The notes beneath the pieces are model-generated. The model did not search any database. It saw only the letters and a list, made by a program, of their open reading frames with translations, and had not been told where the DNA came from. This document shows positions 1 through 64,000 of a DNA stretch of 64,000 nt, piece by piece. This DNA is from Rhodococcus sp. SBT000017 (GTDB lineage: Bacteria; Actinomycetota; Actinomycetes; Mycobacteriales; Mycobacteriaceae): the NCBI RefSeq assembly GCF_003688915.1, contig NZ_REFU01000001.1:4030001-4094000 (forward strand). Reading direction: 5' to 3'. Position numbers and translations under genes: made by a program. Position 1 is the stretch's first letter, and every line of letters starts with the position of its first letter.

Positions 1-1
1 G

Positions 2-607
2 GACGTGTGCCACTCCGTTGGATCGGTACCGCTCGAACTCGATTCCTGGGGAGTGGATCTGGCCGTCGGGTGCACCTACAAATACCTCAACGGAGGCCCG
101 GGATCACCGGCCTTCGCGTACGTGCGCAGTGATCTTCAAGGCGATTTCGTCCAACCGATCTGGGGCTGGATGGGTCGCGCCGATCCGTTCGAGATGGCGC
201 AGGGTTACGTTCCGGCACAGGGTATTCGACGCGTCATCAGCGGCACGCCGTCGGTGTTCGGGATGATTGCGATGCAGGACACCATCGAGATGATCGCCGA
301 GGTGGGGATGGACGCGATACGCGCGAAGTCCGTCGCACTCACCGAATACGCCCTCGAACTCGTCCGCGAGATGCTGATACCGCTCGGGGTGGAGATCGCC
401 TCACCCGAGGACTCGAATCGACGCGGCGGTCACGTCACCATCGACCATCCCGAGTTCAAGGCGATCACCGCTCGCCTGTGGGAGCAGGGCGTCATCCCGG
501 ATTACCGCGCTCCGCAGGGTATTCGCCTGGGATTGAGCCCTCTCAGTACCTCGTACCGAGAGGTGTATCTGGGAATCGTGGCGATCCGTGACGAACTCCG
601 CGCCTAG
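2..607 (+). CDS. kynU: kynureninase, C-terminal part (5' truncated by window edge)
   Basis: Cytosolic PLP enzyme that cleaves kynurenine or 3-hydroxykynurenine to (3-hydroxy)anthranilate plus alanine in tryptophan catabolism. The frame is open at the window edge, so roughly the N-terminal half is missing. The segment CTYKYLNGGPGSP carries the lysine expected to bind PLP, and HSVGSVPLELDSWGVD just before it is the usual kynureninase context. The C-terminal small domain runs to the stop. The stop lies 20 nt inside the next gene, which suggests translational coupling with the PaaX-type regulator. Identity is confident; start and full length cannot be seen. Confidence 0.93.
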   Translation, partial: DVCHSVGSVPLELDSWGVDLAVGCTYKYLNGGPGSPAFAYVRSDLQGDFVQPIWGWMGRADPFEMAQGYVPAQGIRRVISGTPSVFGMIAMQDTIEMIAEVGMDAIRAKSVALTEYALELVREMLIPLGVEIASPEDSNRRGGHVTIDHPEFKAITARLWEQGVIPDYRAPQGIRLGLSPLSTSYREVYLGIVAIRDELRA

Positions 608-1424
608 CACTGCCGGGGCCATCCTCGACGACTTCGACTCTCGTCCGGGAAGCGCCACCTCGTTGGTGCGTACCGTGCTCGGGGCCTACATTCGCCCCCT
701 CGGCGGGTGGTTCGCCATCGCCGATTTCGTCGTCTGGATGGACGCACTCGGAGTGCCACCGGAGAGCACGCGCATCGCGGTGGCCAGGTTGAAGAAGAAG
801 GGCGTCGTCGCATCGAGTAATCGAGACGGCCGCACCGGCTATCGCATCACCGAGCAGGCCGACGCCATGTTCGCGCGCGGCGACGGTCGGATCTTCGGGT
901 TCCGGCGGATGGCAGACGGCGATCCGTTTCGGCTCATCTCGTTCACCATCCCCGAGACCCAACGCGCCGCGCGCCACCAACTGAGGCGTCGACTCACCGG
1001 AATAGGCTGCGGCACAGTCTCGCCCGGTCTGTGGATCGCACCCGAATACCTCGCGGGTGAGGCGGGCGACATCATCGACGCGTTGGAGTTGTCGGAGTAC
1101 GTGACGAGCTTCGTCGCCTCCGAGGTAGCGCCACCCGCCTCACTGCGTCAGAGCGCCGCCCAGTGGTGGGACCTGGCGGGCATCGCCGATCGGCACCGGG
1201 CATTCCTGGCCACCTACGACTCCGATGTCCCGGCCGAAGATACTCGCGACGCGTTCGTCACGTTCGTGCCGCTGCTCGACGAGTGGCGAGTCATCCCCTA
1301 CGTCGACCCGGGCCTCCCGCCGTCCATGACACCGGAGGACTGGCCGGGAACCCGGGCCGTCGAGAGCTTCGAGGCAGCGCGAGAGCGCTATCTCGAGGTC
1401 AGTCGAGAATGGGTCGCGAGCTAA
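588..1424 (+). CDS. PaaX-family transcriptional regulator
   Basis: 278-residue DNA-binding regulator of the PaaX family; the best known members repress phenylacetate catabolism and release DNA on binding an aryl-CoA. Residues about 20-85 form a winged helix with the signature RIAVARLKKKGVV, followed by the PaaX central and C-terminal domains (PGLWIAPEY near 145). The start overlaps the end of kynU by 20 nt, so the two are probably co-transcribed. No phenylacetate genes are in the window. An aromatic tryptophan breakdown product as effector is inference from this coupling only. Confidence 0.85.
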   Translation: MTNSAPSTAGAILDDFDSRPGSATSLVRTVLGAYIRPLGGWFAIADFVVWMDALGVPPESTRIAVARLKKKGVVASSNRDGRTGYRITEQADAMFARGDGRIFGFRRMADGDPFRLISFTIPETQRAARHQLRRRLTGIGCGTVSPGLWIAPEYLAGEAGDIIDALELSEYVTSFVASEVAPPASLRQSAAQWWDLAGIADRHRAFLATYDSDVPAEDTRDAFVTFVPLLDEWRVIPYVDPGLPPSMTPEDWPGTRAVESFEAARERYLEVSREWVAS

Positions 1425-2164
1425 CTGCTCTGGTACGACGGTTCGCGCTTCTTGATGTACGAGATGACGCGGTACGTGATGGGAAGGACGAGGACCTCGA
1501 CGAGTGTCTTCCACAGGAATCCGACAACGACGTAGTTGATGAAGTCGGTCCACGTGCTGATGCCGATGACGCCGGCGGCGATGGCGCAGAAGATCAACGT
1601 GTCGAAGAATTCGCCGACGACGGTCGAGCCGATCAGGCGCGCCCACAGGTGCTTTTCCTTGGTGCGTTCCTTGATCTTGACCAGGACGTAGGAGTTGAGC
1701 AGCTGGCCGACGGCAAAGCCGGCGAGACCGGCGAGGACGAGTCGGGGGACGACACCGACAACGGTTTCGAGTGCCTCTTGGTTCTCGTAGAACGAGGCGG
1801 CGGGAAGTTCGATGGCGATCCAGAAGCACACCGAGGTGAGGATCAGGGAGCCGAAACCGAGGTAGATCGCGCGGCGTGCGGCCTTGAAGCCGTAGACCTC
1901 GCTGAGGACGTCGCCGAGGATGTAGGCGAGGGGGAACAGGAAGAATGCGCCGTCGGTATTGATCGGCAGGATCTGCAGTGGTCCGAGCATGACGTCGGAG
2001 GAGGCGAAGAAGGCGACACCTTTGCTGGCGGCCACGTTCGAGATCAGCAGCGTCGCGACGAAAAGCGCGACGATGGTGGGGTAGTAGCCCCGGCTGATGT
2101 GAGCGAACGTGGCCTGCCCAGACTCGGTGCCGCCGTTGGCGGCGGTGTGTTCGGTAGTAGTCAC
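1421..2164 (-). CDS. yhhQ: queuosine precursor transporter (YhhQ/VUT family)
   Basis: Integral membrane transporter, about six hydrophobic segments, of the family that imports queuine or preQ precursors for tRNA wobble modification. The hallmark GDVLSEVYG lies near residues 85-93, followed by FKAARRAIY. I chose the GTG at 2164 (VTTTEHTAANG), preceded by GGATCGAG; a TTG at 2176 in the same frame adds four residues. The 3' end overlaps the end of the convergent PaaX gene by 4 nt. A glutamyl-Q tRNA(Asp) synthetase gene lies two genes upstream on the same strand, consistent with a queuosine theme. No tgt or queuosine biosynthesis gene is in the window. Confidence 0.88.
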   Translation of the reverse strand: MTTTEHTAANGGTESGQATFAHISRGYYPTIVALFVATLLISNVAASKGVAFFASSDVMLGPLQILPINTDGAFFLFPLAYILGDVLSEVYGFKAARRAIYLGFGSLILTSVCFWIAIELPAASFYENQEALETVVGVVPRLVLAGLAGFAVGQLLNSYVLVKIKERTKEKHLWARLIGSTVVGEFFDTLIFCAIAAGVIGISTWTDFINYVVVGFLWKTLVEVLVLPITYRVISYIKKREPSYQSS

Positions 2165-2188
2165 TGCTCGATCCAAGCACCGAGACGA

Positions 2189-2228
2189 CGATGGGCGCGA
2201 ATCCCGGGTGAGGGATGCGCGCCCATCG
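2189..2228 (-). terminator. hairpin between Pro-rich membrane protein and yhhQ
   Basis: Inverted repeat with 17-nt arms and one mismatch (2189-2205 / 2212-2228), core GATGGGCGCG, loop of 6 nt. It sits just after the stop of the upstream membrane protein gene and before the transporter start. There is no clear U tract, as is common for actinobacterial terminators, so it could also be an attenuator or mRNA-stability element. Confidence 0.6.
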
Positions 2229-2242
2229 AGGCGGATCTCAGG

Positions 2243-3091
2243 TCAGGCGACGTGTCCGCGCACCGTGACGCGGTAGGCGTAGGTTCCGGCGATGATCGTG
2301 ATCGGGATGGAGGCCAGCAGACCGATGCCGAGCAGGAGTGCGCCGACGATGTTGATGCCGACCAGGGCGAGTGCGAGCACGAAGAGGGTCCCACCGTTGG
2401 ACGCGATCGCCTGAGCGCTCGCCTTGATGGCGGGGATCGGCTCGTCGCCGCGGTCGATGACGAACTGGAAGGTCCACCACGTGAAGAACGTGATGACGAG
2501 TCCGGGGATGATCAGCAGCACGAAGCCGATGCTGGTTGCGATGCCGACGAGGACGCCGGCGATGACGACGGACACGACGTTGCCGAACTGGAAGAAGGAC
2601 CCGAACGCGGGCTTGATCCCGTCCACCTCGTGCAGAGCGCCGCGGACGAGTGCCGCCTGGATGAGGAGCGCGACGACTCCGACGATGACACTGAAGATCA
2701 AGCCGAGGACGAAGTTGTCGGAGCTCAACACGAAGTTCAGGACGCCCTGGATGATCGCGGCGATCAGGACGATGCCGACCCAGACGAGGGCGTTGTCCTT
2801 GAACTTGTTGAATGCGTAGCCGATGGCCGTTCCCACGGACAGCTGCGTCGGCATCGGTGACTCACCGAAGGCCGGAGGCGGCGGGTAGTTGCCCTGCGGG
2901 GGCGGTGGGTAGTTGCCCGGGGGTGGGTAGTTGCCCTGTGGGGGCGGTGGGTAGTTGCCGGGTGGTGGGTAACCGCCCTGCTCAGGTGGTGGGTAGTTGC
3001 CCTGGGGAGGGGGCGGGTAGCCGCCCTGCGGCGGGGGATAGCCGCCGGGGTTCTGTGGATCCTTGTCGGGGTCGTAACCGCCTGAGGTCAT
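2243..3091 (-). CDS. membrane protein with Pro-rich GNYPPP repeats
   Basis: 282-residue protein of unknown function. The first ~75 residues are low complexity, built from repeats of the type GGYPPPQ and GNYPPPPQ; the rest holds about five or six hydrophobic membrane segments, including the stretch LIIPGLVITFFTWW. This layout (disordered Pro/Gly/Tyr tail plus polytopic domain) is common in actinobacteria. Start ATG 3091 is preceded by a strong ribosome binding site, GGGAGAAGGA. It is encoded between gluQ and yhhQ on the same strand, but nothing in it points to tRNA modification. The repeated Pro codons show up in DNA as tandem gggtagttgcc-like units. Confidence 0.8.
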   Translation of the reverse strand: MTSGGYDPDKDPQNPGGYPPPQGGYPPPPQGNYPPPEQGGYPPPGNYPPPPQGNYPPPGNYPPPPQGNYPPPPAFGESPMPTQLSVGTAIGYAFNKFKDNALVWVGIVLIAAIIQGVLNFVLSSDNFVLGLIFSVIVGVVALLIQAALVRGALHEVDGIKPAFGSFFQFGNVVSVVIAGVLVGIATSIGFVLLIIPGLVITFFTWWTFQFVIDRGDEPIPAIKASAQAIASNGGTLFVLALALVGINIVGALLLGIGLLASIPITIIAGTYAYRVTVRGHVA

Positions 3092-3194
3092 CGTGTCCTT
3101 CTCCCTCGGGAAGAGTTGTCGCGGCTACTGTACGTCCGATTCCTCCCGAGTTGGGCCCTGTCGCATTGCAACGTGATCTCGATCGTTAGGGCGG

Positions 3195-4055
3195 TCAGAG
3201 ATTCGCGGGGTCGAACACCCACGGTTCGCGCGGTACCCGCGTCGGCTTCCACTGTTCGAGCAGTTCCTCGGTGTTCTTTACGTCCGGCATACCGAGGGAG
3301 GCGGTGATGAGCGCCCACGCGTCGGGCCGCTCGCGCAGAGTCACCGCGCCGTCCCGCTTGGCCAGGCGCTTGCCTTCGACGTTGAGAGCGAGGGGCACGT
3401 GGACGTACGTCGCGGGGGTGAGGCCGAGGAGCTGAGTCAGATATCCCTGTCGCGGGGCGGAGGTGAGTAGGTCGTCGCCGCGCACGATCTGGTCGACGCC
3501 TTGTGCGCCATCGTCGACTACGACGGCGAGGTTGTAGGCGGGGATACCGTCGGATCGACGCAGGACGAAGTCGTCGACCTGGCCTCGGAAGAGGCCGTGC
3601 AGCTGATCGACGATGGTGAATTCGGTTATCTGCGAGCGCAATCGGATGGCCGGTGGGCGGTCCTTCGCTGCCTTTTGGTCTGCGGTGAGATCGCGGCAGG
3701 TACCCGGGTATGCGCCGTCGGGTGCATGCGGGGCCGATGCGGCCTGTTGGATTTCCCGACGCGTGCAGAAACACTCGTACGTCAGCCCGGCTGCGGTGAG
3801 CGAGCGAATCGTGGCGTCGTAAATCTCCCGACGCTCGGATTGCCGCATGATGGGCCGATCCCAATCGAGTCCGATGGCGGCGAGGTCGTCGAGTTGACGC
3901 TGCTCGGACCCTTGCTTGACGCGATCGAGGTCTTCCACGCGCATCACGAACCGACGTTCGGTGGAGCGGGCGAACAGCCACGCCAGAAGCGCGGTGCGCA
4001 GATTGCCGAGATGCAACTCACCCGAGGGACTGGGAGCGAAGCGTCCGGCGGGCAT
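3195..4055 (-). CDS. gluQ: glutamyl-Q tRNA(Asp) synthetase
   Basis: GluQRS is a truncated glutamyl-tRNA synthetase paralogue that glutamylates the queuosine base of tRNA(Asp) instead of the tRNA 3' end. At 286 residues it has the catalytic core but no anticodon-binding domain, matching the family. The HIGH-type motif is PSPSGELHLGN (8-18) and the KMSKS equivalent is KRLAKR (229-234). A zinc site is visible as C95, C97, Y116 and C120 (YECFC and AYPGTC). Start ATG 4055 gives the family N-terminus MPAGRFAPSPSG. The transporter for queuosine precursors lies two genes downstream. Confidence 0.95.
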   Translation of the reverse strand: MPAGRFAPSPSGELHLGNLRTALLAWLFARSTERRFVMRVEDLDRVKQGSEQRQLDDLAAIGLDWDRPIMRQSERREIYDATIRSLTAAGLTYECFCTRREIQQAASAPHAPDGAYPGTCRDLTADQKAAKDRPPAIRLRSQITEFTIVDQLHGLFRGQVDDFVLRRSDGIPAYNLAVVVDDGAQGVDQIVRGDDLLTSAPRQGYLTQLLGLTPATYVHVPLALNVEGKRLAKRDGAVTLRERPDAWALITASLGMPDVKNTEELLEQWKPTRVPREPWVFDPANL

Positions 4056-4130
4056 GGAGTCATCGTAGTTTCACGCGATCGATGCCCACCTCGCACACGG
4101 GCCCGCGGCTGATGCCGTGCGAGCCGTCCT

Positions 4131-4224
4131 TCGCAAATGCGCGCGCGTTTGCTGAAAGCGCGTGGAATTGCTGCCCAACGGGGCCTAGTCCGCGCGCACC
4201 TGGCAAACGCGCGCGCATTTGCGA
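4131..4224. repeat. 22-bp perfect inverted repeat, each arm itself near-palindromic
   Basis: Arm 1 at 4131-4152 contains GCAAATGCGCGCGCGTTTGC and arm 2 at 4203-4224 contains GCAAACGCGCGCGCATTTGC; they are exact reverse complements over 22 bp, separated by 50 bp. Each arm is almost self-complementary (GCAAA, GC alternation, TTTGC). It lies in the 333-bp gap between gluQ and the radical SAM gene. It could be a cruciform or terminator element, or two copies of a dispersed repeat in opposite orientation. Confidence 0.8.
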
Positions 4225-4232
4225 CGGGCGCT

Positions 4233-4292
4233 GGGGGGGCGGGGACGAAGGGACGGACAGGGGATGGGCTGGGACGGGACGGAGGGGGTGGG
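4233..4292 (+). other. G-tract cluster, potential G-quadruplexes
   Basis: Nine runs of three or more G lie within 60 nt on the plus strand (4233-4239, 4241-4244, 4250-4252, 4260-4263, 4266-4268, 4271-4273, 4276-4278, 4284-4288, 4290-4292), separated by loops of 1-7 nt. This satisfies the usual G4 pattern more than once. It sits about 100-155 nt upstream of the radical SAM start on the coding (non-template) strand. Confidence 0.7.
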
Positions 4293-4388
4293 ACTGCGGC
4301 GATCCTCGCGGCCCACGGTCCGCAGGCACACTGGAAGTGCACGCGCGGGGTGTGCGGTTTCCCGAGCGAGAAGACAACGAGGCCGAGC

Positions 4389-5825
4389 ATGACAGTGCGT
4401 GAGAAGTTCGAGGCCTACGTCCGCCGTATCGAGAGGCGCACGCGCCCGGTCGATCCCCGCACCCGAGCGGCCCTGACGGAGAGGTGGGCGGCGTTACCAC
4501 CCGCGGCCCGAACGCCGGCACAGACGCTGGGGCGACACGCGGTGGGCTGCGAGGGCACCCACGGAGTGTTTCCGAAGTGCAACCTCACCTGCAGCCCCTG
4601 CTACCACAGCGCGGATGCGAACAAGGTGCGCATCGACGGTGAGCACACACTGCGAGAAGTCGCCGCGCAATTCGAGCTGCTCGCCGAACGACGCGGCCCG
4701 CGGGCGCACGCGCAGTTGATCGGCGGAGAAGTCAGTTTGCTCGATTCCGACGACCACGCCGCGGCGCTGGCGATCATGCGTGAGCACGGCCGCGAACCGA
4801 TGTCGTTCACCCATGGCGACTTCGACTACGACTACCTGCAGGCCGTCGTTCTCGACGGTGACGGCCAGACACGATTTTCGCGAGTGTCCTTCGCCGCGCA
4901 CTTCGACAAGCTGATGCGCGGACGGAGCGGAATCCCTCGGCCGCGAACGGAAGCCGAACTCACTCCTTATCGTCGACGGTTCGCGGAGATGTTCACTCGA
5001 TTGAAGAGCGAGCACGGAGTGGCGTCGTATCTGGCGCACAACATGACCGTCACGCCGCACAACATCGACGAGGTCGCCGCAGTGACGGGCGAGGTGGTCG
5101 GCATGGGCGGCTATTCGATGGTCTCCTTCCAGCCCGCGGCTTTCGTCGGAGACGAGCGGCGCTGGAGCGGGGACTACCGGGAGATCGACATCGATATCGT
5201 CTGGGAGCAGATCGAACTCGGCATGGGACAGGCAATTTCGTACCAGTCGATCCAGTTCGGCGATCCGCGTTGCAACAGAACAGCGTTGGGCTTCATGGTC
5301 GGCTCGACGTGGCATCCGTTCCTCGATGTCACACGCCCGGCAGAGGAACGTGCTCGCGACGAGTTCTTCACCCATCTGGGCGGAGTAAACTTCGGCGGTT
5401 CCGATCCGCTGACGCTAATTCTGAAACTCCTCCGGGTACTGGCCGGTCATCCGTTGGGGATCGTCGTGGCGGGGCGGTGGTTCGCGAGCGTCCTGCGACG
5501 ATGTGGCCCCCGAAACGCAGTTCTGGCATTCGTTCGCAGAGACCTTCGCCCGATGAACTTCGTCGTTCATCGCTTCATGGATGCCGAAAATGTAGCTCCC
5601 GCATGGAAACTGATGCAATCCGGTCAGGTCGCCGCCGATCCCGTGCTGCTGGAAACGCAGGAGCGACTTGCGGCCTGCACCTATTCGATGGCGCACCCCG
5701 AGACCGGTGAACTCGTTCCCGCGTGCGTCCAGCATTCGGTTCTCGACCCGGGTGAGAATCAGGAACTGCGAAAGCTGCTGCCGTTGCTCGTGACGAAACC
5801 GGAAACGACCGGTTGCTGTAGCTGA
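4389..5825 (+). CDS. radical SAM domain protein of unknown function
   Basis: 478-residue protein with a CX3CX2C iron-sulfur motif at C64, C68 and C71 (KCNLTCSPCYH), as expected for a [4Fe-4S] cluster that cleaves S-adenosylmethionine. A further Cys (C54) lies just before and the protein ends in a Cys pair (TGCCS). Residues ~90-230 look like the partial TIM barrel; the remainder is unassigned. I placed the start at ATG 4389 (MTVREKF), because the same frame upstream is low-complexity sequence translated from the repeat region; a weak GAGG precedes it. No substrate peptide, partner or maturase is next to it, so the reaction is unknown. Confidence 0.8.
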   Translation: MTVREKFEAYVRRIERRTRPVDPRTRAALTERWAALPPAARTPAQTLGRHAVGCEGTHGVFPKCNLTCSPCYHSADANKVRIDGEHTLREVAAQFELLAERRGPRAHAQLIGGEVSLLDSDDHAAALAIMREHGREPMSFTHGDFDYDYLQAVVLDGDGQTRFSRVSFAAHFDKLMRGRSGIPRPRTEAELTPYRRRFAEMFTRLKSEHGVASYLAHNMTVTPHNIDEVAAVTGEVVGMGGYSMVSFQPAAFVGDERRWSGDYREIDIDIVWEQIELGMGQAISYQSIQFGDPRCNRTALGFMVGSTWHPFLDVTRPAEERARDEFFTHLGGVNFGGSDPLTLILKLLRVLAGHPLGIVVAGRWFASVLRRCGPRNAVLAFVRRDLRPMNFVVHRFMDAENVAPAWKLMQSGQVAADPVLLETQERLAACTYSMAHPETGELVPACVQHSVLDPGENQELRKLLPLLVTKPETTGCCS

Positions 5826-5826
5826 C

Positions 5827-5863
5827 GCTCGGGTGGTGTCGAGCCATGCGACACCACCCGAGC
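5827..5863. terminator. perfect 15-bp hairpin between convergent genes
   Basis: Arms GCTCGGGTGGTGTCG (5827-5841) and CGACACCACCCGAGC (5849-5863) with a 7-nt loop. It sits 2 nt after the radical SAM stop and 12 nt from the stop of the convergent ferritin-like gene, so it can serve both directions. There is no U tract. Confidence 0.8.
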
Positions 5864-5874
5864 GAAACCTCCGG

Positions 5875-6834
5875 CTATCCGCCGCTGGTGTTGAGCTCGC
5901 CGTTGACGCCTGCAGGGAAGAATCCACCGGACGTGACCGGAGCCGGGTTCAGATACACAATATTGAGTACCTGGCCCGGTGAGCGGGAATACGCGATTCC
6001 GTTGGCGTCCAACGGAACCAGGTTGGCGGCACCGTCGAGAGTGATTCCCTGATCCAGATCGTCCGGCCCATCCAGGCTGTCTCTGGCGTCGGAGATGGCG
6101 TTCGCGGGCGTTTCGAGACCCAGAGAGAACAGGCTCGTCCGGATGATGCCCGCGTGGTACGCCTCGGCCGCCAGAATGCCTGCAGCGGCTTCGAGATACG
6201 TCTTGTTCGACACCAGCGGTGCCGCGCCCTTGTATGCGGTGACGCCGACGTCCTCGAAGATGAACGCGCCGAGCAAGAAATTCTGCTCGTTCGCGTACAC
6301 GTCGAAGGTCTCGCCTGCGCCGATCAGTCCTGCTGCCATGGCGGCGGCAGTGAAGCTCGCGTCGAGGTCGATCGCAGGCCGGGCCACTGCCGCGTTTCCA
6401 AGCGCTCCGCGCAGGAACGCCACGTGATTGAGCTCGTCGAAGGCGATTTCCTCGGCATATGCCTTGATCAACTTGCTCTCGAATGTCACCTGCCGACCTC
6501 CGGTGACGGGGCCGGGAGTTCCGGTACCGCCCACGAGGGTGTCCGGCAGACCCTTTCCGGTCACCGCCCGCTGGTAGAACTCGGCTTCCAGGTACTCGAG
6601 GTTGAGTGCGAAGTTCAGAATCGCGGCATCGGATGGGCCTTGGCCAGGCATTCCGGGGATGAGCGGCCCATCCGAGGAGCCGAAGGGGAAGGCAGATGCG
6701 ACGCCTGAGCCCACAGTCATTGCCGCGCCTGCACCCAAGCCGGTGAGACCTGCTGCCCGCATGAAGCGTCGGCGATCCAGACCGTTTTCCGAGCTACTGC
6801 TGATGGCCTTGGTGATGAATTTCTTGTCGAACAT
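5875..6834 (-). CDS. Tat-exported ferritin-like domain protein
   Basis: 319 residues with a twin-arginine signal ([11 protein letters not shown] at 20-30, hydrophobic stretch, likely cleavage after ASA near 48). The mature part is a ferritin-like four-helix bundle of the PF13668 type, related to plant desiccation-associated PCC13-62. Candidate metal ligands are in [11 protein letters not shown] and [11 protein letters not shown]. The Tat route implies folding, perhaps with metal, before export. Function in bacteria is not established. Start ATG 6834. The 175-nt upstream region holds a 13-bp palindrome TTTCCTCAGGAAA (6926-6938) of unknown meaning. Confidence 0.85.
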
Positions 6835-7009
6835 ATGCGACTGGGCCTCTCGTCCGGGTGAAGTGCATGATGCCGACGCCCCCGCGGACCAGGCAACTGT
6901 AGCCCCTGGAAAGACTATGTGTACTTTTCCTCAGGAAATTTCTATAGGTGCTGCTAGAAGGCCTATGCGTTGTCCAGTGACGCCTCTGGCGGTCAGCTGG
7001 GTCGCCCTG

Positions 7010-7378
7010 TCAGGAGTGGGCGGGTGAGTCCTGGCTGAAAGTGTTCTGCCAACGGCCATCTTTTCGTAGCCAGAGCGAGCTGATGAACATCGACTCGCCC
7101 ACGCTGCGTTGAGGCCGTTGGTAATCGGCGCGATAGCAGAGCATCGCCGCATCCCCAGATACTTCGATCAGTTTCGCTTCCGTGATCGAGTAGGACGCCA
7201 TGCTGGGCCCGTCGGCCAGTTGGGCAACGTGGTCCGCTCTACTGGCGAAACCGGTGGGATACACCCCGACGAAGTCGGCAGAGAGTAGTTCGAGATCGGC
7301 GTCTGCGTCGCCGTTGGTCAGCGCATCCCAGACGCGGGATTCGAGATCGATGTAAAACTGGATTCCGAGATCGTGCAT
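7010..7378 (-). CDS. DUF4440 / NTF2-like protein
   Basis: 122-residue protein with the cone-shaped SnoaL/NTF2-like fold of DUF4440: an N-terminal helix (FYIDLESRVWDALTNGD), then ADFVGVYPTGF and the end SLWLRKDGRWQNTFSQDSP. Such proteins are small ligand-binding or isomerase-like scaffolds; no activity can be assigned. I chose ATG 7378 (MHDLGIQFYI), because residues translated further upstream look non-coding. The 244 nt between this gene and the ABC ATPase gene hold no recognisable feature. Confidence 0.75.
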   Translation of the reverse strand: MHDLGIQFYIDLESRVWDALTNGDADADLELLSADFVGVYPTGFASRADHVAQLADGPSMASYSITEAKLIEVSGDAAMLCYRADYQRPQRSVGESMFISSLWLRKDGRWQNTFSQDSPAHS

Positions 7379-7622
7379 AGGGTCAGTATCGCAGCGTCCA
7401 CGGCGATCGCATTCATCGGAAGTGGCATCTTCTCGCGAATGCTCATGCCGGATAACGCATTTTTCCTCGTCGGACCTCGGTGAGACCATCGCAGCGGGCT
7501 CGAACAGGTGTGGGCGGTGTTCCTGCGACTGGTTGGTCGTTGGATCTTTCTGTCAAGGTAGGAGCCGAGAATCTGCTAACGCCTTGTAGTTCGAGAATCG
7601 CATTCGGTCGCTCACTCGACCG

Positions 7623-8654
7623 TCAGGCTTCAACAGCAATTCTCGCATTACGTGGAATTTTCAACCCCACCGAATCCCCGATCCGCACCGTAGATCCCGC
7701 CGCCAACTCCACTTTCACGGTCACCGAACCCACGGTCACGTCAGCGATGCTGCGAAATCCGGTAGGCCGCAATCCCGAGACAACTCCACGAATCCCGTTG
7801 TCATCCATGCTGATCAGCTCATGTCGTAACAGCAGCACAGCAGGCCCGGCCGGCAGAGAAACTCTTTCGACCTCCAACTCCCCGAGCTCGGAGCGATGCA
7901 CCCCAACTCCATCCCACTGACCTTCGATTTCGTTGATTCCGCCCATCAGTCGCGAGACTGCCAACGTGCTCGGACGCGTGTAAGCCGTTGCGATATCGGA
8001 GTGATGCTCCAATCGTCCGTCGATGAGCACTGCCACGGAATCGGCCAGCACGGCCGCTTCCTGCTGATCGTGGGTGACGAGCAGCAGAGTCTGATCCAAC
8101 GACGAGCGCAGTTCGCGAACCAGGTCGTGCATCTCGGTGCGCAATACCGGGTCGAGCGCACTGAACGGCTCGTCCAACAACAACAATCGCGGTGAGCCGG
8201 CGAGCGAGCGTGCTAACGCCACCCGCTGAGCTTGCCCGCCCGACACCTCTGACACGGCCCGGTCGCTCATATCGCCCAGATGAACCAGGTCGAGATATTC
8301 GCGGGCCCGCTCGCGCGAACGCTTGCGACTGTCACCGGCAGCGCGGTAGGCGAAGCCGATGTTGTCCAGTACCGACATGTGTGGGAACAACATCGGACGT
8401 TGAAACACCATCCCCACCCCGCGGTTCTCGGCCTCAACGCCGTTCACCTCGCGACCGTCGATGCGCACCGTGCCGGCAGTGGGCGAATCCAACCCCGCGA
8501 TGAGCCGTAGCGCTGTGCTCTTGCCCGAGCCCGACGGCCCGAGAATTGCCGTACACGAACCCGGCGGCACGGTGAGATCCAACGAATCCAGAGCCGCAAC
8601 CGATTGACCGGCATGGACTTTCGTGAGTCCGTGAACGGACAGTTCGACGCTCAT
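7623..8654 (-). CDS. ABC importer ATP-binding protein (YnjD-like)
   Basis: 343-residue ATPase of a binding-protein-dependent importer. Walker A is GPSGSGKST (39-47), the signature is VSGGQAQR, Walker B is LLLLDEPFSALD and the switch His is in THDQQEA. A C-terminal ~75-residue extension looks like a TOBE-type regulatory domain, as in PotA/CysA-like ATPases. It is the last gene of a four-gene operon (binding protein, two permeases, ATPase) and overlaps the preceding permease by 4 nt. Substrate unknown; the binding protein resembles E. coli YnjB. Confidence 0.9.
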   Translation of the reverse strand: MSVELSVHGLTKVHAGQSVAALDSLDLTVPPGSCTAILGPSGSGKSTALRLIAGLDSPTAGTVRIDGREVNGVEAENRGVGMVFQRPMLFPHMSVLDNIGFAYRAAGDSRKRSRERAREYLDLVHLGDMSDRAVSEVSGGQAQRVALARSLAGSPRLLLLDEPFSALDPVLRTEMHDLVRELRSSLDQTLLLVTHDQQEAAVLADSVAVLIDGRLEHHSDIATAYTRPSTLAVSRLMGGINEIEGQWDGVGVHRSELGELEVERVSLPAGPAVLLLRHELISMDDNGIRGVVSGLRPTGFRSIADVTVGSVTVKVELAAGSTVRIGDSVGLKIPRNARIAVEA

Positions 8655-9439
8655 CGTGCACTCCTACGACGCAACCGGGCGAGCATGAGCACCAGCAACA
8701 AAGGCGGCACCACGGCAGCGACCGACAGTGCAGCCACCACCGAATCGTTGCCGGTGCCTGCAGCGAACGAGGCGACGAGAATGGGCACGGTGACCAGTCT
8801 GCCTCCGCCGATCAACAAGGTGATCACGTAGTCGCTCCACGCCACGAGGAACGCGAGCAACGCCGCCCCTGCCAACGCCGGAGCTAGCAGCGGAATGCGA
8901 ATCCGCCGCAGCACCATGGCACTCGACGCACCGAGCGTGCGCGCCTCCTCCTCGTAGCCGATGTCGTACGCGCCGAACGCCACTCGCATCAGATACGTCG
9001 TGTACGGAATGGCCGCAACGGTCAGCAGTGCGACTACCGCCACCGTGCTCGGAATACGCGAGCGCAGCACCAGGACATCGAGTCCCAACGCCACGGCGAA
9101 CGGGGGCAGGGCCAGTGGTGCGAAGAGAACGCCGGCCACCAAAGCGGGGAAACGCACAGTACCGTTCACCAGGGCTCGAGCGGCTAACGCGCCCAATGGT
9201 GTTGCGATGGCGGCGACGGCCAAAGCGAGCAGGGTCGACCGCACGAACGCATCGACGCCACCGGCGTAGAGAGCACTGCGAACGCCGTCGAATCCCCAGT
9301 CCTGCGGAAGCGAACTGGGAAACGACCATCGATTGCTGATGGCCCACAAGACAACCGGAATCAGCGGCAGCAGGAACCACACGACCAACACGGCCCGACC
9401 GATTGCTGGAAAGACCCGCGTCACTTCCACCTTGTTCAT
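8651..9439 (-). CDS. ABC importer permease 2
   Basis: 262-residue inner-membrane permease with about six transmembrane segments. The EAA loop, which contacts the ATPase, is EEARTLGASSAMVLRRI. I placed the start at ATG 9439 (MNKVEVTRVFP), which overlaps the stop of permease 1 by 4 nt; the open frame upstream is non-coding. It pairs with permease 1, whereas in E. coli ynjC a single fused gene encodes both halves, as I recall. Confidence 0.88.
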   Translation of the reverse strand: MNKVEVTRVFPAIGRAVLVVWFLLPLIPVVLWAISNRWSFPSSLPQDWGFDGVRSALYAGGVDAFVRSTLLALAVAAIATPLGALAARALVNGTVRFPALVAGVLFAPLALPPFAVALGLDVLVLRSRIPSTVAVVALLTVAAIPYTTYLMRVAFGAYDIGYEEEARTLGASSAMVLRRIRIPLLAPALAGAALLAFLVAWSDYVITLLIGGGRLVTVPILVASFAAGTGNDSVVAALSVAAVVPPLLLVLMLARLRRRSAR

Positions 9440-10275
9440 TTCCACGCTGCCGATCTGCGCAGAAAGTGCAGGGCCACCGCGGCCACGACGACGGTCACCA
9501 CGGTAGCTATCGTCGCGGCCGCAGCGGCCTGCGGACGCGTCTCGAGGTCGATCGAGCTGAACAAGCGGATTGCCGTGACCGACAACGGCTCCGGAAACGG
9601 ACGGCCCAGAATTCGTGCCACCTCGTAGGATCCGACGGTGTACGCGAAGGCGATGGCCGCCGAGGCGATCAGCGCAGGCCGAGCCAGCGGCAGGGTGACC
9701 AGCCGCAGCCGCGCCCACCGGCCCGCGCCCAAGGTCGCCGCTGTCTCGTCGAATGCGGCTACCCGGGTGGCAAGGGTGCCCGCCACGACGACGGCCACGA
9801 AAGCCGATTCCTTCCAGGCATATTCGGCGACGACGGCGATCCACCACCGCCCGCCGACCAACTCCGGCCAACCCCCGTCGGTCAAGCCGAGAATGCGGGG
9901 CAGCATGCCTGAATCTGCCAGCAGCAGCGCCATCGCCGCAGCCCCGATGAGGTGCGGCACCGTGACGGTCAACCCGGCGGCCACCAGGGCCGTGCGTTTA
10001 CCGGACAGTGCCGTCAACGCGACTGCGAACCCGATCGCTGTGGCCAGCGCCGTCGAGACGAGAGCGATCGACACCGTCAGCGCCACCGAGCGCCACAGGT
10101 CACCGCCCAGCGCGGAGTACGCGTCCACCGATAGTTCGGGGGTTCCGACCAACGGCATCAGACCCAGGCTCTGCAGCACCACGGTTCCGAGACCGCCGCC
10201 GACAACGAGAACGACCAGCACGACGGCGGGGAGTACCGCCGCCGTGCCGCGAAAGCTCTTCGTGGACGCGCTCAC
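9436..10275 (-). CDS. ABC importer permease 1
   Basis: 279-residue permease with about six transmembrane segments and an EAA-like loop FDETAATLGAGRWARLRLV. Start GTG 10275 (VSASTKSFRG) overlaps the TGA of the binding protein gene (GTGA), so translation is probably coupled. The next permease overlaps its end by 4 nt. Confidence 0.88.
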   Translation of the reverse strand: MSASTKSFRGTAAVLPAVVLVVLVVGGGLGTVVLQSLGLMPLVGTPELSVDAYSALGGDLWRSVALTVSIALVSTALATAIGFAVALTALSGKRTALVAAGLTVTVPHLIGAAAMALLLADSGMLPRILGLTDGGWPELVGGRWWIAVVAEYAWKESAFVAVVVAGTLATRVAAFDETAATLGAGRWARLRLVTLPLARPALIASAAIAFAYTVGSYEVARILGRPFPEPLSVTAIRLFSSIDLETRPQAAAAATIATVVTVVVAAVALHFLRRSAAWK

Positions 10276-11510
10276 TGACCGGCGAGCACGCTTCGACGCC
10301 AACCCTCGTCGAGCGGGGTGACCCACTCCGCGGACAGTTCGGGATGCGCGTTCGCCGAGATCACCTCGTACGAGGGAACGACGGGCGAGGACGGGAGCTG
10401 CTCGAACTGCGCCCGCTCCTCCGGTGTCAGCCGCGTGATGTCCAGGGCGGTGAACTGGCCCCACACCTCTGGCTTGGATTTGGCGAGTTGCTGCTCCGGT
10501 GACAGTGCGATGTTCGCCACCACCTGCGCTGCGGCGGATTTGCCCGAGGTCGACGGAATGGCCAGGAAACTCGCATTCCCGACGGTTCCCTCGTCGAGAG
10601 TCAGCACGCGGGTTTCGGGCGGGTAGGTGCCGTCGGCGACGAGTTGGGTGAGCGTCGCCGGACCGTAGGTCATGGTCATGTCCACCTGGCCACCGGCGTA
10701 GAGGTCGTTGAGCTCGGAGGAAGACTGCGGATACGTCGCTCCTTCGCGCCAGAGCGAGGGTGCCAGCGCGTTCAGCCGGTCGAACAGGGCCGGGGCGAGG
10801 CGATCGTAGGAGTCCTGATCGAACTGTGCGGGCACCTCGTCGACGCCGCCGGATTCGTTGACCAGTGCCTCACGGACGAACACCGAGCCGGTGAAGTCCG
10901 GGGGAGCGGGGTAGGTGAAGCGGCCGGGATTGGCCTCCGCCCAGTCCAGAACGCCGTCGAACGTCGTGGGCGGATTCGGAATAGCGGCTGCGTTGTAGAC
11001 CAGCGTGAACTGCGCCTTGTGCCAGGGTGATTCGCAATCGTCCACCGGGGTGCCGAAGTCGTTGCTCAGCAATGGGTCCGCCGGGTCGGTGTACTCCATG
11101 TTCGGCAGGTTCTGCGTCCACCCGCACAGCCACGCACCGGCCTGCTTTCCGGTACCGAAGTTCGCGCCATTGACCCACACGAGATCGACCTCACCGTCGG
11201 TGACACCGGCTTGCCGTTCGGAGAGAATGCGGTTGACGGCGTCGGTGGTGTCCTCGACGGGGACGCGGCGGAGAGTGACGCCTGCCTCTGCGGCCGCGGG
11301 AGTGAGGACGTTGTCGACGTAGGCGTTGCCCTGCTCGTCGCCGCCGTACATCCACAGCGAGACCGTCTGACCCTGCGCCTGTTGTTCGATCTCGCTCCAG
11401 GGCAGAGCCTCGGCGATGGGGGCTTCGGAGTCCGGGGCAGCGCAGGCGGTGAGAATCAACCCCGTGCTGGCTGCGATCGCTACTGCGCGTCGTAGTGAGC
11501 GAAACTTCAA
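10272..11510 (-). CDS. ABC importer substrate-binding lipoprotein (YnjB-like)
   Basis: 412-residue lipoprotein with lipobox LTAC and acylated Cys at position 23. The body matches the COG4134/YnjB group: the region WMYGGDEQGNAYVDNVL, then VDLVWVNGANFGTGKQAG and the conserved NLPN. The substrate of this group has not been firmly settled. It is the first gene of the operon, with a 149-nt upstream region shared with the divergent TVP38-family gene. The mature protein should sit on the outer face of the cytoplasmic membrane. Confidence 0.88.
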   Translation of the reverse strand: MKFRSLRRAVAIAASTGLILTACAAPDSEAPIAEALPWSEIEQQAQGQTVSLWMYGGDEQGNAYVDNVLTPAAAEAGVTLRRVPVEDTTDAVNRILSERQAGVTDGEVDLVWVNGANFGTGKQAGAWLCGWTQNLPNMEYTDPADPLLSNDFGTPVDDCESPWHKAQFTLVYNAAAIPNPPTTFDGVLDWAEANPGRFTYPAPPDFTGSVFVREALVNESGGVDEVPAQFDQDSYDRLAPALFDRLNALAPSLWREGATYPQSSSELNDLYAGGQVDMTMTYGPATLTQLVADGTYPPETRVLTLDEGTVGNASFLAIPSTSGKSAAAQVVANIALSPEQQLAKSKPEVWGQFTALDITRLTPEERAQFEQLPSSPVVPSYEVISANAHPELSAEWVTPLDEGWRRSVLAGQ

Positions 11511-11659
11511 CGTAGGGCCTCCTGATCCACGGAAGCAGGCATCGACGACGCTGCTGCCTCCACCGTAATGGGTCGAATGTGACGAAACGGGAACACAGTG
11601 GGGAGGTCGGAGACTTCCAAGTACGAACGTGCACGGCCGATCGACCGAAGAAAGGCGCG

Positions 11660-12373
11660 ATGGTGAACCTGGACCGACCGAACGCAGAGGGCCCAGCGAG
11701 TGGGGACCGGCGGCGAACAGCGCTGAAAGTGGCCGCGGTAGCTGCCGTCGTCATCGCCGTGGTGATCGTGGCCGGTACCGTCGACCTGCCCGACGCGTCG
11801 TTCATTCGTGATCGGGTGGCGTCGGCCGGGGTGTGGGGCATCGCACTCTTCGTGGTGCTCTATGCCCTCCTGTCGGCCACTCCGTTTCCGGCCAGCACGT
11901 TGACCATCGCCTCGGGACTGCTGTTCGGGCTCGCGGTGGGCGCGGTCGTCGTGGTGTTCTCCGCCACGGTGGGGGCCTATCTGGGGTACTGGGCAGCCCG
12001 AGCGTTGGGACGCGGCCAGGTGGCCCGCACCGAATGGGGCAAGCTCCGCCGGCTCGACGAGATGCTCGGCCGTCGCGGATTGCTGTCGGTCCTGCTCGTG
12101 CGTCTGGTGCCGCTCCCGTTCTCTCTGGTCAATTATGCCGCCGGGGTCAGCGCGGTGGGGCAGCGTGATTACGTGGTGGGCACGATGATCGGGATCGTGC
12201 CCGCGACCATCGCATACACCGCGCTGGGGGCCTATGGCACCTCGCCGCTGTCGTGGCCGTTCGCCATCGCCTTGCTCGCAGTCCTGGCGATCGCGGCGGG
12301 TTCGGCATTGTTGGCGCGCCGCCTCGGCCTGACCGCGAGTGCGCCGACTCCGGCAACGGACGAGGCTCGATGA
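11660..12373 (+). CDS. TVP38/TMEM64 (SNARE-associated/DedA-like) membrane protein
   Basis: 237-residue polytopic protein with the family hallmark of a Pro-rich re-entrant loop (SATPFPASTLTIASGLLFG) and a second motif (LLVRLVPLPFSLVNYAAG). Relatives are implicated in lipid scrambling or membrane homeostasis. ATG 11660 was chosen because AGAAAGG lies 8 nt upstream; the earlier in-frame ATG at 11579 lacks this. The stop overlaps the start of the phosphatidyltransferase gene (ATGA), suggesting one lipid-related operon. Confidence 0.85.
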   Translation: MVNLDRPNAEGPASGDRRRTALKVAAVAAVVIAVVIVAGTVDLPDASFIRDRVASAGVWGIALFVVLYALLSATPFPASTLTIASGLLFGLAVGAVVVVFSATVGAYLGYWAARALGRGQVARTEWGKLRRLDEMLGRRGLLSVLLVRLVPLPFSLVNYAAGVSAVGQRDYVVGTMIGIVPATIAYTALGAYGTSPLSWPFAIALLAVLAIAAGSALLARRLGLTASAPTPATDEAR

Positions 12374-12993
12374 TCGACGCCTACCTGCGTCGCCAGCTCG
12401 AAGGCCCGCTGAACCGCTGCGCCGCCGCGCTCGATCGCCCCATCATCACCGCGGACCGCATCACCGCTGCCGGACTGGTGCTCGGACTCGGCAGTGCGCT
12501 GGCAGCCGGGCTGCAGTTCTGGCTGCTCGCATTGGCGTTGTGGATCGTCTCCCGGATCGCCGACGGTCTGGACGGGCCCGTGGCGCGCAGGCGTGTGCGA
12601 GCCGGCGGGAAAAGCAGCGGGGCCGGTGGATTCTTCGACATTACTGCCGATTTCGTGGTCTACGGCACCACGGTGGTCGGTGTCGCGGTAGGAGCCTCGG
12701 CGCAGTTCGGTGCCCCCTGGTGGCCGTTTCTGCTGGTGTTGTTGGCGTACTACATCAACGGCACCGCGTTTCTGGCGTTCTCCTCGATCGCCGAGCGCAC
12801 CGGGCGGACTATCGACGACGGGCGTTCGTTCTCCTTCCTCGGCGGATTGGCCGAGGGAGCCGAAACCATTGCGGTGCACAGTCTCTGGCTGCTGCTGCCC
12901 GGCATCTCGTGGCAGATCGCGGTCGTCTGGGCGGCGGTGGTCGCAGTGAGCTCGGGTCAGCGAATCATCGCCGGGTATCGCGCTCTTTCCTGA
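12370..12993 (+). CDS. CDP-alcohol phosphatidyltransferase family protein
   Basis: 207-residue membrane enzyme of the family that joins a CDP-activated lipid or polyol to an alcohol. The catalytic aspartates are present as D65, D68 (DGLDGPVAR), D90 and D94 (GFFDITAD). The spacing between AR (72-73) and the next motif Gly is 12 residues rather than the usual 8, with KSSGAG inserted. Start ATG 12370 overlaps the preceding TGA. Which acceptor is used cannot be told from sequence. Confidence 0.85.
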   Translation: MIDAYLRRQLEGPLNRCAAALDRPIITADRITAAGLVLGLGSALAAGLQFWLLALALWIVSRIADGLDGPVARRRVRAGGKSSGAGGFFDITADFVVYGTTVVGVAVGASAQFGAPWWPFLLVLLAYYINGTAFLAFSSIAERTGRTIDDGRSFSFLGGLAEGAETIAVHSLWLLLPGISWQIAVVWAAVVAVSSGQRIIAGYRALS

Positions 12994-12996
12994 GCG

Positions 12997-14505
12997 TCAG
13001 GTCTGCGCGAGGACGGTCTCGACCATGAAACGATCGAACAGTTCAGGCTGCTCGAACAATGGCCGGTGGCCGGAGGTCTCGAACGTGGTCAGGTTCTTCG
13101 TCGGGGCGTCGAGGAGCTCGAGCCACTGCTCGGCCGGGCCGAGCCGTCCGGGTGCCTCGAATCGACCCTCGGCCAGATAGACCGGGACCTCGAGCCGGGG
13201 TACATCGGTGCGAAAGTCGATGTCCTGTAGCTGCGGATACAGCACGGTGAAGACGTCGAAAAACCCGGCGAATGCGTGCAGCTGCTCCAGGAGGGAATAC
13301 TCCCGTACGAACAGGTTCGAGGAAAAGCCCCCTACCCCTTCGGAATTCCTGCTGTGGTCGTAGGCGTAGACGGCGGTGTTGCTCAGGCTGGATTCGTAGT
13401 CGAGCATGTCGGTGTAGGGCGGTGGACCGCTGGCGGTGAGCGAGTCGATCAGCGCAGTGTTGCCGTTTCGGCGCGCCAGGGCAAGGGTGTCTCGGTAGAA
13501 GACCTCGTCGGTCTCGCGGGGGTCGACCATCTGTCCGACGCCGATGTAGGCGCGGTACAGCTCCGGGTGTCGTTGGGCGGCAAGGACACCGAGAATGGTG
13601 CCGTACGACTGGCCGAGTAGATAGATCCGATCTTGGCCGAACCGATCGCGGAGATAGTCCGTGACCTCGACGGTGTCACTGACGGCCTGGTCCAGGGTCA
13701 GGGTCGAGACGGGGTCCAGGCTGCCATACGACTTGCCGGTCCCGCGTTGGTCCCAGGTCACCACGACGAAATCGTCCTCCAACGACTCGGCGTGGCGACG
13801 CATCGCCCCGAGTTCGGTTCCGCCTGGTCCGCCGGCCAGGAAGAGCAGGACAGGGTTGTCGGTGCTGCGCCCGCGAATCATCATCGCTTGCTCCTGACCC
13901 CCCACCTGGATTCGGTCCAATTCGGCGATACTGTCTGCGAGAGGCTCGCCGGCAGCGGTCAGGATGGGATCGGTGCCGGCGGGTCGGACGAGCCCGACGG
14001 ACAGCGCCGCGAGAGCCACGGCAGTGACGACCGCGACGACGCGTCTCGAGATCACGCCGAAGGACCGTGGATTGCGAGCCGGAGACTGTTCACGGCGCGC
14101 GAGGCCTGCGCCAAGTGCCGAGCCGAGCAGCATCGGCAGTAGTGCGAGGACCGCATGCAGCCCGCGTCCGAGGATGAACGCAAGAAGGCCGAACGTACCT
14201 CCGCTCGCAAGCCGAATGCCATCGACGAGCGGTCCGTCCACAGACATCCGGGTGAGTTCGAATACGCCAGCGAAGACTGCCGGTGCCAGCAGCATGGCCC
14301 ACCGACTGCGCATCCACCACCCCGCGAGGGTGCCCACGGCCAGGCTCGTGGCAATGGACCCGAGCGCTTGGGCCGTGGTCATCGGACCACGCGGGGTCCA
14401 CACTCCTGCGAGTAATCCCCACCCTGCGGCGACAACTACCGTGCCGAGCACTACGGCGATTCGGTTCGAGCCCACGTTTCGGAGCCGGTCGAGGGTGGTG
14501 GCCAT
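12997..14505 (-). CDS. membrane-anchored alpha/beta hydrolase (prolyl aminopeptidase-like)
   Basis: 502 residues. The N-terminal ~180 hold about five hydrophobic segments; the rest is an alpha/beta hydrolase of the proline iminopeptidase type. Visible are the oxyanion segment LAGGPGGTE, TWDQRGTGKS, the nucleophile elbow GQSYGT (Ser near 300) and the His in TSGHRPLFEQP. The catalytic acid appears to be Glu (EGRFEAPG) rather than Asp. ATG 14505 was chosen because AAGGGA precedes it; an ATG at 14532 is also in frame. It converges on the phosphatidyltransferase gene with a 3-nt gap. Substrate unknown. Confidence 0.82.
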   Translation of the reverse strand: MATTLDRLRNVGSNRIAVVLGTVVVAAGWGLLAGVWTPRGPMTTAQALGSIATSLAVGTLAGWWMRSRWAMLLAPAVFAGVFELTRMSVDGPLVDGIRLASGGTFGLLAFILGRGLHAVLALLPMLLGSALGAGLARREQSPARNPRSFGVISRRVVAVVTAVALAALSVGLVRPAGTDPILTAAGEPLADSIAELDRIQVGGQEQAMMIRGRSTDNPVLLFLAGGPGGTELGAMRRHAESLEDDFVVVTWDQRGTGKSYGSLDPVSTLTLDQAVSDTVEVTDYLRDRFGQDRIYLLGQSYGTILGVLAAQRHPELYRAYIGVGQMVDPRETDEVFYRDTLALARRNGNTALIDSLTASGPPPYTDMLDYESSLSNTAVYAYDHSRNSEGVGGFSSNLFVREYSLLEQLHAFAGFFDVFTVLYPQLQDIDFRTDVPRLEVPVYLAEGRFEAPGRLGPAEQWLELLDAPTKNLTTFETSGHRPLFEQPELFDRFMVETVLAQT

Positions 14506-14656
14506 GCGGATCCCTTGTTCCGGGGCAGCCATGGGTCCGGCCTGGCGGCAAGATCGTCGACAGGACTGCCTGAACGACGCTAGGTCCCTACTACGGCAGT
14601 GGCCAGGGTCGAACGTCCCCTTCTGCCCGCCGGAGTCACTTCCGGCCGGCAGTCGG

Positions 14657-16132
14657 TCAATTCTGTTGCTCGTCTATACTTTTGCGTCGCCGAATCCATA
14701 CCGACCTCATCCTCGCGAGGGTGGACAGGGCGAGGGACACGGCAGGCGTTCCGAGTTGCGCACGAACGTCGGCGATGGCGGCATTCCATGGCCCGTCGTT
14801 GTACGTAGGGTACGGATGCGTTGCCGCAGCGAGATCGCGGGTGCGCATTCCGTGCTTGACGGCGAGGACGAGCTCTCCGATGGTCTCGCCGGCCCTCGGG
14901 CCCACCACACATGCACCGACGATGCGGTGTTTGGCGTCGAGCACCAGCGTCGTCGAGCCCTCGGTCCTGTTCTCGGTGACGGCTCGATCGATGTCGTCGT
15001 GGTCGAGCGTCTGCAACCTCAGACCGGGAATGCGCCGTGCCGTCCGCACATCGATTCCGGCAGAGGCAATCTCGGGATCGGTGAAGGTGACGCGCGGAGT
15101 GCCCGTCGTGTCGACCTTGCGTGGCAGTCCGAGGACAGCATTGCTCGCAGCCAGCGAGCCGTGCATCCCGGCAGTGTGGGTGAAGTGAGGATGACCGGTC
15201 AGATCGCCTGCGGCCCAGATTCGCGGGTTGCTGGTGGTCAGATGGTCGTCGACGGTGACGTAGCCACGGCCGTCCACAGCGACCCCCGCAGCGTCTAGCC
15301 CCAAAGTGTCGGTACGCGGGGTGCGTCCGGTCGCGAGAAGAACCTGATCGAACTCGATTACGCGTCCGGAATCAGTACGTGCGCAACGAGAGTCGATGTC
15401 GACGACCTCGGTGGAGGTGAGCACCGTCACTCCGTCCGCACCGAGGGCGGCCGCGAGCACCGAGGAGGCCGACTCGTCCTCCTTGGGCAAGATGGTCTCG
15501 GCGCGGCCCACCAGGGTGACCTTCGAGCCCAAGCGGGCGAAGGCCTGCGCCATTTCGCAGCCGATGTTTCCCGCGCCGATGACGAGCAGGCGCTGCGGCA
15601 ACGCTGTCAGGTCCCACAGCGTCTCGCTGGTGAGGTAATCGACGGCGTCGATACCGGTGATCGGGGGGACGGTCGGACGAGCGCCTGTGGTGATGACCGC
15701 TTGGAGGAATTGGATGGGCCGGGAATCGACGGTCACGGTGTCTGCACCAGTGAAGATCGCATCACCGTGTACGACGTTGACGCCGGCGGCGGTGAGGGCT
15801 TCGGGCGAATCGATGGGTGCGATCTCCTCGATGGAGCGGTGCACGTGGGCCATCACTCGCGGGAAGTCGACCCGCATCTCGCCCACATCGACGCCGAGGT
15901 GGTGCGCGGACCTGGCTGTGGCAGCGGCCGAGGCTGCCGCGATCAGCGCTTTCGACGGAACGCAGCCGGTCCACAGGCAGTCACCGCCGGTTCGTTCGCG
16001 TTCGATCAACACAACGTCGATCCCGAACCCGGCTGCGGTCTTCGCCGCGACGATGCCTGCGGTGCCGCCGCCCACGACCACGAGATCGGCCGTCGCGGGC
16101 CACTCTCGGTTTTCTGCCTTGCGTGCTTTCAT
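14657..16132 (-). CDS. FAD-dependent pyridine nucleotide-disulfide oxidoreductase (mercuric-reductase-like)
   Basis: 491-residue flavoprotein. FAD-binding GGGTAG is at 21-26 and the redox disulfide C52/C57 lies in GGDCLWTGCVPSK; NAD(P)H binding (GAGNIGCEMAQAF) and a second FAD motif (WAAGDLTG) follow. The C-terminal dimer segment has THPYPTYNDG instead of the HPT...E of glutathione reductase, so the His is kept but the usual Glu is not obvious. Its start overlaps the anti-sigma stop (ATGA), making it the third gene of a sigma/anti-sigma operon. Substrate unknown; a thiol or quinone is likely. Confidence 0.85.
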   Translation of the reverse strand: MKARKAENREWPATADLVVVGGGTAGIVAAKTAAGFGIDVVLIERERTGGDCLWTGCVPSKALIAAASAAATARSAHHLGVDVGEMRVDFPRVMAHVHRSIEEIAPIDSPEALTAAGVNVVHGDAIFTGADTVTVDSRPIQFLQAVITTGARPTVPPITGIDAVDYLTSETLWDLTALPQRLLVIGAGNIGCEMAQAFARLGSKVTLVGRAETILPKEDESASSVLAAALGADGVTVLTSTEVVDIDSRCARTDSGRVIEFDQVLLATGRTPRTDTLGLDAAGVAVDGRGYVTVDDHLTTSNPRIWAAGDLTGHPHFTHTAGMHGSLAASNAVLGLPRKVDTTGTPRVTFTDPEIASAGIDVRTARRIPGLRLQTLDHDDIDRAVTENRTEGSTTLVLDAKHRIVGACVVGPRAGETIGELVLAVKHGMRTRDLAAATHPYPTYNDGPWNAAIADVRAQLGTPAVSLALSTLARMRSVWIRRRKSIDEQQN

Positions 16133-16404
16133 GTGTTCTCACCCGTCAGTCGGTCCATGAAGCGTCGAATGTGCTGGACGCTGTCCTCATCGGGCATCGT
16201 GTCGACGGTCCACCGCGAGAGGGCGGCGCTGATCTGCTTGAACTCCAGCTCCGCGGCGCGGCATTTCTCACATACCGCCAGGTGGGCTTCGAGACGTCGG
16301 ATCTCGTCGGTGCCCAGTGGTGCGGCCGGGTCGGCGTCGAGGTAACGCTGTATCCGCCGCGCCGACCAATGGCACGTCAACACCATCCGTGCGGATCTGA
16401 TCAT
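16129..16404 (-). CDS. zinc-finger anti-sigma factor
   Basis: 91-residue ZAS-type anti-sigma factor. The metal site is C11 plus H41-X3-C45-X2-C48 (HLAVCEKC), typical of RsrA/RshA-like proteins that release their sigma factor on thiol oxidation. No membrane segment, so it is cytosolic. ATG 16404 overlaps the sigma stop and its own stop overlaps the reductase start, so all three genes should be co-translated. Redox sensing is inferred from the motif and neighbours. Confidence 0.9.
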   Translation of the reverse strand: MIRSARMVLTCHWSARRIQRYLDADPAAPLGTDEIRRLEAHLAVCEKCRAAELEFKQISAALSRWTVDTMPDEDSVQHIRRFMDRLTGENT

Positions 16405-16967
16405 GGGTGTGCCTTTCCGGTAGCAGCGACGAACATGGGCCGAAGATGACGTCGTACTCGTTCCCGTGCACGGCTCAGTCGTGACATCACCGTGCCGACG
16501 GGGACTCCCAGGAGGTCCGCGGCCTCGCTGTAAGTGAGTTGGTCGACGTCGACCAGGAGGAGGACTGTTCGAAACTTCGGGGCCAACGATTGGACAGCCC
16601 GCTCGAGATCGTCGGAGAGGATCGACGTCATCACGTGCTCCTCTGTTCCCGGTGGATCGACCCCGAATGCGGGCCGTGTGGAGACGAAGTCGGCGAAGTC
16701 GGCGACGGTGTCCGGGCGGCGACGCCGGTGCATGTTCATGTTGGTGTTGCGCAGAATGGTCAGCAGCCACGCGCGCGGGTGGCGACCGTCGAATCTGTCG
16801 ACGCTGCGCCAGGCGCGCACCAGTGTTTCCTGAACCAGATCCTGGGCGTCGGAGGGGCCGGTCAGGGTTGTCGCCACCCGAAGGAGAACCTCGATCTCAG
16901 GTTCGACGTACAGGCGAAATCCATGCGCCTGCGCGTCGGTCATGTCGGCGGGCTCGGAATCATGCAC
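16401..16967 (-). CDS. ECF-family RNA polymerase sigma factor
   Basis: 188-residue group IV sigma factor. Region 2 includes the segment from PSDAQDLVQETLVRAWR to RHPRAWLLTILRN; region 4 includes LTYSEAADLLGVPVGTVMSRLSRARERVR. It is followed by its ZAS anti-sigma factor, arranged like SigR/RsrA or SigH/RshA. ATG 16967 or the in-frame ATG 16943 could start it. Nearby thiol-redox genes are plausible targets. I looked for a GGAAC/GTT-type self-promoter in 16968-17090 but found no convincing spacing. Confidence 0.92.
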   Translation of the reverse strand: MHDSEPADMTDAQAHGFRLYVEPEIEVLLRVATTLTGPSDAQDLVQETLVRAWRSVDRFDGRHPRAWLLTILRNTNMNMHRRRRPDTVADFADFVSTRPAFGVDPPGTEEHVMTSILSDDLERAVQSLAPKFRTVLLLVDVDQLTYSEAADLLGVPVGTVMSRLSRARERVRRHLRPMFVAATGKAHP

Positions 16968-17090
16968 GTTTCAGGGAACCCTTCGACTGGTAAGCAGTGT
17001 TCCAAAAGTGACGCTCGATGTTTCCACAGGCACGAGTGTGCCCGGTTCGACCGATTCGACACCGAACCCGACCTGGAACGGACACCCCCG

Positions 17091-17723
17091 ATGAAACGAC
17101 CCACCCCATACACCGCGTCGGCCCAGCTGTACGACGTGATCTCCTTCGAATGGCCGGTCTACCGCGCAGGACGGGCGGCCGCAATCGATCAGCTCTCCCT
17201 CCCGCCTGGAAGTCACGTACTCGACATCGGGTGCGGAACAGGACTCAACTTCTCCTTGCTGCAGCAGCAGATCGGGCCGAGCGGGTCCATCACCGGCGTC
17301 GACGCCAGCGCGCAGATGCTCGGTCAGGCCCGTCGCCGCGCCGATTCCGAAGGCTGGTCCAACGTCACGCTGATCGAGGCCGACGCCACCACCGTGGATG
17401 CCGACGAGCTGGGTGACGAGCGACGGTTCGACGCTGCGATCGCCACCTACGCGCTGTCCCTGATGGCGGAATGGGAGTCGGCGCTGAACGCAATGATCTC
17501 GGCGACGCGGCCAGGCGGCTACGTCGCCGTCGTGGATATGCAGAAGCCCACCGGCGCAGCGGCGGTCTGGACTCCGCTCGCTCGCCTGGCGTGCAGGCTC
17601 GGCGGAGCCGACATCGACGCCCATCCGTGGACGACGATGGATCACCAGCTGGCAGAAGTTCGTTCGGCGTCCGTGCGCGGTGGCCACATCCAGGTACGCC
17701 TCGGATCAGTCCTTCCGGACTGA
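17091..17723 (+). CDS. class I SAM-dependent methyltransferase
   Basis: 210-residue methyltransferase with motif I VLDIGCGTGLNFSLL near 42-56, an acidic VDASAQMLGQARRR motif II and a post-motif IATYALSLM. It resembles the UbiE/phosphatidylethanolamine methyltransferase type. ATG 17091 was chosen because sequence upstream is the divergent promoter region. Its 3' end overlaps that of the convergent DUF427 gene by 18 bp. Substrate unknown. Confidence 0.85.
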   Translation: MKRPTPYTASAQLYDVISFEWPVYRAGRAAAIDQLSLPPGSHVLDIGCGTGLNFSLLQQQIGPSGSITGVDASAQMLGQARRRADSEGWSNVTLIEADATTVDADELGDERRFDAAIATYALSLMAEWESALNAMISATRPGGYVAVVDMQKPTGAAAVWTPLARLACRLGGADIDAHPWTTMDHQLAEVRSASVRGGHIQVRLGSVLPD

Positions 17724-17999
17724 CACTCCGTTCCAGAACGCGACACGACCCTTGATTCGGCGCGCCAACGGGGAGGGGTGGCGGTACTCGAATGCTGCGT
17801 TCTTCAGCGCAGCCCCCTCGACCGTGACGTCGAAGTAGCTGGCCATCCCCTTCCACACGCACAGTGACTTCGACGCCGTCGAGGTGAGAACGCCGTCGTG
17901 TACCGCACCGATGGGAAAGTAGGCATTGCCCTCCACCATCACGATGTCTTCCGACTGTGCAATCCTGTGCTCGCCCACCCACGCCGACATGCTGTTCAC
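17706..17999 (-). CDS. DUF427 domain protein
   Basis: 97-residue cytosolic protein of DUF427 (NTP_transf_9). Typical features are IAQSEDIVMVEGNAYFP and the conserved SLCVWKGMASYFDV, where a Cys/Trp/Lys patch is characteristic. Function is unproven. Its start overlaps the end of the glutaredoxin-like gene by 4 nt, so they form an operon. Confidence 0.88.
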   Translation of the reverse strand: MNSMSAWVGEHRIAQSEDIVMVEGNAYFPIGAVHDGVLTSTASKSLCVWKGMASYFDVTVEGAALKNAAFEYRHPSPLARRIKGRVAFWNGVSVRKD

Positions 18000-18343
18000 G
18001 ACGTTGCCCGCTTACCGAAGCCGAACATCGCGCGCCATTTTCCGGTGTCCTGTCGCGGCGGTACCAACTCGTCCACCCGATCGGGCAATTCACTCTCGAG
18101 TGCGGCAATGACCTGCTTGACACTCGGGTTCACGAGCGCGCTGCCTCCGATGAAGACTGTCGGCACTGTTTCGTCGCCCCCGGTCGCAGCGCGGACCCGC
18201 GCAGCGGCATCGGGTTCCGTCCAGATGTCGATGTCGGTCGTGGCTATCCCGCGCTTGCTCAACCCGCTACGCAGCCTCATGCAAAACGGGCAACCCGGTC
18301 GCCACATGACCTCGATGCCGTCGACGAACGTCGATGAACTCAT
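17996..18343 (-). CDS. glutaredoxin-like protein with CPFC active site
   Basis: 115-residue thioredoxin-fold protein. The dithiol motif is C18-P-F-C21, followed by the cis-Pro loop ETVPTVFIGG. This is the mycoredoxin/NrdH-type layout, but CPFC differs from the CGYC I associate with mycoredoxin-1, so I give no symbol. A ~35-residue C-terminal tail (PPRQDTGKWRAMFGFGKR) is basic. Mycothiol or thioredoxin reductase as electron donor is inference. Confidence 0.85.
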   Translation of the reverse strand: MSSSTFVDGIEVMWRPGCPFCMRLRSGLSKRGIATTDIDIWTEPDAAARVRAATGGDETVPTVFIGGSALVNPSVKQVIAALESELPDRVDELVPPRQDTGKWRAMFGFGKRATS

Positions 18344-18431
18344 ACGTGCTCCTGTCTTCGATGTCTGTGCTCACGGAACCCGCGACCGCGTGCGCTCATT
18401 CCAACGCGTTCACAGGAGCCGCGCTGAGGAG

Positions 18432-19154
18432 TCACTTCTTCTGGCGTCGGCTCCCGCCGTGCCAGTCCTGTTGCACGCCGGCTTCGTCCTCCTGCACACC
18501 GAGCGCCTTCAGCTGGGGGAGCTCACGCAGGCTGCGCTTCATCTCGGCGAATCCGGGGAAGCGCGCAAGCCCGATCACGTTGTCCCACAGCGGTACTGCT
18601 TCTTCGTCGCTGGGCAGTCGGCTGATCACCGGCCCGAAGAACGCGACACCGTCCGGCGGCTCGAAGGCAATGATGGGGGTGCCGACGTCCTTGCCGGTCA
18701 GTGAGAGCGCATGATCGGTTTCGGCCTGGATCTCCTCGTCGAGCGATGAATCCTCCAGCGCTGCAGTGTGATGGGTGGGCAGCCCGAGTTCTTCGAGGAT
18801 CGGGCCCAGGAATTCTGCGGTGCCGCGATAGCCGTGACTCGCAGCGTCGTCGGGGACGACCTCGGCGTCGAAGATGCGCTTGCCGAGGGCCTGGTACAGC
18901 GGCCCGATTGCGGCCGACCCGTGCTCACGACGAACCGAGACAGCGGCCCGCAACAGTCGTAGACCTGCGGTGTGGCCGGCCTCGTACTCGGGAGGGAAGT
19001 GCGCGTCGTAGTCGATGTGGGAATTGAGCAGCCGCAGTGAGATGAACCGCCAGTCGACGGTGTAGTCGCGCTGGGCCTGGACCTTGCGAACCCATTTGCT
19101 GGTCATCCAGGCGAACGGGCACACCGGATCGAAATAGAAGTCGATGTCGGACAT
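18432..19154 (-). CDS. DsbA-family protein (mycothiol-dependent nitroreductase-like)
   Basis: 240-residue cytosolic DsbA-fold protein with the N-terminal motif DPVCPFAWMTSKW. Only one Cys (C12) is in the active-site turn, as in many actinobacterial members of the Rv2466c-related group, whereas Rv2466c has CPWC. It may therefore work by a monothiol mechanism with mycothiol. ATG 19154 (MSDIDFYFDP) was chosen because the family starts there; an ATG at 19196 adds 14 residues. It joins the glutaredoxin and DUF427 genes downstream. Confidence 0.83.
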   Translation of the reverse strand: MSDIDFYFDPVCPFAWMTSKWVRKVQAQRDYTVDWRFISLRLLNSHIDYDAHFPPEYEAGHTAGLRLLRAAVSVRREHGSAAIGPLYQALGKRIFDAEVVPDDAASHGYRGTAEFLGPILEELGLPTHHTAALEDSSLDEEIQAETDHALSLTGKDVGTPIIAFEPPDGVAFFGPVISRLPSDEEAVPLWDNVIGLARFPGFAEMKRSLRELPQLKALGVQEDEAGVQQDWHGGSRRQKK

Positions 19155-19192
19155 CAGGGGACTCTCCTTGTCGGGCGTAGGTTCGGTTCGAT

Positions 19193-20101
19193 TCATTTCT
19201 CACCCAGCAGTGCCGAGCGCTGATCGGTGACGACGGCCCGGATGGCGTCGACCACCGCCGACACCTCCGGCCGTCGAAGTGTTTCGGTCCGGGTGACGAG
19301 CCAGTAGGTCAGTTTCACCGCTATGGCGTCGGGCAGGACTCTTTGTAGGTCGGGGTGGCGGTCGGCCATGAAGCACGGCAGCAGTCCGATGCCCGCCGAG
19401 GCGCGAGTGGCCTCGACGTGGACGAAGACGTTGGTGGAGGTGACCGATTCGCGCATCGTCGGGGTGAAGTTGGGGGCCAGATCCAGATCGTCGACGTGCA
19501 ACATGGAGTCGATGAAATAGATGAACGGGTGTGCGGAGAGGTCGGCCGGCACCTGGGGCGTTCCGTGTTCCTTCAAGTAGTCCTCGGATGCGTAGAGGCC
19601 GAGTAGATAGTCGCCGAGCCGGATGGCCTCGGCGCGGTGCACCTGCGGTTGGCCGACGACGATCTCGATGTCCAAGCCCGATCGCTGCTGCGACGCACGC
19701 CGGGTGACGGCGACGATCTCCACCGACACCCGAGGATGCGTTCGCTGCACCCGCGCCGCTGCCGGGGCCGCGATGTAGGCACTGAAGCCGTCGGTCGCCG
19801 AAATGCGCACCACACCCTCCAACGCACCGGCGTCGGTCGAGACCAGCGTGCGCAGCGCATCCTCGACGGCTTCGGCAGCGGTCAATGCGCCGCGGCCCAG
19901 TTGCGTGAGCTCCCAGCCTCCGCCTGCTCGGGTCAGCACTCGCCCGCCGAGCGTGTCCTCGAGCGCGGCGATGCGTCGAGAAATGGTCGTGTGGTTGATG
20001 CCCAGGTCGTCGGCCGCAGAACTGTAGCGACCGGTTCGGCTCACAGCGAGGAGCACCAGTAGGTCGTCTGCACTGGGGATCTTCGCGCCACCGAGTGTCA
20101 T
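19193..20101 (-). CDS. LysR-family transcriptional regulator
   Basis: 302 residues: an N-terminal winged helix (ADDLGINHTTISRRIAALED) and a periplasmic-binding-like effector domain. ATG 20101 (MTLGGAKIPS) sets the usual N-terminus; an upstream start is possible. It is divergent from the MFS symporter and 3-hydroxybutyrate dehydrogenase genes, which it probably controls, and a palindrome lies just upstream of its start. The effector may be the transported hydroxy acid (inference). Confidence 0.88.
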   Translation of the reverse strand: MTLGGAKIPSADDLLVLLAVSRTGRYSSAADDLGINHTTISRRIAALEDTLGGRVLTRAGGGWELTQLGRGALTAAEAVEDALRTLVSTDAGALEGVVRISATDGFSAYIAAPAAARVQRTHPRVSVEIVAVTRRASQQRSGLDIEIVVGQPQVHRAEAIRLGDYLLGLYASEDYLKEHGTPQVPADLSAHPFIYFIDSMLHVDDLDLAPNFTPTMRESVTSTNVFVHVEATRASAGIGLLPCFMADRHPDLQRVLPDAIAVKLTYWLVTRTETLRRPEVSAVVDAIRAVVTDQRSALLGEK

Positions 20102-20102
20102 G

Positions 20103-20118
20103 TCTGCAGTTTTGCAGA
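20103..20118. promoter_or_regulatory. candidate LysR operator
   Basis: TCTGCA-N4-TGCAGA palindrome two bases upstream of the LysR start; a further TCTGCA half site is at 20155-20160, toward the divergent symporter gene. This arrangement fits autoregulation plus control of the divergent operon. Confidence 0.5.
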
Positions 20119-20238
20119 TCCGACCTGCGTTCATGGCTCTTGCGTCGACAAACATCTGCACCAATACTCAGAGCGACCCGCCAATGTGTGGTCTGTCACA
20201 AACAAGAACCTGAAGTGCCGAGTAACACAGGAGAGTCA

Positions 20239-21654
20239 ATGAGCGTCGATCAGCCGCTGGCAGGACGGTCCGAACCGGACCCCGATGCCACCCCCGCAGG
20301 CCTCAAGAAGGTAGTCGGGGCATCGATGGCAGGCACCATCGTCGAGTGGTACGAGTTCTTCCTCTACGGAACCGCCGCCACCCTGGTGTTCAGCAAGATC
20401 TTCTTCGCCGCCGGAACCAGTGAGCTCGACGCCATCCTCGCGGCCTTCGTCACCTACGCCGTCGGGTTCGTCGCACGGCCGTTGGGCGGCATCGTCTTCG
20501 GTCACTACGGCGACAAGTACGGCCGAAAGAAGTTGCTGCAGTTCAGCCTCGTCCTCGTCGGTGGAGCCACGTTCCTCATGGGCTGCCTGCCGACCTTCGG
20601 GGCGATCGGCTACTGGGCACCGGCACTACTGGTGACCCTGCGATTCATCCAGGGCTTCGCCGTCGGCGGCGAATGGGGTGGCGCGGTTCTCCTCGTCGCA
20701 GAACACAGCCCGAACAAGTCCCGCGGATTCTGGGCCAGTTGGCCGCAGGCAGGCGTGCCCGCAGGCAACCTGCTCGCCACCGTCGCGCTGCTGGTGCTGA
20801 CGACCACCCTGTCCGACGAGGCCTTCCTCAGCTGGGGCTGGCGAGTCGCGTTCTGGCTCTCCGCGGTCATCGTCTTCGTCGGCTACTACATCCGCACCAA
20901 GGTCTCCGACGCCCCGATCTTCCTCGAGGCACACAAGCAGGCCGAGGTCATCAAGGCTGCGTCGTACGGCGTCTTCGAGGTCGTCAAGCGCTACCCGCGG
21001 GGCGTCTTCACCGCCATGGGACTGCGCTTCGGTGAGAACGTCATGTACTACCTCGTCGTCACCTTCTCCATCACGTATCTGTCGGTCGAGGTGGGTACCG
21101 ACACCTCCACGATCCTGTGGTGGATGCTGATCGCCCACGCAATCCACTTCTGCACAATTCCGGTGGTGGGCAAGCTCGCCGACCGCGTCGGACGTCGCCC
21201 GGTCTACTTCGCCGGAGCCATCACCGCGGCCACCTGGGGCTTCTTCGCCTTCCCGATGATGAACAGCGGCCACAACGTCGTCATCATGCTGGCCATCATC
21301 ATCGGCCTGATGTTCCACGCCTTCATGTACGCCACGCAGCCGGCCATCATGGCCGAGATGTTCCCGACGCGGATGCGGTACTCCGGTGTGTCCCTCGGCT
21401 ACCAGGTCACCTCGATCGTCGCCGGTTCACTGGCCCCGATCATCGCGGTCAAGCTGCTCGACGTCTACGGCTCGTCCGTCCCGATCGCGGTATACCTGGC
21501 CGTGGCCTGCGCGATCACCGTGGTTGCCGTCGTTATCGCAAGAGAAACAAAAGGATTGGCGCTCGAAAGCATCGATATCGCCGACGCCAAGAACCTGGCC
21601 ACCGAAGCCGAGCTGGCCAAGGCCGGTCTGCTCGATCAGAATTCACAGCGGTGA
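20239..21654 (+). CDS. MFS metabolite:H+ symporter (MHS/ShiA-like)
   Basis: 471 residues, about 12 transmembrane segments. Typical MHS features are VEWYEFFLYGTAA at the start, GHYGDKYGRKK in the loop 2-3 region and AVGGEWGGAVLL. Members carry carboxylates such as proline, betaine, shikimate or ketoglutarate. ATG 20239 follows the ribosome binding site ACAGGAGAG; the in-frame region upstream is non-coding. The stop overlaps the GTG of the dehydrogenase gene, so uptake of 3-hydroxybutyrate or a relative is plausible (inference). Confidence 0.9.
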   Translation: MSVDQPLAGRSEPDPDATPAGLKKVVGASMAGTIVEWYEFFLYGTAATLVFSKIFFAAGTSELDAILAAFVTYAVGFVARPLGGIVFGHYGDKYGRKKLLQFSLVLVGGATFLMGCLPTFGAIGYWAPALLVTLRFIQGFAVGGEWGGAVLLVAEHSPNKSRGFWASWPQAGVPAGNLLATVALLVLTTTLSDEAFLSWGWRVAFWLSAVIVFVGYYIRTKVSDAPIFLEAHKQAEVIKAASYGVFEVVKRYPRGVFTAMGLRFGENVMYYLVVTFSITYLSVEVGTDTSTILWWMLIAHAIHFCTIPVVGKLADRVGRRPVYFAGAITAATWGFFAFPMMNSGHNVVIMLAIIIGLMFHAFMYATQPAIMAEMFPTRMRYSGVSLGYQVTSIVAGSLAPIIAVKLLDVYGSSVPIAVYLAVACAITVVAVVIARETKGLALESIDIADAKNLATEAELAKAGLLDQNSQR

Positions 21655-22397
21655 CCGACCTCGACGGACGCTCCGCCCTCGTCACCGGTGGAGCGTCCGG
21701 GATCGGGGCCGCGTGTGCACGCGAGCTCGCCGGCCGTGGTGCACGCGTCACCGTCGCCGATGTGAACGACGTTGCCGCAAAGGAATTGGCGTCGGAGATC
21801 GGCGGTGACGTCTGGTCGGTGGATCTGCTCGACACCACCGCGCTGGACGACCTTCGCCTGGACGTCGACATCCTGGTCAACAATGCGGGCATTCAAACGG
21901 TGGCACCGATCGTCGACTTCGACCCGGGCGCGTTCCGCAGGATTCAGACGCTGATGGTCGAGGCTCCGTTCCTGCTCATCCGAGCGGCGCTGCCTGGGAT
22001 GTATGCCCGCCGGTTCGGCCGGGTCATCAATCTGTCTTCGGTGCACGGTCTGCGGGCGTCGGAATTCAAGGTCGCCTATGTCACCGCGAAGCATGCACTG
22101 GAAGGACTGTCGAAAGTGACGGCCCTCGAAGGTGCCGCCCACGGTGTGACGAGCAACTGCGTCAACCCGGGATACGTCCGAACGCCGCTGGTCGAAAAGC
22201 AGATCGCCGACCAAGCCAAGGCACACGACATCCCCGAGGGCGAAGTACTCGAAAAAGTCCTGCTGACCGAGGCCGCCATCAAGAGACTCGTCGAACCCGC
22301 CGAAGTCGCCTCACTGGTGGGTTGGTTGACCTCCGAGAACGCCGGCATGGTCACCGGAGCGTCATACACCATGGACGGTGGTTGGTCGGCTCGATAG
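21651..22397 (+). CDS. short-chain dehydrogenase, 3-hydroxybutyrate dehydrogenase type
   Basis: 248-residue classical SDR. NAD-binding TGGASGIG is near 12-19, NNAG is present, and the catalytic Ser, Tyr and Lys lie in INLSSVHG and AYVTAKHA. The segments NCVNPGYVRTPLVEKQI and the length are those of D-3-hydroxybutyrate dehydrogenase, which converts 3-hydroxybutyrate to acetoacetate. GTG 21651 overlaps the symporter stop (GTGA). The pairing with a symporter and LysR supports ketone-body or PHB monomer use. Confidence 0.88.
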   Translation: MTDLDGRSALVTGGASGIGAACARELAGRGARVTVADVNDVAAKELASEIGGDVWSVDLLDTTALDDLRLDVDILVNNAGIQTVAPIVDFDPGAFRRIQTLMVEAPFLLIRAALPGMYARRFGRVINLSSVHGLRASEFKVAYVTAKHALEGLSKVTALEGAAHGVTSNCVNPGYVRTPLVEKQIADQAKAHDIPEGEVLEKVLLTEAAIKRLVEPAEVASLVGWLTSENAGMVTGASYTMDGGWSAR

Positions 22398-22410
22398 TCC
22401 GCTGCCGCCC

Positions 22411-22527
22411 CGCGTCAATGGACCACTGCATACGTCTGGCCGCGTCAATGTGACATCGACGCGGAGACGCGAACTGGGTGGATGGACCACTGCATACGTC
22501 TGACCGGTGCAGTGGTCCATTGACGCG
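22411..22527. repeat. direct and inverted repeat cluster downstream of the dehydrogenase
   Basis: A 20-bp word CGCGTCAATGGACCACTGCA (22411-22430) recurs inverted at 22508-22527. A 21-bp word beginning ATGGACCACTGC is directly repeated at 22418-22438 and 22482-22502. The second copy pairs with the inverted copy to give a 13-bp hairpin (22482-22494 / 22508-22520). CGCGTCAATG occurs again at 22441-22450. It can act as a terminator but is more elaborate than needed for one. No gene is seen in 22398-22630. Confidence 0.75.
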
Positions 22528-22597
22528 AACGGGGTGGGCGCCCGAACCAGGGCGGGCGATCGGGCCGGCGGGCGAATGGCAACACCCTCGAACAGCA

Positions 22598-22629
22598 AGA
22601 AGCCCCCGTGACATGTCACGGGGGCTTCT
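22598..22629 (-). terminator. intrinsic terminator of tRNA-Ser
   Basis: A perfect 32-bp palindrome (22598-22613 / 22614-22629, core GAAGCCCCCGTGAC) begins one base after the tRNA CCA end. On the minus strand it is followed by TTGCTGTTCG, a short U-rich tail. Confidence 0.88.
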
Positions 22630-22630
22630 C

Positions 22631-22718
22631 TGGCGGAGGATAGGGGATTTGAACCCCTGAGGGCGTTAACCCAACCCGCGTTCCAGGCGAGCGCCATAGG
22701 CCACTAGGCGAATCCTCC
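22631..22718 (-). tRNA. tRNA-Ser(GGA)
   Basis: Class II tRNA of 88 nt including an encoded CCA (GCCA at the 3' end). The acceptor stem GGAGGAT pairs with ATCCTCC; the anticodon arm is CTCGC-CTGGAAC-GCGGG with anticodon GGA, reading UCC/UCU; a long variable arm and the T loop GTTCAAATC follow. M. tuberculosis also has a serine tRNA next to ffs, as I recall. Confidence 0.96.
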
Positions 22719-22803
22719 GTGGGGGAGCTTACCCGGTTACCCCCAACATCTCCCAAATCGGGAGGCGCGAAGGGTGGTGATGTGTTGCCCGACGGGAGGC
22801 GGC

Positions 22804-22809
22804 TACACT
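22804..22809 (+). promoter_or_regulatory. -10 box of the SRP RNA gene
   Basis: TACACT, 7 nt before the first base (22817) of the terminal helix of the SRP RNA. A clear -35 at standard spacing is not obvious; TTGCCC at 22785-22790 is 13 nt away. Confidence 0.5.
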
Positions 22810-22816
22810 TTCCAAT

Positions 22817-24248
<1,432 letters not shown>

Positions 24249-24250
<2 letters not shown>

Positions 24251-24292
24251 TGGTGTGGTTATGTGCCTCAGGGGGCGCATAACCACACCACT
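24249..24292. terminator. long hairpin after aspT
   Basis: AGTGGTGTGGTTATG (24249-24263) pairs perfectly with CATAACCACACCACT (24278-24292) and the stem continues inward for about four more pairs. It starts inside the aspT stop codon and ends 11 nt from the stop of the convergent exporter gene. A closely related sequence recurs at 63345-63390. Confidence 0.85.
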
Positions 24293-24303
24293 GCCGTAGG
24301 CAC

Positions 24304-25818
24304 TCAGTGCCCGACGACAACCGCACCTTCGGGAGCCGAAGGCAACGGTCCGTTCTTCAGAAGCAAGGCCGAGAGCGCTGCGCCGAGCAGGAAGATTCCC
24401 GACGCCCACCAGAACGTGGTGGTGTAGCTGGCGATCTCCGCGTTGGCCTGCAGCAAGGCCGCATCGGTTGCCGTCGCCAGGTTGGAGCTGACGTAGCCGG
24501 TCGCCGCGTTGGCGGCCACGGTGCTCAGCAGCGCAGTGCCGATCGAGCCGCCGACCTGCTGCATCGTGTTCACAGTTGCCGACGCGACGCCGGAGTCGTC
24601 CGGGTCGACGCCCGAGATCGCGCCCTGCATCGCTGGGGCCATGGTGGCACCGAGTCCGAGGCCCATGATGACCAGGCCGGGCAGGATGTGCGTGACGTAG
24701 CTGCTGTCGATGGAGATCTGCGTCAGCAGCGCCATGCCGATCGAAGCGACGACCAGGCCGGTCGTCATCAGAATGCGCGGTCCGAAGCGGGGGAGGATCA
24801 GCGCCGTCGACAGCGTCGCGGTGAGGATCAGTGACGCGATCATCGGCATGAACGCGAACCCGGTTGTGATGGGTGTGTACTTCAGCGTGTTCTGCAGGTA
24901 GTAGGTCAGGAACAGGAACACCGCGAACATGCCGGCTCCGGTGACGAACACGGCCAGGAACGATCCTGCACGGGTGCGGTCGAGAACGATCCGCAGCGGC
25001 AGCAACGGGTGCTCGACGCGCATCTGGATGGTCACGAACACTGCGAGCAGAACGACACCTGCGGCGAGGAAGCCGAGGGTGACTGCGTTGCTCCAGCCGT
25101 CGGACTCGGCGTGTGCGAAGCCGTAGACGATGGAGAACAGTGCAGCCGATACTGCCAGGGTGCCGGGGATGTCGAGCTTGGGCCGGACGTCCACCTTGTG
25201 CTTGGCCAGGAACAGGAATCCGCCGACGAAGGCGATCGCCGCGAAGATCAGGTTGACGTAGAGGCTCCAGCGCCAGTTCGCCCATTCGGTGAGCACGCCG
25301 CCGAGAAGTAGGCCGAGTGCACCGCCGCCGCCTGCGATGGCACCGAAGATGCCGAATGCCTTGGCGCGTTCCTTGGTGTCGGTGAAGGTGGTGGCCAGGA
25401 GCGAGAGGGCCGCGGGAGCGAGCAGTGCGCCGAACAGGCCTTGACCGGCTCGGGCAGCGACGAGCATGCCGAAGTTGACGGCCGCGCCGCCGACCGCCGA
25501 CATCAGCGCGAAGCCGACGAGACCGATGAGGAAGGTGTTGCGGCGACCGAAGAGGTCGCTGAGCCGCCCGCCGAGCAGCAGCAGGCTGCCGAACGCGAGG
25601 GCGTAGGCGGTGACGATCCAGGAGCGGTTGGCATTGTCGAAGCCCAGGTCGAGCTGGGCTGCGGGCAGCGCGATGTTCACGATGGTCGCGTCGAGCACGA
25701 CCATGAGCTGGGCCAGTCCGAGCGTGGCGAGAATCAGCCAGCGATTCCGATGCGCACGTTCGTCCGCCGGCGTGGTCGACGTCGCGTCGCCCACGTTCTC
25801 CGATGAAAGGGTGGTCAT
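24304..25818 (-). CDS. MFS drug exporter, DHA2 (EmrB/QacA) family
   Basis: 504 residues and about 14 transmembrane segments. Motif A is GGRLSDLFGRRNTF and motif C is LLAPAALSLLATTF-like; the start VVLDATIVNIALPAAQ is typical of DHA2 exporters. It pumps drugs or antiseptics using the proton gradient. It is divergent from a TetR gene with two operator-like palindromes between them, the usual repressor-exporter pairing. Confidence 0.92.
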   Translation of the reverse strand: MTTLSSENVGDATSTTPADERAHRNRWLILATLGLAQLMVVLDATIVNIALPAAQLDLGFDNANRSWIVTAYALAFGSLLLLGGRLSDLFGRRNTFLIGLVGFALMSAVGGAAVNFGMLVAARAGQGLFGALLAPAALSLLATTFTDTKERAKAFGIFGAIAGGGGALGLLLGGVLTEWANWRWSLYVNLIFAAIAFVGGFLFLAKHKVDVRPKLDIPGTLAVSAALFSIVYGFAHAESDGWSNAVTLGFLAAGVVLLAVFVTIQMRVEHPLLPLRIVLDRTRAGSFLAVFVTGAGMFAVFLFLTYYLQNTLKYTPITTGFAFMPMIASLILTATLSTALILPRFGPRILMTTGLVVASIGMALLTQISIDSSYVTHILPGLVIMGLGLGATMAPAMQGAISGVDPDDSGVASATVNTMQQVGGSIGTALLSTVAANAATGYVSSNLATATDAALLQANAEIASYTTTFWWASGIFLLGAALSALLLKNGPLPSAPEGAVVVGH

Positions 25819-25838
25819 GAGTCCTCGGTTCGACTATG

Positions 25839-25855
25839 CGGAGGTGTATCCTCCG
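25839..25855. promoter_or_regulatory. candidate TetR operator 1
   Basis: Palindrome CGGAGGTGTATCCTCCG, arms GGAGG/CCTCC with 5-nt centre, 21 nt upstream of the exporter start. The centre is 42 bp (four helical turns) from that of operator 2. Confidence 0.65.
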
Positions 25856-25881
25856 GTTGTAGAACAAGGTAGCAGCGAAGT

Positions 25882-25896
25882 GGAGGAATGTCCTCC
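25882..25896. promoter_or_regulatory. candidate TetR operator 2
   Basis: GGAGGAATGTCCTCC, same GGAGG-N5-CCTCC plan as operator 1, 26 nt upstream of the tetR start. Same-face placement suggests both are bound by the adjacent TetR protein. Confidence 0.65.
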
Positions 25897-25921
25897 GCTT
25901 ATCGGGTGAAACGGACATCGA

Positions 25922-26593
25922 ATGAGTGTGAGAGCCGACACATCGGCAGCGAAGCCCCTCCGTGCGGACGCCGAGCGCAACCGTCGACGCATCGTCGACG
26001 CGGCCCGCGAGCTGTTCGCCTCACGGGGCATCGACATCACGCTCGACGACGTCGCTGCGCACGCCAAGGTGGGCGTCGGAACCGTCTATCGCCGCTTCTC
26101 GTGCAAGGAAGAGCTGATCGACGGCGTGTTCGAGCAGCGTCTCGTGGACATGCTCGAGAACGCCGAGCGTGCACTCGCGGCCGAGGATCCATGGGACGGG
26201 CTGGTGCAGTTCCTCGGCGATGTGTGCGCGGGAATGGCACTCGATCTGGGACTCGGAGACGTCGTTCTCGGGTCCGATCAGGGCTGCCACGGAATCGCAC
26301 AAGTGCGTCAGCGGATAGATCCGTTCTTCGCGAAGATCGTCGATCGGACTCGGGCGTCCGGCCAGCTACGGCCCGACATCGAGGTCAACGACTTCTATCC
26401 GATACTCGGCATGATCGGTTCCGCTGTCGAGTTCTCCACTTCCGTCGATGCGCAGAACTGGCGTCGCTACTTCACCGTGCTGCTCGACGGTCTCCGCGGG
26501 GACGGAGTCCCTCTCGCCGAGCTGCCGGGCCGACCCTTCACCGACGCCGAGGTCGACGTGGCCAAAGCGGCGCTGCACCGTCGCCGCCGCTGA
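25922..26593 (+). CDS. TetR-family repressor of the divergent exporter
   Basis: 223 residues: N-terminal helix-turn-helix at about 20-65 (ITLDDVAAHAKVGVGTVYRRF), then a ligand-binding helical domain. Divergent from the DHA2 exporter gene with 103 nt between starts, holding two like palindromes. Expected to repress both genes until the drug binds. Confidence 0.88.
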   Translation: MSVRADTSAAKPLRADAERNRRRIVDAARELFASRGIDITLDDVAAHAKVGVGTVYRRFSCKEELIDGVFEQRLVDMLENAERALAAEDPWDGLVQFLGDVCAGMALDLGLGDVVLGSDQGCHGIAQVRQRIDPFFAKIVDRTRASGQLRPDIEVNDFYPILGMIGSAVEFSTSVDAQNWRRYFTVLLDGLRGDGVPLAELPGRPFTDAEVDVAKAALHRRRR

Positions 26594-26721
26594 GCGAACA
26601 GGGTCCACGTCACGAAACCCTTTGCGTTGTGCGATCGATCACGTAGGGTCCCTAACGGAATTGAGTGCTACCCGATGTATCGCGTACTCGGGAGCTGGGG
26701 ATCGACGTTGGGGGATTCGAG

Positions 26722-28029
26722 TTGCGTTCGACACGTGTCATTTTTTCGGCAGTGGCGGTATCCGCAGTGCTCATCGGTATGGCCAATCCGATCGCATCTG
26801 CAGCCCCGGGCTCTGGATCGTCGACGGGTTCGACCGTCGAATCCGACTTCTACGTACCGCCGAGCCCGCTGCCCGCAGGCTCCCCGGGTGACGTGATCCG
26901 GTCCGAGCCGTCGCATCTCGCTCTGTCGGTCCCCGGGATCGGTGGCCCTCTGCCGGGTGCCGCAACGCGAATCATGTACCGCAGCAACGATTCAAACGGC
27001 GCAGCGAATGCCGTCACGGGAACCTACATCGATCCTGCGGCGCCGTGGACCGGGCCCGGCCCGCGTCCGCTCGTCGTCCTCGCCCCGGGAACCCAGGGTC
27101 AGGGCGATCAGTGCGCGCCGTCGAAGATGCTCAACAACGTCATCACCTACACCCCGCCGCTCGGCTTCATGGTCGAGTACGAGGTGCTCGCGGCATACGC
27201 CCTGCTCTCGCAGGGATACGGCGTCGTCATCACCGACTACGAGGGCCTCGGTACCCCCGGTGCGCACACCTACGTCAACCGCGCATCGGAAGCTCACGCT
27301 GTGCTCGACGCGGCCCGCGCAGCGCAGAACCTGCAGGGCACCAAGATCTCCGCGGACGGTCCGGTCGCGGCGTACGGCTACTCGCAGGGCGGTGGAGCAG
27401 CGGCTGCTGCAGCGGAACTCGCAGAGGAGTACGCACCGGAGATGAACCTGGTCGGCACATACGCGGGCGCCCCACCTGCCGATCTGAAGCAGACCCTCGA
27501 GCAGGTCGACGGCACCATTCTCACCGGCGTGATCGGCTACACCCTGAACGGTCTGCTCAACTCCGATCCCGATCTCCAGCCGCTGCTCGACGAGAACATC
27601 AACGACGCAGGCAAGGCCATGCTGAACCTGGTGGCGAACCAGTGTGTGGGAGAAACGATTCTGAACGTCGGGCTGCACCGCACGAACGAATACACCAAGA
27701 CCGGTGAGCCGCTCTCGGTGGTACTCGACAGGCTGCCGAGGGCTCAGGAGATCCTGGCCAAGAACAAGATCGGCCAGCGCACGCCCAACGCTCCGGTGCT
27801 GATCCAGTCCGGCACCTCCGACGACATCGTGCCTCACGGACAGGCCGTCGGCCTGGCCGGTGACTGGTGCGGCAAGGGTGCCACCGTGCAGCTGAGCGCC
27901 GCGCAGATTCCGGCCATCGTCCCGGGTTCCGGTGCCGGACATCTGATTCCGGACATCCTCGGACTCGGCGAGGCGCAGAACTGGATCAAGGACCGCTTCT
28001 ACGGAGTGCCCGCACCGTCCAACTGCTGA
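26722..28029 (+). CDS. secreted lipase (LIP family)
   Basis: 435-residue exported esterase/lipase. The signal peptide includes VIFSAVAVSAVLIGMANPIASA with cleavage near APG. The catalytic elbow GYSQGG holds the Ser; acid and His are suggested by SGTSDDIVP and GSGAGH. Similar to PF03583 secretory lipases of Rhodococcus and Candida. I chose TTG 26722 because GGGGGA precedes it and it gives a clean signal peptide; in-frame ATG 26665 would add 19 residues. A -10-like TAGGGT lies at 26645. Confidence 0.85.
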   Translation: MRSTRVIFSAVAVSAVLIGMANPIASAAPGSGSSTGSTVESDFYVPPSPLPAGSPGDVIRSEPSHLALSVPGIGGPLPGAATRIMYRSNDSNGAANAVTGTYIDPAAPWTGPGPRPLVVLAPGTQGQGDQCAPSKMLNNVITYTPPLGFMVEYEVLAAYALLSQGYGVVITDYEGLGTPGAHTYVNRASEAHAVLDAARAAQNLQGTKISADGPVAAYGYSQGGGAAAAAAELAEEYAPEMNLVGTYAGAPPADLKQTLEQVDGTILTGVIGYTLNGLLNSDPDLQPLLDENINDAGKAMLNLVANQCVGETILNVGLHRTNEYTKTGEPLSVVLDRLPRAQEILAKNKIGQRTPNAPVLIQSGTSDDIVPHGQAVGLAGDWCGKGATVQLSAAQIPAIVPGSGAGHLIPDILGLGEAQNWIKDRFYGVPAPSNC

Positions 28030-28043
28030 ATCGGCAACACCTC

Positions 28044-28087
28044 GATCATGTACGGCCCGCGCAGCTCAGCGCGGGCCGTACATGATC
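28044..28087. terminator. perfect 19-bp hairpin shared by lipase and ynfA
   Basis: GATCATGTACGGCCCGCGC (28044-28062) and its exact complement (28069-28087), with a 6-nt loop. The right arm encodes the last residues of the convergent YnfA protein, whose stop codon lies at the loop. It acts as a bidirectional terminator candidate without U tract. Confidence 0.85.
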
Positions 28088-28395
28088 ACCGCGACGCCGA
28101 TCAGCGCGATCGACGATCCGGCGATGTCCCAGCGATCGGGCCGGAAGCCGTCGGCCACCATCGCCCACAGCAGTGATCCCGCAACGAACACACCGCCGTA
28201 TGCCGCCAGGATCCGACCGAAATTGGCGTCGGGCTGCAGCGTCGCCACGAAACCGTAGGCCCCGAGGGCGATCACGCCCGCTCCCGCCCAGAGCCACCCG
28301 CGATGCTCGCGGATCCCCTGCCACACCAGCCATGCCCCACCTATCTCGAACACGGCTGCCACCGCGAACAGCATGACCGACTTCACAATGTTCAT
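28066..28395 (-). CDS. ynfA: YnfA family (UPF0060) small membrane protein
   Basis: 109 residues, four hydrophobic segments, of the UPF0060 family within the drug/metabolite transporter group. The pattern [20 protein letters not shown] and [18 protein letters not shown] is diagnostic. Export of drugs or cations is proposed for relatives but weakly supported. ATG 28395 (MNIVKSV) matches the family length; an ATG at 28440 would extend it. The gene end lies within a terminator stem. Confidence 0.88.
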
Positions 28396-28501
28396 GCGAC
28401 AAAGGCTCCCACAGTGCCGACCTGGTGTAGAAGGATGCATTCGGGGGTAACAGACCTACAGGCCCCGCGTCGTGGGCCGATTCGGTAGGGGTGAGTAGTA
28501 C

Positions 28502-29155
28502 ATGCGGGACGTTTACACCGAGACACTCGATACGTTGGCGTCGAACCTGTCCGATATGTCGAAGATTGCCGAAAAAGCAATGGTCGACGCCACCCGAGCC
28601 TTGCTGACCGCCGACATCGTCCTGGCCGAGCAGACCATCGAGTACCGCGAAGAGATCGACATCCTCGCCGTCGAGTGGGAGCACGGAGCGTTCGGCTTCC
28701 TGGCCCTGCAGGCACCCGTTGCCCACGATCTACGACGCGTCGTCTCCGGAATCAACATCGTCGCCGATCTACAGCGAATGGGCGGCCTGGCCGTGCACAT
28801 CGCCGAACTGGCCCGTCGTCGCCACCCCGCGCACGTCCTACCACCCGAGGTCGAGGGCGTGTTCGAGCAAATGGGTCGAGTTGCCGTCGCGCAGGCCGAG
28901 GCCACGCAACGCGTACTCGAAACCCGGGACGCCGAACTCGCCGCCGACCTGCGAATCCAGGATCAGGAAATGGACGCACTGCACCGCAGCCTGTTCATGC
29001 TGACTTCTGCACCCGACTGGCCGCACGGCGTGCCGGCCGCAGTGGACATCACGCTGCTCGGCCGCTTCTACGAGCGATACTCCGACCACACCGTCGAGGT
29101 CGCCAAACGAGTCATCTTCCTGGTGACCGGCGATCGCCCCACCGACGAGTCATAG
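28502..29155 (+). CDS. phoU: phosphate signalling protein PhoU
   Basis: 217 residues with two PhoU repeats, each a three-helix bundle; the metal-binding E/DXXXD-type motifs are near AVEWEHG and YSDHTVEVAKR. PhoU dampens PhoR/PhoB or SenX3/RegX3 signalling through the Pst transporter. No pst genes are next to it, so it is a stand-alone copy. Start ATG 28502 preceded by GGGGTGAG. Confidence 0.92.
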   Translation: MRDVYTETLDTLASNLSDMSKIAEKAMVDATRALLTADIVLAEQTIEYREEIDILAVEWEHGAFGFLALQAPVAHDLRRVVSGINIVADLQRMGGLAVHIAELARRRHPAHVLPPEVEGVFEQMGRVAVAQAEATQRVLETRDAELAADLRIQDQEMDALHRSLFMLTSAPDWPHGVPAAVDITLLGRFYERYSDHTVEVAKRVIFLVTGDRPTDES

Positions 29156-29192
29156 TCTGCGCGAACGGCTCGAAGATGGCAGGATCGGCACG

Positions 29193-29996
29193 ATGAAACG
29201 TGACGTCTCTGCGTACCTCGATGTCGACGTGACCGAGGCCAGCACCCTCGAGTTCCAGATCGCAATCGCACCTCATCCAGGAACCGATGTGTGGGAAGCG
29301 CTCTCGTTCACACTCGACGGTCAGCCGATCGAGGCGCAGGAGATCAGCGGTGCTCACGGCACCCGCATCCACAAGATTCACGCCGACGTCGGCAAGCTCG
29401 AGGCGTCGTACTCGGCGACCATCTACGGCAACACCGAGCCTGCACCGGTCTCCGATTACGACCTCTCGCTGTACCTGCGGCCCAGTCGATACTCCGAGGC
29501 GGACAAGTTCTTCGGTTTCGCGGCAACGGAATTCGGTTCCTACCCGCCGTCCGAAAAACTGCTCGCCGAGGTCTCGTCCTGGGTCGGGGCGCGGCTGAGC
29601 TACGTGCCGGGCAGCAGCGACCCCATCGACGGCGCGGTCGACACCCTCCTCGCCGGTGCCGGAGTCTGCCGCGATTACACCCACCTCGTGGTGGCCCTGC
29701 TGCGTGCGGTCAACGTCCCCGCTCGCCTGGTCGCGGTGTACGCACCGGGCTGCGATCCCATGGACTTCCACGCGGTCGCCGAAGCATTCGTCGAAGGCCA
29801 ATGGCGAGTGGTGGACGCGACGTGCCTCGCACCTCGATCGACCCTGGTACGCATCGCCACCGGACGCGACGCATCCGACACCGCCTTCCTCGACAACCAC
29901 GGCGGATCGATCATCCTCAACAGCGCCGTCGTCGGAGCCGTCGTCGACGGCCCACTGCCCTTCGACGACATCACCCAACTGGTGTCGATCACCTGA
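29193..29996 (+). CDS. transglutaminase-like domain protein
   Basis: 267-residue protein with a transglutaminase core: catalytic Cys in GAGVCRDYTHL (near 155), His in DPMDFHAVAEAF and Asp in WRVVDATCLA. An N-terminal beta domain precedes it (bacterial transglutaminase N-domain, KHPTALRFL-like set). Cytosolic, with no signal peptide. Members are probably proteases or amidases; substrate unknown. Runs in the same direction as phoU and the HhH-GPD gene. Confidence 0.86.
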   Translation: MKRDVSAYLDVDVTEASTLEFQIAIAPHPGTDVWEALSFTLDGQPIEAQEISGAHGTRIHKIHADVGKLEASYSATIYGNTEPAPVSDYDLSLYLRPSRYSEADKFFGFAATEFGSYPPSEKLLAEVSSWVGARLSYVPGSSDPIDGAVDTLLAGAGVCRDYTHLVVALLRAVNVPARLVAVYAPGCDPMDFHAVAEAFVEGQWRVVDATCLAPRSTLVRIATGRDASDTAFLDNHGGSIILNSAVVGAVVDGPLPFDDITQLVSIT

Positions 29997-30031
29997 TCGC
30001 ACGAGTACACGCGCGTGGCAGGATCGAGGCC

Positions 30032-30607
30032 ATGTCTCGCACACTGCACCTCGTCGGCGATCCTGAGGCCGATGCACTGCTCGCCGAGGATCCGTTCGCA
30101 CTGTTGATCGGCATGCTGCTCGATCAGCAGGTGCCGATGGAATCGGCGTTCGCTGGCCCGAAGAAGCTCGTAGACCGTCTCGGCGACCTGAAAGTCGACA
30201 CCGTCGCCGACGCCGATCCCGAGGAATTCGCGACCCTGTGCGCGCAGACCCCGGCCGTCCATCGGTTCCCGGGTTCGATGGCCAAGCGCATCCAGGGGCT
30301 CGCGGCATTCCTGGTCGAGAACTACGACGGGAAGCCGCAGGAGATCTGGACTCGCGACGATCCCGACGGTGCCGAAGTGCTGAAGCGACTCAAGGCCCTC
30401 CCCGGCTACGGCGATCAGAAGGCTCGCATCTTTCTTGCACTGCTCGGCAAGCAGATGGGCGTCACGCCCGACGGGTGGCGCAAGGCCGCCGGAGCGTACG
30501 GCGACGACGGTGCGCGTCGATCCATCGCCGACGTGGTGGACGAGAAATCGCTGCTCGAGGTGCGCGAGTTCAAGAAGGCAGCGAAAGCCGCAGCCAAGAA
30601 CAAATAA
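30032..30607 (+). CDS. HhH-GPD base-excision repair family protein
   Basis: 191 residues. The helix-hairpin-helix is in LKALPGYGDQKARIFLALLG (120-140 region), and LLDQQVPMESAFAGP matches the first helical repeat of these glycosylases. The catalytic Asp expected in the HhH-GPD loop is not clearly visible (QMGVTPDGW), so it may be inactive or differ from EndoIII/MutY. No Cys cluster for Fe-S. ATG 30032 is preceded by GGATCGAGG. Confidence 0.82.
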   Translation: MSRTLHLVGDPEADALLAEDPFALLIGMLLDQQVPMESAFAGPKKLVDRLGDLKVDTVADADPEEFATLCAQTPAVHRFPGSMAKRIQGLAAFLVENYDGKPQEIWTRDDPDGAEVLKRLKALPGYGDQKARIFLALLGKQMGVTPDGWRKAAGAYGDDGARRSIADVVDEKSLLEVREFKKAAKAAAKNK

Positions 30608-30657
30608 GTCTGTCGGTGCCGGTCGTTACAGTGACCAGAACTTTCACCGGGGGCGAG

Positions 30658-33051
30658 ATGACCGACAGTATCGGGACGTACGAGGGCTGGCTGGCGTCTC
30701 TCGACGAGGACGCACTGACCGATCTGCTGCACCGTCGGCCGGACGTGGCCACCGACCCGCCACCGCGCTCGTTCGGCTTGCTCGCGCAGCTGCTCGGTGC
30801 ACCGGCTCGGGTGTCGATGCTGCCGCGTCGACTCGACAGCGGCTCGCTCGTTCTGCTCGAATTGTTCGCGCTCATGGGCGATCTGAGCCGCGCCGAGATC
30901 GGGCACTGGGCGAGTGAGGGATCGATCAACGAGACGCCGCACATCGATGCAGCTCTCACGACCCTGACGGCCCACGGATTGATCTGGCCGCACTCTTCAC
31001 CCGGCACCGGCACCGTCGAATATTCACCGATCGATCTGTCCGGGGTGTTCTCGCATCCCTTCGGACTTGCTCGTAGACAACGAAAGCTGTTCCTGCACTG
31101 CGCCGTCGAGCAGGACAGGCTGGCCGTGCTGTCGATCCTCGGTATCGATCCGGCGCTCGAGCGAGGGGCGCGCGCAGACGCCGTTGCGGCTGCGATGACG
31201 CCCGAACGCATCAGGGCGCTGTTCGACGGCGGGTCGGAGGAGATGCGAGAGATGTTGTCTCGCTTCGTCGATGGCAAGCCGGTGTCACTGATCTTCGATA
31301 TTCCTCCGAGCGCGGGGACGCCCGCCTTCGAGCGGGGGTTGTTGTATCGACTGGACGGGCATCGCGTCGAGATGCCGTTGGAGGTGAGCATCGCACTGCG
31401 AGGGGACGGGTGGCGTCTGCCCATCGAACTCACGCCTCCGACACTCGACACCCGCGTGCTCTCACACGACGACGTGCGGCGCAACCGTTCCATCGCCCTG
31501 CTGCAGTTCTGTGAACACACGCAGGCGTTGCTGACGGCCGTCGACGCCGACGGCCTGACGACGATGAAGACCGGTGGCATCAGTGCCAAGGGGATTCGGT
31601 CGCTGACGAGCCGGCTGGGATTCGCCGACGAACACGACACGGCGTTGATGCTGATGTTGGCACGCGAAGCCGGGCTGCTGGCCGAACGCGGGAAGACCGG
31701 CGTCGCGTTGACCTCGGCCTACGAGACATGGCGGACGAGCAGCCGAGCCGAACAGGCAGCCACGCTGGTGACCGCGTGGTGGACTTCGCCGTTCACGCCC
31801 ACCCACCGAGTGCCCCGTGCGTCGCAGAAAACCGTTCTCGTGCTCAAGAAGATGCTCGACGACCCCGCTGCAGCCGACCTGCGCGCGACGGCGATGACAG
31901 CTCTGCTCCGATACGAGGACGCCGACTCGCCGGTGACTGCTCTGCACGATCCCGAGGAGTTCGCCCACTACTTGGGCTGGCACATCCCCGTCGTCTCGAC
32001 GAGCGCCGGACCCGGTCACGTGCACGCGCTGTGGCTGGAGGCCAGTCGGCTCGGGATACTGGCCGACGGTGCACCGACCGATCTGTGCCGCACTCTCGTC
32101 GAGTTCCCCGCGGGTCGAGACGGCGACCCTCGCGAAATCCGTGCGGCACTGGCCGCACAGTTGCAGGACATGGCCGAGTGGGTTCCGTTCTCCGTTCGGC
32201 TGTTGCCCGATTCCACGGCGGTGGTGACCGGACCGCCCAGTACCGAAGTGGCGTCGATACTCGGCGCGTCCGCGCAGCCCGAGTCCAGAGAGGTGGCGTC
32301 TGTCTGGCGGTTCACCCCGACGACCATCCGAGGCTTCTTCGACACCGGCGGCACCGGCGAGGAGTTGATCGATGCGTTGACCGCGATGGCCGACACCGAC
32401 GTGCCTCAGGCGCTGAGCTACACGATTCGAGACTGCTGGCGCACTTACGGCGCGCTGGCCGTGCGCAGGATCCCCTGCGCCATCGTCTCCGAGGACGTCG
32501 TCCTGCTGACGAACATCGAGAGCGACGAGTCCCTGGCCGTACTGCAGTTCCAGCGCCTCGCTCCCACCGTCCTGGTCAGTTCGGCCACGCCGATCGACAC
32601 CATCGCCGTGCTTCGCAGGCACGGATACTCCCCGGTGCGGCACTCCGACACCGGGCAACTCCAACTCGACAGCGCACCTCGGATCCGTACGGGGGATACC
32701 CGACCGACGCATCGTGCCGTCCACCCGGCACGGCACCGACGCGAACCACGCGAAGTCGCGCGGCTCCTGCTGGCCGGCGGCAGCGGAACCGTCGACGAGG
32801 CACGAGTGCGGTCTGCACTGGATTCGCACAGCAGGCTGCTGCCGCGGGAGCTGGATCTGTTGACCGACGCCGCAGCGCGCGGCACCCCCGTCTCGATCGA
32901 CTACCAGAACTCCAGGGGAGCCATCGTGCGGCACGCGATCTCGGATGCGCTGCAGGACGGCCATTGGCTGTACGCGCTCTCGGAATCGACCGGCAGTCGC
33001 GAGAGCTTCGCCATCATGAACATCAGAGCGGTATCAACCGGCCAACGATGA
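30658..33051 (+). CDS. helicase-associated (helicase C-terminal-like) domain protein
   Basis: 797-residue cytosolic protein of the actinobacterial family carrying the Helicase_C_3 (PF13625)-type domain, usually found beside the XPB-like helicase. No Walker motifs are visible, so it has no ATPase itself. The end contains ARGTPVSIDYQNSRG and a WYL-like stretch. The family marker LSRFVDGKPVSLIFD is present. ATG 30658 follows GGGGGCGAG. The usual helicase partner is not in the window. It ends 45 nt before the dnaX GTG start or overlaps an ATG at 33048. Confidence 0.8.
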   Translation: MTDSIGTYEGWLASLDEDALTDLLHRRPDVATDPPPRSFGLLAQLLGAPARVSMLPRRLDSGSLVLLELFALMGDLSRAEIGHWASEGSINETPHIDAALTTLTAHGLIWPHSSPGTGTVEYSPIDLSGVFSHPFGLARRQRKLFLHCAVEQDRLAVLSILGIDPALERGARADAVAAAMTPERIRALFDGGSEEMREMLSRFVDGKPVSLIFDIPPSAGTPAFERGLLYRLDGHRVEMPLEVSIALRGDGWRLPIELTPPTLDTRVLSHDDVRRNRSIALLQFCEHTQALLTAVDADGLTTMKTGGISAKGIRSLTSRLGFADEHDTALMLMLAREAGLLAERGKTGVALTSAYETWRTSSRAEQAATLVTAWWTSPFTPTHRVPRASQKTVLVLKKMLDDPAAADLRATAMTALLRYEDADSPVTALHDPEEFAHYLGWHIPVVSTSAGPGHVHALWLEASRLGILADGAPTDLCRTLVEFPAGRDGDPREIRAALAAQLQDMAEWVPFSVRLLPDSTAVVTGPPSTEVASILGASAQPESREVASVWRFTPTTIRGFFDTGGTGEELIDALTAMADTDVPQALSYTIRDCWRTYGALAVRRIPCAIVSEDVVLLTNIESDESLAVLQFQRLAPTVLVSSATPIDTIAVLRRHGYSPVRHSDTGQLQLDSAPRIRTGDTRPTHRAVHPARHRREPREVARLLLAGGSGTVDEARVRSALDSHSRLLPRELDLLTDAAARGTPVSIDYQNSRGAIVRHAISDALQDGHWLYALSESTGSRESFAIMNIRAVSTGQR

Positions 33052-33095
33052 CCGGCGATGCAACTGTGTCCGTGGTCGCCGGTACCCTTTCGGGC

Positions 33096-35405
33096 GTGGC
33101 CCTCTACCGGAAGTACCGTCCTGCGACGTTCGCCGAGGTCGTCGGTCAGGAGCACGTCACCGAGCCGATCAGCGTGGCGTTGGACAGCAACAGAATCAAC
33201 CACGCCTACCTCTTCTCCGGGCCGCGCGGCTGCGGAAAGACCTCCTCGGCGCGCATCCTCGCCCGATCGCTGAACTGCGCCGAAGGTCCGACATCGACGC
33301 CCTGCGGCGTCTGCAACTCCTGCGTCGCCCTCGCCCCAGGCGGACCCGGCAACTTCGACGTCGTCGAGATGGACGCGGCCAGCCACGGTGGCGTCGACGA
33401 TGCGCGAGATCTGCGAGACAAGGCCGTGTACGCCCCGGCCGAATCGCGCTACGTCATCTTCATCATCGACGAGGCACACATGGTGACCCCGGCAGGCTTC
33501 AACGCGCTGCTCAAGGTCGTCGAGGAACCGCCCGAGCACCTCGTCTTCATCTTCGCGACCACCGAGCCCGAGAAGGTGCTCCCCACCATCCGCTCGCGTA
33601 CCCACCACTACCCGTTCCGGCTGCTCGCGCCGTCGACGATGCGCGTTCTGCTGGAGAAGATCTGCGGCCAGGAACAGGTCCCGGTCGAGGACGCGGTCTA
33701 CCCGTTGGTCATCCGCGCAGGCGGCGGTTCACCCCGTGACTCGCTCAGCGTCATGGATCAGCTCCTGGCCGGAGCCGGGCCCGAAGGCGTCACGTACCCG
33801 CGCGCACTCTCGCTCCTCGGCGTCACCGACGTCGCACTGATCGACGAAGCCGTCGACGCATTGGCCGCGGGCGACGGAGGCGCACTGTTCGGCACCGTCG
33901 ACAAGGTGATGGACGCGGGCCACGACCCACGCCGCTTCGCCATCGACCTCCTCGATCGCATGCGAGACCTGATCCTGATGAAGGCCGTGCCCGACGCCGG
34001 AGAACGCGGTCTGGTCGACGTGCCGGGCGACGTGCTCGAGCGACTGCGTGACGAAGCCGATCTGCTCGGCTCTGCGACGCTCACTCGCTACGCCGAGATC
34101 GTGCACTCGGGACTCGGCGAGATGCGCGGTGCCACGGCCCCGCGTCTGCTGCTCGAAGTGATGTGCGCCCGCATGCTGCTGCCCTCTGCCTCCGACGCGG
34201 AATCGGCGGTGCTGCAACGACTCGAACGCGTCGAACGCCGCTTGGACGTCACCCTTCCGGCAGGCGAGCAAGCAGCCGTCGCCCAGGCAGCCGCGGATCC
34301 GACGCGACCGCAGCTGCAACCCACCGAAGAGCCCGCACCCTCGGGTCCGGCACCGGTGAGCAAGTTCCAGCGACCGTCGCAACGCCCACCCGCCACCGAG
34401 CCGGCCCCCGCCGCACCAGCTGCGCCCGTAGCGCCCGCACCCGCTGCCTCGATTCCCACACCGGCACCTGAGCCTGCACGGCCCGAGCCGACTCCGACAC
34501 CCGAGCCGACTCCGACACCCGAGCCGACGCCGGAACCCGAGCCCGCTCCGACGCCCGAGCCCGCTCCGACGCCCGAGCCCGCTCCCACGCCCGCACCCGC
34601 ACCCGAGCCGGCCCCGCAACCCGAAGCTGTGCCGGAAGTCGTTCCCGCACAACGAGACTCGGTCCCCGCTGCCTCGGTGGCACACGAGGATTTTCCGCCG
34701 GAGCCCGAGGACGATTACGGCCCCGAGCCGGATCCGGTGTTCGAGTCGGAACCGGAACCCATGGCGGCCCCCGCCGCCGCGTCGAGCGAGCCCGACGCAG
34801 CCGCGGTTCGAGCGGTGTGGTCCGAGGTGCGCACGAAGGTACGAGACCGGAGCCGCACCGTCGAGGTCATGCTCTCCGGTGCCTCGGTGCGCACTGTCGA
34901 GAACGGCACCATCACGCTCGGCCACGACTCGGCACCGTTGGCCAAACGGCTGGAGGAACCCCGCAACGCCGACGTCATTCGCGACGCTCTGCGTGACGTC
35001 TTCGGCGTCGAATGGTCGGTGGTATGCCTGGTCGGTGCGGCGGCACCACCGGAACAGTCATCAGCAAAAAAAGATGAACCGGCAGCGAAACCCGCGTCGC
35101 TGCCGAAGTTCTCGAGGCCGAGCCAGGCAGGGGCTCCCCGTCCCACGTCGGACGGGTTCGGATCAGCGGGCGACGGATCCTCGACCGGCATCGGGGCGGA
35201 CGACATTCCGATACCCGAAGCGCCGGACTATCCCGACGAGCCCGAGCCGATAGGCCCACCGCCGCCGGAGACCCCGGAGGATGAGGAAGAGCTGCTCAAG
35301 GCCGCAGCCGAGCCTGCCGATCCGACGGTTCGCCGCGACCCGGAGACCGTCGCGATGGAGCTGTTGGTCAGCGAACTGGGAGCGGTACCGCTCAAAGAGA
35401 CCTGA
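33096..35405 (+). CDS. dnaX: DNA polymerase III gamma/tau subunit
   Basis: 769-residue clamp-loader ATPase. Walker A is GPRGCGKTSSAR, a Cys4 zinc site includes CGVCNSC, and the DEAH-box Walker B is IIDEAHMV; RSRTHHYPF carries the arginine-finger region. Residues ~420-560 are Pro/Glu-rich (PTPEP repeats). The C-terminal DnaX domain starts at VRAVWSEVR and the protein ends in the conserved AMELLVSELGA tail. I used GTG 33096, giving the family start VALYRKYRP; ATG 33048 overlapping the preceding stop would add 16 residues. An A7 run at 35066 with a downstream stem-loop may produce a short -1 form. Confidence 0.95.
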   Translation: MALYRKYRPATFAEVVGQEHVTEPISVALDSNRINHAYLFSGPRGCGKTSSARILARSLNCAEGPTSTPCGVCNSCVALAPGGPGNFDVVEMDAASHGGVDDARDLRDKAVYAPAESRYVIFIIDEAHMVTPAGFNALLKVVEEPPEHLVFIFATTEPEKVLPTIRSRTHHYPFRLLAPSTMRVLLEKICGQEQVPVEDAVYPLVIRAGGGSPRDSLSVMDQLLAGAGPEGVTYPRALSLLGVTDVALIDEAVDALAAGDGGALFGTVDKVMDAGHDPRRFAIDLLDRMRDLILMKAVPDAGERGLVDVPGDVLERLRDEADLLGSATLTRYAEIVHSGLGEMRGATAPRLLLEVMCARMLLPSASDAESAVLQRLERVERRLDVTLPAGEQAAVAQAAADPTRPQLQPTEEPAPSGPAPVSKFQRPSQRPPATEPAPAAPAAPVAPAPAASIPTPAPEPARPEPTPTPEPTPTPEPTPEPEPAPTPEPAPTPEPAPTPAPAPEPAPQPEAVPEVVPAQRDSVPAASVAHEDFPPEPEDDYGPEPDPVFESEPEPMAAPAAASSEPDAAAVRAVWSEVRTKVRDRSRTVEVMLSGASVRTVENGTITLGHDSAPLAKRLEEPRNADVIRDALRDVFGVEWSVVCLVGAAAPPEQSSAKKDEPAAKPASLPKFSRPSQAGAPRPTSDGFGSAGDGSSTGIGADDIPIPEAPDYPDEPEPIGPPPPETPEDEEELLKAAAEPADPTVRRDPETVAMELLVSELGAVPLKET
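35066..35105 (+). promoter_or_regulatory. candidate programmed -1 frameshift signal in dnaX
   Basis: The zero frame reads GCA AAA AAA GAT GAA, so A35066 AAA AAA is a slippery heptamer. After a -1 slip the next codons are AGA TGA, giving a stop at 35075-35077 and a 660-residue product. A stem CGGCAGCG (35080-35087) / CGCTGCCG (35098-35105) with 10-nt loop begins 7 nt after the heptamer. No strong upstream Shine-Dalgarno stimulator is seen. Confidence 0.6.
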
Positions 35406-35642
35406 TCAGCCGACGGTGAGGTCCTCGTTGTCCGCGAACACCAGGCGGCCACTGTCGAGTGCCACGGCCCAACGCCGTGCCACCGCCCATTCCCGTGAGG
35501 TGGTGTCGGGTGTCTGGACGCCGAAGTCCTCGACGATGGCCCCGGTCTCGTAGGCGTCCTGACCGGCCTTGTCGTCGGTGCCGGTGGAGTGAATGCGTAC
35601 TTTGACGCGAGCGCCCACGGTCAGTTCGTTGTCGGTTTCCAT
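35406..35642 (-). CDS. conserved small hypothetical protein
   Basis: 78-residue soluble protein, no recognised family. It is rich in beta-prone and acidic segments (VGARVKVRIHSTG, GAIVEDFG) and looks like a small barrel. Its stop abuts the dnaX stop with no gap. It has a plausible ATG (35642) preceded by GAAGA. The 233 nt from 35643 to 35875 hold the fadA promoter region; I see no other gene there. Confidence 0.6.
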   Translation of the reverse strand: METDNELTVGARVKVRIHSTGTDDKAGQDAYETGAIVEDFGVQTPDTTSREWAVARRWAVALDSGRLVFADNEDLTVG

Positions 35643-35875
35643 GGAGGGTCTTCTTCCGCGCTCGGTAGATCTGATCTATCGGAGTGTCCCATGCCGACTT
35701 CGTTCAAACCTGAAACTCCGCGTCGGTCATGTAGAACGCTCGTTTCGGTCCTTATGTCGGATCCACCCGCGGCCCTACTGTGGCATGAGCTGAGGTCTGT
35801 CGTGGCCTCGCACCGATGCGGTCGGCCACCACTGCGACCGCGAGAAGAACGAGTATCTGGAAGGAACTGCGCGCT

Positions 35876-37087
35876 GTGACTACAGAGGCATTCATTTATG
35901 AAGCCATCAGGACTCCCCGAGGCAAGGGAAAGAACGGCTCCCTGCATTCGGTGAAGCCGATTTCCCTGGTGACGGGCCTGATCGACGAGCTTCGTCGACG
36001 TTTCCCCGACATGGACGAGAACCGGATCTCCGATCTCATCCTCGGAGTGGTCTCACCCGTCGGAGATCAGGGTGCCGATATCGCGCGCACGGCAGTGCTC
36101 GCAGCGAAGATGCCCGACACCGTCGGCGGCTTCCAGCTCAACCGCTTCTGCGCGTCCGGTCTCGAGGCCGTCAACCTGGCTGCACAGAAGGTGCGCTCGG
36201 GCTGGGACGAGCTCGTCATCGCCGGTGGCGTCGAGTCGATGTCGCGCGTGCCGATGGGCAGCGACGGCGGCGCGTGGGCCATGGACCCCGTCACCAACTA
36301 CGACACCTACTTCGCCCCGCAGGGCATCGGTGCCGATCTCATCGCGACGATCGAGGGGTTCAGCCGCGAAGACGTCGACGCATACGCCGTCCAGTCCCAG
36401 GAGCGCGCCGCAGCGGCGTGGTCCGGTGGCTACTTCGCCAAGTCCGTCGTTCCGGTGACGGATCAGAACGGCCTTCTCATCCTCGATCAGGACGAGCACA
36501 TGCGTCCGGGCACGACGGTCGAGTCCCTCGGCAAGCTGAACCCGGCCTTCACCGGTATCGCGGCCATGGGCGGATTCGACGACGTCGCGCTGCAGAAGTA
36601 CCACTGGGTCGAGAAGATCGATCACGTGCACACCGGCGGCAACAGCTCCGGCATCGTCGACGGCGCAGCACTCGTCCTCGTCGGCAGCGAGCAGGCCGGC
36701 AAGGACCTGAACCTGGTGCCGAGGGCGCGCATCGTCGCGACCGCCACCAGTGGTGCCGACACGACCATCATGCTGACCGGGCCCACCCCGGCGTCGAAGA
36801 AGGTTCTCGCAACCGCGGGCCTGACCGTCGACGACATCGATCTTTTCGAGCTCAACGAGGCATTCGCCTCCGTCGTGCTGCGCTTCCAGAAGGATCTGAA
36901 CATCCCGAACGAGAAGCTCAACGTCAACGGCGGTGCCATCGCCATGGGCCACCCGCTGGGAGCAACCGGAGCGATGATCACCGGCACCGTGCTCGACGAG
37001 CTCGAGCGCCGCGGCGGCCGGTACGCCTTGATCACCCTGTGCATCGGCGGCGGCATGGGCGTCGCCACCATCATCGAGCGAGTCTGA
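35876..37087 (+). CDS. fadA: acetyl-CoA acyltransferase (thiolase) of beta-oxidation
   Basis: 403-residue thiolase. Catalytic Cys in [11 protein letters not shown], His in [13 protein letters not shown] and the second Cys in LCIGGGMG. Cleaves 3-ketoacyl-CoA to acetyl-CoA and a shortened acyl-CoA. GTG 35876 follows AAGGA by about 10 nt and gives [14 protein letters not shown]. Nine nt upstream of fadB, forming the trifunctional-complex operon like Rv0859-Rv0860. Confidence 0.93.
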
Positions 37088-37096
37088 GGTATTACG

Positions 37097-39232
37097 ATGT
37101 CTGACAACATGATTCAGTGGGACCAGGACGCCGACGGTATCGTCGTTCTGACGATGGACGACCCCAACCAGGGCGCCAACACGATGAACCAGCTGTACAA
37201 GGATTCGATGGGCGCGACGGTCGACCGCCTCGAGGCCGAGAAGGACAGCATCACCGGAGTCGTGCTGACCTCCGCCAAGAAGACGTTCTTCGCAGGCGGC
37301 GATCTGCACACTCTCATCGCCGCGCAGCCCGAGGACGCCCAGCGGGTGTTCGACGAGGTCCAGGAAGTCAAGAGCCAGCTGCGTCGGATCGAGAAGCTCG
37401 GTAAGCCCGTCGTGTCCGCCATCAACGGCGCTGCACTCGGCGGCGGACTCGAGATCGCCCTCGCGACGCATCACCGCATCGCGGCCGATGTTCCCGGTGT
37501 ACAGATCGGTCTGCCCGAGGTCTCGCTGGGCCTGCTGCCCGGCGGCGGTGGCGTTGCCCGCATCACGCGACTGCTCGGTATCCAGACCGGCTTCATGACC
37601 GTCCTCGCCCAGGGCACCCGGTTCCGTCCGGCGAAGGCTCTCGAGATCGGTCTGATTCACGAGTTGGTCGGCAGCATCGACGAATTGGTGCCCACCGCCA
37701 AGGCGTGGATCAAGGCCAACCCCGAGGGTGGCGTCGCACCGTGGGACGTCAAGGGCTACAAGATCCCCGGCGGCACGCCGTCGAATCCGAAGCTGGCACA
37801 GATCCTGCCTGCGTTCCCGTCCAACCTGCGCAAGCAGATCAAGGGTGCACCGATGCCGGCTCCGCGTGCGATTCTCGCGGCTGCCGTCGAAGGTGCGCAG
37901 GTCGACTTCGACAACGCGTGCACCATCGAGTCGCGCTACTTCACCGAGCTGGTGACCGGCCTGGTGTCCAAGAACATGATTCAGGCGTTCTTCTTCGACC
38001 TGCAGGCGATCAACGCCGGCAAGTCCCGTCCCGACGGCATCGAGAAGACCACCTTCACCAAGGTTGCGGTTCTCGGCGCGGGCATGATGGGCGCGGGCAT
38101 CGCGTACGTCTGCGCCAAGGCCGGAATCGACGTGGTGCTCAAGGACGTTGCCCTCGAGTCTGCGCAGAAGGGCAAGGCGTACTCCGAGGCCATCGAAGCC
38201 AAGGCGCTCTCGCGTGGCAAGACCACCCAGGAGAAGTCCGACGCTCTGCTCGCGCGTATCCACCCGACGGCCGATGCCAAGGACGTCGAAGGCGCAGACC
38301 TCGTCATCGAGGCCGTCTTCGAGTCGGAAGAGCTGAAGCAGAAGGTGTTCCAGGAGATCGAGGACCTCGTCGATCCGACGGCGCTGCTCGGATCCAACAC
38401 CTCGACGCTGCCCATCACGAGCCTCGCTCAGGGCATCAAGCGTCAGGAAGACTTCATCGGAATCCACTTCTTCTCGCCCGTGGACAAGATGCCGCTGGTG
38501 GAGATCATCCGCGGCGAGAAGACGTCGGATGCGGCCTTGGCCAAGGCATTCGACCTGGTGCAGCTCATCAAGAAGACCCCGATCGTCGTCAACGACAGCC
38601 GTGGCTTCTTCACCTCACGTGTCATCGGCACCTTCATCAACGAGGCCATTGCGATGCTGGGCGAGGGCGTCGAGCCGTCGACCATCGAGCAGGCCGGTCT
38701 GCAGGCCGGTTACCCGGCTGCGCCGCTGCAGCTCTCGGACGAGCTCACGCTCAACCTGATGCAGAAGATCCGCAAGGAGACCTACGACGCGCTCATCGCC
38801 GCGGGTCAGACCCCTCCCGAGGATCCCGCCGGTGCCGTCATCGACAAGATGGTCGACGAGTTCGAGCGTCCGTCGAAGGCCAAGGGTGCGGGCTTCTACG
38901 AGTACGAGGACGGCAAGCGTGCCGGATTGTGGCCCGGCCTGCGTGATGCGTTCAAGTCGGGTTCGGCCGACATCCCGTTCGAGGACCTCAAGGAACGCAT
39001 GCTGTTCATCGAGGCCATCGAGACGCAGAAGTGCTTCGACGAGGGTGTTCTGAACACCACCGCCGACGCCAACATCGGCTCGATCTTCGGTATCGGTTTT
39101 CCCGCCTGGACCGGAGGCGTGCACCAGTACGTCGTCGGCTACCCGGGAGGTCAGGCCGGATTCGTCACTCGAGCAGACGAGTTGGCGAAGAAGTACGGCG
39201 ACCGCTTCCAGGTTCCCGCCTCGCTGCGCTGA
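37097..39232 (+). CDS. fadB: fatty oxidation complex alpha subunit (enoyl-CoA hydratase / 3-hydroxyacyl-CoA dehydrogenase)
   Basis: 711 residues. The N-terminal crotonase domain has AALGGGLEIALATHHRI and the Glu/Gly oxyanion region PEVSLGLLPGGGG; residues ~315-500 form the NAD-binding dehydrogenase (LGAGMMGAGIAYV) with IGIHFFSPVDKMPLVEII; a C-terminal 3HCDH domain follows. Catalyses hydration and NAD-linked oxidation of enoyl-CoA. Partner fadA is upstream. Followed by a perfect hairpin. Confidence 0.94.
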   Translation: MSDNMIQWDQDADGIVVLTMDDPNQGANTMNQLYKDSMGATVDRLEAEKDSITGVVLTSAKKTFFAGGDLHTLIAAQPEDAQRVFDEVQEVKSQLRRIEKLGKPVVSAINGAALGGGLEIALATHHRIAADVPGVQIGLPEVSLGLLPGGGGVARITRLLGIQTGFMTVLAQGTRFRPAKALEIGLIHELVGSIDELVPTAKAWIKANPEGGVAPWDVKGYKIPGGTPSNPKLAQILPAFPSNLRKQIKGAPMPAPRAILAAAVEGAQVDFDNACTIESRYFTELVTGLVSKNMIQAFFFDLQAINAGKSRPDGIEKTTFTKVAVLGAGMMGAGIAYVCAKAGIDVVLKDVALESAQKGKAYSEAIEAKALSRGKTTQEKSDALLARIHPTADAKDVEGADLVIEAVFESEELKQKVFQEIEDLVDPTALLGSNTSTLPITSLAQGIKRQEDFIGIHFFSPVDKMPLVEIIRGEKTSDAALAKAFDLVQLIKKTPIVVNDSRGFFTSRVIGTFINEAIAMLGEGVEPSTIEQAGLQAGYPAAPLQLSDELTLNLMQKIRKETYDALIAAGQTPPEDPAGAVIDKMVDEFERPSKAKGAGFYEYEDGKRAGLWPGLRDAFKSGSADIPFEDLKERMLFIEAIETQKCFDEGVLNTTADANIGSIFGIGFPAWTGGVHQYVVGYPGGQAGFVTRADELAKKYGDRFQVPASLR

Positions 39233-39238
39233 CCCCAC

Positions 39239-39278
39239 GTGAGCGTTTTGCGTAGCTCCAGCTACGCAAAACGCTCAC
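39239..39278. terminator. perfect 19-bp hairpin after fadB
   Basis: GTGAGCGTTTTGCGTAGCT (39239-39257) and its exact complement at 39260-39278, 2-nt apart (real loop about 4-6 nt). It begins 6 nt after the fadB stop and overlaps the stop codon of the convergent GntR gene, so it can terminate both transcripts. Confidence 0.88.
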
Positions 39279-39958
39279 GAGGGCGAAGCCCGATGCGCGA
39301 TCAACCTCTCGGCGCCGTCTGTGAATTGTTGCTTCATCAATTCGCAGGCGGCGTCGATGTCGTTTCGAACGAGTGACTCGATGAGTTCCTCGTGGTTGCG
39401 CACTGTCGCTCGGCCCCAGTCGCGGTCGGTGGCATAGAGGCGGGTGGGTGTGTAGCGGGTGGCGTTGTTGAGGAACCACGCCAGCTTCGCGGATTCGGCG
39501 AGTCGGTTGAGGACACGGTGGAACTCGAACTCGCAGTTCTCGACGTCCTCCGGCTTGCCGTTCTCGACGGCGATCGACAGTGCTGCGGTGAGTTCGGCGA
39601 GCCGGTCGAGCTCGGCCTCGGTGATCTTCGGCGCAGCTCGCCGAACCAGCTCGACGGCGATCCGCCCCTGCAGCCAGAAGATGTCGACGATGTCGTTCGG
39701 CGTCAGCGGCGAGACCTTGTATCCGCGATGCGGGACCAGCTCGACGATGCCCTCACCCCGCAGCGTCAGCAGTGCCTCGCGGACCGGAGTGACGCTCACT
39801 CCGAGTTCGGCGGCCGTCTCGTCGAGTCGGATGAAGTCTCCCGGACTCACTTCGCCGGACATGACGAGGTGCCGGACGTGGCTGGCCACCTCCTCCGACA
39901 GCTGCGGCCGTCGGCGCAGAACCGATGCTCGACGCTTGTCCACCATCCCGAAAGCCAA
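39275..39958 (-). CDS. GntR-family regulator (FadR/FCD type)
   Basis: 227 residues: winged helix (GDFIRLDETAAELGVSVTPVREALLTLRGEGIVE is the diagnostic region) plus an all-helical FCD effector domain with metal-binding His (EFEFHRVLNRL). It lies beside fadAB and is a close paralogue of the GntR at 50437. Likely senses a fatty acid or acyl-CoA and controls beta-oxidation (inference). Starts one base from the stop of the antiporter gene. Confidence 0.9.
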   Translation of the reverse strand: MAFGMVDKRRASVLRRRPQLSEEVASHVRHLVMSGEVSPGDFIRLDETAAELGVSVTPVREALLTLRGEGIVELVPHRGYKVSPLTPNDIVDIFWLQGRIAVELVRRAAPKITEAELDRLAELTAALSIAVENGKPEDVENCEFEFHRVLNRLAESAKLAWFLNNATRYTPTRLYATDRDWGRATVRNHEELIESLVRNDIDAACELMKQQFTDGAERLIAHRASPS

Positions 39959-41131
39959 TCACACGGCGGGCTTCGTGCGCAGGAGGACCTGCGCGACCGG
40001 TTCGACGACTCGGGCGGCAATGGGCCCCAGGATTGCCATCAGCAGCACGTATGCCGTCGCCAGGGCCGCCAGCTCGCCCTCCACCGCGCCTGCGGCCACG
40101 GCCAGCCCGGCGATGACGATGGAGAACTCGCCGCGTGCCACCAGCGCCGCGCCGGCACGCAGGCGTCCCGGTCGGCCGATGCCCTGACGCCGGGCCGCCC
40201 ACCAACCCGTCGCGATCTTCGTGGCCGCGGTGGCGAATGCCAACACGACGGCCCAGCCCAGCACCGGTGGGATGGTCGCGGGGTCGGTGGCGAGTCCGAA
40301 CACCACGAAGAACATCGCTGCGAACAGGTCGCGGAGGGGTTCGAGTACGCGGGTGGCGTTGGCGGCCGTCGAGCCGGAGATCGCGATGCCGAGCAGGAAC
40401 GCGCCGACGGCGGCCGAGACCTGCAGTTCCGACGCGATGCCCGCCACCAGTAGGGCAGCGCCGAGGACGTTGAGCAACATGACCTCGCGGTCTTTGCTGT
40501 CGAGCAATGCGGACACCGAACTGCCGTAGCGCAGAGCGACGACCAGGACGATCGTGACGACCAGTAGAGATATCCCGAGAGCTTCGAGCCCGCCGAGGAA
40601 GCTGGCCCCCATCAGGACGGTGGTGAGGATGGGCAGGTAGACGGCCATCGCGAGGTCCTCGAACACCAGAATGGACAGCACGATGGGGGTTTCGCGGTTG
40701 CCGAGTCGGCCCAGGTCGGTGAGGACCTTGGCGATGATGCCCGAGGACGAGATGTAGGTGACACCGCCCATCACCAGCGCCCCGACGCCGCCCCAGCCGA
40801 GCAGTAGTGCGACGACTGCGCCCGGGGTGAAGTTCAGGACGATGTCGACCAGCCCGGCCATCCAGGAGCGGCGCAGTCCGGTGACGAGTTCGGTGGCGGT
40901 GTACTCGAGTCCGAGCAGGAGCAGCAGCAGGACGACGCCGATTTCGCTGGCGAGTTCACTGAACTCGTCGATGCCGCCGAGGGTGACGATGCCGCCGTTG
41001 CCGAAGGCGAGACCGGCGAGCAGATAGAACGGAATGGGGGAGACACCGAACTTGCCTGCAACGCGTGCCAGTAGGCCGAGGACGAAGAACACCGCTCCCA
41101 GTTCGGTGAGAGCGAGTGCAGTCTCGGCCAC
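39959..41131 (-). CDS. Kef-type cation:proton antiporter (CPA2), membrane subunit
   Basis: 390 residues with ~12 transmembrane segments and the CPA2 pattern YLLAGLAFGNGGIV, GGVTYISSSGIIAKVLTDLG and LSILVFEDLAMAVYLPIL. It exchanges K+ or Na+ for protons. It lacks a fused C-terminal RCK/TrkA domain; a separate TrkA-C subunit gene lies 19 nt upstream but is interrupted by an amber codon. GTG start at 41131. Confidence 0.9.
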   Translation of the reverse strand: MAETALALTELGAVFFVLGLLARVAGKFGVSPIPFYLLAGLAFGNGGIVTLGGIDEFSELASEIGVVLLLLLLGLEYTATELVTGLRRSWMAGLVDIVLNFTPGAVVALLLGWGGVGALVMGGVTYISSSGIIAKVLTDLGRLGNRETPIVLSILVFEDLAMAVYLPILTTVLMGASFLGGLEALGISLLVVTIVLVVALRYGSSVSALLDSKDREVMLLNVLGAALLVAGIASELQVSAAVGAFLLGIAISGSTAANATRVLEPLRDLFAAMFFVVFGLATDPATIPPVLGWAVVLAFATAATKIATGWWAARRQGIGRPGRLRAGAALVARGEFSIVIAGLAVAAGAVEGELAALATAYVLLMAILGPIAARVVEPVAQVLLRTKPAV

Positions 41132-41150
41132 CGGTCAGTACCGACGATTG

Positions 41151-41633
41151 TCAGGCATTGCCGAGGATCCTGGCGGCTGCGTCGAGCCCATCGGCGGTTC
41201 CGACGGCGACCAGCAGATCGCCGGAGACGAGGGTGAAGCTCGGAGTGGGTGATGGTTGTACTTGGCCTGCACGCATCACTGCGACGATCTAGACGCCGGT
41301 CTTGGTGCGCATCCCGGTATCGCCGAGGGGGCGGCCGTCGTATCGCGAGCCCTCCCTGACGGGAAGCTGGCGAGTGTTGATTCCGGGGAGGTCACGATGC
41401 TCTTCCCCGAGCTGAGCGATGAGTTGCGGCGACCCGAGCAGATTGCCCAGGGCCGCCGCTTCCTCATTGCTCAACGTGATGGATTCCTGCGTCGCATCGG
41501 GGTCGTCCTTGCGCGAGACGATCAGCTCGTTCGCGCCGTCCTTGCGGGTGATGACGCCGATGCGACGCCCGGAAGCGAGGGCGAAATCCTTCCGCACCCC
41601 GATTCCCGGCAGCAGGGTCACTTCGACGTTCAT
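41151..41633 (-). pseudogene. antiporter regulatory subunit (TrkA-C), interrupted by in-frame TAG
   Basis: The frame starts at ATG 41633 (MNVEVTLLPGIGVRKDF) and runs 114 codons to a TAG at 41289-41291. Past it, in the same frame, the sequence resumes IVAVMRAGQVQPSPTPSF to GDLLVAVGTADGLDAAARIL and stops at 41151: this is the rest of the TrkA_C domain, 160 codons in all. Relatives usually have a Ser-like residue at this site (memory), so TCG to TAG is the simplest change. It could be a real nonsense mutation, a sequencing error or a readthrough site. The intact form would gate the adjacent antiporter by nucleotide or cation binding. Confidence 0.8.
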
Positions 41634-41680
41634 GGTCGAAATGCTAGCCCTGCAGGCAACGCGTTATCGCAAGTTGTGAA

Positions 41681-41995
41681 TCAGGATGCGACGGCAGCCA
41701 GGAGGGCTTCGCGCTGGTTTGCACCGAGGCCACCGATACGGCGGGTATCGGCGATGGACAGCTGCTCGAGCAGCTGTGCGGCGCGCACGGAACCAACACC
41801 CGGCAGGGCCTTGATCAGGGCGGACACCTTGGTCTTCTTGACGATCTCGTCGTTCTCCGCCTTGGCGAGAACGTCAGCGACGCTGAGTTCGCCGGACTTG
41901 ACGGATGCGAGCAGCTTCGACCGCGCAGTGCGTGCCTCGGCCGCCTTGGCCAGCGCCGCGGTGCGCTGTTCCGGTGTCAATACTGGTAAAGCCAT
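41681..41995 (-). CDS. mihF: mycobacterial-type integration host factor
   Basis: 104-residue nucleoid-associated protein homologous to Rv1388 mIHF, a DNA-bending/binding protein essential in mycobacteria and unrelated to E. coli IHF. The core ALIKALPGVGSVRAAQLLE is the conserved helix-two-turn-helix, then RRIGGLGANQREALL. ATG 41995 (MALPVLTPEQR) follows GAGGAGAACA. Monocistronic. The 247 nt to the fadD gene hold its promoter region and the fadD terminator. Confidence 0.93.
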   Translation of the reverse strand: MALPVLTPEQRTAALAKAAEARTARSKLLASVKSGELSVADVLAKAENDEIVKKTKVSALIKALPGVGSVRAAQLLEQLSIADTRRIGGLGANQREALLAAVAS

Positions 41996-42221
41996 GGCCT
42001 GTTCTCCTCGATTGTGGTGACCCGTCGCTCGTTGACAGGTCTCGACCCTCTTGCATCGTGCCTGGTGGCTCTCCCAATCTAACCGAACAACACGACTGTC
42101 ATTCCGGTCGAGCCACCGAACCTTCCCAGCCAGGCTACGTCCTATCCGATTCGGGGTGTGCCCCGACCAGCACTTCGGCCCCGTGTCGGCCCTCGAAGGG
42201 CGTCGTGTACCGGGCATGTCC

Positions 42222-42240
42222 GACGCCTCCCTGAGGCGTC
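42222..42240 (-). terminator. hairpin after acyl-CoA ligase
   Basis: GACGCCTC/GAGGCGTC with a 3-nt loop, starting 2 nt after the stop of the minus-strand fadD-like gene. No U tract. Confidence 0.7.
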
Positions 42241-42242
42241 TG

Positions 42243-43799
42243 TCAGGCAGGTGCAGGCGAGTAGGTCTTCCTGAGTGCGACCTTGACCACCTTGCCGCTC
42301 GCGTTGCGCGGGAGGGCGTCGACGACGACCAATTCCTTGGGGTGCTTGAACCGCGCGAGATGGTCGCCGAGCCACACGAGAAGCTCGTCGAGGGTCAGGT
42401 CGGGGGTGCCCGGCGAATCGTGCAGTGCCACCACCGCGACGGGCACCTCGCCCCATCTGTCGTCGGCGCGGCCGATCACTGCAGCCTCGAGGATTCTGGG
42501 ATGGGAGAACAGGACGTTCTCGACTTCGGCGCAGTAGATGTTCTCGCCGCCGGAGATGATCATGTCCTTCTTGCGGTCGACGACGAACACGAAGCCTTCC
42601 TCGTCCTGGCGTACGAGGTCGCCCGAGTGGAACCAGCCGCCGTGGAATGCATCTGCCGTCGCGTCGGGGTTCTCCCAGTATTCGCGCATCAATGTGGGCC
42701 CTCGATAGACGATTTCGCCGATCTCGCCCTGCGCCACGTCGTTCATCTCGTCATCGACGACGCGTGCTGCGATGGTCGGGATGACGCGTCCGACGGAGCC
42801 GAGTTTGCGGAGGGCGTCGACGCCGTCGAGCACGCAGGTGATGGGCGACATCTCGGTCTGTCCGAAGACCGCGACGTTCATCGCACCCGGGAACGTTGCC
42901 GACATCGCGCGCAGGACGGTGTCGGATGCCGGGGCGGCACCCCAGGAAATGACCCGCAGGGCAAGTTCTCTCGGGTTGGCAGCCTGCTCGGCGCACATCG
43001 CCTGCCACTGCACGGGGACGAGGAAGAGGTTGGTGACACCCTCGGCGGCGAGTACGTCGAGCAGGGTGCCCGGATCGAATGCTCCGACCGGGTGGACGAC
43101 GGTGGGAATGCCGAGCAGCAGGCTCGGCGCGAGGCTGCCGAGTGCGGCGATGTGGAACATCGGTGAGGCGCAGAAGCCGACCTCGTCGGTGGCGCTCATC
43201 TGCAGTGCCCGGATGCAGGTGAATGCCTGGGCCTGCATGTTCGCGTGCGTGAGCACAGCGCCCTTGGGTCTTCCGGTGGTGCCCGAGGTGTACATGATCA
43301 GTGCCGGGGCGTCGTCCGGAACGTCGACGGTGTACGCCGGCTCGACGGTGGACAGCAGCGCCTCGTAGGCGTCTCCGACGGTGATGATTTCGGTGAGTGA
43401 ATCGCCTTGCGCTACAACTGCTTCGGCCAGCGGAGCGAGGGTCTCGTCGGTGATCACCAGGGTGGAGCCGCTGTTCTGTGCGAGAAACGCCACCTCCGGT
43501 GGAGTCATCCGGAAGTTCACCGGGACGGCGAGAGCGCCGAGCGCGTTGATCGCCAGTACCGCCTCGAGGTATTCGGGACGGTTGAGCATCACGATCAACA
43601 CCCGGTCGCCGAATCCGATTCCGCGGCTGTGCAGAGCGCCCGCGAACCGCGACACGCGGTCGTCGAGTTCGCGCCAGCTGATCGATCGTCCCTGAAATCG
43701 AAGCGCCACCGCTTCGGGCTGCATGAGGGCGTGCCGTCGAACGTGGTTGTTCCAGTTGTTTCGGTTGGACAATCCGGGTTCGTTCGGGTGAGCGGCCAT
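42243..43799 (-). CDS. fatty-acyl-CoA / AMP-binding ligase (FadD type)
   Basis: 518-residue ANL-superfamily enzyme that forms acyl-CoA through acyl-AMP. P-loop-like A3 motif is MYTSGTTGRPKGAV, A5 is FGQTE, A7 is HSGDLVRQDEEGF and A10 lysine is in RNASGKVVKV. Chain-length preference cannot be read. It is divergent from the tandem TetR gene, which is its probable regulator; 188 nt lie between starts. Confidence 0.9.
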   Translation of the reverse strand: MAAHPNEPGLSNRNNWNNHVRRHALMQPEAVALRFQGRSISWRELDDRVSRFAGALHSRGIGFGDRVLIVMLNRPEYLEAVLAINALGALAVPVNFRMTPPEVAFLAQNSGSTLVITDETLAPLAEAVVAQGDSLTEIITVGDAYEALLSTVEPAYTVDVPDDAPALIMYTSGTTGRPKGAVLTHANMQAQAFTCIRALQMSATDEVGFCASPMFHIAALGSLAPSLLLGIPTVVHPVGAFDPGTLLDVLAAEGVTNLFLVPVQWQAMCAEQAANPRELALRVISWGAAPASDTVLRAMSATFPGAMNVAVFGQTEMSPITCVLDGVDALRKLGSVGRVIPTIAARVVDDEMNDVAQGEIGEIVYRGPTLMREYWENPDATADAFHGGWFHSGDLVRQDEEGFVFVVDRKKDMIISGGENIYCAEVENVLFSHPRILEAAVIGRADDRWGEVPVAVVALHDSPGTPDLTLDELLVWLGDHLARFKHPKELVVVDALPRNASGKVVKVALRKTYSPAPA

Positions 43800-43987
43800 C
43801 GCCGGTTCCTCTCGTCAGCCGTATGAGCAGGGGATCGAATGTGATGCAGCCTACAGACTGTGTGCCGCTTTGTCCGGAACTCTGTCGACTACATTTCTGC
43901 AGGTCAGTGCTGTAGTAAGTTTGCGATCATTCGCATCGATGCGGCTACTGTGAGGATTCGAGACAACCGGTGGGGCAAGGGCAGGCA

Positions 43988-45175
43988 ATGAGCGAGACAG
44001 GTACGACGGCGCAGCGGCGTCGGCCACGGAATCGAAAGGCGCAGATTCTGGTGGCCGCAGCCGAGGCCTTCAGCGAGCGCGGCTATCACCCCGTCGGAAT
44101 CGAGGACATCGCCGCCACCGTCGGCATTTCCGGACCCGCGCTGTACCGGCACTTCCCCACCAAGTACTCCCTGTTCGTCGACACCGTCATGCGGATGACC
44201 GACTCCTTGGTCGCTGCAACCGATCCGGCCGTCATCGAGGTGGAGGACCCGCAGGCCCGGATCGACGCGGTCATCGGTGCCATCATCGCCACCACCATCG
44301 ACAATCGCCGCACCGGTGGGTTGTATCGATGGGAGGGGCGCTATCTCGTCGGTTCGGACCGCGACTACCTACGCCGCGCGCTGCGAACGGTGCACGAGCG
44401 GGTGACGGTCCCGTTGCGGCAGCTGCGCCCCGATCTGTCCGAGGCGGATGCCGCACTGCTGGCCACGGCGTCGATCAGTGCCGTCGCCAGCATCACCGCG
44501 CATCGATCGGCGTTGTCGGCCAAACAGATCGAGGAGTCGATGCTTGCTGCGGCACGGTCGGTACTGCGGACCGATCTTCCGCAGCAAGGCAGTGCATCTC
44601 CCCACCGCGAAGCCGTGCTGGAGCACGCATCGAAACGCGAAGAGCTGCTGCACCATTCGATTCGCCTGTTCTATCTGCACGGCTACCACGAGGTGGGCCT
44701 GGACGACATCGGCGCAGCAGCGTCGATCACCGCCTCCAGCGTGTACCGCTACTTCCCCAGCAAGGCCGAGTTGCTCGAGGCCGCGTTGCATCGCGCCAAC
44801 GCCCAGCTCACCGACACCCTCGCCGGTGCGCTCGAGCAATCGAACTCCCCGGTGGACGCGGTGCGGACCTTCGCGAGGCTGTACACCGAATTGACCTTCC
44901 GGCAGGGCGAACTCGTGGCCGTGTACTTCGCCGAGATCGGAAATCTACCGGCCGATCGGCGGTCCACACTGCGCCGGATCCAGCGCCACAACATCGACGG
45001 CTGGGCGCAGCTACTGCGTGAGGCGCGGCCGAACACGAGCGTGGTGGTCTCGAAATTTCTGATCCACGCCGCTCTCGGGTTGGTCTTCGACGTCGGTCGC
45101 ACGGTGCGGTTCGAGCGCTCCGACCGAACCATGGCCCGGGTGCAGCAGACGATGACAGCGGTACTCCTGGGATGA
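43988..45175 (+). CDS. tandem TetR regulator with two DNA-binding domains
   Basis: 395-residue fusion of two TetR units. Helix-turn-helix 1 is at ~17-62 (GIEDIAATVGISGPALYRHF) and 2 at ~217-262 (GLDDIGAAASITASSVYRYF), each followed by a helical region of TetR ligand-domain size. A single chain may act as a built-in dimer. ATG 43988 or GTG 43970 could start it. Divergent from the acyl-CoA ligase gene and coupled (ATGA at 45172) to or just upstream of the GXWXG protein gene. Confidence 0.85.
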   Translation: MSETGTTAQRRRPRNRKAQILVAAAEAFSERGYHPVGIEDIAATVGISGPALYRHFPTKYSLFVDTVMRMTDSLVAATDPAVIEVEDPQARIDAVIGAIIATTIDNRRTGGLYRWEGRYLVGSDRDYLRRALRTVHERVTVPLRQLRPDLSEADAALLATASISAVASITAHRSALSAKQIEESMLAAARSVLRTDLPQQGSASPHREAVLEHASKREELLHHSIRLFYLHGYHEVGLDDIGAAASITASSVYRYFPSKAELLEAALHRANAQLTDTLAGALEQSNSPVDAVRTFARLYTELTFRQGELVAVYFAEIGNLPADRRSTLRRIQRHNIDGWAQLLREARPNTSVVVSKFLIHAALGLVFDVGRTVRFERSDRTMARVQQTMTAVLLG

Positions 45176-45204
45176 ATCCACTCGACGTGAAACGGAGAAC
45201 AACG

Positions 45205-45678
45205 ATGTCCGAGAACCGAACGATCGCGCGCGCAAACGAATTGCTCGCACAGCAATCGGGTGTCCTGGCCAGTGAACTGGACGAACTCTGGTCGCAGCTC
45301 GCCCCCGTACGCGCCGAGGACATCCTCGGAAGCTGGACCGGTGCCGCCTTCCAGACCGGCCACGGACTGTGCCGGGCACTGCCCGCCAGCAAGTGGCACG
45401 GTAAGAACTTCGTCTCCGTGACCGAGGCGCAACCGTTGATCTGCCGCGCCGATGACGGCTCGCTGTTCTCCAACGTCGAGATGGGGTCCGGGGAAGCCTC
45501 GCTGTGGAACATCGAGTTCCGCGGCGAGGTGACCGCCACGATGGTGTACGACGGCAAAGCCGTTTTCGATCACTTCAAGCAGATCGACGACCGCAGGCTG
45601 ATGGGCATCATGAACGGCAAACCGGAGCTGGTGCTCTCTCGCGGCGAGCACTTCTACTTCGTGTTGGAGCGAGACTGA
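45205..45678 (+). CDS. GXWXG / DUF4334 domain protein
   Basis: 157 residues. The N-terminal GXWXG motif is ILGSWTGAAF and the DUF4334 part ends MNGKPELVLSRGEHFYFVLERD. Unknown function; often near fatty-acid or steroid genes in actinobacteria. ATG 45205 is preceded by GGAGAACAACG; ATG 45172 overlapping the regulator stop is an alternative. Its stop overlaps the dehydrogenase start (TGATG), so the two are translationally coupled. Confidence 0.82.
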   Translation: MSENRTIARANELLAQQSGVLASELDELWSQLAPVRAEDILGSWTGAAFQTGHGLCRALPASKWHGKNFVSVTEAQPLICRADDGSLFSNVEMGSGEASLWNIEFRGEVTATMVYDGKAVFDHFKQIDDRRLMGIMNGKPELVLSRGEHFYFVLERD

Positions 45679-46769
45679 TGGTCGCTGCGCGGGCACTGCT
45701 CTCGCGTGATCCTGCCGACTCGTTCACCGTCGAGAACATCGACATCGACGAACCCCGCGAGAACGAGATCCTGGTCCGGATGAAGGCGACGGGGATCTGC
45801 CATACCGATCTCGTTGCGCGACGGGCAGGTTCGGCCCAGCGGCCAGTACTGCTCGGGCACGAGGGCGCAGGCGTGGTCGAGTCGGTGGGCCGGTCCGTCC
45901 ACGGAATCGATCCCGGCGACCATGTGGTGCTGACGTTCCGGCACTGCGGTGTGTGCGGCAATTGCAGGCAGGGACGGCCCGCCTACTGCGTGGACGGCCA
46001 CGCTCTCAACCAGTTCGGTGCACGCGCGGACGGCACGTCCCGCGTCACGAGCGCGGGTGCTCCGGTGCTCGACGGATTCTTCGGACAGTCGAGTTTCTCC
46101 GAGTTCGCGCTGACCCGTCAGGACAACACCGTCGTCGTCGATCGGGATATCGACTTCGCCGTCGCAGCTCCGCTCGGGTGCAGCGTGCAGACAGGCACCG
46201 GTGCGGTGCTGAACGTCCTGAAGCCCCGGTCCGGGGACACCGTGGTGGTGCACGGAGCGGGTGGGGTGGGGATGGCGGCAGTGCTCGCGGCGATCACGAG
46301 CGGTGCCCGCGTGATCGCGGTGGAACGATCGAGCGCCAGAAGGGAATTGGCGTCGAGTCTCGGTGCGCACGCAGTCATCGATCCCGAGTCGGAGGATGCG
46401 GCAGCTGCGCTACTGGACGCGACCGACGGAGGCGCTACGCATGCACTCGACACCACCGGCAACGCCGAGGTGATCCGCGACGCGATGGCCGCTCTAGGCA
46501 AGGGCGGCACGCTGGCGATCGTGGCCCTCGGCCGCGGTGTGTTGCAGCTGGATCTGCTGGATACGGTGTTGAGCGGTAGGGGTATTCGCGGATGCCTCGA
46601 GGGCGACGCCGTCCCGCAGCAGTTCATCCCGACGCTCGCCGAGATGTACTCCGCGGGGGCGCTCCCCGTCGATGCGCTGATCACCCGCTATCCGTACGAC
46701 CGGATCGACTCCGCGCTCGGCGACCACCGCCGCGGAGACACCGTCAAGCCGGTGCTGGAGTGGCCTTGA
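45678..46769 (+). CDS. zinc-dependent alcohol dehydrogenase (MDR family)
   Basis: 363-residue medium-chain dehydrogenase. Catalytic zinc ligands are C and H in GICHTD and GHEGAG with a later Cys; the structural zinc site is CGVCGNCRQGRPAYC. NAD-binding GAGGVGMAAVLA follows. The class resembles aryl- and fatty-alcohol dehydrogenases. It probably feeds the aldehyde dehydrogenase gene on the other strand (inference). Its 3' end overlaps that of the convergent MpaB-like gene by 26 bp. Confidence 0.9.
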   Translation: MVAARALLSRDPADSFTVENIDIDEPRENEILVRMKATGICHTDLVARRAGSAQRPVLLGHEGAGVVESVGRSVHGIDPGDHVVLTFRHCGVCGNCRQGRPAYCVDGHALNQFGARADGTSRVTSAGAPVLDGFFGQSSFSEFALTRQDNTVVVDRDIDFAVAAPLGCSVQTGTGAVLNVLKPRSGDTVVVHGAGGVGMAAVLAAITSGARVIAVERSSARRELASSLGAHAVIDPESEDAAAALLDATDGGATHALDTTGNAEVIRDAMAALGKGGTLAIVALGRGVLQLDLLDTVLSGRGIRGCLEGDAVPQQFIPTLAEMYSAGALPVDALITRYPYDRIDSALGDHRRGDTVKPVLEWP

Positions 46770-47664
46770 TCGGTGCTGCCGAATCGGCGGTGTACGGGCA
46801 CGCCGCAGCGCCCAGATCCCGAGGGCTGTAGCCGACGGGATAGCCGGGGTAGGTCTTGTTGGACGCGTCCGCGGTGGCCCGCGAGTGCGTCCGCTTGGGT
46901 AGGAACCGCTCCACGCGGGCCCTGGCGCGCAGAGCCCGCACGGCCACCCGCTCGACCGTCGGTGAGCCTGCGGGGAAGCCGAAGGCGCCGGCCATCCGGT
47001 CGTCCAACAGTGCGAACACCGCCTGCTTCACGGCGGGGGTCAGCGCAGCGGGGTACCAGGTGCAGTACAGATCGAGGGTGTACGTGCCGATGCGTCGATT
47101 GTCTTCGGTGAACCGGAACGTTCGCTCCTCGTAGTCGAGCTTGAACTGCGCGAACTCGGTGTACGACTCGGGAATGTTCTTGATGCCCATCCGCTTTCCC
47201 ACTTCGCGGTAGAAGTGGAACGTCGCGAGTCTCTCCTTGGGGTGCAGGCGACGCCATCCGTAGGTGTCGATCCACTCGATCGGCTCGTAGATGAACGTCG
47301 TCAACACGTAGAGCATGTCGTCGTTCGAGATGTCGTACTGACCGTGCATTCGGTTGACCATCCGAAGCGATTCACGTCCCCGCTCGGAGTCGTATCCGTG
47401 CTCGAGCAGTTCGGCCATCAGCAGCGAGGTGTCGTCGTAGCGTTTCTGCGGTCGGTTCTCGAATTCGCCGGTCTTGACCAACAGTGCCGAGATGGTCGGC
47501 ACGCAGTAGGTACGGAACAATGCGAATTCGAGCGAACGCTGGTAGTCCCAAGGGAACTCGTAGCCGGCCGTGATGCGGTGGATCGTGTGACAATCCCGCA
47601 CCGGGTCGAGTTCCTCGATGCGCCGGAGCCAGCCGAAGCGCCCCTTCTTCGGCGTGATGTCCAT
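46744..47664 (-). CDS. DUF2236 oxygenase MpaB family protein (long type)
   Basis: 306 residues with the Lcp/MpaB signature NRMHGQYDISNDDMLYVLTTF; the His and nearby Arg are candidates for haem contacts, as in latex-clearing protein. Members cleave or oxidise lipids and polyketides. No signal peptide is evident. Its start lies 3 nt from the end of the aldehyde dehydrogenase gene, so they are an operon. Substrate unknown. One of three DUF2236 proteins in 10 kb. Confidence 0.85.
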   Translation of the reverse strand: MDITPKKGRFGWLRRIEELDPVRDCHTIHRITAGYEFPWDYQRSLEFALFRTYCVPTISALLVKTGEFENRPQKRYDDTSLLMAELLEHGYDSERGRESLRMVNRMHGQYDISNDDMLYVLTTFIYEPIEWIDTYGWRRLHPKERLATFHFYREVGKRMGIKNIPESYTEFAQFKLDYEERTFRFTEDNRRIGTYTLDLYCTWYPAALTPAVKQAVFALLDDRMAGAFGFPAGSPTVERVAVRALRARARVERFLPKRTHSRATADASNKTYPGYPVGYSPRDLGAAACPYTADSAAPIKATPAPA

Positions 47665-47666
47665 CT

Positions 47667-49163
47667 TCAGCCCCGTCCGTGTCGAAGCTTCAGTGCCAGC
47701 ACGGAAAGCTTCATGTTTCGTGCCTTACGCTTCATCGTCAGCAGATTGATCGGAGCTGCGAAACTCTGCACGGTCAAGGATTTGACGGTGCTGAATTCGC
47801 GTAGGCCGTCGGCCCCGTGGATGCGCCCGAATCCCGAGTCGCCCGTTCCGCCGAACGGCAGCGCCGGAACACCGGCGAAGCCGAGCACCGAATTGACGGT
47901 CACGACACCACAATCGAGCTTCTCGGCGGCGCGCCTGCCCACCGCTCCGTCCTGGGTGAAGACCGATGCGCCGAGTCCGTACTTGGACGCGTTGGCCCGT
48001 TCGATGGCCTCGTCCAGATCGCGCACCTTGTTGACCACCACGGTCGGACCGAAGGTCTCCTCGGTGATCGCCGTCGAATCCTCGGGTACGTCGGTGAGAA
48101 CTACCGGGTCGATGTACGGCCCGTGCAGCGAGTCGAGTCCGCCGACCACGGCCTTGCCGCCCTTGGCCAGAGCGTCCTCGATCTGGCCTCGCACGATGTC
48201 GCTCTGCTTGCCCAGTGTCATCGGACCGTAGGACGAGGTCTTCGTTCCGCCGGGCTTCAGTGCCTTCACCGCGGCCGTGAATTCACCGACGAATCGGTCG
48301 TACACCGGAGCCGCGACGTAGATGCGTTCGACGCCCGCGCAGGTCTGCCCGGCGTTGCCCATCGCTCCGAACGTCGCGAATTCCACTGCGGCAGTGATGT
48401 CCGCGTCTGCGTCGACGAGCATCGCGTCCTTCCCGCCGCACTCGGCGACGAGCGGGGTCAGCGACTTCGCGCAGGTGGCCATGACCTTCTTGGCCGTGGC
48501 GGTGGAGCCGGTGAACGCGATCTTGTCGACGCCGGATTCGACGAGGGCGGTGCCGGTGGATCCGTCGCCGGTGATCGTCTGGAACACCGGGTGCGGAGCG
48601 GCCAGTGACTGCCACTTCTCGGCGAGCCAGGTCCCGACGCCCGGCGTCAGTTCGCTCGGTTTGAACACGACGGTGTTGCCTGCCGCGAGGGCGTACGCGA
48701 TGGAACCCATCGGTGTGTAGAGCGGGTAGTTCCAGGGGCCGATGACTCCGACGACGCCGAACGGGCGGTAGCCGACGTAGGCCTTCTGATTCACGGCGAG
48801 CAGGCCCGATCCGACTTTGCGCTGCCGCAGAATCTTCTCGGCGCTGCGGGCCGCCCAGTCGAGGTGTTCGACGCCCAGCATGACCTCGAGCAGGGAGTCC
48901 TCGTCGGGCTTGCCGGTTTCGGCGGCGATGACGGTAGCGAGGCTCGCGGCGTCCTTGGCGATGGCGGACTTGAATTCGAGCAGCCATCGTTTGCGTCCGA
49001 CGAAGCCCTGCACGTCCCACCATCGCGCGGCCGAACGGGCGCGAGCGACGGCGACGTCGACCTCCGCGGTGCCCGCGATCGGATACGTGGCGAGTGCGAC
49101 ACCTGTTCTCGGGTCGAGGCTTTCGAAGGTGCTCTCGTTCGTTCGTTCGATCTGGTCCGTCAC
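47667..49163 (-). CDS. NAD-dependent aldehyde dehydrogenase
   Basis: 498 residues. Catalytic Cys in GNAGQTCAGVERIYV, general base Glu in LVAECGGKDAML (shifted), NAD site IAFTGSTATAKKV and PWNYPLYTPMGSIA. Similar to fatty-aldehyde or succinate-semialdehyde enzymes. Divergent from the acyl-CoA dehydrogenase gene with a palindrome between. Co-transcribed with the MpaB-like gene. Confidence 0.9.
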   Translation of the reverse strand: MTDQIERTNESTFESLDPRTGVALATYPIAGTAEVDVAVARARSAARWWDVQGFVGRKRWLLEFKSAIAKDAASLATVIAAETGKPDEDSLLEVMLGVEHLDWAARSAEKILRQRKVGSGLLAVNQKAYVGYRPFGVVGVIGPWNYPLYTPMGSIAYALAAGNTVVFKPSELTPGVGTWLAEKWQSLAAPHPVFQTITGDGSTGTALVESGVDKIAFTGSTATAKKVMATCAKSLTPLVAECGGKDAMLVDADADITAAVEFATFGAMGNAGQTCAGVERIYVAAPVYDRFVGEFTAAVKALKPGGTKTSSYGPMTLGKQSDIVRGQIEDALAKGGKAVVGGLDSLHGPYIDPVVLTDVPEDSTAITEETFGPTVVVNKVRDLDEAIERANASKYGLGASVFTQDGAVGRRAAEKLDCGVVTVNSVLGFAGVPALPFGGTGDSGFGRIHGADGLREFSTVKSLTVQSFAAPINLLTMKRKARNMKLSVLALKLRHGRG

Positions 49164-49187
49164 GGGCTCTATCCTCCAGCAGATCGC

Positions 49188-49208
49188 ATCACATATATTT
49201 GATGTGAT
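49188..49208. promoter_or_regulatory. palindrome between aldehyde and acyl-CoA dehydrogenase genes
   Basis: ATCACAT-N7-ATGTGAT in the 124-bp divergent region, in a locally AT-rich stretch. Looks like an operator; candidate binders are the GntR encoded at 50437 or the TetR at 51081. Confidence 0.5.
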
Positions 49209-49287
49209 TCAATGTTGTCCAGGACACACTATGCGTCCGATTCGGTTGCTACAACCCCCGTCGGCCCCGATGTGCAGGAGTAGATCC

Positions 49288-50430
49288 ATGAGTATCGATC
49301 TCACCCAGGAACAGACCGCATTCGCGCAGGCGGTCGCGTCCTTCTGTGCCAAGGAAGCGGGCACCAGGTCCCAACGGGACGCGCTCACCGAACACGGGAA
49401 GCACACTCACAACCAGGCGCTCTACGACAAGATGGCCGAGCTGGGCTGGTTGGGCGCGATCATCTCCGAGGAACATGGTGGGGCGGGCGGCAGCACCGTC
49501 GACCTGTGCATCCTGCTCGAAGAATCCGCCAAGGCCATGGCTCCCATCGGCGGCATCGGGCCCACCTTGATCACCGGCGCGGCGTACGAGAAGTTCGGCA
49601 CACCCGCACAGAAGGACACCGTTCTCGGCGGCATCGTCGCCGGGCGTAGCTATTCGATCTCGATGTCCGAGCCCGAGGCCGGCTCGGATGTGGGAAATCT
49701 GAGCTGCCGCGCCGAGAAGACCGACTCCGGCTGGCTGATCAACGGACAGAAGACCTGGTGCTCCAACGCGCATTTCGCCGATCGGATCCTGCTCGTGGCA
49801 CGCACCGGCAAAGAGGGTGGGAAGCACGAGGGTCTGACGATGTTCGACGTTCCGGCCGATGTCGAGGGCCTGAACATCATCGGCATCGACACAATGGGCG
49901 GCAAGGAAGTCAACGACCTGTACTTCACCGATTGCGTGCTTCCCGAGGACGCAGTGGTCGGGGTGGAAGGGCAGGGATGGTCTCAGCTGATGACCGGTCT
50001 GAACATCGAGCGCCTCATACTCGCGGCGATGATGCTCGGCACTGCTCAACGAGCGTTCGACGACACACTCGACTTCATCACCCAGCGTAAGCAATTCGGA
50101 CGGCCCGTCGGGACGTTCCAAGCACTGCGACATCGAATTGCCGATCTGGCCACCGAGATCGAGTGTGGACGGCTGCTGGTCTACCACGTGGCTCGGTTGG
50201 TCGACGAGAACCCGACGAAGCTCTTCCCACGCGAGGCGTCGATGGCCAAGCTCAAGCTCACCGAGACCGCGAAGAAGGTGGCACTCGAGGGTATGCAGAT
50301 GATGGGCGGCTACGGCTACGCCACGGAGTTCGACATGGAAAAGCATGTCCGGACGACTCTCGTGTCCTCGATCTACGGCGGTACCAACGAGATTCAGCGT
50401 GACATCATCGGCAAGACGTACGGACTCTAG
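49288..50430 (+). CDS. acyl-CoA dehydrogenase
   Basis: 380-residue FAD enzyme that introduces the first double bond in fatty acid breakdown. Seen are ISMSEPEAGSDVGNL, the FAD region SNAHFADRILLVAR and a C-terminal IYGGTNEIQRDIIGKTYGL. The catalytic Glu position is compatible with medium- or short-chain types. ATG 49288 is preceded by AGGAG. Six nt upstream of the GntR start, so co-transcribed. Confidence 0.92.
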   Translation: MSIDLTQEQTAFAQAVASFCAKEAGTRSQRDALTEHGKHTHNQALYDKMAELGWLGAIISEEHGGAGGSTVDLCILLEESAKAMAPIGGIGPTLITGAAYEKFGTPAQKDTVLGGIVAGRSYSISMSEPEAGSDVGNLSCRAEKTDSGWLINGQKTWCSNAHFADRILLVARTGKEGGKHEGLTMFDVPADVEGLNIIGIDTMGGKEVNDLYFTDCVLPEDAVVGVEGQGWSQLMTGLNIERLILAAMMLGTAQRAFDDTLDFITQRKQFGRPVGTFQALRHRIADLATEIECGRLLVYHVARLVDENPTKLFPREASMAKLKLTETAKKVALEGMQMMGGYGYATEFDMEKHVRTTLVSSIYGGTNEIQRDIIGKTYGL

Positions 50431-50436
50431 GTCATC

Positions 50437-51075
50437 GTGTTGCGTCGTCGCCCGCAGCTCTCGGAGGATGTCGCCGCAAGTATTCGCCAGCAGATCGTCA
50501 CGGGTGCGCTCGAGCCGGGTGCATTCGTGCGCATCGACGAAACGGCCACCGAACTGGGTGTGAGCGCGACACCGGTGCGTGAAGCGCTGGTGTCTCTCCG
50601 CGGTGAGGGGCTGGTGGAGCTGGTACCGCGGCGCGGCTACCGCGTCAGCGAACTGACCCAGCAGGACATCGACGACATCTTCTGGTTGCAGGGCACGATT
50701 GCGGGCACACTGGCTCGCCGCGCGGCCCACGTCATCACCGACGAACAGATAGACGCGATGCGTGCATTGAACGACCGACTACGTGATGCGGTGTTCCGAT
50801 GCGACCTCGACGGCATCGAATCCTGTGAGTTCGCATTCCACAGATACATCAACAAAGTCGCCGGTGGGACCAAGCTGGCATGGTTTCTGTTGGGTGCCGT
50901 CAGATACACGCCTGCCCGGCTGTACGCGTCGAACCGGCAGTGGTGCGAGCATGCGCTCAGCAGCCACGAGGAATTGATCGAGGCATTTCGTCGACGGGAC
51001 GCCGACGGTGTCGCGGACCTGATGTGCATGCAGTTCCTCGTCGGTGCGACATTGGTGCATGGGCTGCACGGGTGA
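50437..51075 (+). CDS. GntR-family regulator (FadR/FCD type), paralogue of 39275
   Basis: 212 residues, same architecture and obvious similarity to the GntR beside fadAB: LRRRPQLSE, ATPVREALVSLRGEGLVELVP, IFWLQG and TKLAWFLLGAVRYTPARLYA recur in both. GTG 50437. Coupled to the acyl-CoA dehydrogenase gene, so likely its local regulator. Convergent with the TetR gene, 5 nt apart. Confidence 0.9.
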   Translation: MLRRRPQLSEDVAASIRQQIVTGALEPGAFVRIDETATELGVSATPVREALVSLRGEGLVELVPRRGYRVSELTQQDIDDIFWLQGTIAGTLARRAAHVITDEQIDAMRALNDRLRDAVFRCDLDGIESCEFAFHRYINKVAGGTKLAWFLLGAVRYTPARLYASNRQWCEHALSSHEELIEAFRRRDADGVADLMCMQFLVGATLVHGLHG

Positions 51076-51080
51076 GGCGG

Positions 51081-51689
51081 TTACATGGGTGAGGCGGCCA
51101 ACAGCAGTTCGGTGCAGCGGTCGACGATGGTCTCCTCGCTCAGTTCCAGTTCTCCGCCGAGCCACGCGGTGAGGACCTGAGCGAACCCGCCGACGACGAA
51201 ATGGCTTGTCAGATCGAGATTGTGGTCTCTCGTGGTGCCGTAGAACTCGGTGGCCTGAGTCGCCAGCAGGTGGGCGAACATCTTGGTCGACTCGGCCCGT
51301 TTGGCCACCAGGATGTCTCCGACCGTCGTGGCGGAGAAGAGGAGGAACCCGCGGCGCGGGTCTTCTGCGACAGCGCGCACGATCGCACGGATCCCGGCGC
51401 GTACCCGTTCGCGGTCGTCCTTCGGTGCTGCCGCGACCGCGTCGAGCGCGATGGCTGCGACATCGTCGACGACGTGGTCGTACACCGCCTCCATCAGCGC
51501 GTCCCGGTCTGCGAAGCTCTCGTAGAAGTAGCGGCTGACGACGCCGGCCCGGCGGCATACCCCGCGAACGGTCAAGTCGGGCTTCGCGGTTCCGAGTAGA
51601 TCGAGGCCGGCCTCGACGAGAGTGCGACGACGCTCGGCGATTCGAGCCGAGCCGTCGACGCCTCCGTAGGTGCGGGGTGAATCGGGCAT
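51081..51689 (-). CDS. TetR-family regulator
   Basis: 202 residues; helix-turn-helix at ~20-60 includes LTVRGVCRRAGVVSRYFYESFADRDAL. ATG 51689 chosen; an upstream in-frame start at 51743 would run through the operator palindrome. Divergent from the DUF2236 gene and very likely its repressor. Confidence 0.86.
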   Translation of the reverse strand: MPDSPRTYGGVDGSARIAERRRTLVEAGLDLLGTAKPDLTVRGVCRRAGVVSRYFYESFADRDALMEAVYDHVVDDVAAIALDAVAAAPKDDRERVRAGIRAIVRAVAEDPRRGFLLFSATTVGDILVAKRAESTKMFAHLLATQATEFYGTTRDHNLDLTSHFVVGGFAQVLTAWLGGELELSEETIVDRCTELLLAASPM

Positions 51690-51728
51690 GATCACATCTT
51701 GACATCTCTCGGCATCCCCGCCTAACGT

Positions 51729-51754
51729 CATCTGAATACGCACGTACTCAGATG
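51729..51754. promoter_or_regulatory. 26-bp operator palindrome between tetR and DUF2236 gene
   Basis: Near-perfect palindrome (arms CATCTGAATACGC and ACGTACTCAGATG, two mismatches) between the TetR start (51689) and the DUF2236 start (51783). Position and symmetry fit a TetR dimer site, controlling both genes. Confidence 0.65.
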
Positions 51755-51782
51755 CTCGACGGTGGAAGGAACCAACCGAATC

Positions 51783-52601
51783 ATGAGCGCCGACAACGAC
51801 TTTCTACGCAAGTCCATGACCGGGCTGGGGCTGCTCGCCGGTTCGGCGAACGTCATCATGCAACTCGGACACCCGGCCGTCGGGTACGGGGTGTTCGAGA
51901 GCCGTGTCGAATCCGGGCAGATCAACCGGCACCCGATCAAGCGCACCCGAACCACGTTGTCCTACCTCGCCGTGGCGGGTATGGGAGACGACAGGACCAA
52001 GGCCGCATACCGCAAGGCGACCAACAGATCTCATGCAGCCGTACGGTCGACGGTCGACAGTCCGGTGAAGTACAACGCCTTCGATCCCAACCTGCAGCTG
52101 TGGGTGGCGGCGTGCCTCTACCGAGGTTTCGAGGATGTGTACGTTGCGCTGTACGGGCCACCCGATCCGGCCGTCGCGGACGAGATGTACCAGGCGTGTC
52201 ACGTGCTCGGCTCGACATTGCAGATGCCACGCGAGATGTGGCCCGCAGATCGAGCAGCCTTCGAGAAGTACTGGGACGCAGCGCTGGACGACATTCACAT
52301 CGACCCGACGATCAGGCGCTACCTGTACGGCATCGCGTCGGCCACGTTTGCCAGACCCGCAGCACTGCATCCGCTGATCGGGCCGTTCTTCCGCTTCGTG
52401 ACCACCGGATTCCTACCCCAGCGATTCCGGGACGAGATGGAACTGCCCTGGGATCCGGTCAAGCAGAGACGGTTTGCGCTACTGCTGCGCAGCGCGGCCC
52501 TGCTCAACCGGATATCGCCGCCTGTGGTGCGAGCACTGCCGTTCAACATCCTGCTGCGCGATGTCCAGCGTCGGATGCGTTCCGGGCGGGCTCTGGTCTG
52601 A
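51783..52601 (+). CDS. DUF2236 oxygenase MpaB family protein
   Basis: 272 residues. The start LLAGSANVIMQLGHPAVGYGV is the DUF2236 hallmark, and TNRSHAAV gives a candidate haem His. Soluble. ATG 51783 is preceded by GGAAGGAACC. Paired with a divergent TetR gene. Convergent with the oxidoreductase gene, 8 nt apart. Substrate unknown. Confidence 0.86.
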   Translation: MSADNDFLRKSMTGLGLLAGSANVIMQLGHPAVGYGVFESRVESGQINRHPIKRTRTTLSYLAVAGMGDDRTKAAYRKATNRSHAAVRSTVDSPVKYNAFDPNLQLWVAACLYRGFEDVYVALYGPPDPAVADEMYQACHVLGSTLQMPREMWPADRAAFEKYWDAALDDIHIDPTIRRYLYGIASATFARPAALHPLIGPFFRFVTTGFLPQRFRDEMELPWDPVKQRRFALLLRSAALLNRISPPVVRALPFNILLRDVQRRMRSGRALV

Positions 52602-52609
52602 CTAGATCC

Positions 52610-54976
52610 TCAGCTCAGATGATGCGGCTGCGGGTGCGACTTGTGGCCCTCGTCCGATCCCTCGTTGTCCTGATGGCCGTTCGCCGTTCCCTGCACGCCC
52701 GTCCCGGCCGGAACCATCGAGATGATCACCGACTTCGAGGTGGGGCAGTTGCTCTGCAGCGCAGTCGAATCCAGCGGGATCAACGGATTGGTCTCGGGGT
52801 AGTACGCAGCAGCCGACCCGCGCGGGGTGTCGTACTCGACGATGCGGAACGACGGCGCGCACCGTTCCACGTCGTCGTCGTCCCACTTGGTGACGAGATC
52901 GACCATGTCGCCGTCGCGGAAGCCGAGAGTCGAGATGTCCTCTCGGTGCACGAAGATGACGCGTCGGCCGTTCTCGATGCCGCGGTAGCGATCGCTGAGG
53001 CCGTAGATGGTCGTGTTGAACTGATCGTGGCTACGCAGGGTCTGCAGAATCAGATGGCACGGCGGAACCTGCAGCACGTCGATCGGTGATACTGCGAATT
53101 CGCCTCGGCCGCTCTTGGTTTCGAACGTCCGACTGTCGCGGGGTGGATGCGGGAGCACGAACCCGCCGGGGCGTCGAACATTGACCTCGTAGCCCTCGCA
53201 TCCGGCGACGACGCGGGAGATGTGCTTGCGAATGTTGCGGTAATCGTCGCGGAAGCCCTTCCAGTCGAGACCGTAGCGATCCCCGAGGGTGGCCTCGGCG
53301 ATACCGCTGACGATGGCGACCTCCGAACGGAGGAACTCGCTCGCAGGCTTCAGCGGACCGCGTGAGGAGTGCACCGAGCAGGTGGAGTCCTCGACCGAAA
53401 TCCATTGCTCGCCACTGGCTTGCACGTCCTTCTCGGTGCGGCCAAGGGTCGGCAGAATCAGTGCGGTCTCGCCGCACACCAGGTGTGAGCGATTGATCTT
53501 GGTGGAGATCTGCACCGTCATCCGCATCGACCGCAGCGCCAGGAAGGTGACGTCACTGTCCGGTGTGGCCTGGACGAAGTTCCCGCCGAGGCCGAGAAAG
53601 AAGTGCGCCTTGCCGTCGCGCATGGCTCGGATGGAATCGACGGTGTCCAAGCCGTGTTCGCGCGGTGGCTCGAAGTCGAACTCCGCCGCCATCGCGTCGA
53701 GGAACTTCACCGGAGGGCGCTCCCAGATGCCCATGGTGCGGTCGCCCTGGACGTTGGAATGACCACGGACCGGCAGGAGACCGGCTCCTGCCTTGCCGAT
53801 ATTGCCTTGCGCGAACGCGAGATTGGTGACTTCCTTGATGGTGGCGACGGCATTGCGGTGCTGCGTCAGGCCCATTGCCCAGCAGAAGACCGTTGCCTTG
53901 GAGTCGCGCAGCATCTCGGCGGCCTCGGTGATCTGCGCTACCGACAGTCCGGTCACCTCGGTGACGAGATCCCAGTCGACTTCGGCGACATGCGCTTTCC
54001 ACGCGTCGAAACCGACGGTGTAGTTGTCGAGGAACTCGTGATCGAGCGCGTCCCACTTCACCAGCAGGGAACCGAGCGCCTGGAACAGTGCGAGGTCGCC
54101 GTTGAGCTTGATCGGCAGATGCAGATCCGACAGGTCCGTTCCCGGTCCCACCATGCCGCGCGGGGTCTGCGGGTTCTTGAAATTGAGCAGACCCGCTTCG
54201 CGAAGTGGGTTGATGGACAGGATCTTTGCGCCGTTCTGCTTCGCCAGCTCGAGGGCCGAGAGCATGCGCGGGTGATTGGTGCCGGGATTCTGGCCGGCCA
54301 GGATGATCAGTTCGGCGTTGTGGACGTCATCGAGGGTGACACTGGCCTTGCCGATGCCGATCGACTCCTGCAGCGCGATGGACGTCGACTCGTGACACAT
54401 GTTGGAACAGTCGGGCATGTTGTTGGTGCCGAATGCCCGGGCGAAGAGCTGGTAGGTGAACGCGGACTCGTTCGAGGCGCGGCCCGAGGTGTAGAAGATG
54501 GCCTCGTCCGGACTGGCGAGCGACTTCAGCTCGTCGCCGATCAGGCGGAACGCGTCGTCCCACTCGATGGGCTCGTAGTGAGTGCCGCCAGGCAGCTTGA
54601 TCATCGGATGCGTGATGCGGCCCTGCTGGCCGAGCCAATGCTCGGTGTGACCGTCGAGCTCGGCAATGCTGTGCTGCGCGAAGAACTCCGGCGTCGCACG
54701 CGTCGTCGTCGCCTCCTCGGCAACGGCCTTCGCGCCGTTCTCGCAGAATTCCGCTGCATGCCGATGGCCCGGATCCGGGTCGGGCCAGGCGCAGCTCATG
54801 CAGTCGAAACCCTCGGCCTGGTTGAGCTTGAGGAGCGTCTGCGCGGTGCGCTTCGGGCCCATGTGCCCGAGTGCTCGCTTCATCGACACTGCGACGGCGA
54901 CGGGGCCTGCCGCGTGGGTCTTCGGCTTCTCGATATCGAGCTCGGCCTCGTCGACGTCGGTGTCGGTGCGTCTCAT
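52610..54976 (-). CDS. molybdopterin oxidoreductase (FdhF/YdeP family)
   Basis: 788-residue cytosolic molybdo- or tungsto-enzyme. Early CMSCAWPDPD has a CXXC, not the full Cys4 cluster of formate dehydrogenases. The region CSNMCHESTS and the guanine-dinucleotide-binding segments (GQNPGTNHPRML, LLPVRGHSNVQGDRTMGI) follow, with a C-terminal molydopterin-dinucleotide-binding domain. YdeP relatives are linked to acid resistance or formate metabolism; reaction unknown. The C-terminus is a charged His-rich tail. No accessory fdhD is nearby. Confidence 0.88.
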   Translation of the reverse strand: MRRTDTDVDEAELDIEKPKTHAAGPVAVAVSMKRALGHMGPKRTAQTLLKLNQAEGFDCMSCAWPDPDPGHRHAAEFCENGAKAVAEEATTTRATPEFFAQHSIAELDGHTEHWLGQQGRITHPMIKLPGGTHYEPIEWDDAFRLIGDELKSLASPDEAIFYTSGRASNESAFTYQLFARAFGTNNMPDCSNMCHESTSIALQESIGIGKASVTLDDVHNAELIILAGQNPGTNHPRMLSALELAKQNGAKILSINPLREAGLLNFKNPQTPRGMVGPGTDLSDLHLPIKLNGDLALFQALGSLLVKWDALDHEFLDNYTVGFDAWKAHVAEVDWDLVTEVTGLSVAQITEAAEMLRDSKATVFCWAMGLTQHRNAVATIKEVTNLAFAQGNIGKAGAGLLPVRGHSNVQGDRTMGIWERPPVKFLDAMAAEFDFEPPREHGLDTVDSIRAMRDGKAHFFLGLGGNFVQATPDSDVTFLALRSMRMTVQISTKINRSHLVCGETALILPTLGRTEKDVQASGEQWISVEDSTCSVHSSRGPLKPASEFLRSEVAIVSGIAEATLGDRYGLDWKGFRDDYRNIRKHISRVVAGCEGYEVNVRRPGGFVLPHPPRDSRTFETKSGRGEFAVSPIDVLQVPPCHLILQTLRSHDQFNTTIYGLSDRYRGIENGRRVIFVHREDISTLGFRDGDMVDLVTKWDDDDVERCAPSFRIVEYDTPRGSAAAYYPETNPLIPLDSTALQSNCPTSKSVIISMVPAGTGVQGTANGHQDNEGSDEGHKSHPQPHHLS

Positions 54977-55024
54977 GCGGGTCCCTTCGTTGCGTTACCC
55001 CCGCACTCGACCATAGCCGTAGGC

Positions 55025-55285
55025 TCAGCCGGCGAGGAGCTTGGTCACCAGATCCACGTACTGCTGCTTCGCCGAATCCTGGCTCGTACCTTCGAGCTTC
55101 GCCCAGGCATCGAACTTTGCGCGGTTCACCATGTCCAGTCGTCCCGGCCGCTTACCCGAGGCGTCACCGATCGAACCCTGCTTGTAGAGCGAGTACAGGC
55201 TCAGTAGGTCGTCGTTGCTCGGCTTGGACGTGAGCTTCTTGACGTCTACCTGCGCGTCGGCGAACGACTGGTCGAGATCGGACAT
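55025..55285 (-). CDS. acyl-CoA-binding protein (ACBP)
   Basis: 86-residue four-helix ACBP that holds long-chain acyl-CoA in the cytosol. The conserved run LYSLYKQGSIGD, RPGRLDMVNRAKFDAW and KLEGTSQDSAKQQYVDLV is diagnostic. Uncommon in bacteria but known in some actinobacteria. ATG 55285 preceded by GAAGGAG. Supports the fatty-acid theme of neighbouring genes. Confidence 0.93.
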   Translation of the reverse strand: MSDLDQSFADAQVDVKKLTSKPSNDDLLSLYSLYKQGSIGDASGKRPGRLDMVNRAKFDAWAKLEGTSQDSAKQQYVDLVTKLLAG

Positions 55286-55313
55286 GAAAGAACTCCTTCG
55301 ATTAGAGGTGGTG

Positions 55314-55886
55314 TCATCCTCGCATGGAGGCTTCGGAAATCAGCCGAATGCAGTGCGCCACGAGGGCTTCGCGGGCGACGGTGACGGTGCCGTCGAGATA
55401 GCCGATGAACAGGGCGGTCAGTGCCCCGACGGTTCCGACGGCGATCAGCTGTCGGTCGGCGGAGTCGGGAAGCTGCGAATGCACCAGCTCGACGAAGCCC
55501 GGCAGCAGGTCGAGTCCGCGGCGGCTGAGCGCCGGTTCGGCCAACGGTGCGATGAGCAGCACCCGTCCCGTTCGCGGTTCGTCGATGATGAGTTCGACGA
55601 ATGCGCGTACCGGCGCGGAGATGGTGTCCTCGGCGGTGGTCGCCTGCATGACGGCGTCGAGCAAGGTGCTCTGCGCTCTCGTGCCCACCCATGCGTACAC
55701 CGCCCGGACGAAGGTGTCGCGGTCGGAGAAGCTCTCGTAGAAATACCGCTCGGTCAGTCCGGCGGTACGGCAGACGGCGCGCACGTTGACGGCCGGTCCG
55801 TCCGGGGAGCCGAGGAGCTCGACCCCGGCCGCGAGCAACGCGTCGTACCGCTTGGATCTGCGTTCCTCCAACTGTTGACTACGCAT
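55314..55886 (-). CDS. TetR-family regulator
   Basis: 190 residues: HTH includes VNVRAVCRTAGLTERYFYESFSDRDTF. The ATG 55886 (MRSQQLEERR) lies inside the left arm of the 18-bp inverted repeat, whose right arm contains the ATG of the divergent DUF2236 gene (also MRSQ). Autoregulation and repression of the neighbour are expected. Confidence 0.87.
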   Translation of the reverse strand: MRSQQLEERRSKRYDALLAAGVELLGSPDGPAVNVRAVCRTAGLTERYFYESFSDRDTFVRAVYAWVGTRAQSTLLDAVMQATTAEDTISAPVRAFVELIIDEPRTGRVLLIAPLAEPALSRRGLDLLPGFVELVHSQLPDSADRQLIAVGTVGALTALFIGYLDGTVTVAREALVAHCIRLISEASMRG

Positions 55887-55920
55887 GTTGTCAACCCTAG
55901 TCTGACAACATGCGTAGTCA
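55876..55920. promoter_or_regulatory. divergent leaderless promoter/operator with start codons in both arms
   Basis: TGACTACGCATGTTGTCA (55876-55893) and its exact complement (55903-55920) flank a 9-nt centre ACCCTAGTC. TAGTCT (55898-55903) is 6 nt before the plus ATG; TAGGGT (minus, 55899-55894) is 7 nt before the minus ATG. Both match the TANNNT box of actinobacterial leaderless mRNAs. Start codons are 23 nt apart. Confidence 0.7.
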
Positions 55921-56842
55921 GTCCGCTCGACCCGTCCCGCTCGGTCCCGATTCACTCACCTGGAAGTACTTCGGCGACTGGCGGGGGATGCTGCAGGGCG
56001 TCTGGGCAGGCTCGATGCAGAACATGCACCCGGGGCTCGGAGCCGGGGTGGAGCAACACTCCACGTTCTTCGACGAGCGCTGGCAGCGCCTGTATCGGTC
56101 CTTGTATCCCATCGGCGGGGTCGTGTTCGACGGCGATCGGGCCGAGGAGACCGCACTGCAGGTCCGCGGCTATCACACGAACATCAAGGGAATCGACGCC
56201 AAAGGCCGCAAGTACCACGCGCTCGATCCCGACACGTTCTACTGGGCACACGCCACCTTCTTCATGGGCACCGTGCTCACTGCGGACCACTTCATGGGCG
56301 GACTGACCGAGGCTCAGAAGGTCCAGCTGTTCGACGAGCACGTGCAGTGGTACCGCCTCTACGGCATGAGCATGCGGTCGGTGCCCGCCACCTGGCCCGA
56401 GTTCCAGACGTACTGGGACCACATGTGCAGCACCGTGTTGGAGGACAACATGGCCGCGCGTGGGGTGTTGGACCTGTCGAAGCTGGGACCACCGCCGTAC
56501 GCATCCTGGCTGCCCGAGCCGATCTGGGCCGTGCTCCGGCGTCCGGTGGCGAGGCTGTTCGTCTGGATCACCGTCGGCCTCTACGACGAGCCGGTACGCA
56601 AGCTCCTGGGCTACAGCTGGTCCGCACAGGACGAAAAGCTTTTCACGCTGTTCGGCAAGGCGGTGAACCTCGTGTTCGGGTTGGTACCACCGCGACGGCG
56701 ACTGCACCCGCGAGGCCGCGCCGGATGGGACCGCGTCAAGGGCCGGATCCCGAGAACGGCACCGCTCGTGCACACACCTGCCCGCAATCTGCCGCCGGTG
56801 GAGAGGCGATCGGACCCCTCGCACTACAGCCCGAAGGTGTAG
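55910..56842 (+). CDS. DUF2236 oxygenase MpaB family protein
   Basis: 310 residues. Features are GMLQGVWAGSMQNMHPGLGAGV and the conserved YHALDPDTFYWAHATFF; a His in this block is the likely haem ligand. ATG 55910 follows a TAGTCT box by 6 nt, so the mRNA is probably leaderless. Regulated with the divergent TetR gene. The hydrolase gene follows 29 nt downstream. Substrate unknown. Confidence 0.87.
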   Translation: MRSQSARPVPLGPDSLTWKYFGDWRGMLQGVWAGSMQNMHPGLGAGVEQHSTFFDERWQRLYRSLYPIGGVVFDGDRAEETALQVRGYHTNIKGIDAKGRKYHALDPDTFYWAHATFFMGTVLTADHFMGGLTEAQKVQLFDEHVQWYRLYGMSMRSVPATWPEFQTYWDHMCSTVLEDNMAARGVLDLSKLGPPPYASWLPEPIWAVLRRPVARLFVWITVGLYDEPVRKLLGYSWSAQDEKLFTLFGKAVNLVFGLVPPRRRLHPRGRAGWDRVKGRIPRTAPLVHTPARNLPPVERRSDPSHYSPKV

Positions 56843-56871
56843 AACGGCGCGCTCGGGGTACCACGCGGGGT

Positions 56872-57654
56872 ATGCACTGTGTCAGAACCGGAACCGGAAC
56901 CCCGATCGTCCTCGTCCACGGGCTCGGGTCCTCCCACCGAAACTGGGACCCGATCGTTCCCGCCCTCGCCAAGCATCGAGAGGTCATCGCCCTCGACCTG
57001 CCCGGGTTCGGGCAGACCCCGCCGCTCCCCGAGGTCTCCATCGCGACGTTGACCGACGCGCTGAGGGAGTTCCTCGACAACGAGGGACTGTCCGACGCAG
57101 ACCTCGTCGGTAGCTCGATGGGTGCGCGGATGGTCGTCGAACTGGCCCGTCGCGGTCATCGGGGGTCGATGGTGGCGCTCGATCCCGGTGGCTTCTGGAA
57201 CGACCGTCAGGTCAAGATCTTCGGAGCCACGATCACCGCATCGTTGGCGCTGATGAAGAACGTGCAGCCGCTTGTGCCGTTCCTGGCCGGTAATCCGGTG
57301 ACGAGAACGGCTGCGCTGGCACAGTTCTCGGCTGCCCCGTGGAAATTGCCGAGTGGATTGGTGGAGCGGGAGCTGAAGGGCTTCTCGGCCAAGACTTCAC
57401 CCTCGCTGGACGCCGCCCGCAAGGCCTTGATCCACGGGCCCAAGCAAATCGGTGCGCCGAAGGGGTCGCTGCAAGGCTCGCTGCTCATCGGCTGGGGCCG
57501 CCAGGACAAGGTGACGACGCCCAGCCAGGCCAAGGTGGCGTTGGAGCGATTCCCCGACGCCACCCTGCACTGGTTCGACAAATGCGGACACTTTCCGCAC
57601 TGGGATCAGCCAGTCGAAACCGCTCGCGTAATCCTGCGGGCGACAGGTCGCTGA
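56872..57654 (+). CDS. alpha/beta hydrolase
   Basis: 260-residue serine hydrolase. Oxyanion HGLGSSHRNW, nucleophile elbow VGSSMGARM, acid GRQDKV and His in CGHFPHWDQP. Resembles lipases or epoxide hydrolases. Follows the DUF2236 gene by 29 nt, so may process its product (inference). Start ATG 56872 (MHCVRTGTG). Confidence 0.87.
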   Translation: MHCVRTGTGTPIVLVHGLGSSHRNWDPIVPALAKHREVIALDLPGFGQTPPLPEVSIATLTDALREFLDNEGLSDADLVGSSMGARMVVELARRGHRGSMVALDPGGFWNDRQVKIFGATITASLALMKNVQPLVPFLAGNPVTRTAALAQFSAAPWKLPSGLVERELKGFSAKTSPSLDAARKALIHGPKQIGAPKGSLQGSLLIGWGRQDKVTTPSQAKVALERFPDATLHWFDKCGHFPHWDQPVETARVILRATGR

Positions 57655-57669
57655 CGCTCCCATGTGCAC

Positions 57670-57697
57670 GGAACTTCGTAGTCCACTACGAAGTTCC
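57670..57697. terminator. hairpin between hydrolase and bfaA-like gene
   Basis: GGAACTTCGTAGT (57670-57682) and ACTACGAAGTTCC (57685-57697), perfect 13-bp stem, between two convergent genes. ATGTG/CACAT outside extends it imperfectly. Confidence 0.8.
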
Positions 57698-57708
57698 ACT
57701 CACATCGG

Positions 57709-59025
57709 TCAGCCGTCCCACCAGGGCCGCAGGGGGACTCCTGCTTCGCCCTTCGGTCCGAGCTTGACCGCCAGAACCTGGTGCAGCTGAACCACATTGC
57801 GCTCGAATCCCAGACGGGACCCGGCCATGTACAGGCCCCACACGCGGGCTGTTCCCTCGCCCGCCTCGGCGACGCAGGCGTCCCAGTTGTCGACGAGGTT
57901 TCGGCACCATCCGGCGAGGGTCAGTGCGTAGTGCTCGCGCAGGTTCTCCTCGTGACGGACCTCGAGACCGACGTCCTGGATCTCGGTGATGATGCGTCCG
58001 GAACCGGTGAGCTCGCCGTCGGGGAAGACGTACCGATCGATGAAGCTGCCCGCCTTGGCATGCGCGCGATTGTCCGGACGCGTGATCGAGTGGTTGAGCA
58101 GCCGGCCGCCGTCCCGCAGCTTGGACTGGATGAACGAGAAGTACGACGGGTAGTTGTGCACGCCGATGTGCTCGGTCAGTCCGATGGAGGAGATGGCGTC
58201 GAAGTTGGTCTCGGCGACGTCGCGGTAGTCGGAGAAACGCACCTCGGCCAACTCGGACAGGCCCTCGTCGGCGATGGCCTTCTGCGCCCACGACGCCTGC
58301 TCCTGCGAGAGCGTCACGCCGATGACCTGGACGCCTCTGCGCGCGGCGTAGCGCACCATCGAACCCCAGCCACAGCCGATGTCGAGTAGACGATCGCCCG
58401 GCTTCAGTCCGAGCTTGTCGAACACCAGTCGATACTTGTTCTCCTGCGCCGCTTCCAGAGACTGATCGTTGCTCTCGAACGCAGCACACGTGTACGTCAT
58501 CGAGGGGCCCAGCACCATCTCGTAGAAGGCATTGGACACGTCGTAGTGGTGATGGATCGCTTCCGCGTCCCGAGTCTTGGAGTGGCGCAGACCTTCTGCG
58601 ATGCGACGCCACCGCGGAATCGCCTCCTGGGGCGGGGGAGCTATGGGCCGCAACACATCCCAGCCGAGCGAGCGGGCGATCGATGTCAGTGTCATGGCCG
58701 AGGGCCGGCGAAAGTGCAGCTCGTCGCCCATCAGTGCCAGCAACTCGTAGGGGTCGCCGGGATGGACGCCCGTTGCTTCGAGATCGCCCGAGACGTACGC
58801 GCGCGCCATGCCGAGATCGCCGGGAGCGGTTGCGAGATAAGTGGTTCCACGAGGGCTCTTGAGGTTGAGGCCGATTCTCGCGTCCTCGGGTCCTGCGGTG
58901 CTGCCGTCGTATGCGGTGAAGCGCAGTGGGATGTTGCCGTCGGAGATCAGTTCCAGAATCTCGGAGATCTTGAGCTTCTGGGCACCGTTCACCGTGCGAT
59001 TGCCGGAGTCCTTGAACGTCGTCAT
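57709..59025 (-). CDS. cyclopropane-synthase-like methyltransferase (BfaA/TmsB type)
   Basis: 438-residue SAM-dependent methyltransferase homologous to Rv3720. Motif I is LLDIGCGWGSMVRYAARRG, with the cyclopropane-synthase context SSIGLTEHIG and YVFPDGELTGSG. With its partner it is expected to methylate the double bond of oleoyl phospholipid, giving 10-methylene then 10-methyl stearate. The stop is near a hairpin. Overlaps the start end of the FAD oxidoreductase gene by 4 nt. Confidence 0.88.
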   Translation of the reverse strand: MTTFKDSGNRTVNGAQKLKISEILELISDGNIPLRFTAYDGSTAGPEDARIGLNLKSPRGTTYLATAPGDLGMARAYVSGDLEATGVHPGDPYELLALMGDELHFRRPSAMTLTSIARSLGWDVLRPIAPPPQEAIPRWRRIAEGLRHSKTRDAEAIHHHYDVSNAFYEMVLGPSMTYTCAAFESNDQSLEAAQENKYRLVFDKLGLKPGDRLLDIGCGWGSMVRYAARRGVQVIGVTLSQEQASWAQKAIADEGLSELAEVRFSDYRDVAETNFDAISSIGLTEHIGVHNYPSYFSFIQSKLRDGGRLLNHSITRPDNRAHAKAGSFIDRYVFPDGELTGSGRIITEIQDVGLEVRHEENLREHYALTLAGWCRNLVDNWDACVAEAGEGTARVWGLYMAGSRLGFERNVVQLHQVLAVKLGPKGEAGVPLRPWWDG

Positions 59026-60467
59026 CTGCGTTGCACAGCCTTCGAGTACAAATCCAACAATCGGGATTCGGGATCGTATTTCTTCTTCAGCTGGATATAT
59101 CTCTCACCGCCGTACAGCACGGCGAATTCATCCTCGGTGTAATAAGCATCCGAGTACAGCGATTTATGCCCGTCGAACTCGGTCACTTTCTTCTCGATAG
59201 CGCGGTTCGCGGCACCCTCGGGTTCGCCTGCAACGATCGGGACCGAGGACCAGAAGCCGATGTTGACGTAGGTGCGTTTCGGTTCGAGTGGGTACAGCGG
59301 CCACGGTCGGGCCGGATTGGCACCTGGCGCTGCGGGCTCACGAAGACGCAACGGGCACAACCACAACGGCTCGATCGGGATGTTGTCGAGGAACCACTGC
59401 GCGAAGCCGGCGGTGTGTTCGATCGGAACCTCGACATCCTGCACGACGCGTTCGCGCGGCGGATTTCCCTTGCGCTTCTCGAGTCGATCGGCAATGTCGT
59501 ACTTGCGATCGAGGCCGATCAACTTCCAGTAGAAACTACTGCGCCGGTACTTGCGCGGCCAGAAGCGTCGGATTCTCGGGTTCTGTGTTCCGAATGCGCG
59601 GGAGCACCAGAACCAATCGGTGTCCCAGCGCCACAGGTAGTCGTGAATGGTGAGGCGGTCGGTCTTCGGTGTGTCCGACGCGTGCTGGATCGAGCGGTAG
59701 AAGATGTCGGCACCGGTGTAGTCGCTGACCGGCCCCGGTTCGTCGGTCTGGACACCGAGGGTGAGATAGCTTTCGTCGGCGCTGAACACCACACCGTCGA
59801 GGTACTGGACCTCGATGCCGTCGTACTCGCGCTGTTCGACGATGGTGTCCATCGTGGACTGGAGAGTGTCGAGATCGTGAAATCGTAGGTGGCGCAACGC
59901 GACATACGGCAGCACGGGTTCGAGCTGGATCCGCAGCCGAGTGGAGTAGCCCAGGGTGCCGTACGAGTTGGGGAAGCCCCAGTAGAGATCTGCGTGTTCG
60001 CCCTCCGGTGTCGCGGTGACGATCTCGCCGCTACCGGTGAGTACATCGATCTCCAGCACCGATTCGTGCGGGAGTCCACTACGAAACGACGTCGACTCGA
60101 TACCGAGTCCGGTGACGGCTCCACCGAGGGTGATCGTCTTGAGCTGCGGGACGACGAGGGGCGCGAGACCGTAGGGAAGCGTCGCGTCGACCAGGTCCTC
60201 GTAGGTGCACATGCCGGCGACATCGGCTGTGCGCGAGGCGGGATCGACGGAGATGACCTTGCTCAGGCCCGATACGTCGAGACCCGGCGTGGTGGTGGAC
60301 GTCCTGGCCCGGAACAGGTTGGACGTCTTCTTCGCCAGACGCACCGTCGCATCGGCCGGAATTGCGCGATAGCTGCGAAGCAGCTGCTCGACACCCGACC
60401 GGTGCGCTGCGTAACCGCTCTCCCTCGGTTCTGGCCGTCGTCCGAGAAGAGCATTCACTGAAGCCAC
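59022..60467 (-). CDS. FAD-binding oxidoreductase (BfaB/TmsA type)
   Basis: 481 residues, homologous to Rv3719: a VAO-type FAD domain (LDVSGLSKVISVDPASRTADVAGMCTYEDL is the FAD-loop region) and a C-terminal DHCR24-like segment. It reduces the 10-methylene intermediate to the 10-methyl branch. Overlaps the methyltransferase gene (ATGA), so co-translated. GTG or TTG alternatives not needed; ATG at 60467. Confidence 0.86.
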   Translation of the reverse strand: MASVNALLGRRPEPRESGYAAHRSGVEQLLRSYRAIPADATVRLAKKTSNLFRARTSTTTPGLDVSGLSKVISVDPASRTADVAGMCTYEDLVDATLPYGLAPLVVPQLKTITLGGAVTGLGIESTSFRSGLPHESVLEIDVLTGSGEIVTATPEGEHADLYWGFPNSYGTLGYSTRLRIQLEPVLPYVALRHLRFHDLDTLQSTMDTIVEQREYDGIEVQYLDGVVFSADESYLTLGVQTDEPGPVSDYTGADIFYRSIQHASDTPKTDRLTIHDYLWRWDTDWFWCSRAFGTQNPRIRRFWPRKYRRSSFYWKLIGLDRKYDIADRLEKRKGNPPRERVVQDVEVPIEHTAGFAQWFLDNIPIEPLWLCPLRLREPAAPGANPARPWPLYPLEPKRTYVNIGFWSSVPIVAGEPEGAANRAIEKKVTEFDGHKSLYSDAYYTEDEFAVLYGGERYIQLKKKYDPESRLLDLYSKAVQRR

Positions 60468-60724
60468 ATACTGACGCTATATCTCGTACCGCGTGGTATC
60501 CACCGGCATTGGCGTCCGACCGGTGAAACTTCACGCAACTGTTGCCGAATCTCGACCGGTAATCCGATCAAATCGGACAAATGGTTGGGTCATGCATGTG
60601 TTTTGCGTGCTCCAGAATTATCTTGTTAAGCACATCACACGGCGCTCGACGCAATGCCGGACGCGAGCGGTCGGCGAGGCAGGATGGATGCACATCCCGT
60701 CCGCTAGAGAAGGAGAACGTTTTC

Positions 60725-61159
60725 GTGGCTCAGGTCAGTGCATCCAGTTCCGTCACCATCGCTGCCGCACCGGATCGGGTGCTCACCGCGCTCGCCGACT
60801 ACGAGACGGTGCGCCCGCGCATCCTGCCCGAGCAGTACCGCGATTACGAGGTGGTCGCGGGCGGGCAAGGAGACGGAACCGTGGTCAGGTGGACCCTGCA
60901 GGCCACCGAGAAGCGAGTGCGCAATGTCGCCGCCACCATCACCGTCGCCGGATCGACCATCACCGAACGCGACGCCAATTCGTCCATGGTCACCACCTGG
61001 TCGGTCGCCCCGGACGGCGCAGGCACCACCGTCACCACGACGACCGAATGGAAGGGTGCAGGCGGCATCGGCGGATTCTTCGAGAAGACCTTCGCGCCGC
61101 TGGGACTGAAGAAGATCCAGGCCGCGACGCTGGAGAACCTGCGTCGCGAGTTGATCTAG
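60725..61159 (+). CDS. SRPBCC family protein (Rv3718c-like)
   Basis: 144-residue polyketide cyclase/START-like fold protein with a hydrophobic ligand pocket. Features VTIAAAPDRVLTALADYE, DYEVVAGGQGDGTVVRW and the end GLKKIQAATLENLRREL. Ligand unknown. GTG 60725 follows AGAAGGAGAACG. Next to BfaB as in M. tuberculosis. The 257 nt between contain the divergent promoters. Overlaps the end of the TetR gene by 4 nt. Confidence 0.86.
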   Translation: MAQVSASSSVTIAAAPDRVLTALADYETVRPRILPEQYRDYEVVAGGQGDGTVVRWTLQATEKRVRNVAATITVAGSTITERDANSSMVTTWSVAPDGAGTTVTTTTEWKGAGGIGGFFEKTFAPLGLKKIQAATLENLRRELI

Positions 61160-61818
61160 ATCCGCTCGAAGTCGGGGGCCTGGATGAGCGCCAGGGTCCC
61201 GACCACCACGGTGCGCATCGACCACAGAAACATCCCGTCGGGTCCGCGGTCGATCGTGTCGTAGGCCCCGGGCAGGGTGTCGAGGTCGGTGCGGGCAGCG
61301 ATCGCGTCGTCGTACTCACGATCGCGTCGGGCATCGTTGTAGACGATCTCGGCCAATGCGATCGCGTGCTCGACGACGGTGATGACGGCCCACGTCGCCT
61401 GCTTGGGGGTGAGGTCGTAGCGCAGTCGGTAGCGCGTCTGGACGGCGTCGGCCATACGAAGGGCATCGATCGAGCTGGGGGTCAGGCCGATCAGGTACTG
61501 CGCGATGCCCGGATTCGTGTGCACGAGTTTGCGCATCGCGGAGGCGAGTTTCAGTAGGGCGTCGTGCATCGATTCGTCGTCACCGGGAAGCGGCGGCGAC
61601 CACCTGCGGAGAATCTCCTCCGCCACCAGGGCTTTGAGTGAGCAGAGATCGTCGATGTTGTTGTAGATCGCGACGATCGAGACCCCCAGGCTCTGAGCGA
61701 CCGACTTCACGGATACTTTCGGCAGGGTCAGGGCAATACCTGCCTCGGCCATGGCCTCGGCGGTGACGCGGCGCTTGCGAGGGGAGTGGCGTCCCTCGGG
61801 GGCCGCCGGCTGATCCAT
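61156..61818 (-). CDS. TetR-family regulator
   Basis: 220 residues; HTH is VSVKSVAQSLGVSIVAIYNNIDDL, the rest a helical ligand domain. Start ATG 61818. Divergent from the deaminase-like gene (63 nt). No palindrome clear enough to call. Target unknown. Confidence 0.85.
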   Translation of the reverse strand: MDQPAAPEGRHSPRKRRVTAEAMAEAGIALTLPKVSVKSVAQSLGVSIVAIYNNIDDLCSLKALVAEEILRRWSPPLPGDDESMHDALLKLASAMRKLVHTNPGIAQYLIGLTPSSIDALRMADAVQTRYRLRYDLTPKQATWAVITVVEHAIALAEIVYNDARRDREYDDAIAARTDLDTLPGAYDTIDRGPDGMFLWSMRTVVVGTLALIQAPDFERI

Positions 61819-61869
61819 GCCACGAGACTACGTGCGCAGAGTAATGACAGATGTTCAGACGCGGGGCCC

Positions 61870-61875
61870 TAGAAT
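61870..61875 (+). promoter_or_regulatory. -10 box for leaderless deaminase-like mRNA
   Basis: TAGAAT ends 6 nt before the GTG at 61882, as expected for transcription starting at the start codon. No Shine-Dalgarno sequence precedes the GTG. Confidence 0.55.
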
Positions 61876-61881
61876 CGCATC

Positions 61882-62313
61882 GTGTCCTTCTCTTCCGCAC
61901 TACCCGCGACCGACGGGGATCGGACGCTGGTCGAACTGGCCAGGCAGACAATCGATTCGTCGACGGATGCGGGACCTGATGAGGACGGCATCCACACGAT
62001 GGGTGCGGCGGTGAGAGTGGCGGACGGCCGAACCTTCGCCGGGGTGAATCTCTATCACTTCACCGGTGGCCCGTGCGCAGAGACCGTCGCGCTTGCAGCG
62101 GCTCGGGTGGCCGGTGCGACCGAGCCGACTCACATCGTGGCGGTCGGCAACCACGGGCGCGGGGTGAAGAGCCCGTGCGGCAAGGATCGTCAGATCTTCG
62201 CCGACCTCTACCCCCTGATGCGCGTCATCATCGGTTCGCCCGACGGCCTCGTCAGCGTTCTCGCCGGCGAACTCCTCCCCGCCGGATACGACCATCGCGC
62301 GGAGCAAGGCTGA
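61882..62313 (+). CDS. cytidine deaminase-like protein, blasticidin-S-deaminase type
   Basis: 143-residue zinc deaminase fold. [15 protein letters not shown] holds the first Cys and catalytic Glu and is close to Aspergillus blasticidin S deaminase (memory). The second motif is [10 protein letters not shown]: where cytidine deaminases have PCXXC the last Cys is Asp. Deaminase activity on cytosine nucleosides or a related drug is likely but unproven. GTG 61882 seems leaderless. Confidence 0.83.
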
Positions 62314-62386
62314 TCCTCGTTACCGAGGGCGAACTGCCGTGCGACTACGCTGGAGTTCGCTTCGACCCACGCGAGAGGACGGCACA

Positions 62387-62722
62387 GTGCAACCCGGTGA
62401 GCAGCCCGACATGGCATCGATCCTGCAGCAGGCCCAGCAGATGCAGCAGCAGCTGATGGCGGCGCAGGCAGAGATCGCGGAAACCGAAGTGACCGGCCAG
62501 GCGGGCGGCGGACTCGTAGTCGCCACGGTCAAGGGAACCGGTGAGGTGGTCGGACTGACCATCGACCCCAAGGTCGTCGATCCCGACGACATCGAAACGT
62601 TGCAGGACCTGGTGATCGGTGCCATCGCCGATGCTTCGAAGGCAGCGCAGAACGTCGCGAGCGAGAAGCTCGGTCCCCTCGCTGGTGGTCTCGGTGGCAT
62701 GCCCGGCCTGCCCGGGTTCTAG
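62387..62722 (+). CDS. ybaB: nucleoid-associated YbaB/EbfC family protein
   Basis: 111-residue small DNA-binding protein. A Gln/Met-rich N-terminal helix ([19 protein letters not shown]) and [21 protein letters not shown] are typical, with a Gly/Pro-rich end [14 protein letters not shown] 62387 is preceded by GAGAGGA. It is followed 3 nt later by recR, as in most bacteria. Confidence 0.92.
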
Positions 62723-62725
62723 TCA

Positions 62726-63334
62726 GTGTACGAAGGTCCGGTACAGGATCTGATCGACGAGCTCGGCAAGTTCCCCGGAGTCGGTCCGAAAAGTGCTCAG
62801 CGCATAGCCTTTCACCTCCTGGGTGTCGAACCGCCTGAGGTGGACCGGCTGATGCGCGCACTGCAGCGCATCCGCGATGGTGTGCAGTTCTGCATCGTCT
62901 GTGGCACGGTCTCGGACAAGGAACTGTGCCGAATCTGTGCCGATTCGCGTCGAGACAGATCGATGATCTGCGTCGTCGAAGAGCCCAAAGATGTGCAGGC
63001 CGTGGAACGTACGCGAGAATTCAAGGGTCGCTACCACGTGCTCGGCGGAGCACTCGATCCACTGAACGGTGTGGGTCCGGATCAACTGCGTATCCGAGAG
63101 CTGTTGACTCGGGTGGGAACTCAGGACGACGGAGTGGACGTCACCGAGGTCATTATCGCCACCGACCCCAACACCGAGGGCGAAGCAACGGCCACGTATC
63201 TGGTGCGCATGATGCGAGACTTCCCCGGCCTGGCCATTACCCGCCTCGCCTCCGGCCTGCCCATGGGCGGAGACCTCGAATTTGCCGACGAGTTGACCCT
63301 AGGGCGTGCGCTGACCGGGCGTCGACGTATGTGA
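62726..63334 (+). CDS. recR: recombination mediator RecR
   Basis: 202 residues. HhH region [20 protein letters not shown], Cys4 zinc finger [16 protein letters not shown], then the Toprim domain with VVEEPKD and [15 protein letters not shown]. Loads RecA onto gapped DNA with RecF and RecO. GTG 62726. Last gene of the ybaB-recR unit, followed by a hairpin related to that after aspT. Confidence 0.96.
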
Positions 63335-63344
63335 GTGCCTGCGG

Positions 63345-63390
63345 CAGTGGTGCGGTTAAGTGCCCTGGGCGGCACCTATTCGCGCCACTG
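63345..63390. terminator. imperfect hairpin after recR
   Basis: 20-nt arms 63345-63364 and 63371-63390 with several mismatches and 6-nt loop. The left arm contains AGTGGTGCGGTTAAGTGCC, 17 of 19 bases identical to the arm after aspT (24249-24267), so both are copies of one repeat family. Confidence 0.6.
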
Positions 63391-63430
63391 GCGAAGCCAC
63401 TGTGTCGTACCCCCGGTGCATCATCCCGGC

Positions 63431-64000
63431 ATGGAAAACGACGGGGTCCGGATACCGCAGTCTGTTCTCGATGCTCAGCACGGGCTGGTGACCACTGTCC
63501 AGCTCCGCGCATGGGGGTTCACTCCAAAGGCCATCCGCCACCGCGTCGAGACCGGCCAATGGCTGCGAGTGTTTCGGAACGTCATCTGTGTGACGAATGG
63601 TCCACTCAACCGGGAGATGGAGTTGCAGGCGGCGCTGCTGTACGGAGGCGGCGGCGCGATCCTGAGTCACAACACCGCCGCGCACCAGTGGGGGATGCTG
63701 CGTGAGTACGCCGGGCCAATCCATCTGACTGTGCCGCGTGCGTGCTCTGCCATCAGTCAACCGCCGACGATGCGTCACGTGCTGACTCGTCCGACATCGC
63801 TGAGCAATGCGCGTATCCATCCCGGCGTGGTCGTGCATCGTTCGTTGGCCATCGAACACATCGGTGTCGACACCGATCCGCGTCGGACGAGCAAAGAAGA
63901 CACGGTCTTGGACTTGGCGGTATCCGCTCCGACGGCGCACGAGGGGGCAGCTGCTTTTGTCTCAGCTATGACCAATGGGAGAGTCTCCGTCTCGGCAATG
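63431..64000 (+). CDS. AbiEi-like/DUF559-type hypothetical protein (3' truncated by window)
   Basis: At least 190 codons from ATG 63431, open at the window end. The N-terminal ~50 residues form a winged-helix-like AbiEi_4 domain (GLVTTVQLRAWGFTPKAIRHRV, WLRVFRNVICV), followed by a region seen in actinobacterial proteins that often end in a DUF559 nuclease-like domain, which would lie beyond the window. A type IV antitoxin role is doubtful: these are very common single genes. Start has no strong ribosome binding site. Confidence 0.65.
   Translation, partial: MENDGVRIPQSVLDAQHGLVTTVQLRAWGFTPKAIRHRVETGQWLRVFRNVICVTNGPLNREMELQAALLYGGGGAILSHNTAAHQWGMLREYAGPIHLTVPRACSAISQPPTMRHVLTRPTSLSNARIHPGVVVHRSLAIEHIGVDTDPRRTSKEDTVLDLAVSAPTAHEGAAAFVSAMTNGRVSVSAM

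Follow-up and report, generated by a model that had tools for sequence, protein, structure and literature searches.

The dnaX gene of Rhodococcus sp. SBT000017 probably carries a programmed −1 ribosomal frameshift signal that makes a gamma-like DnaX and works like the signal of E. coli dnaX, a reading to which we give a probability of about two in three from comparison of sequences. The gene lies in the window, by which we mean the whole 64,000-nucleotide stretch of DNA that was analysed. In the proposed mechanism the ribosome would decode AAA AAA with tRNA-Lys(UUU) ahead of a stable hairpin, slip one base back on A_AAA_AAA and, after one further residue (arginine), terminate at a TGA, giving a 660-residue DnaX alongside the 769-residue tau. 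The short form would keep the ATPase, oligomerisation and KH-like domains but end before the disordered linker and the conserved tail at the C-terminus; if E. coli tau is a guide, it would act as gamma does, loading clamps while tethering no polymerase. What the comparison shows is the layout of the site, its conservation within a clade, the synonymous constraint and the likeness to the E. coli element, whereas the occurrence of frameshifting, its frequency and the role of the short form are what we infer.

The dnaX gene and its candidate slippery heptamer

The features on which this reading is based are as follows.

33096..35405, plus strand: dnaX, DNA polymerase III subunit gamma/tau, 769 aa, GTG start (NF005846, 927 bits over residues 2–646; PF13177, PF12169)
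34794..35036, plus strand: folded KH-like C-terminal domain, kept in the predicted short form (mean pLDDT above 90 for model residues 11–80; fold matches)
35051..35112, plus strand: alternative three-way fold, GGAAC/GUUCU and UCAUC/GAUGA around A7 plus the main hairpin (prediction only; z −3.04 and z −2.05)
35064..35120, plus strand: core of synonymous constraint, 19 consecutive invariant degenerate codons (657–675), with a weaker extension to about 35138
35066..35072, plus strand: candidate slippery heptamer A_AAA_AAA, codons 658–659 AAA AAA, in the same phase in every genome having A7
35075..35077, plus strand: TGA, second −1-frame codon after the putative slip, product 660 aa ending QSSAKKR (sequence reading)
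35076..35111, plus strand: possible outer 4-bp helix 35076–35079/35108–35111 around a 2-nt bulge (prediction only)
35080..35105, plus strand: predicted hairpin, 9-bp stem 35080–35088/35097–35105, loop 35089–35096 (−16.3 kcal/mol, z −4.75)
35331..35384, plus strand: conserved C-terminal tail RRDPETVAMELLVSELGA, lost from the predicted short form (R, R, D, P, A, E, L and G invariant in 22 aligned sequences)

Read from the GTG at 33096, the dnaX frame at the site is GCA (35064) AAA AAA GAT GAA. A −1 slip at the A7 would give AGA (35072–35074) followed by TGA (35075–35077), and so 660 residues ending in AKKR as against 769; the frame reading thus bears out both the in-frame heptamer and the truncated product that an earlier note on this DNA had described. 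The heptamer lies 85% of the way through dnaX and is the only X_XXY_YYZ heptamer in the correct phase within the gene. It is also the one A7 or T7 in the 64-kb window, although its mere presence there is unremarkable, since 23 of 100 shuffles of the window contain at least one (mean 0.30). The whole genome (5.65 Mb) has A7 or A8 at 12 sites (14 overlapping matches). When the same 14-residue peptide was encoded with the codon use of the clade, an A7 together with an equally stable fold arose in 13 of 20,000 simulations. Another in-phase sense-strand A7 (L098, G000:C1:2864393-2864399) was seen at codon 453 of a 508-aa stop-to-stop open reading frame, and there the −1 frame closes about 20 codons downstream.

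The stimulatory structure of −1 frameshift signals typically lies 5–9 nt downstream of the heptamer, and here the main stem begins 7 nt past it. The site combines three features of a general −1 programmed ribosomal frameshift signal, namely an in-phase heptamer, a stem 7 nt downstream and constraint beyond that of the protein. The earlier note had proposed a perfect 8-bp stem with a 10-nt loop (35080–35087/35098–35105); a strong hairpin at this distance was recovered, with dimensions corrected to 9 bp and 8 nt. The predicted fold of 35073–35112 has an energy of −20.2 kcal/mol (z −4.7), and none of 200 shuffles was equally stable. To be set beside the alternative three-way fold listed above is the minus strand of 35045–35140, which gave a fold z of −0.52.

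The genome encodes tRNA-Lys with both CUU and UUU anticodons. Tight pairing of the CUU tRNA with AAG should weaken slippage there (PMC5009743), and AAA as the second codon fits with its presence in this genome. In E. coli A_AAA_AAA is reported to be weaker than A_AAA_AAG (PMC5009743), and a transposon cluster with A_AAA_AAA and a stem-loop is described as a proven case of frameshifting (PMC4066793).

Comparison with the E. coli dnaX signal

The local resemblance to the E. coli signal, which had been noted earlier, is confirmed by alignment, by database search and by simulation. Aligned with the K-12 dnaX frameshift signal, 38 of 45 columns are identical and in register, and the alignment score was attained by none of 500 codon-shuffled E. 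coli dnaX sequences. A blastn search of E. coli genomes matched 5335 of 5426, at one place each (5333 chromosomes, 2 plasmids); the 10 best rows and 60 taken at even spacing through the ranked list (84–85% identity, E values of 0.7–9 for 28 Gb) all fell on what is annotated as the DnaX frameshifting element. When two different 86-nt pieces of dnaX were used as queries, they had no match in the same E. coli genomes. Similarity to the K-12 element as high as that observed was reached by 0 of 50,000 terminator-like elements of equal make-up, by 5 of 50,000 sequences with A7, TGA and hairpin, and by 2 of 50,000 encoding the same protein with the A7 fixed.

Covariance search gives a less emphatic result. 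The Rfam model of the E. coli element, RF00382, matches 35063–35113 on the plus strand in the right register (model 17–65 of 65) at 12.7 bits (E 0.73), which ranks second among the 7 families, out of 4,227 scanned, whose E value was at most 10. This lies below the gathering score of 35, the K-12 element itself scoring 96.8, and no Rfam match at the site exceeds its own threshold; a 1-kb scan (34800–35800) returned no hit at an E value of 5 or below. A search of plasmid records (7.3 Gb) matched enterobacterial dnaX in 9 records at E 2, but about 40 unrelated records matched at least as well, the best of them through an intergenic stretch of Paracoccus (E 0.01); in a large collection of mixed origin the enterobacterial match thus does not rise above background. 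In a phage collection, two short clones that lack annotation (OR845581.1 and OR851108.1) gave matches on a par with the E. coli dnaX signal and may be host DNA.

The two elements share the gene, the order of parts (GCA AAA AAR, −1 TGA, hairpin), the truncating outcome, which is predicted here, and a similar fold energy (−19.7 kcal/mol, z −2.3, for E. coli). They differ in that the heptamer here is A_AAA_AAA, the spacer is 7 nt rather than 5 nt and the 3′ arm of the stem is different. In addition, E. coli dnaX has the Shine-Dalgarno stimulator AGGGAG, whereas inspection by eye found no Shine-Dalgarno-like sequence 5′ of the heptamer, as had been remarked before. The sites also differ in position along the protein: that of E. 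coli precedes the folded C-terminal domain and the present one follows it, which agrees with the earlier observation of a later site and makes vertical descent of the signal unlikely. As to origin, the signal may have come about by convergence plus luck or by transfer of a short piece; the second of the simulations above points to a likeness to K-12 beyond shared function and composition, and the element may be a transplanted cassette.

Distribution among genomes

While dnaX was found in all 37 genomes of the genus, the A7, −1 stop and hairpin are present in 14 of them. The remaining 23 lack the signal and have a different linker, and because their DnaX is intact without it we consider the signal a clade-level trait. 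Aligning Rhodococcus dnaX genes, as the earlier note had suggested, shows the A run, its phase, the −1 TGA and the stem retained in all 14 A7 genomes, which make up one clade. That note had also taken loss of the signal in relatives with an intact protein as evidence against it, and on this point the result is divided, 14 genomes keeping the signal and 23 missing it. Its hope of covariation in the stem was disappointed: the stem sequence is invariant among the A7 genomes, which makes covariation impossible.

Thirteen of the carriers have an intact dnaX reading frame. In the other, G014 (L077, G014:C1:4285000-4287800), the frame is broken elsewhere, in a Pro/Glu repeat, possibly through sequencing error, and the A7 element is intact. 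The 49 nt starting from the GCA are identical in 13 of the 14, with a single base changed in G033 (GAA to GAT, E-to-D) that leaves the −1 TGA intact. The element is present in the record of R. fascians NBRC 12155 (L009) and absent from that of R. fascians A44A (L017, on the same contig as G004). In a tree built from the 5′ 1260 nt of dnaX the 14 A7 genomes form one group, with low node support (0.41), and the element was likely gained once in the genus.

In 301 genomes of the family, the 101-nt stretch around the site was matched at 96–100% in 11 members of the genus, and 11 further matches were weak and did not cover the A7. We also sampled 41 family genomes, which yielded 30 dnaX loci, of which 22 could be parsed; 19 of these, including 17 complete genes, belonged to other genera. 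Among the 22, the window's own gene was the only one to combine a heptamer made of A or T with a −1 stop close by; none of the 19 outside the genus did so.

Synonymous constraint

The 13 analysable A7 copies of dnaX were aligned to examine synonymous variation, and the site is the most strongly constrained in the gene. Gene-wide, 66% of 726 degenerate codons vary synonymously in these 13 genomes. The longest run of invariant codons is the 19 at 657–675, the next longest in the gene being 8, and shuffling of columns gave a mean longest run of 5.7 and never attained 19 in 20,000 trials. Within codons 657–680 only 1 of 24 is variable, compared with 4 in the lowest windows elsewhere, and in subsets of 7 or 4 divergent genomes none of the 24 varies. 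Third-position divergence among the 14 A7 genomes over the 5′ 1260 nt of dnaX averages 20%, with a maximum of 29%. At the homologous place in 16 sister genomes, a set that leaves aside the 7 more divergent genomes of the genus, no constraint was found (ratio about 1). The nucleotides themselves thus appear to be under selection at the site, and to have come under it together with the arrival of the A7. A search of 5.8 billion sequences found 10 protein clusters that retain SSAKKDEPAAKPASLPKFSRPSQAG; the query words came from the same region, so that clusters without SSAKKDEPAAKPASLPKFSRPSQAG could escape it.

Alternative explanations

On the opposite strand the same nucleotides can be read differently.

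35406..35642, minus strand: convergent 78-aa gene, whose stop codon abuts the dnaX stop; its terminator would, in the rival reading, be the dnaX hairpin plus T7
35066..35111, minus strand: intrinsic-terminator-like hairpin, 3-nt spacer and T7 (rival reading)

According to this alternative, which we think unlikely but a serious rival, hairpin, spacer and T7 form an antisense intrinsic terminator that ends the transcripts of the convergent gene inside dnaX, and the constraint serves termination. It accounts for the same nucleotide constraint as frameshifting does, and the site is the sole terminator-like one found in a scan of 34600–36000, where shuffles are expected to give 0.9. The 78-aa protein had no match in a Pfam search; its gene stands beside dnaX in 28 of 36 genus genomes examined. 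The distance between the two stop codons is 0–12 nt in 13 of 13 A7 genomes measured (G014 left out) as against 47–158 nt in 15 of 16 sister genomes; the convergent gene was not found in the sixteenth sister or in 7 more distant genomes. This is the pattern we would expect if an intragenic hairpin had replaced an intergenic terminator, although the gap changed on the same branch that gained the element, so that the two count as one event. In ten of the 15 sister gaps the predicted fold beats 193 or more of 200 mononucleotide shuffles, while in the other five it is no better than shuffles (14–95 of 200 as stable). Six sister loci (L050, L054, L066, L067, L068 and L069) have very strong inverted repeats of −45 to −70 kcal/mol between dnaX and the convergent gene, similar in wording and perhaps members of a repeated family.

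The site resembles an intrinsic terminator in its minus-strand hairpin followed by T7 and in a convergent neighbour with no intergenic room. It departs from the typical case in that the hairpin stands off the T tract, inside dnaX and about 300 nt past the stop of the neighbour, and is like that of E. coli dnaX. Three of the 12 genomic A7/A8 sites look like hairpin-T7 terminators, but in all three the hairpin abuts the T7, whereas at this site 7 nt separate the T7 from the 9-bp stem, or 3 nt if the bulged outer helix is included. A corynebacterial antisense RNA family with a hairpin-CAUCUUUUU arrangement, ctRNA_pGA1, was weakly matched (E 3.1) and indicates that a short spacer before the U tract does occur in the phylum. 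The base change in G033 breaks the outer helix; an alternative extension is predicted at similar energy (−18.5 vs −18.9), so this change decides little between the readings. If the site is a terminator, the E. coli likeness (0 of 50,000 in the simulation), the −1 TGA and the phase would all be coincidences. The two functions could coexist, and it is conceivable, though again doubtful, that both strands of one 57–75-nt element are used, the sense strand for a −1 signal like that of E. coli, giving tau minus linker and tail, and the other for the terminator of the convergent gene.

Slippage of RNA polymerase, raised by the earlier note on the model of Thermus, would lead to the same 660-aa product: an A added on the A7 would give an mRNA with an extra base ending at the same TGA. 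The A7 is a rare homopolymer in this genome, and Chlorobium phaeobacteroides dnaX, with only seven A, has been argued to use slippage (PMC3711429); that gene is also described as having E. coli-like stimulators (PMC5009743). Thermus thermophilus dnaX likewise has a late A homopolymer, seven-eighths through the gene compared with 85% here, and makes a shorter DnaX (PMC1088944), which is at the same time a precedent for a late site. The Thermus run, however, is A9 and has near stops in both other frames. Here it is A7, shorter than the nine at which avoidance becomes evident in many genomes (PMC1088944), a near stop is found in one frame, and losing one A opens the frame to 35253. Since slippage does not need a conserved downstream hairpin, and since the run is short, with one alternative frame having an immediate stop and a conserved hairpin at a fitting distance, we favour the ribosome over the polymerase and regard transcriptional slippage as very improbable.

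Some other nucleotide-level element, such as a small RNA or a DNA site bound by a protein, or else gene conversion or a recent selective sweep confined to this short stretch, seems to us improbable too, if a little less so than slippage. The constraint runs about 30 nt 3′ of the hairpin, beyond what frameshifting or termination needs, and the lack of an Rfam match above threshold at the site would suit an element of another kind. The family search nevertheless gave one match per genome, which argues against a repeated DNA site, and a sweep would have to span lineages up to 12% apart (dnaX 5′ 1260 nt) yet be confined to some 60–75 nt. Proteolysis of tau, from which Caulobacter makes gamma, similarly yields a short DnaX from the same gene, but is post-translational and involves no nucleotide signal (PMC5009743).

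Ribosomal frameshifting remains the reading we prefer. Counting against it are the sub-threshold RF00382 match, the plasmid background, the missing stimulator, the absence from 23 of 37 genomes and from the 19 parsed genes of other genera, the lack of covariation in the stem, and the ability of the terminator reading to account for the constraint. The report that M. tuberculosis dnaX expressed in E. coli yielded tau only (PMC4731781) counts against it as well.

Significance

A 2012 review places dnaX frameshift signatures in enterobacteria, with Thermus slipping and most other bacteria keeping none (PMC3290774); Vibrio, Neisseria and two-ORF dnaX genes, for example in Chlorobi, were added later (PMC3711429). 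A full-text search, with subscription journals mostly outside its coverage, returned no report of dnaX frameshifting for Rhodococcus and no actinobacterial case in the passages found. If the frameshift reading is right, a gamma-making switch arose, or was transplanted, again in a distant phylum, and removes only linker and tail; the sister species without the signal would then be a natural control for the debated purpose of a tail-less DnaX. If the site is a terminator instead, it would be one that overwrites the codons of a replication gene and mimics a frameshift signal, and a caution for searches that use sequence only.

The predicted short DnaX product

The earlier proposal that the short form would keep the C-terminal domain and lose the tail agrees with the domain positions listed above, the polymerase binding of the tail being an extension from E. 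coli, where the C-terminus of tau binds polymerase alpha (PMC4703070). By analogy the lost tail is plausibly the polymerase-binding tail. It is conserved in most family members sampled and divergent in two loci (L118 and L129). In fold comparison of DnaX residues 563–648 (34782–35039), E. coli tau domain V was outranked by the best matches, which were entries for DnaA domain I and DciA.
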